Shown piece after piece: positions 1 to 11,571 of a stretch of 11,571 nucleotides of DNA. Source of the stretch: Micrococcales bacterium (GTDB lineage Bacteria > Actinomycetota > Actinomycetes > Actinomycetales > Microbacteriaceae); the NCBI GenBank assembly GCA_947448975.1, contig CANFPR010000014.1:1-11571 (forward strand), written 5' to 3'. The notes under the pieces are model-generated. The model had not been told where the DNA came from, searched no databases, and saw only the letters and a list, made by a program, of their open reading frames with translations. A program made the translations under genes and the position numbers. How positions within the stretch are numbered: the stretch's first letter is position 1; every line of letters starts with the position of its first letter.

Positions 1-1818
1 CACCGCCTTCAACTTCGCCACGCAAATCTCTTCAAGGATGTTCTTGAGCCGCTTCTTCGCAAAGAGGGCATTCGCCTCGAATCGTGGAAAGACCTCAACG
101 ATGCCGAGAAGGCCGAATTGCAGGCCTACTTTCAGGCTCAGATCTTTCCTGTTCTAACCCCGCTCGCGGTTGACCCGGCACACCCTTTTCCTTACATTTC
201 GGGCCTTTCACTCAACATGGCCGTGATGCTTCGCAACCCAGATGGCAAAGATCAGTTCGCCAGACTCAAGGTGCCACCGCTGTTGCCGCGTTTCGTGCGC
301 ATCCAGGGCAGTGCAACCTCCACTTCGCCTCGCTACATTCCGCTCGAAGAAGTAATCGGCCAGTTTCTAAACCAGCTGTTTCCGGGCATGGAAGTTTTGC
401 AACACCACACCTTTAGAGTCACTCGTAACGAAGACCTCGAAGTAGACGAGGATGAGTCGGAGAACTTGCTCGAATCGCTCGAGAAAGAGCTGCTTCGCCG
501 CAGGTTCGGCCCGCCGGTTCGCCTCGAAGTTGCAGTAGACATCAACCCTCAGGTGCTCGAACTCTTGGTTCGTGAACTCGACGTTGAAGACAGCGATGTC
601 TACCACCTTCCGGCCCCGCTAGACCTAACCGGTTTGTTCGAAGTTTCGGGCCTGAAGCGCGCCGAACTGCACTTTCCTCCTCACCAGGTGGTGACCAACC
701 GATACCTAGCCCATGCCGACGACGAAAAACTCGACATGTTCAAAGTGCTTCGCGAGCGCGAAGTTTTGGTGCACCACCCGTACGAGCGTTTTAGCACCTC
801 AACCCAGGCATTCCTTGAGCAGGCAGCGGCAGACCCGCACGTTCTGGCCATAAAACAGACGCTCTACCGCACCAGCGGTGACTCCCCCATTGTCGATGCA
901 CTGATTGCGGCAGCCGAAGCCGGCAAGCAGGTTCTTGCTCTGGTAGAAATCAAGGCGCGCTTCGACGAGCAAAACAACATCACCTGGGCTCGCAAGCTAG
1001 AGCAAGCGGGTGTGCACGTGGTTTACGGCATCGTTGGGCTCAAGACTCACTGCAAGCTTTCGCTGGTCATTCGCCAAGAAGGCACCAAACTGCGTCGCTA
1101 CTGCCACATCGGCACCGGAAACTACAACCCAAAGACCGCGCGCTTCTACGAAGACTATGGTCTGCTAACTTCGCGTGAGTCGGTGGGCGAAGACCTCACC
1201 AAGCTGTTCAACCAACTCAGCGGTTACGCCCCCGATGCCTCTTTCAAGAGTCTGCTGGTTTCGCCAAACGGCGTGCGCGACGGGCTGATTGCGCGCATCG
1301 ACACTGAAATCGAAAACCACATTGCCGGTAAACCGTCGGGCATCAAGATCAAGGTGAACTCACTAGTTGACGAAAAGATCATCGATGCCCTTTACCGCGC
1401 CAGCGTCGAAGGTGTACCGATTGACATCTTTGTTCGCGGTATGTGCTCCCTGAAGCCGGGCGTACCTGGCTTGAGTGAGAGCATCCGTGTGCGCTCGGTA
1501 CTCGGGCGCTATCTTGAGCACTCCCGCGCATTTGCCTTTGTCAACGCAGGCGACCCCCGCTATTACATTGGCTCGGCCGACATGATGCACCGAAACCTCG
1601 ACCGCCGCGTCGAAGCCCTGGTGAACCTGGTTCAACCAGATCACATGCAAGAGATCGAGTCGCTGTTTGAGCTAGCGATGTCAGATAGCTCGGCGTCGTG
1701 GCACCTCGACTCCAACGGAACCTGGACTCGCCACAAGTTTGATGCAGAGGGTAAGCCGCTTACCGAGGTGCAAGACGAAATCATGAGACGAGTGGCTAGC
1801 AAGCGGAGCCGTAACTAA
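1..1818 (+). CDS. ppk1: Polyphosphate kinase 1 (5' end missing)
   Basis: PPK1 reversibly transfers the ATP gamma-phosphate to long-chain inorganic polyphosphate. The reading frame is open from base 1, so the gene enters from outside the window. 605 residues are present; family members are about 690-740, so roughly 100-130 N-terminal residues are missing. Visible family blocks include [45 protein letters not shown] and [13 protein letters not shown]. The two histidines matching E. coli His435 (phosphorylated) and His592 are in KTHCK (residue 350 from base 1) and YLEHSR (residue 507), so the enzyme looks active. A TTG at 118 is internal and is not the start. The stop codon shares one base with the start of the next gene (TAATG), so translation is coupled to the MutT1-like hydrolase, the same neighbour as in mycobacteria. 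Assignment is firm. Confidence 0.97.
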
Positions 1819-2762
1819 TGACAGTATTTGCCGCCGGCGCAATCTGCTGGCGTGAAGTTGATGGCGCTTTGCGGGTGGCGATCATTCACCGCAATCGCTA
1901 CAACGACTGGTCTTGGCCCAAGGGCAAGGTTGACCCAGGAGAGACGCTGCCCGAGGCGGCGGTTCGCGAAATCCGTGAAGAAACCGGCCTGAAGATTCGC
2001 CTTGGTGCACCGCTTCGTGTGCAGAGTTACAAACTCGCTAACGGTGCCGACAAAGAGGTTCACTACTGGGCTGCAAAAATAACCGATTCGGCTTTGGCAA
2101 ACAGCACCTTCAAACCAGACGAAGAAGTTGAAGAAGTGGTTTGGGTTTCGGTGGCCGAAGCCCGCGAAAAGCTAACGTACCCGCACGACAAAGAGTGCCT
2201 CGACGACCTGATCAAGCTTCACGAAGACGGTTTACTGAATACCAAGCCCTTCATCGTGCTGCGTCACGCCAAAGCAACCCCTCGTGCGGGTTGGGTTAAG
2301 CCAGACGGCAAGCGACCGCTGCTGCCCGAAGGTTTTGAGCAGGCTCAGGCGCTGGTCCCGCTGCTAAATGCGTACGGCGCGAAACGAGTGGTCACGAGCC
2401 CCTGGGTAAGGTGTCTAGCAACGGTTACCCCATACGCCAAAGCCAAAAAGCTCACCATTGTTGAGCGCGGCCAACTCACCGAATTCGGCAACGCCGATGG
2501 CCCAAAGCGCACCGCGCGAGTTATCGAACGCCTGCTCGAAGAGGGCAAGGCAGCTGTTATTTGCAGCCACCGCCCAGCGCTACCAACCATTCTCGATACC
2601 ATCAGCTCTATTGCCACCCCAAGGCAAGAGATTCTGATTCACGAGGCTCGAGCGCTCGACCCTGGCTCAATGCTGGTTCTGCACCTCACCTATGGTGAAC
2701 AAGGACCACGAAGAATTGCTGGAATAGAAGTGCACTCCCCGATCGTTAAGGCAAACAAATGA
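1818..2762 (+). CDS. mutT1: MutT1-like Nudix hydrolase fused to a histidine phosphatase domain
   Basis: A two-domain, 314-residue protein. Residues 1 to about 140 are a Nudix domain with a complete Nudix box: G36, E42, then R50-E51-I52 and E54-E55, ending G57-L58. This fits the pattern G-x5-E-x7-RE-x2-EE-x-G. Residues about 145-314 are a histidine phosphatase (SixA/phosphoglycerate-mutase-like) domain with the LRHAK motif (catalytic H150), R198 in SPWVRC and the second histidine H251 in CSHRP. This architecture is that of mycobacterial MutT1, which hydrolyses 8-oxo-(d)GTP and diadenosine polyphosphates; the same substrates are inferred here. Its position next to ppk1 supports the assignment. 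The ATG overlaps the ppk1 stop by one base and its own TGA overlaps the next ATG (ATGA), so it lies inside a translationally coupled string. Confidence 0.92.
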   Translation: MTVFAAGAICWREVDGALRVAIIHRNRYNDWSWPKGKVDPGETLPEAAVREIREETGLKIRLGAPLRVQSYKLANGADKEVHYWAAKITDSALANSTFKPDEEVEEVVWVSVAEAREKLTYPHDKECLDDLIKLHEDGLLNTKPFIVLRHAKATPRAGWVKPDGKRPLLPEGFEQAQALVPLLNAYGAKRVVTSPWVRCLATVTPYAKAKKLTIVERGQLTEFGNADGPKRTARVIERLLEEGKAAVICSHRPALPTILDTISSIATPRQEILIHEARALDPGSMLVLHLTYGEQGPRRIAGIEVHSPIVKANK

Positions 2763-3520
2763 ACGACTTTCAAACCTGGATTGACCAACGCAACGCTCAG
2801 TGGAGCAACCCAACGGGATTTCTCGCAGTAACCAGCATGAACTGGCTCGATGAGACCCCGCAAACCTTCTCGGATGTTTCGGGCTCATGGTGGGCAAACG
2901 ACCACGAAGTGCACGCCATCGGATTCGAAGGCGAAGGTGAGCGCGTTTGGCAGTTGCCTTTTGGCAGCGAAATTAGCGAACCAATGACCGGCGGCGTTCT
3001 AGAAATTGCTAGCCGCGGCGGTCGCGTGATTCTGCGCCCGAGAAACCAGCAAGCTCCGGCACTGCAGCGATTCAGCGGTGTAAGCACCTTCGAATACAAC
3101 CCAGACTTGGCCGTTGAAGCAGAACTAATCGAAGACGAAAAGACCGTTGGGGTTTCTTCGGCTGCGGGAGAACTGGGCAACAAGTATGTTTCACCGGGTC
3201 GGTTGCGCTTCAACCTTCATGGAGAACAAATCGACCTAGTCGGCTTTGAACGACCAAACCCAGATCAACTTTGGGTAATCTTTCGAGACGGCACCTCGGG
3301 TAAAACCAGCTACGGAACAGGCCGCTCGGTTACGGCAATAAAGCAGCCGAACGGGCGCTGGGCCATCGACTTCAACAAGTCGGCCAACTTTCCTTGCTCA
3401 TACACCGACTTCGCCACCTGCCCTTTGGCACCGCGCGAAAACTACCTGAGCGTCGAAATCGCCGGCGGCGAGAAAACCCCTAACTTCAGAATCACCAGCG
3501 ACGGCCTACAAGACCAATGA
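2759..3520 (+). CDS. DUF1684 family protein
   Basis: A 253-residue protein of the DUF1684 family, whose function is unknown. Family hallmarks visible: an N-terminal W-x2-QRN block followed by NPTGFLAV and MNWL (residues 7-30); an RFSGVSTFEYN block (104-114); the FRDGTSGKTSYGTGR block (175-189); and the C-terminal DFNKSANFPCSYTDF block running into CPLAPREN (204-228), which carries two cysteines, C213 and C221. There is no signal peptide or membrane segment, so it is probably cytosolic. Start and stop both use ATGA overlaps with neighbours, so it is almost certainly co-translated with mutT1 and the SDR/DUF2867 gene. Family membership is clear; no reaction can be assigned. Confidence 0.88.
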   Translation: MNDFQTWIDQRNAQWSNPTGFLAVTSMNWLDETPQTFSDVSGSWWANDHEVHAIGFEGEGERVWQLPFGSEISEPMTGGVLEIASRGGRVILRPRNQQAPALQRFSGVSTFEYNPDLAVEAELIEDEKTVGVSSAAGELGNKYVSPGRLRFNLHGEQIDLVGFERPNPDQLWVIFRDGTSGKTSYGTGRSVTAIKQPNGRWAIDFNKSANFPCSYTDFATCPLAPRENYLSVEIAGGEKTPNFRITSDGLQDQ

Positions 3521-5031
3521 CCGACGATTCGGTAGCTGCGGGTCTGCCCCTTCTCGAAGGTAAAGACGGCAAACCTGCGCTGTGCCTAGTCACAGGGGCT
3601 ACCGGATACATCGGCGGGCGACTCATTCGCGAACTCTTGAGTCATGGCTACCGGGTGCGCATACTCGCACGCCACCCCGAACGGCTGCACGATCATCCGT
3701 GGATTGACCAAGTTGAGATTGCCGCTGGCGATGCGCACGATGCCGAAACTCTAAAGCGTGCGTTGGCTGGCGTAGACGTGGCTTATTACCTGCTGCATGC
3801 GCTGATGAGCAAAGACAACTTTGAGGCCGAAGAGCGCGACCTTGCCAAAGGTTTTGCGTCGGCGGCGAAGGCGGCCTCGGTTGCCCGCATCGTTTACCTA
3901 GGCGGCATCATCTCTGGTGCCGAAGAGCTATCGCCACACCTTCGTGCTCGCACCGAAACTGGCGAGATTCTCAGAGCATCGGGAGTGCCAACGGTTGAAC
4001 TGCGCGCCGGCGTGGTTATTGGCTCAGGAAGCGCTTCATTTGAGATGCTGCGATACCTAACCGAGCGACTGCCAGTGATGACGGTTCCGAAATGGGTGAA
4101 TAACCGTATTCAGCCAATCGCCATTCGGGATGTTTTGCGCTACCTCGTCGGTGCTGCGGCAATCGACCCGAAAATCAACGCCGACTTCGACATCGGCGGC
4201 CCAGAGGTTTTCACCTATCGCGAAATGATGATGCAATATGCTGCGGCGGCCGGCCTTCGTAAGCGAATCATCATTCCAATTCCGGTGCTTACACCAAGAC
4301 TTTCATCGGGCTGGGTTGGGCTGGTAACGCCCGTGCCCTACACCCTCGCCAAGCGCCTGGTGGCAAGCCTCAAGAACGAGGTGGTCGCACGCGACGACAG
4401 CATTCGCAAACTGATTCCCGATCCGGTTGGTGGGCTAACGTCTTTTCAGCGTGCGGTGCAGCTTGCGCTAAAGCGAATCAAAAGCGCAAACGTAGAAACA
4501 CGATGGACCAACGCCTCGGTTCCGGGTACCCCATCTGACCCGCTGCCAACCGACCCCGACTGGGCCGGCGGAACGCTTTACCAAGACGTTCGCGTGGTTG
4601 ATTCGACCGACCCAATCGACGTGGTTTGGGCGCGTGTTGAATCGATCGGCGGCGACAACGGATACTCCACGGCAACGTGGGCTTGGCGCTTACGTGGCTT
4701 GGCCGATCGACTCGTCGGAGGCGTAGGGCTTCGACGCGGGCGCCGCGACCCAAACACTCTCATCGAAGGCGAAGCACTCGACTTTTGGCGAGTCGAAGCA
4801 ATCGAACGGCCTCACCTACTGCGCTTGCGCGCCGAAATGAAAATGCCCGGATTAGCTTGGCTAGAGTTTCGGCTCGAAGCAACCAAAACCGGTACGCGTC
4901 TAACGCAACGGGCCATCTACGCACCGCGCGGTTTGCTGGGTCACCTCTACTGGGCAAGCGTTTGGCCAATGCATGGAATCGTGTTTCCTTCGATGGCAAG
5001 GCATGCCGCGCTCGGAACCAAGCGCAAATAG
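3517..5031 (+). CDS. SDR-family NAD(P)-binding protein with C-terminal DUF2867 domain
   Basis: A 504-residue two-domain protein. Residues about 22-320 form an atypical (extended-like) short-chain dehydrogenase Rossmann fold with the nucleotide-binding motif TGATGYIGG (glycines 27, 30 and 33). The LARHPERL segment (50-57) follows the second strand and the YYLLHAL segment (90-96) is typical of this subgroup. The classical YxxxK catalytic pair is not evident, so it may bind the cofactor without classical dehydrogenase chemistry. Residues about 350-504 match DUF2867: the DVVWARV, TWAWRLRGLADRL and LDFWRVEAIE blocks, and a Trp/Pro-rich end. No signal peptide is seen. The ATG overlaps the DUF1684 stop (ATGA). 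The fusion is common in actinobacteria, usually annotated only as an NAD-dependent epimerase-like protein, and the substrate is unknown. Family call is strong; function is open. Confidence 0.87.
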   Translation: MTDDSVAAGLPLLEGKDGKPALCLVTGATGYIGGRLIRELLSHGYRVRILARHPERLHDHPWIDQVEIAAGDAHDAETLKRALAGVDVAYYLLHALMSKDNFEAEERDLAKGFASAAKAASVARIVYLGGIISGAEELSPHLRARTETGEILRASGVPTVELRAGVVIGSGSASFEMLRYLTERLPVMTVPKWVNNRIQPIAIRDVLRYLVGAAAIDPKINADFDIGGPEVFTYREMMMQYAAAAGLRKRIIIPIPVLTPRLSSGWVGLVTPVPYTLAKRLVASLKNEVVARDDSIRKLIPDPVGGLTSFQRAVQLALKRIKSANVETRWTNASVPGTPSDPLPTDPDWAGGTLYQDVRVVDSTDPIDVVWARVESIGGDNGYSTATWAWRLRGLADRLVGGVGLRRGRRDPNTLIEGEALDFWRVEAIERPHLLRLRAEMKMPGLAWLEFRLEATKTGTRLTQRAIYAPRGLLGHLYWASVWPMHGIVFPSMARHAALGTKRK

Positions 5032-5040
5032 ACTGCACTG

Positions 5041-5934
5041 GTGAAGAAATCATCCCTGGCGGTAATCGCGCTTGTAACCGTCGCGGCATCGTGGGGTTTT
5101 GCGTTCGTCTGGATGAAAGACACCATCGATCGCCAACCATATTTTGACTTTCTGGCTACAAGATTCACGCTCGCTGCCGTGATCATGTTTTTGGTTCGGC
5201 CGCAGCTGGTTCGATCGCTCAAACCCAAGTTCTTGCTTCGCGGCATCGCACTGGGCGTAGCCCTTGGGCTGGGTTATGTGACGCAGACCATCGGTCTCGA
5301 ACTTTCCACGGCAGCCATCACGGGCTTTTTTACCGGTCTCTACATTGTGCTTACCCCGGTTTTCGCTTGGCTACTTCTAAAGCAGAAGGTTTCGCTCAAG
5401 GTTGCACTCAGTGTGGGCCTAGCCACGGTCGGTCTTGGCTTGATTACTCTCGATGGCCTCGGATTCGATTTGGGAACTCTAAGCCTCTTGGCCTGCGCAG
5501 TGCTGTTTGCCCTGCACATTGTTGGCCTCGGCCGCTGGAGCCCCGGGAGCGACACCTACGCGCTCACCGTGGTGCAACTTGCCACCGTCGCCGTTGTTTG
5601 CTGGATCGGGGCATTGCAAGACGGCTACCAAGCGCCGCCTGACGCCGACGTTTGGAACTCAATATTTTTCACAGCGGTTTTTGCCACTGCGATTGCGTTC
5701 TTTGTGCAGACCTGGGCGCAATCCATCATGGATGCCTCACGAGTGGCCATCATTCTCACCAGCGAGGTTATCTTCGCGGCAATCTTTGCGGTCGCCACCG
5801 GCCAAGAGGTGCTTGCGCTTAAGACCATCCTTGGCGGCACACTGATGGTCGTGGCCATGTTCATAGTTGAATGGCCCAGCAAAAAAGATCAGCCCAGCGA
5901 CGTTACCGCGGGGCTAGACCCGCTCGTGCACTAA
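5041..5934 (+). CDS. EamA/DMT-superfamily permease
   Basis: A 297-residue, very hydrophobic protein with about ten predicted membrane helices arranged as two EamA repeats (approximately residues 5-135 and 145-280). Typical features are the N-terminal WGFAFVWMK segment, ATRFTLAA at the second helix, QTIGLELSTAA in the first repeat, FFTGLYIVLTPVFAWLLLKQK closing it, and the second-repeat ILTSEVIFAAIFA segment. These are drug/metabolite transporters; the substrate cannot be read from sequence. The start is a GTG nine bases after the SDR gene's stop, with no clear Shine-Dalgarno, so it probably relies on re-initiation from upstream. The C-terminal tail (from about 283) is polar and cytosolic-looking. 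Glycerol kinase follows after 19 bases. Import of a polyol-type substrate for that kinase is possible but unproven. Confidence 0.9.
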   Translation: MKKSSLAVIALVTVAASWGFAFVWMKDTIDRQPYFDFLATRFTLAAVIMFLVRPQLVRSLKPKFLLRGIALGVALGLGYVTQTIGLELSTAAITGFFTGLYIVLTPVFAWLLLKQKVSLKVALSVGLATVGLGLITLDGLGFDLGTLSLLACAVLFALHIVGLGRWSPGSDTYALTVVQLATVAVVCWIGALQDGYQAPPDADVWNSIFFTAVFATAIAFFVQTWAQSIMDASRVAIILTSEVIFAAIFAVATGQEVLALKTILGGTLMVVAMFIVEWPSKKDQPSDVTAGLDPLVH

Positions 5935-5943
5935 CCTTTGGGC

Positions 5944-5949
5944 AAGGAG
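5944..5949 (+). promoter_or_regulatory. Shine-Dalgarno for glycerol kinase
   Basis: AAGGAG lies four bases before the ATG at 5954. It is the clearest ribosome binding site in the plus-strand run. Unlike its upstream neighbours, glycerol kinase therefore need not depend on translational coupling, and the site fixes the start codon. Confidence 0.75.
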
Positions 5950-5953
5950 TGAC

Positions 5954-7444
5954 ATGAGCGTTTTAGCAATCGATGCGGGCACCACCGGCATCACCACGCT
6001 CGTGGTTAGCGCTTCTGGGGCAACACTTGCGCGGGGTTACCACGAATTCGAGCAACATTTTCCGGCCCCGGGATGGGTTGAACACGACCCCGAGCAAATC
6101 TGGCAGGCCACCCTGGCATCGGTGCGCCAAGCACTAAACGAATTGGCTCAGTCGGCCAACCAAGGCGATACGCCCTCGTGCATCGGCGTTACCAACCAGC
6201 GCGAGACTTTGGTGCTTTGGGACAAACAGACACTTCGAGCACCAACCAACGCAATCGTCTGGCAAGACCGCCGCACCAGCGCTCTGCTGAGCGACAAAAA
6301 GTTCGTTGATGCCGCGGTCGAGGTTAGGCAACGCACCGGTTTGCCGCTCGACCCATATTTCACTTCTTCGAAACTGCTCTGGGTTAAGCGCAACCTGCCC
6401 GATGTGTGGCGCGGAGTGGCTGCCGGGGTCACAGCCGTGGGCACAGTCGAGTCTTACCTGGTTGCCCGCATGACCGGTGCGCGCACACACATCACTGACG
6501 CTACCAATGCCTCGCGCACGCAACTCTACAACTTGCACACTGGCGACTGGGATGACTGGCTGCTCGACCTTTTCGAAGTGCCTCGCTCGGCCTTGCCTGT
6601 AATCACTGCGAACTACGGCAATCTAGCCACTACGTTTGCTCCAGCTTTTCTCGATCTCGAGTTGCCGATAACCGGCCTAGCCGGCGATCAGCAGGCTGCG
6701 CTTTTCGGCCAGGGCGCTACGAGCGCAGGCACAGCTAAGTGCACCTACGGCACTGGTGCGTTTTTGCTCATGCACACAGGTAGTACGGTGATCGACAACA
6801 ACGACGGCATGCTCGCCACAGTTGCCCTGCAACACAAAAATGGTGAACGCGAATTCGCACTCGAGGGGTCGGTGTTTGTCGCCGGAGCGGCAGTGCAGTG
6901 GTTGCGCGATGGACTTCAGATCATTGATACCTCGGCAGAGGTAGAGGCGCTCTCATCGCAGGTACCTGATTCATCTGGTGTAAGTTTTGTGCCAGCCTTC
7001 ACAGGTCTTGGCGCGCCGTTCTGGAACCCCGACGCTCGCGGAGAAATAGTTGGAATCACCCGCGGAACCACCAAAGCGCACATTGCCCGCGCCACTCTCG
7101 AGGCCATCGCCTTCCAAGTGAAAGCGGTGTTTGACGCCATGACCAAAGCCGAGAACTCAGTGGTGCTCACGAAATTGCGCGTCGACGGCGGAGCCTCGGT
7201 GAACAACCTGCTTATGCAGATTCAGGCTGATCAACTGGGTGTCGAAATCGAACGCCCCGAGAACCTCGAAACCACCGCTCTGGGCGTTGCCTACCTAGCG
7301 GGGCTGGGTGCTGGCATCTGGAATTCTGTGGCCGATGTGAGCAATCTAAACAAAGTGCGCACCCGATTTGCCCCTGAGCCTGCCGACGCAGCCGGTTTTG
7401 AGGCTTGGATGCAGGTCGTCAAGCAACTCGCAGGGCGTGCCTAA
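5954..7444 (+). CDS. glpK: Glycerol kinase (FGGY family)
   Basis: A 496-residue FGGY kinase that should phosphorylate glycerol to sn-glycerol 3-phosphate using ATP. The positions that contact glycerol in E. coli GlpK are all present: R83 and E84 (NQRET), W103 (AIVWQDRR), Y135 (LDPYF), D245 (AGDQQAALFGQG) and F270 (YGTGAF). The PGWVEHDPEQIW block (39-50) and the FGGY-type segment FTGLGAPFWNP (around 350-360) are also typical. Two departures stand out. The N-terminal phosphate-binding loop reads DAGTTG rather than the common DQGTTS. The glycine-rich fructose-1,6-bisphosphate loop of E. coli (about residues 230-236) is replaced by ATTFAPAFLDLE, and no HPr-phosphorylatable histidine is visible there. 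Allosteric control is therefore likely different. No glpF or glpD is adjacent; an EamA permease precedes it. A related polyol kinase is the main alternative. Confidence 0.9.
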   Translation: MSVLAIDAGTTGITTLVVSASGATLARGYHEFEQHFPAPGWVEHDPEQIWQATLASVRQALNELAQSANQGDTPSCIGVTNQRETLVLWDKQTLRAPTNAIVWQDRRTSALLSDKKFVDAAVEVRQRTGLPLDPYFTSSKLLWVKRNLPDVWRGVAAGVTAVGTVESYLVARMTGARTHITDATNASRTQLYNLHTGDWDDWLLDLFEVPRSALPVITANYGNLATTFAPAFLDLELPITGLAGDQQAALFGQGATSAGTAKCTYGTGAFLLMHTGSTVIDNNDGMLATVALQHKNGEREFALEGSVFVAGAAVQWLRDGLQIIDTSAEVEALSSQVPDSSGVSFVPAFTGLGAPFWNPDARGEIVGITRGTTKAHIARATLEAIAFQVKAVFDAMTKAENSVVLTKLRVDGGASVNNLLMQIQADQLGVEIERPENLETTALGVAYLAGLGAGIWNSVADVSNLNKVRTRFAPEPADAAGFEAWMQVVKQLAGRA

Positions 7445-7482
7445 CTCAGCTGAACCCCAACGCGTTTTAGCATTGCGGTCTT

Positions 7483-7716
7483 ATGCCTATCAAACGAGCG
7501 CTTCCTCGAGAGCTGGATGTTCCGCATCCCGACCGATTGAACGCCGATAACCCCAACTTTGAAGAAATCATGATGCGCCACAACGTATCGATGGTGCTCG
7601 AAAACCCTGGCTACACCGACCCAGAAACTGGGTTGTTTGTCTTCAATGCCAAAACCTTGGCAGATGCCGGCAAGTGTTGCGCAAACCTCTGCCGGCACTG
7701 CCCGTTCAAACGCTAG
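7483..7716 (+). CDS. DUF5522 family small Cys-motif protein
   Basis: A 77-residue soluble protein resembling DUF5522, a short family of unknown function. The diagnostic C-terminus is GKCCANLCRHCPF, a CC-x3-C-x2-C cluster (C65, C66, C70, C73), preceded by the TDPETGLFVFNAKTLADAG segment. Four closely spaced cysteines suggest metal or Fe-S binding, but this is inference. The ATG at 7483 has no convincing Shine-Dalgarno, and the start lies 38 bases after glpK. It could be the tail of the same transcript or have its own start. It converges on the small lysine-rich gene, with only six bases between the two stop codons. Confidence 0.8.
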   Translation: MPIKRALPRELDVPHPDRLNADNPNFEEIMMRHNVSMVLENPGYTDPETGLFVFNAKTLADAGKCCANLCRHCPFKR

Positions 7717-7724
7717 AAGCGTTT
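7708..7724. terminator. Short inverted repeat between convergent genes
   Basis: AAACGC and GCGTTT form a 6-bp perfect stem around a TAGAA loop that contains the DUF5522 stop codon. It sits between two convergent genes and ends in TTT, so it may act as a weak two-way terminator. The stem is short, so confidence is low. Confidence 0.3.
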
Positions 7725-7839
7725 AGTCTTGGCGCTTGTCTTTAGCGTCGGCCTTAGCCTTCTTTTCAAGGCGCTTCTCTTTTAAGTTCTTTGCAGGAGC
7801 AGTTTTCGCACTATTTTTCTGCGGGGATTTCTGGGCCAT
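7723..7839 (-). CDS. Lysine-rich 38-residue mini-protein
   Basis: A very short gene, supported mainly by its ribosome site. Reading the minus strand, a perfect AGGAGG (7845-7850) precedes two adjacent ATG codons. The second, at 7839, has the better 5-base spacing and is chosen; the first would add one Met. The product begins MAQKSPQKNSAK and is about one third lysine and arginine, with alanine and glutamate in a KEKRLEKKAKADAKDKR stretch likely to form a charged helix or stay disordered. There is no membrane segment or cysteine. Similar short Lys-rich proteins are annotated as hypothetical in actinobacteria, and binding to nucleic acid or ribosomes is only a guess. It is convergent with the DUF5522 gene and divergent from the tRNA-Lys gene. 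Confidence 0.7.
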   Translation of the reverse strand: MAQKSPQKNSAKTAPAKNLKEKRLEKKAKADAKDKRQD

Positions 7840-7844
7840 CATGG

Positions 7845-7850
7845 CCTCCT
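7845..7850 (-). promoter_or_regulatory. Consensus Shine-Dalgarno of the lysine-rich mini-gene
   Basis: The minus strand reads AGGAGG, the strongest Shine-Dalgarno in the window. It stands 5 bases from the ATG at 7839 and 2 bases from an adjacent ATG at 7842. It is the main reason for calling the short gene and for preferring the 7839 start. Confidence 0.7.
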
Positions 7851-7863
7851 AGGTGGGGCGCAT

Positions 7864-7891
7864 TTGGCCCGTATTGCAACCCTAGTAGAAT
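7864..7891 (+). promoter_or_regulatory. Candidate housekeeping promoter of tRNA-Lys
   Basis: TTGGCC (7864-7869) and TAGAAT (7886-7891) resemble -35 and -10 boxes with a 16-base spacer. Transcription would start near 7898, five or so bases before the tRNA. Placement is sensible and the -10 is good (5 of 6); the -35 is only fair. Confidence 0.5.
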
Positions 7892-7902
7892 GTTCTGGTT
7901 AT

Positions 7903-7979
7903 GGGCCTCTAGCTCAGTTGGTTAGAGCAACGGACTTTTAATCCGTGGGTCGAGGGTTCGATCCCCTCGGGGCCTACCA
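7903..7979 (+). tRNA. tRNA-Lys (anticodon UUU), CCA encoded
   Basis: A complete cloverleaf can be drawn. The acceptor stem pairs GGGCCTC with GGGGCCT, with two G-U pairs. The D-arm contains AGCTCAGTTGG. The anticodon stem ACGGA/TCCGT encloses the loop CTTTTAA with anticodon TTT at 7937-7939. The variable loop is short, and the T-arm pairs GAGGG with CCCTC around TTCGATC. The discriminator base is A and the 3' CCA is encoded at 7977-7979. The anticodon reads lysine AAA/AAG codons. It has its own promoter-like sequence upstream and a strong terminator immediately downstream, so it is a single-gene unit. Confidence 0.96.
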
Positions 7980-7980
7980 A

Positions 7981-8018
7981 AAAGAAAACCTCACCACTCG
8001 AGTGAGGTTTTCTTTTTT
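7981..8018. terminator. Strong bidirectional rho-independent terminator
   Basis: A 14-base perfect inverted repeat, AAAGAAAACCTCAC at 7981-7994 and its complement at 8002-8015, encloses a 7-base loop. It extends by two more A-T pairs (7979-7980 with 8016-8017). The right arm runs into a T tract (to 8018), which ends the tRNA-Lys transcript. The A-rich left arm gives a matching T tract on the minus strand, 12 or more bases past the FKBP stop, so the same hairpin can end the FKBP transcript. Confidence 0.88.
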
Positions 8019-8029
8019 AATGAAGTTTC

Positions 8030-8398
8030 TTATCGAACGCCAAGCAGGTCGATAACGAACACCAGGGTGCGACCCGATAGGTGGTGGCCCGCCCCAGCAG
8101 CTCCATAGGCGAACTCAGGAGGGCAGATGAGGGTGCGACGACCGCCAACCTTCATACCTGGAATACCTTCTTGCCACCCCTTGATCAAACGGTTTAGTGG
8201 AAATTCGATTGGCTCGCCGCGACCCCATGATGAGTCGAACTCTTCACCGGTTTCGTAGTCAACGCCCAAGTAGTGCACCTTGACGGTGCCGCCCACTGGC
8301 GCTTCTACGCCGGTGCCTTCGTGCACCTCTTGGACGGTGAGCACCGATGGCGCTGGCTCGAGCATTGGTTCAAGTTCTGGGCGTTGGATTTCATTCAT
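8030..8398 (-). CDS. FKBP-type peptidyl-prolyl cis-trans isomerase
   Basis: A 122-residue, single-domain FKBP that should catalyse cis-trans isomerisation of X-Pro bonds during protein folding. Residues about 21-122 carry the fold, and most FK506/active-site positions of human FKBP12 are recognisable: Y43 (VHYLG), F54-D55 (EEFDSSW), F66 (IEFPLN), L71-I72, W75 (KGWQEGIPGM), Y98 (PEFAYGA) and F114 (LVFVIDLL). The loop before the last strand is GAGHHLSGRTL rather than the usual IPP-x-x-TL. There is no signal peptide or lipobox, so it is cytosolic, unlike many secreted actinobacterial FKBPs. A weak AAGG site lies 7 bases before the ATG. The gene begins 41 bases after the EAL gene stop on the same strand and may share its transcript. 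Confidence 0.94.
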   Translation of the reverse strand: MNEIQRPELEPMLEPAPSVLTVQEVHEGTGVEAPVGGTVKVHYLGVDYETGEEFDSSWGRGEPIEFPLNRLIKGWQEGIPGMKVGGRRTLICPPEFAYGAAGAGHHLSGRTLVFVIDLLGVR

Positions 8399-8439
8399 GA
8401 AAAAACCTTATCGCAGCAACTAGCCGACCGCCTCAGGCT

Positions 8440-9687
8440 TTAGGGCTTGACTTGCGATTCGGTGCGCGGCCTGAGATCTACTGGTTGCCCAAAAAGCCAT
8501 CCCTGTGCAAACTGAGCACCGACGGCCTTCGCTAGATCTAGATCTGCCTGAGTTTCAACTTTTTCAACGATCACTTCGGCGCCAACTAGTTCAGCGAATT
8601 TCATGCCGAGTTCTAGTAGCCCGCGGCTTAGGTCGGGCCGTTCAACCTGAAGTAGCGAGCCGTCAAGCTTGACGAAGTCGGTTGGCAGGCTACTGATGAC
8701 GCTGAGGCTCGTTCGACCGGTTCCGAAATCATCGATTGCAATCTTGGCGCCGCGCTTGCGCAGCCCAAGCAGACCCATGCTTAGGTCGATCTGATTCTGA
8801 ATGACCGATGTCTCGGTCAACTCAAAAATTAGCGAGAAATGCGCTTCCTTGATTTTCGGCAGCAAAAGGTCAACTGCTGAGAAAAATTCGTGGTCGTTGC
8901 CCAAGGTCTGCGCGCTGATGTTGATTGAGATTGCCTGGCCGCCGCGCGCTATGAGCTCAGGGTAAGCAGCCTCCACGGCCTTGAGTGTCCAGAAGTCGAT
9001 TATTTGAACGAGGTTCAAGTCTTCTGCTAGTTGGATAAAGAGTTCTGGGCTGATGGAACCAAGTGTCGGGCTATCCCAACGGCAGAGTGCTTCGTAGCCA
9101 TAAATCTCGCCAGTAGCCACGTAGTTGATTGGTTGAAAAACCCAGTACATTCCCTCTGGTGGCGTCGAGCCCAAGCCAAGTCGGGCTAATTCTTGACGCA
9201 CTTGTTCTGACGTTGCTACGTGGTTGTCGGCAAGTTCTGCCTGCCCTGTTCGAGTTGATTTCATTACAGCCAAGTTGAGTCTGGCCACCCAGTCTTGAGC
9301 GCCCAGCGCCGCAGAGCGGTCGGTTACCACTGCCCCGATGCTAACTTCAAGCAAAAATCTGTAGCGTTTTGTGGCGTTAAATTCCGAAACGATGGATTTA
9401 ACTTGTCGCACGAACCCAAGCGGGTTTGAAGCATCGGTAGCAACCAGCGCAAACAAGCCTTTTGAAATGCGCTCGATCTGCGCAACAGTGCCAAGGCGTT
9501 CTAACGAGGTTGAGAGTTCATCGACCGCCTTGTCGGCTAAGGCGGCACCAAATTCTTCTTCAAGCACTGGGCTATTGGTAACCAATAGTTTCACCAACAG
9601 AAGGTCTTGCTTGTTGTGAAGCTCGTTGATGCGCGCCATAAACCTAAGTTGCGAGCTAGAAACTACGACTGATGCATCTGGGGTCAT
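8440..9687 (-). CDS. Cyclic di-GMP phosphodiesterase, degenerate GGDEF-EAL
   Basis: A 415-residue soluble protein. Residues about 180-405 are an EAL domain, which linearises c-di-GMP to pGpG. Key positions appear intact: EAL at 199-201 (YGYEALCRW), N256 (SINIS), E289 and E292 (FELTE), D319-D320 in IDDFGTG, K340 (FVKLDGS), E375 and E378 (VEKVET), and Q395-G396 (AQGWLFG). The usual AEGVE loop reads VEKVE, so a Gly is Lys but both glutamates remain. Residues about 25-150 look like a degenerate GGDEF domain: where GGDEF is expected the sequence is ISKGLFAL (75-82), so it cannot make c-di-GMP and may be regulatory. There is no membrane segment or signal peptide. An AGAGG site 6 bases before the ATG supports the start. 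The gene is divergent from the glycan synthase, with 57 bases between them. Confidence 0.92.
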   Translation of the reverse strand: MTPDASVVVSSSQLRFMARINELHNKQDLLLVKLLVTNSPVLEEEFGAALADKAVDELSTSLERLGTVAQIERISKGLFALVATDASNPLGFVRQVKSIVSEFNATKRYRFLLEVSIGAVVTDRSAALGAQDWVARLNLAVMKSTRTGQAELADNHVATSEQVRQELARLGLGSTPPEGMYWVFQPINYVATGEIYGYEALCRWDSPTLGSISPELFIQLAEDLNLVQIIDFWTLKAVEAAYPELIARGGQAISINISAQTLGNDHEFFSAVDLLLPKIKEAHFSLIFELTETSVIQNQIDLSMGLLGLRKRGAKIAIDDFGTGRTSLSVISSLPTDFVKLDGSLLQVERPDLSRGLLELGMKFAELVGAEVIVEKVETQADLDLAKAVGAQFAQGWLFGQPVDLRPRTESQVKP

Positions 9688-9737
9688 CTTCTACCTCTCG
9701 TCGGGCTCTGAGTCTATCCCCGCATAAGCTCCGCTTG

Positions 9738-9746
9738 TGCTTTAAT
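9738..9746 (+). promoter_or_regulatory. Candidate extended -10 promoter of the GT2 gene
   Basis: TGC followed directly by TTTAAT (9741-9746) looks like an extended -10 element; no -35 box is evident. It overlaps the ATG at 9745. If it is real, transcription would begin near 9753 and the first usable starts would be 9769 or 9802. Confidence 0.35.
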
Positions 9747-11250
9747 GGCAGGCAACGAGCCTTTACTGATGCCAGATGTGCACTTAGGTCGATTGGGGTA
9801 CATGGCCGCTTGGCGTAAACCTAGAAACGGCAAGTATCAAGGCTTGATCGGCCTGATGCTAGTCGCCACTGGCATTAGCGCGTTCATTTTGATTGCCTAC
9901 ACACTTCAAATAACTGGACTCACACTCACCGAACCGACTTCGAGGGCTCTGCTTCTGGGATTCCTGCCCATTTACTTCAGTTGGCAAGCTCCTCCCCTAA
10001 TTGCCGTGATAGCTGCAGTTTCTATTGGGATGGCCGTTGTGGTTGCCTTCGTTGGTCTTGAAATACGCGATGCAAACCTTGCGCGTCGGTCTCACGATGC
10101 TGGGCACAAAAAGCTCTCTCCGTGGGTGCTGATGAAATCCACCGAGGGCGTATTCCACGGAGAAGTCACAATCACCGCGCTAATTCCCGCTCACAACGAA
10201 GAAGACTTGATTGCTGCCACCATTCGATCTTTGATGGGGCAAGATCGAAAGCCAGAGCGCGTCATTGTGGTTGCCGATAACTGCACCGACCAAACCGTTG
10301 CTATAGCTCGGTCGCTTGGTATTGAGGTTTTCGAATCAGTAAACAACGCATCTAAGAAGGCTGGCGCACTCAATCAAGTTCTCGAGACTCTGCTGCCTCA
10401 ACTCGGTGAAAACGACACCGTGATGATCATGGATGCCGACACAGTGCTGCGCCAAGGATTCTTGAGCACAGCGGCGAAGCACTTTACCGACGATCGCGGT
10501 TTAAGCGCCATCGGCGGCCTGTTCTTCGGAGAAGACCGTCGCGGCTTGCTCGCTCAAATACAGAAAAACGAATACACCCGCTATTCAAGAGAAATCAGCC
10601 GCCGCAAGGGCAGAGTGTTCGTACTCACCGGCACCGCGTCGATCTTTAGGGCTAGGTCGCTGCGGACCATTGCCGAAGAACGCGGGCGGCTCTTGCCCGG
10701 CATCCCTGGTCAGGTTTATGACACCCACGCGCTAACCGAAGACAACGAGTTGACCATCGCGCTAAAGACGCTCGGCGCACTGATGATGTCACCGCCGGAA
10801 TGCATGGTTGAGACTGAACTCATGCCCAACCTGAAAGCTCTGTGGCGGCAACGTCTGCGATGGGAGCGCGGCGCGATGGAAAACATTGCCACCTACGGCG
10901 TCACTTCGACAACTGCCCGCTACTGGTCACAGCAGCTCGGGTTGGGCTACTCGGTTTTTGCCCTCTGGACGTATTTTCTGTTGATCGTGCTTCAGGTAGT
11001 GAGCTCCGATACTTGGGTTTGGTATCCGTTCTGGATCATCATGGCCATGATCTTTATTGCAGAAAAAGTTTGGACAGTGCGTAAAGCAAACTGGAAGGCC
11101 AAACTGTTAGCTGCGACGCTAGTGATCGAACTTCTTTACGACACTTTCTTGGGCATAATCTTCGTCAAAGGCGCTCTAGACATGGCGCTTGGCCGCAAGG
11201 CACATTGGGGCGACGACCACTCGAAAGATTTGAAGCAGGTTTCAGCATGA
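9745..11250 (+). CDS. Membrane-bound processive family 2 glycosyltransferase
   Basis: A 501-residue polysaccharide synthase-like protein (COG1215, cellulose/poly-GlcNAc/hyaluronan synthase type). Two N-terminal helices (about 34-56 and 84-105) precede the cytosolic GT-A domain. This begins at TALIPAHNEED (144-154), with VVADNCTD (175-182), the metal/nucleotide DAD motif (230-232), the catalytic-base TED (331-333) and the QRLRW motif of processive synthases (369-373). Helices near 400-420, 426-443 and 456-476 follow. There is no PilZ domain, so any c-di-GMP control must work through another protein. The sugar is unknown; the layout is closest to PgaC/IcaA-type enzymes. The stop overlaps the small membrane gene by ATGA. 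The start is uncertain: 9745 has no Shine-Dalgarno and overlaps a possible -10, while ATG 9802 (residue 20) follows a G-rich TTGGGG and still keeps both N-terminal helices. Confidence 0.9.
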   Translation: MAGNEPLLMPDVHLGRLGYMAAWRKPRNGKYQGLIGLMLVATGISAFILIAYTLQITGLTLTEPTSRALLLGFLPIYFSWQAPPLIAVIAAVSIGMAVVVAFVGLEIRDANLARRSHDAGHKKLSPWVLMKSTEGVFHGEVTITALIPAHNEEDLIAATIRSLMGQDRKPERVIVVADNCTDQTVAIARSLGIEVFESVNNASKKAGALNQVLETLLPQLGENDTVMIMDADTVLRQGFLSTAAKHFTDDRGLSAIGGLFFGEDRRGLLAQIQKNEYTRYSREISRRKGRVFVLTGTASIFRARSLRTIAEERGRLLPGIPGQVYDTHALTEDNELTIALKTLGALMMSPPECMVETELMPNLKALWRQRLRWERGAMENIATYGVTSTTARYWSQQLGLGYSVFALWTYFLLIVLQVVSSDTWVWYPFWIIMAMIFIAEKVWTVRKANWKAKLLAATLVIELLYDTFLGIIFVKGALDMALGRKAHWGDDHSKDLKQVSA

Positions 11251-11465
11251 TGCCGTTCAAGTTTCTGACCGGGCTACTGCTACCCGAAAGCTTCATGCAC
11301 ACCCAATTCTTTTTGATTCTGGCAACGTTGGTAGCCCTCAACACAGTTATTTACTCAGCGCTATCGCTGATTCACATCATTCCCAAATGGTTTAGAGCGA
11401 GTTGGCTCAGGGGTCGCCGGCAGCGTGCGGTGACTCGAAGCATCTACCCGGATGCCCCTAAATAG
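11247..11465 (+). CDS. Small single-pass membrane protein, candidate GT2 partner
   Basis: A 72-residue protein with a short N-terminal segment, one strong hydrophobic helix (about 19-45, QFFLILATLVALNTVIYSAL) and a basic C-terminal tail with WFRASWLRGRRQR and VTRSIYP (48-67). By the positive-inside rule the tail is cytosolic. The start is the ATG at 11247, which overlaps the GT2 stop (ATGA) and lies 7 bases after an AGG. The frame is open further back (ATG at 11205), but that would only overlap the synthase. The size, membrane topology and translational coupling recall PgaD/IcaD-like subunits of poly-GlcNAc synthases, but I see no clear homology and the role is inferred. The arginine cluster could bind a negatively charged ligand such as c-di-GMP, lipid or polymer. 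Confidence 0.75.
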   Translation: MMPFKFLTGLLLPESFMHTQFFLILATLVALNTVIYSALSLIHIIPKWFRASWLRGRRQRAVTRSIYPDAPK

Positions 11466-11571
11466 CGCTCTTCATGGTCGTGACCAAATAGCGATTTCTG
11501 CCTTCGTTCTTAGCCTGATACATGATTTTGTCGGCAACGCGAACAACTTCATCGGGATGTTGCGAACCATC
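11458..11571 (-). CDS. GGDEF diguanylate cyclase, C-terminal end only
   Basis: Only the last 37 residues lie inside the window; the gene continues past the right edge. They contain VADKIMYQAKNEGRNRYLV, the standard end of a GGDEF domain (compare the common pattern AD-x2-LY-x-AK-x2-GRN), followed by a short tail TTMKSAI. A GGDEF domain condenses two GTP to c-di-GMP. The GGDEF signature itself is outside the window, so activity and accompanying domains cannot be judged. Its stop codon overlaps the end of the convergent small membrane gene: the two coding regions share 8 bases (11458-11465). Confidence 0.8.
   Translation of the reverse strand, partial: DGSQHPDEVVRVADKIMYQAKNEGRNRYLVTTMKSAI

Follow-up and report, generated by a model that had tools for sequence, protein, structure and literature searches.

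The best-described relatives of the locus analyzed here differ in where c-di-GMP acts, and they are presented below as in the portions of the cited reports available to us. In PgaC/PgaD, the poly-N-acetylglucosamine synthase of Escherichia coli, c-di-GMP binds both partners (PMC8461298). The Listeria pssA-E and Bacillus ydaJKLMN operons encode a membrane-bound degenerate GGDEF I-site receptor (PMC4125290, PMC7064775). In Lactobacillus acidophilus, gtsA-gtsB-pdeB together with dgcA-pdeA supplies one cyclase, a hydrolase, a GT2 protein, and a small membrane protein without a known domain (PMC6123363). In BgsA, the mixed-linkage glucan synthase of Sinorhizobium, a non-PilZ cytoplasmic C-terminal tail binds c-di-GMP, for which R599 and H615 are needed (PMC5567048).

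The present locus probably encodes a c-di-GMP-gated, PgaC-like polysaccharide synthase, with the mini-subunit as its possible receptor. The window, that is, the whole stretch of DNA analyzed (11,571 nucleotides), is contig C14 in full, from the genome of a freshwater actinobacterium that is 73% complete. All four genes lie where a sequence-only reading of this DNA had placed them, as judged by Pfam, motif patterns, and ORF overlaps:

8440..9687, minus strand: predicted EAL c-di-GMP phosphodiesterase, 415 aa (Pfam EAL, catalytic positions, hydropathy)
9802..11250, plus strand: GT2 processive glycosyltransferase, 482 aa (Pfam GT2 families, PgaC_IcaA as best curated model, hydropathy)
11247..11465, plus strand: one-helix partner, 72 aa, with the tail R-x-x-T-R-S-I-Y-P (66 homologues, 89-row conservation, hydropathy)
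11458..11571, minus strand: 3' end of a predicted diguanylate cyclase gene (PAS_4 plus GGDEF, 317 aa; contig-end identity, Pfam)

An Rfam scan of the window for structured RNA returned only a tRNA.

Contig C4 of this genome ends in 129 bases that are identical to the start of the window's reverse complement, so that the overlap at the window's right end is exactly 129 bp. We do not consider this join an assembly accident because two related loci show matching gene sets: L017 has the GT2 gene, the small gene, and a full cyclase gene on one contig, whose end truncates the EAL gene; in L018, the EAL, GT2, and small genes are joined by a cut cyclase gene. The whole cyclase gene runs on C4 from position 18239 and overlaps the 3' end of the small gene by 8 bp. 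Its product matches Pfam GGDEF (9.5e-46) and PAS_4 (2.7e-8). The GGDEF signature, which the earlier reading proposed to look for to the right of the window, is present there as AGDEF rather than GGDEF, and the AGDEF variant is active in VCA0965 according to the accessible text of that report (PMC3974145). With its metal/substrate motif complete (DIDYFKTVNDTYG) and AGDEF as a usable A-site, the protein has the sequence features of a diguanylate cyclase and looks able to make c-di-GMP; by sequence, it is complete rather than degenerate. It carries no I-site, having PETS where RxxD would be. The EAL protein matches Pfam EAL at residues 180 to 402 (1.1e-49) and retains the catalytic positions (EAL, N, ETE, DDFG, K, VEKVE, and QGW, by sequence patterns), so that it looks like an active phosphodiesterase. 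Its N-terminal part (approximately residues 1 to 170) is degenerate and GGDEF-like, and the corresponding part of close relatives matches the GGDEF profile; RxxD was not seen in this part, nor did hydropathy reveal a hydrophobic helix in the protein.

The GT2 reading frame is open from 9745 to 11250 (Pfam GT2, 1.9e-20). A start at 9802 is more likely than one at 9745 because the resulting 482 aa is the commonest length, found in 34 of the 120 homologues listed. The protein contains DNCTD, MDAD, TED, and QRLRW, and residues D178, D182, D230, D232, E332, D333, Q369, R370, R372, and W373 are invariant in a 50-row alignment. Together with flanking membrane helices (hydropathy shows four clear hydrophobic helices), these D, DxD, TED, and Q(Q/R)xRW motifs are those of a processive GT2 synthase. 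The best-scoring curated model is PgaC_IcaA (NCBIfam TIGR03937), at 84.2 bits against a cut-off of 422.3, and comparison with solved structures gave weak GT2 and cellulose-synthase matches. The claim that the synthase has no PilZ domain of its own holds: Pfam found none on the GT2 protein, which sets it apart from BcsA-type PilZ synthases, and none was found in its own genome (0/1) or in the seven relatives searched (0/7).

The start of the small gene overlaps the GT2 stop via ATGA, and from this overlap and its conservation beside GT2 we infer that the 72-aa protein is a GT2 subunit. No Pfam domain was found in any of its 66 homologues, and the protein itself has no Pfam or NCBIfam match to PgaD/IcaD at 0.001; similarly, the PgaD/IcaD family was not found when 30 family members were compared with Pfam at E values up to 1. 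Solved structures yielded no convincing relatives. What the family does conserve is a tail, R-x-x-[T/S]-R-[S/G]-I-[Y/H/F]-P, kept in 88 of 89 aligned rows, with R59, R63, I65, and P67 in all 89 (the alignment counts the window protein twice, as P0002 and as the window, and omits the truncated L031). These single residues never change, whereas basic residues at other positions do, and the motif recurs in 5/5 tailed loci found later. Among the 120 GT2 homologues listed, lengths and the one sequence inspected gave no sign of a natural fusion of GT2 with the tailed partner. A sister lineage has the same partner helix fused to a degenerate GGDEF domain, which has RxxD in 23 of 25 rows and GG[DE]EF in none; the two fused partners that were checked lack the tail. 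A degenerate GGDEF domain with RxxD, the signature of a c-di-GMP-binding I-site receptor, is thus present in these fused relatives and absent from the window.

Of 28 tailed loci, 17 have GGDEF or EAL genes next to the GT2 and small-protein pair, in eight arrangements; the other 11 have none nearby, and two of these (L022 and L135) have short flanks. The truncated L031 is left out of this count, the fused loci L026 and L027 are counted apart, and L097/G094, whose contig ends ahead of the small gene, is omitted. Such neighbors are lacking at all 16 related GT2 loci in which no tailed partner was detected; no separate mini-protein was seen in four of these (L033, L035, L109, and L116), of which L035 and L109 look like GT2/mini-protein fusions, and two short contigs without a visible partner (L136 and L137) are excluded. 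Neighbors were examined in 21 of the initial 80 loci (L017 to L036 and L052), the others being remote. The GT2 tree shows just one change of the tail, so the contrast between tailed and tail-less loci amounts to a single event and the Fisher P of 5e-5 overstates it. The expectation that the four genes co-occur in related genomes is borne out in close relatives but in only part of the wider set. The fixed four-gene layout itself was not upheld, since gene order varies across the 17 loci and it is the GT2 gene with the ~72-aa protein that is conserved. No third gene conserved across 24 loci stood out as a clue to the polymer, under a rough ORF choice that picked some antisense frames; nine proteins were then scanned, only two of them neighbors other than cyclase or hydrolase proteins. 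A 937-aa frame of L022 had no domain match. The L019 neighbor matched DUF3344.

At the genome level, the window's cyclase and EAL enzyme are the only GGDEF and EAL matches in their own, 73%-complete genome. GGDEF genes occur in 15 of 16 genomes with a tailed partner seen and in 8 of 10 searched genomes of tail-less loci. Every one of the 12 genomes of the family whose GT2 is at least 51% identical has them, but so do 76 of the 138 others, and genome-level presence was dropped as a main argument. One genome, G440 (96% complete), keeps the pair and its tail, with GGDEF undetected at E values up to 10 and EAL at E values up to 0.1.

In the mechanism we propose, the GT2 protein, whose motifs are observed, would polymerize and extrude a sugar chain, perhaps PNAG-like, with the ~72-aa one-helix protein as its putative subunit. 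The adjoining cyclase and EAL hydrolase, complete by sequence, would set the c-di-GMP level. At the weakest step, c-di-GMP would act on the synthase itself without PilZ, the likeliest site being the small subunit's invariant basic tail where it touches GT2, presumably on the cytoplasmic side. The earlier reading gave no receptor; the small subunit is put forward here as the candidate. It is possible, though less likely than not, that the tail represents a minimal receptor motif for c-di-GMP, of a new kind, on a ~72-aa one-helix GT2 subunit. Across actinobacteria this mini-subunit would then occur in three forms, tail-less, with an RxxxR tail, or fused to a GGDEF receptor with an I-site, and would be the exchangeable sensing module of a polymer synthase family.

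It is very improbable that the neighborhood assembles unrelated genes by chance. GGDEF genes are indeed frequent, occurring in 88 of 150 genomes of the family, and neighbors are missing at 11 of 28 tailed loci, but uniform placement in 14 genomes predicts 0.58 adjacent cases where 6 were observed (P 4.4e-6), with the own genome omitted and several of the 14 sharing a genus and so not independent. We quote this value rather than that of a later calculation because the latter assumed the EAL count of G580. Further, G106, G139, and G095 (99 to 100% complete) each have exactly one GGDEF gene, which adjoins the pair in 3/3 of these related, nonindependent genomes, as does the sole EAL gene. This adjacency, the complete cyclase, and the lack of PilZ favor the earlier idea that a local cyclase and hydrolase gate the synthase, although not in a fixed layout. 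Somewhat less far-fetched, but still improbable, is that the pair is not directly controlled, c-di-GMP acting on transcription or another envelope process and the tail being purely structural. G440 and the tailed loci without GGDEF/EAL neighbors would fit this, and our receptor search covered PilZ, whereas other receptor kinds include transcription factors; recurrence of the adjacency in eight layouts, the placement of the single GGDEF genes, and the existence of partners whose helix is joined to a GGDEF domain with an I-site all argue against it.

Alternatively, the synthase could be controlled by c-di-GMP with GT2 itself as the receptor or with the neighboring EAL protein, or just the degenerate GGDEF part of it, acting on the synthase in that role, the tail only anchoring or orienting the subunit; we consider this rather unlikely. 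G440 has the tail without detected c-di-GMP genes. There are also precedents, in the available text of the reports: c-di-GMP is bound by PgaC and PgaD together (PMC8461298), and in L. acidophilus the degenerate EAL protein PdeB, with GtsA/GtsB as its proposed targets, is a c-di-GMP binder (PMC6123363). However, the window's EAL protein keeps its catalytic positions and EAL is missing beside 11 of 28 tailed pairs, while a mere anchor leaves unexplained both the I-site fusion form and the invariance of single tail residues among varying basic positions. For c-di-GMP gating, then, speak adjacency, the single-GGDEF genomes, tail conservation, the fused I-site form, PilZ absence, and the BgsA precedent; against it stand the tailed loci without neighbors, G440, the single tail change on the tree, shared genera, 73% completeness, and the fact that basic residues following a membrane helix may do no more than set topology. 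The link of the GT2 and small-protein pair to c-di-GMP is well supported, and the locus points to an uncharacterized signal-controlled surface polymer in Gram-positive bacteria. If the tail is the receptor, its ~25 residues would offer a very small and testable account of c-di-GMP sensing in GT2 synthases that, like PgaCD, lack PilZ. Actinobacteria would in that case own a self-contained c-di-GMP output, and so would those of their freshwater lineages that have small genomes, one cyclase, and one hydrolase.

The layout is less isolated than the sequence-only reading supposed, with compact cyclase, hydrolase, GT2, and membrane-partner sets described, in the text available, for L. acidophilus, Listeria, and Bacillus. 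BcsA has a GT2 of the same broad kind (PDB match, 1.4e-5), and the string RxxxR occurs in its PilZ domain, but by Pfam neither PilZ nor BcsB was seen at the window locus. Like PgaC/PgaD, the window pairs a GT2 with a small membrane protein and no PilZ; however, its GT2 lies far below the PgaC_IcaA cut-off, its partner lacks a PgaD/IcaD family match and has one helix where PgaD has two, and deacetylase and outer-membrane genes were not seen at the locus. Listeria pssA-E and Bacillus ydaJKLMN are likewise Gram-positive GT2 synthases, and the fused partner of the L027 type resembles their receptor as described, whereas the window module, with a cyclase lacking RxxD and a 72-aa one-helix partner, has no I-site receptor of the PssE/YdaK type. 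As far as its description goes, the L. acidophilus set has a two-helix GtsA and a degenerate EAL protein as proposed receptor, whereas the window's EAL protein looks active; the two sets nevertheless share a cyclase, a hydrolase, a GT2, and a small membrane protein, a likeness by description. BgsA, from the accessible account, carries a 139-aa tail on the GT2 itself, whereas the candidate tail here has ~25 residues on a separate subunit; the common feature is a GT2 synthase with a non-PilZ tail, which binds c-di-GMP in BgsA and is a candidate site here.

Four genes had been assigned to positions 8440 to 11571 by the sequence-only reading, and all four lie where it placed them. The window is the entire contig C14 (11,571 bp) of a 1.03-Mb genome in 161 contigs that is 73% complete, and it carries the following features.

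1-7444, + strand: ordinary genes (polyphosphate kinase, NUDIX/histidine-phosphatase protein, DUF1684, NAD-binding protein with DUF2867, EamA transporter, FGGY sugar kinase)
7483-7716, + strand: 77-aa ORF whose end is rich in cysteine (CCANLCRHCPFKR), unmatched in NCBIfam
7903-7976, + strand: tRNA gene, between the 77-aa ORF and an FKBP-type isomerase gene
8440-11571: EAL (- strand), GT2 synthase (+ strand), small gene (+ strand), GGDEF 3' end (- strand)

The GT2 gene probably starts at 9802, since the resulting 482 aa is the commonest length among the homologues listed (34/120). Its closest relative on the GT2 tree is locus L017, from a Rhodoluna limnophila MAG, and on this basis the source is assigned to Microbacteriaceae close to Rhodoluna. 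The small gene begins within the GT2 stop codon (ATGA overlap).

Contig C4 ends in the same 129 bp that open the window's reverse complement, and from position 18239 C4 encodes a complete 317-aa cyclase with PAS_4 (2.7e-8) and GGDEF (9.5e-46) domains. The cyclase has an AGDEF site, a complete substrate motif, and PETS at the I-site RxxD position. AGDEF is active in Vibrio cholerae VCA0965, which also worked with G, M, or H at the first position; the SGDEF found in the cyclases of two relatives, L018 and L107, is absent from the active variants given in the abstract of that paper (PMC3974145). No membrane helix was seen in the cyclase or the EAL protein. These two are the sole GGDEF and EAL matches in their own genome, of which about one-quarter is missing, and no PilZ match was found in this 73% complete assembly. 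At locus L020, two EAL genes (1359-2633 and 4741-5997) lie either side of the cyclase region. Because one resembles the window EAL (460 bits) and the other is of the type at L019 (242 bits), the arrangement suggests that one EAL has been exchanged for another close to the synthase.

None of the 66 homologues of the small protein has a Pfam domain, and those given a source name are labelled hypothetical. Across 89 aligned rows, numbered from the first methionine of the 71-aa form, P12, V28, N31, T32, P45, R59, R63, I65, and P67 are invariant; position 62 has T in 87 rows and S in two, position 64 has S in 85 rows, G in three, and I in one, and the remaining basic tail positions vary. The pattern R-x-x-[TS]-R-[SG]-I-[YHF]-P occurs in 88/89 rows and in all five tailed loci found later (G440, G513, G180, G393, and G580). 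A single hydrophobic helix precedes this basic tail, so that by the positive-inside rule the tail is expected to be cytoplasmic. RxxxR is one of two PilZ motifs (PMC5567048, available text); the tail has this string outside any PilZ fold, and five residues by themselves make weak evidence.

The GT2 was detected (E up to 1e-20) in 15/150 family genomes. In 12 of these it is at least 51% identical, and the small gene was seen in 11; in the other, G094, the contig stops before the small-gene position, and a separate contig terminates in GGDEF then EAL, compatible with the locus and unjoined to it. We scored 28 tailed loci from family genomes, named loci (21 of 80 examined), and further genomes. 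Of these, 17 have a GGDEF or EAL gene close to the pair, with the nearest domain always within ~2 kb, and were sorted by reading into eight layouts.

Layouts of GGDEF and EAL genes around the GT2/small-gene pair in tailed loci.
EAL divergent upstream, GGDEF convergent: window, L017, L018
EAL then GGDEF, convergent: L019-L021
GGDEF-EAL protein, convergent: L106
EAL convergent, GGDEF co-directional: L024, L105
EAL alone, convergent: L028, L099
GGDEF-EAL protein, co-directional upstream: L025, L034, L104
GGDEF-EAL protein, divergent: L023, L113
Both upstream, EAL co-directional, GGDEF opposite: L107
None found nearby (11/28): L022 and L135/G580 (short flanks on one side), L052, L098/G047, L100/G129, L101/G078, L102/G080, L103/G063, L112/G440, L114/G180, L115/G393

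Over 14 genomes (the window's own left out), 6 adjacencies were seen versus 0.58 expected under uniform placement (P 4.4e-6), same-genus genomes not being independent. Further, in all three 99-100% complete tailed genomes with one GGDEF gene (G106, G139, and G095), that gene adjoins the pair. Among relatives lacking the GT2, GGDEF and EAL are still present in G092 and G013, and neither is in G010 or G012. Weighing most against the interpretation proposed below are the 11 tailed loci without such neighbours and G440 (96% complete), which keeps pair and tail although searches at E up to 10 for GGDEF and up to 0.1 for EAL detected neither. Either c-di-GMP was lost in G440 while the synthase was kept, or a gene was missed.

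In L026 and L027, a tail-less version of the small-protein helix opens a ~400-aa protein that carries a GGDEF domain and additional hydrophobic helices. Of 25 homologues of this fused form (P0068-P0092, two being fragments without the helix), 23 retain RxxD and none GG[DE]EF, and by reading of the rows 24 lack the ND substrate pair; L026 itself lacks RxxD. Source names, where given, describe them as GGDEF-like cyclases. Judged from sequence, retained RxxD with lost GG[DE]EF is the signature of I-site receptors like PssE and YdaK, as described in excerpts of PMC4125290 and PMC7064775.

GT2 relatives outside the clade (Streptomyces, Phytoactinopolyspora, and others) adjoin a 50- to 62-aa one-helix protein in 12/16 loci. 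These proteins end just past the helix and carry an LPxTG/LAxTG-like motif; the tailed family has LLPES at the matching place. The mini-proteins of L029, L030, L032, L036, L108, and L117-L123 show LAATG, LPETG, LPDTG, LAYTG, or similar, then the helix, followed in most by basic residues. They look like isolated sortase sorting signals, almost without a mature part. The GT2 proteins of L035 and L109 seem to finish in a mini-protein-like helix (FRLIPLPMS and GRLVPVRTF), perhaps a GT2/mini-protein fusion. Within the available flanks, GGDEF or EAL was found in 0/16 tail-less-side loci versus 17/28 tailed loci (Fisher P 5e-5, an overstatement because the tail changes once on the GT2 tree, making the contrast a single event). 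On that tree (quick method, 45 rows) a branch with SH-aLRT 100 sets apart the 30 tailed and fused rows, with long branches flagged among tail-less rows.

The conserved unit is the GT2 with its mini-subunit, to which c-di-GMP enzymes are attached in many ways. Beyond the observed gene content, sequence intactness, association, invariant tail, and fused I-site form, we propose that the GT2 would synthesize a polymer, that c-di-GMP would activate it, and that the small-protein tail is a candidate c-di-GMP receptor. Open-licence literature on Microbacteriaceae c-di-GMP, Rhodoluna exopolysaccharide, and actinobacterial c-di-GMP and polysaccharide (subscription papers and preprints lying outside) showed, among the entries listed, no title or opening of an abstract that describes the pair. 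By profile, the pair falls outside PgaC/IcaA, PgaD/IcaD, and BcsA; the Gram-positive pga matches of an EPS-operon survey, looked at closely, are reported there as staphylococcal ica loci (PMC7112194, available text). The general idea is already known, in the accessible accounts, from PgaCD, BgsA, Listeria Pss, Bacillus subtilis Yda, and Lactobacillus acidophilus Gts, and the pair is a variant on this theme with a candidate receptor open to testing.
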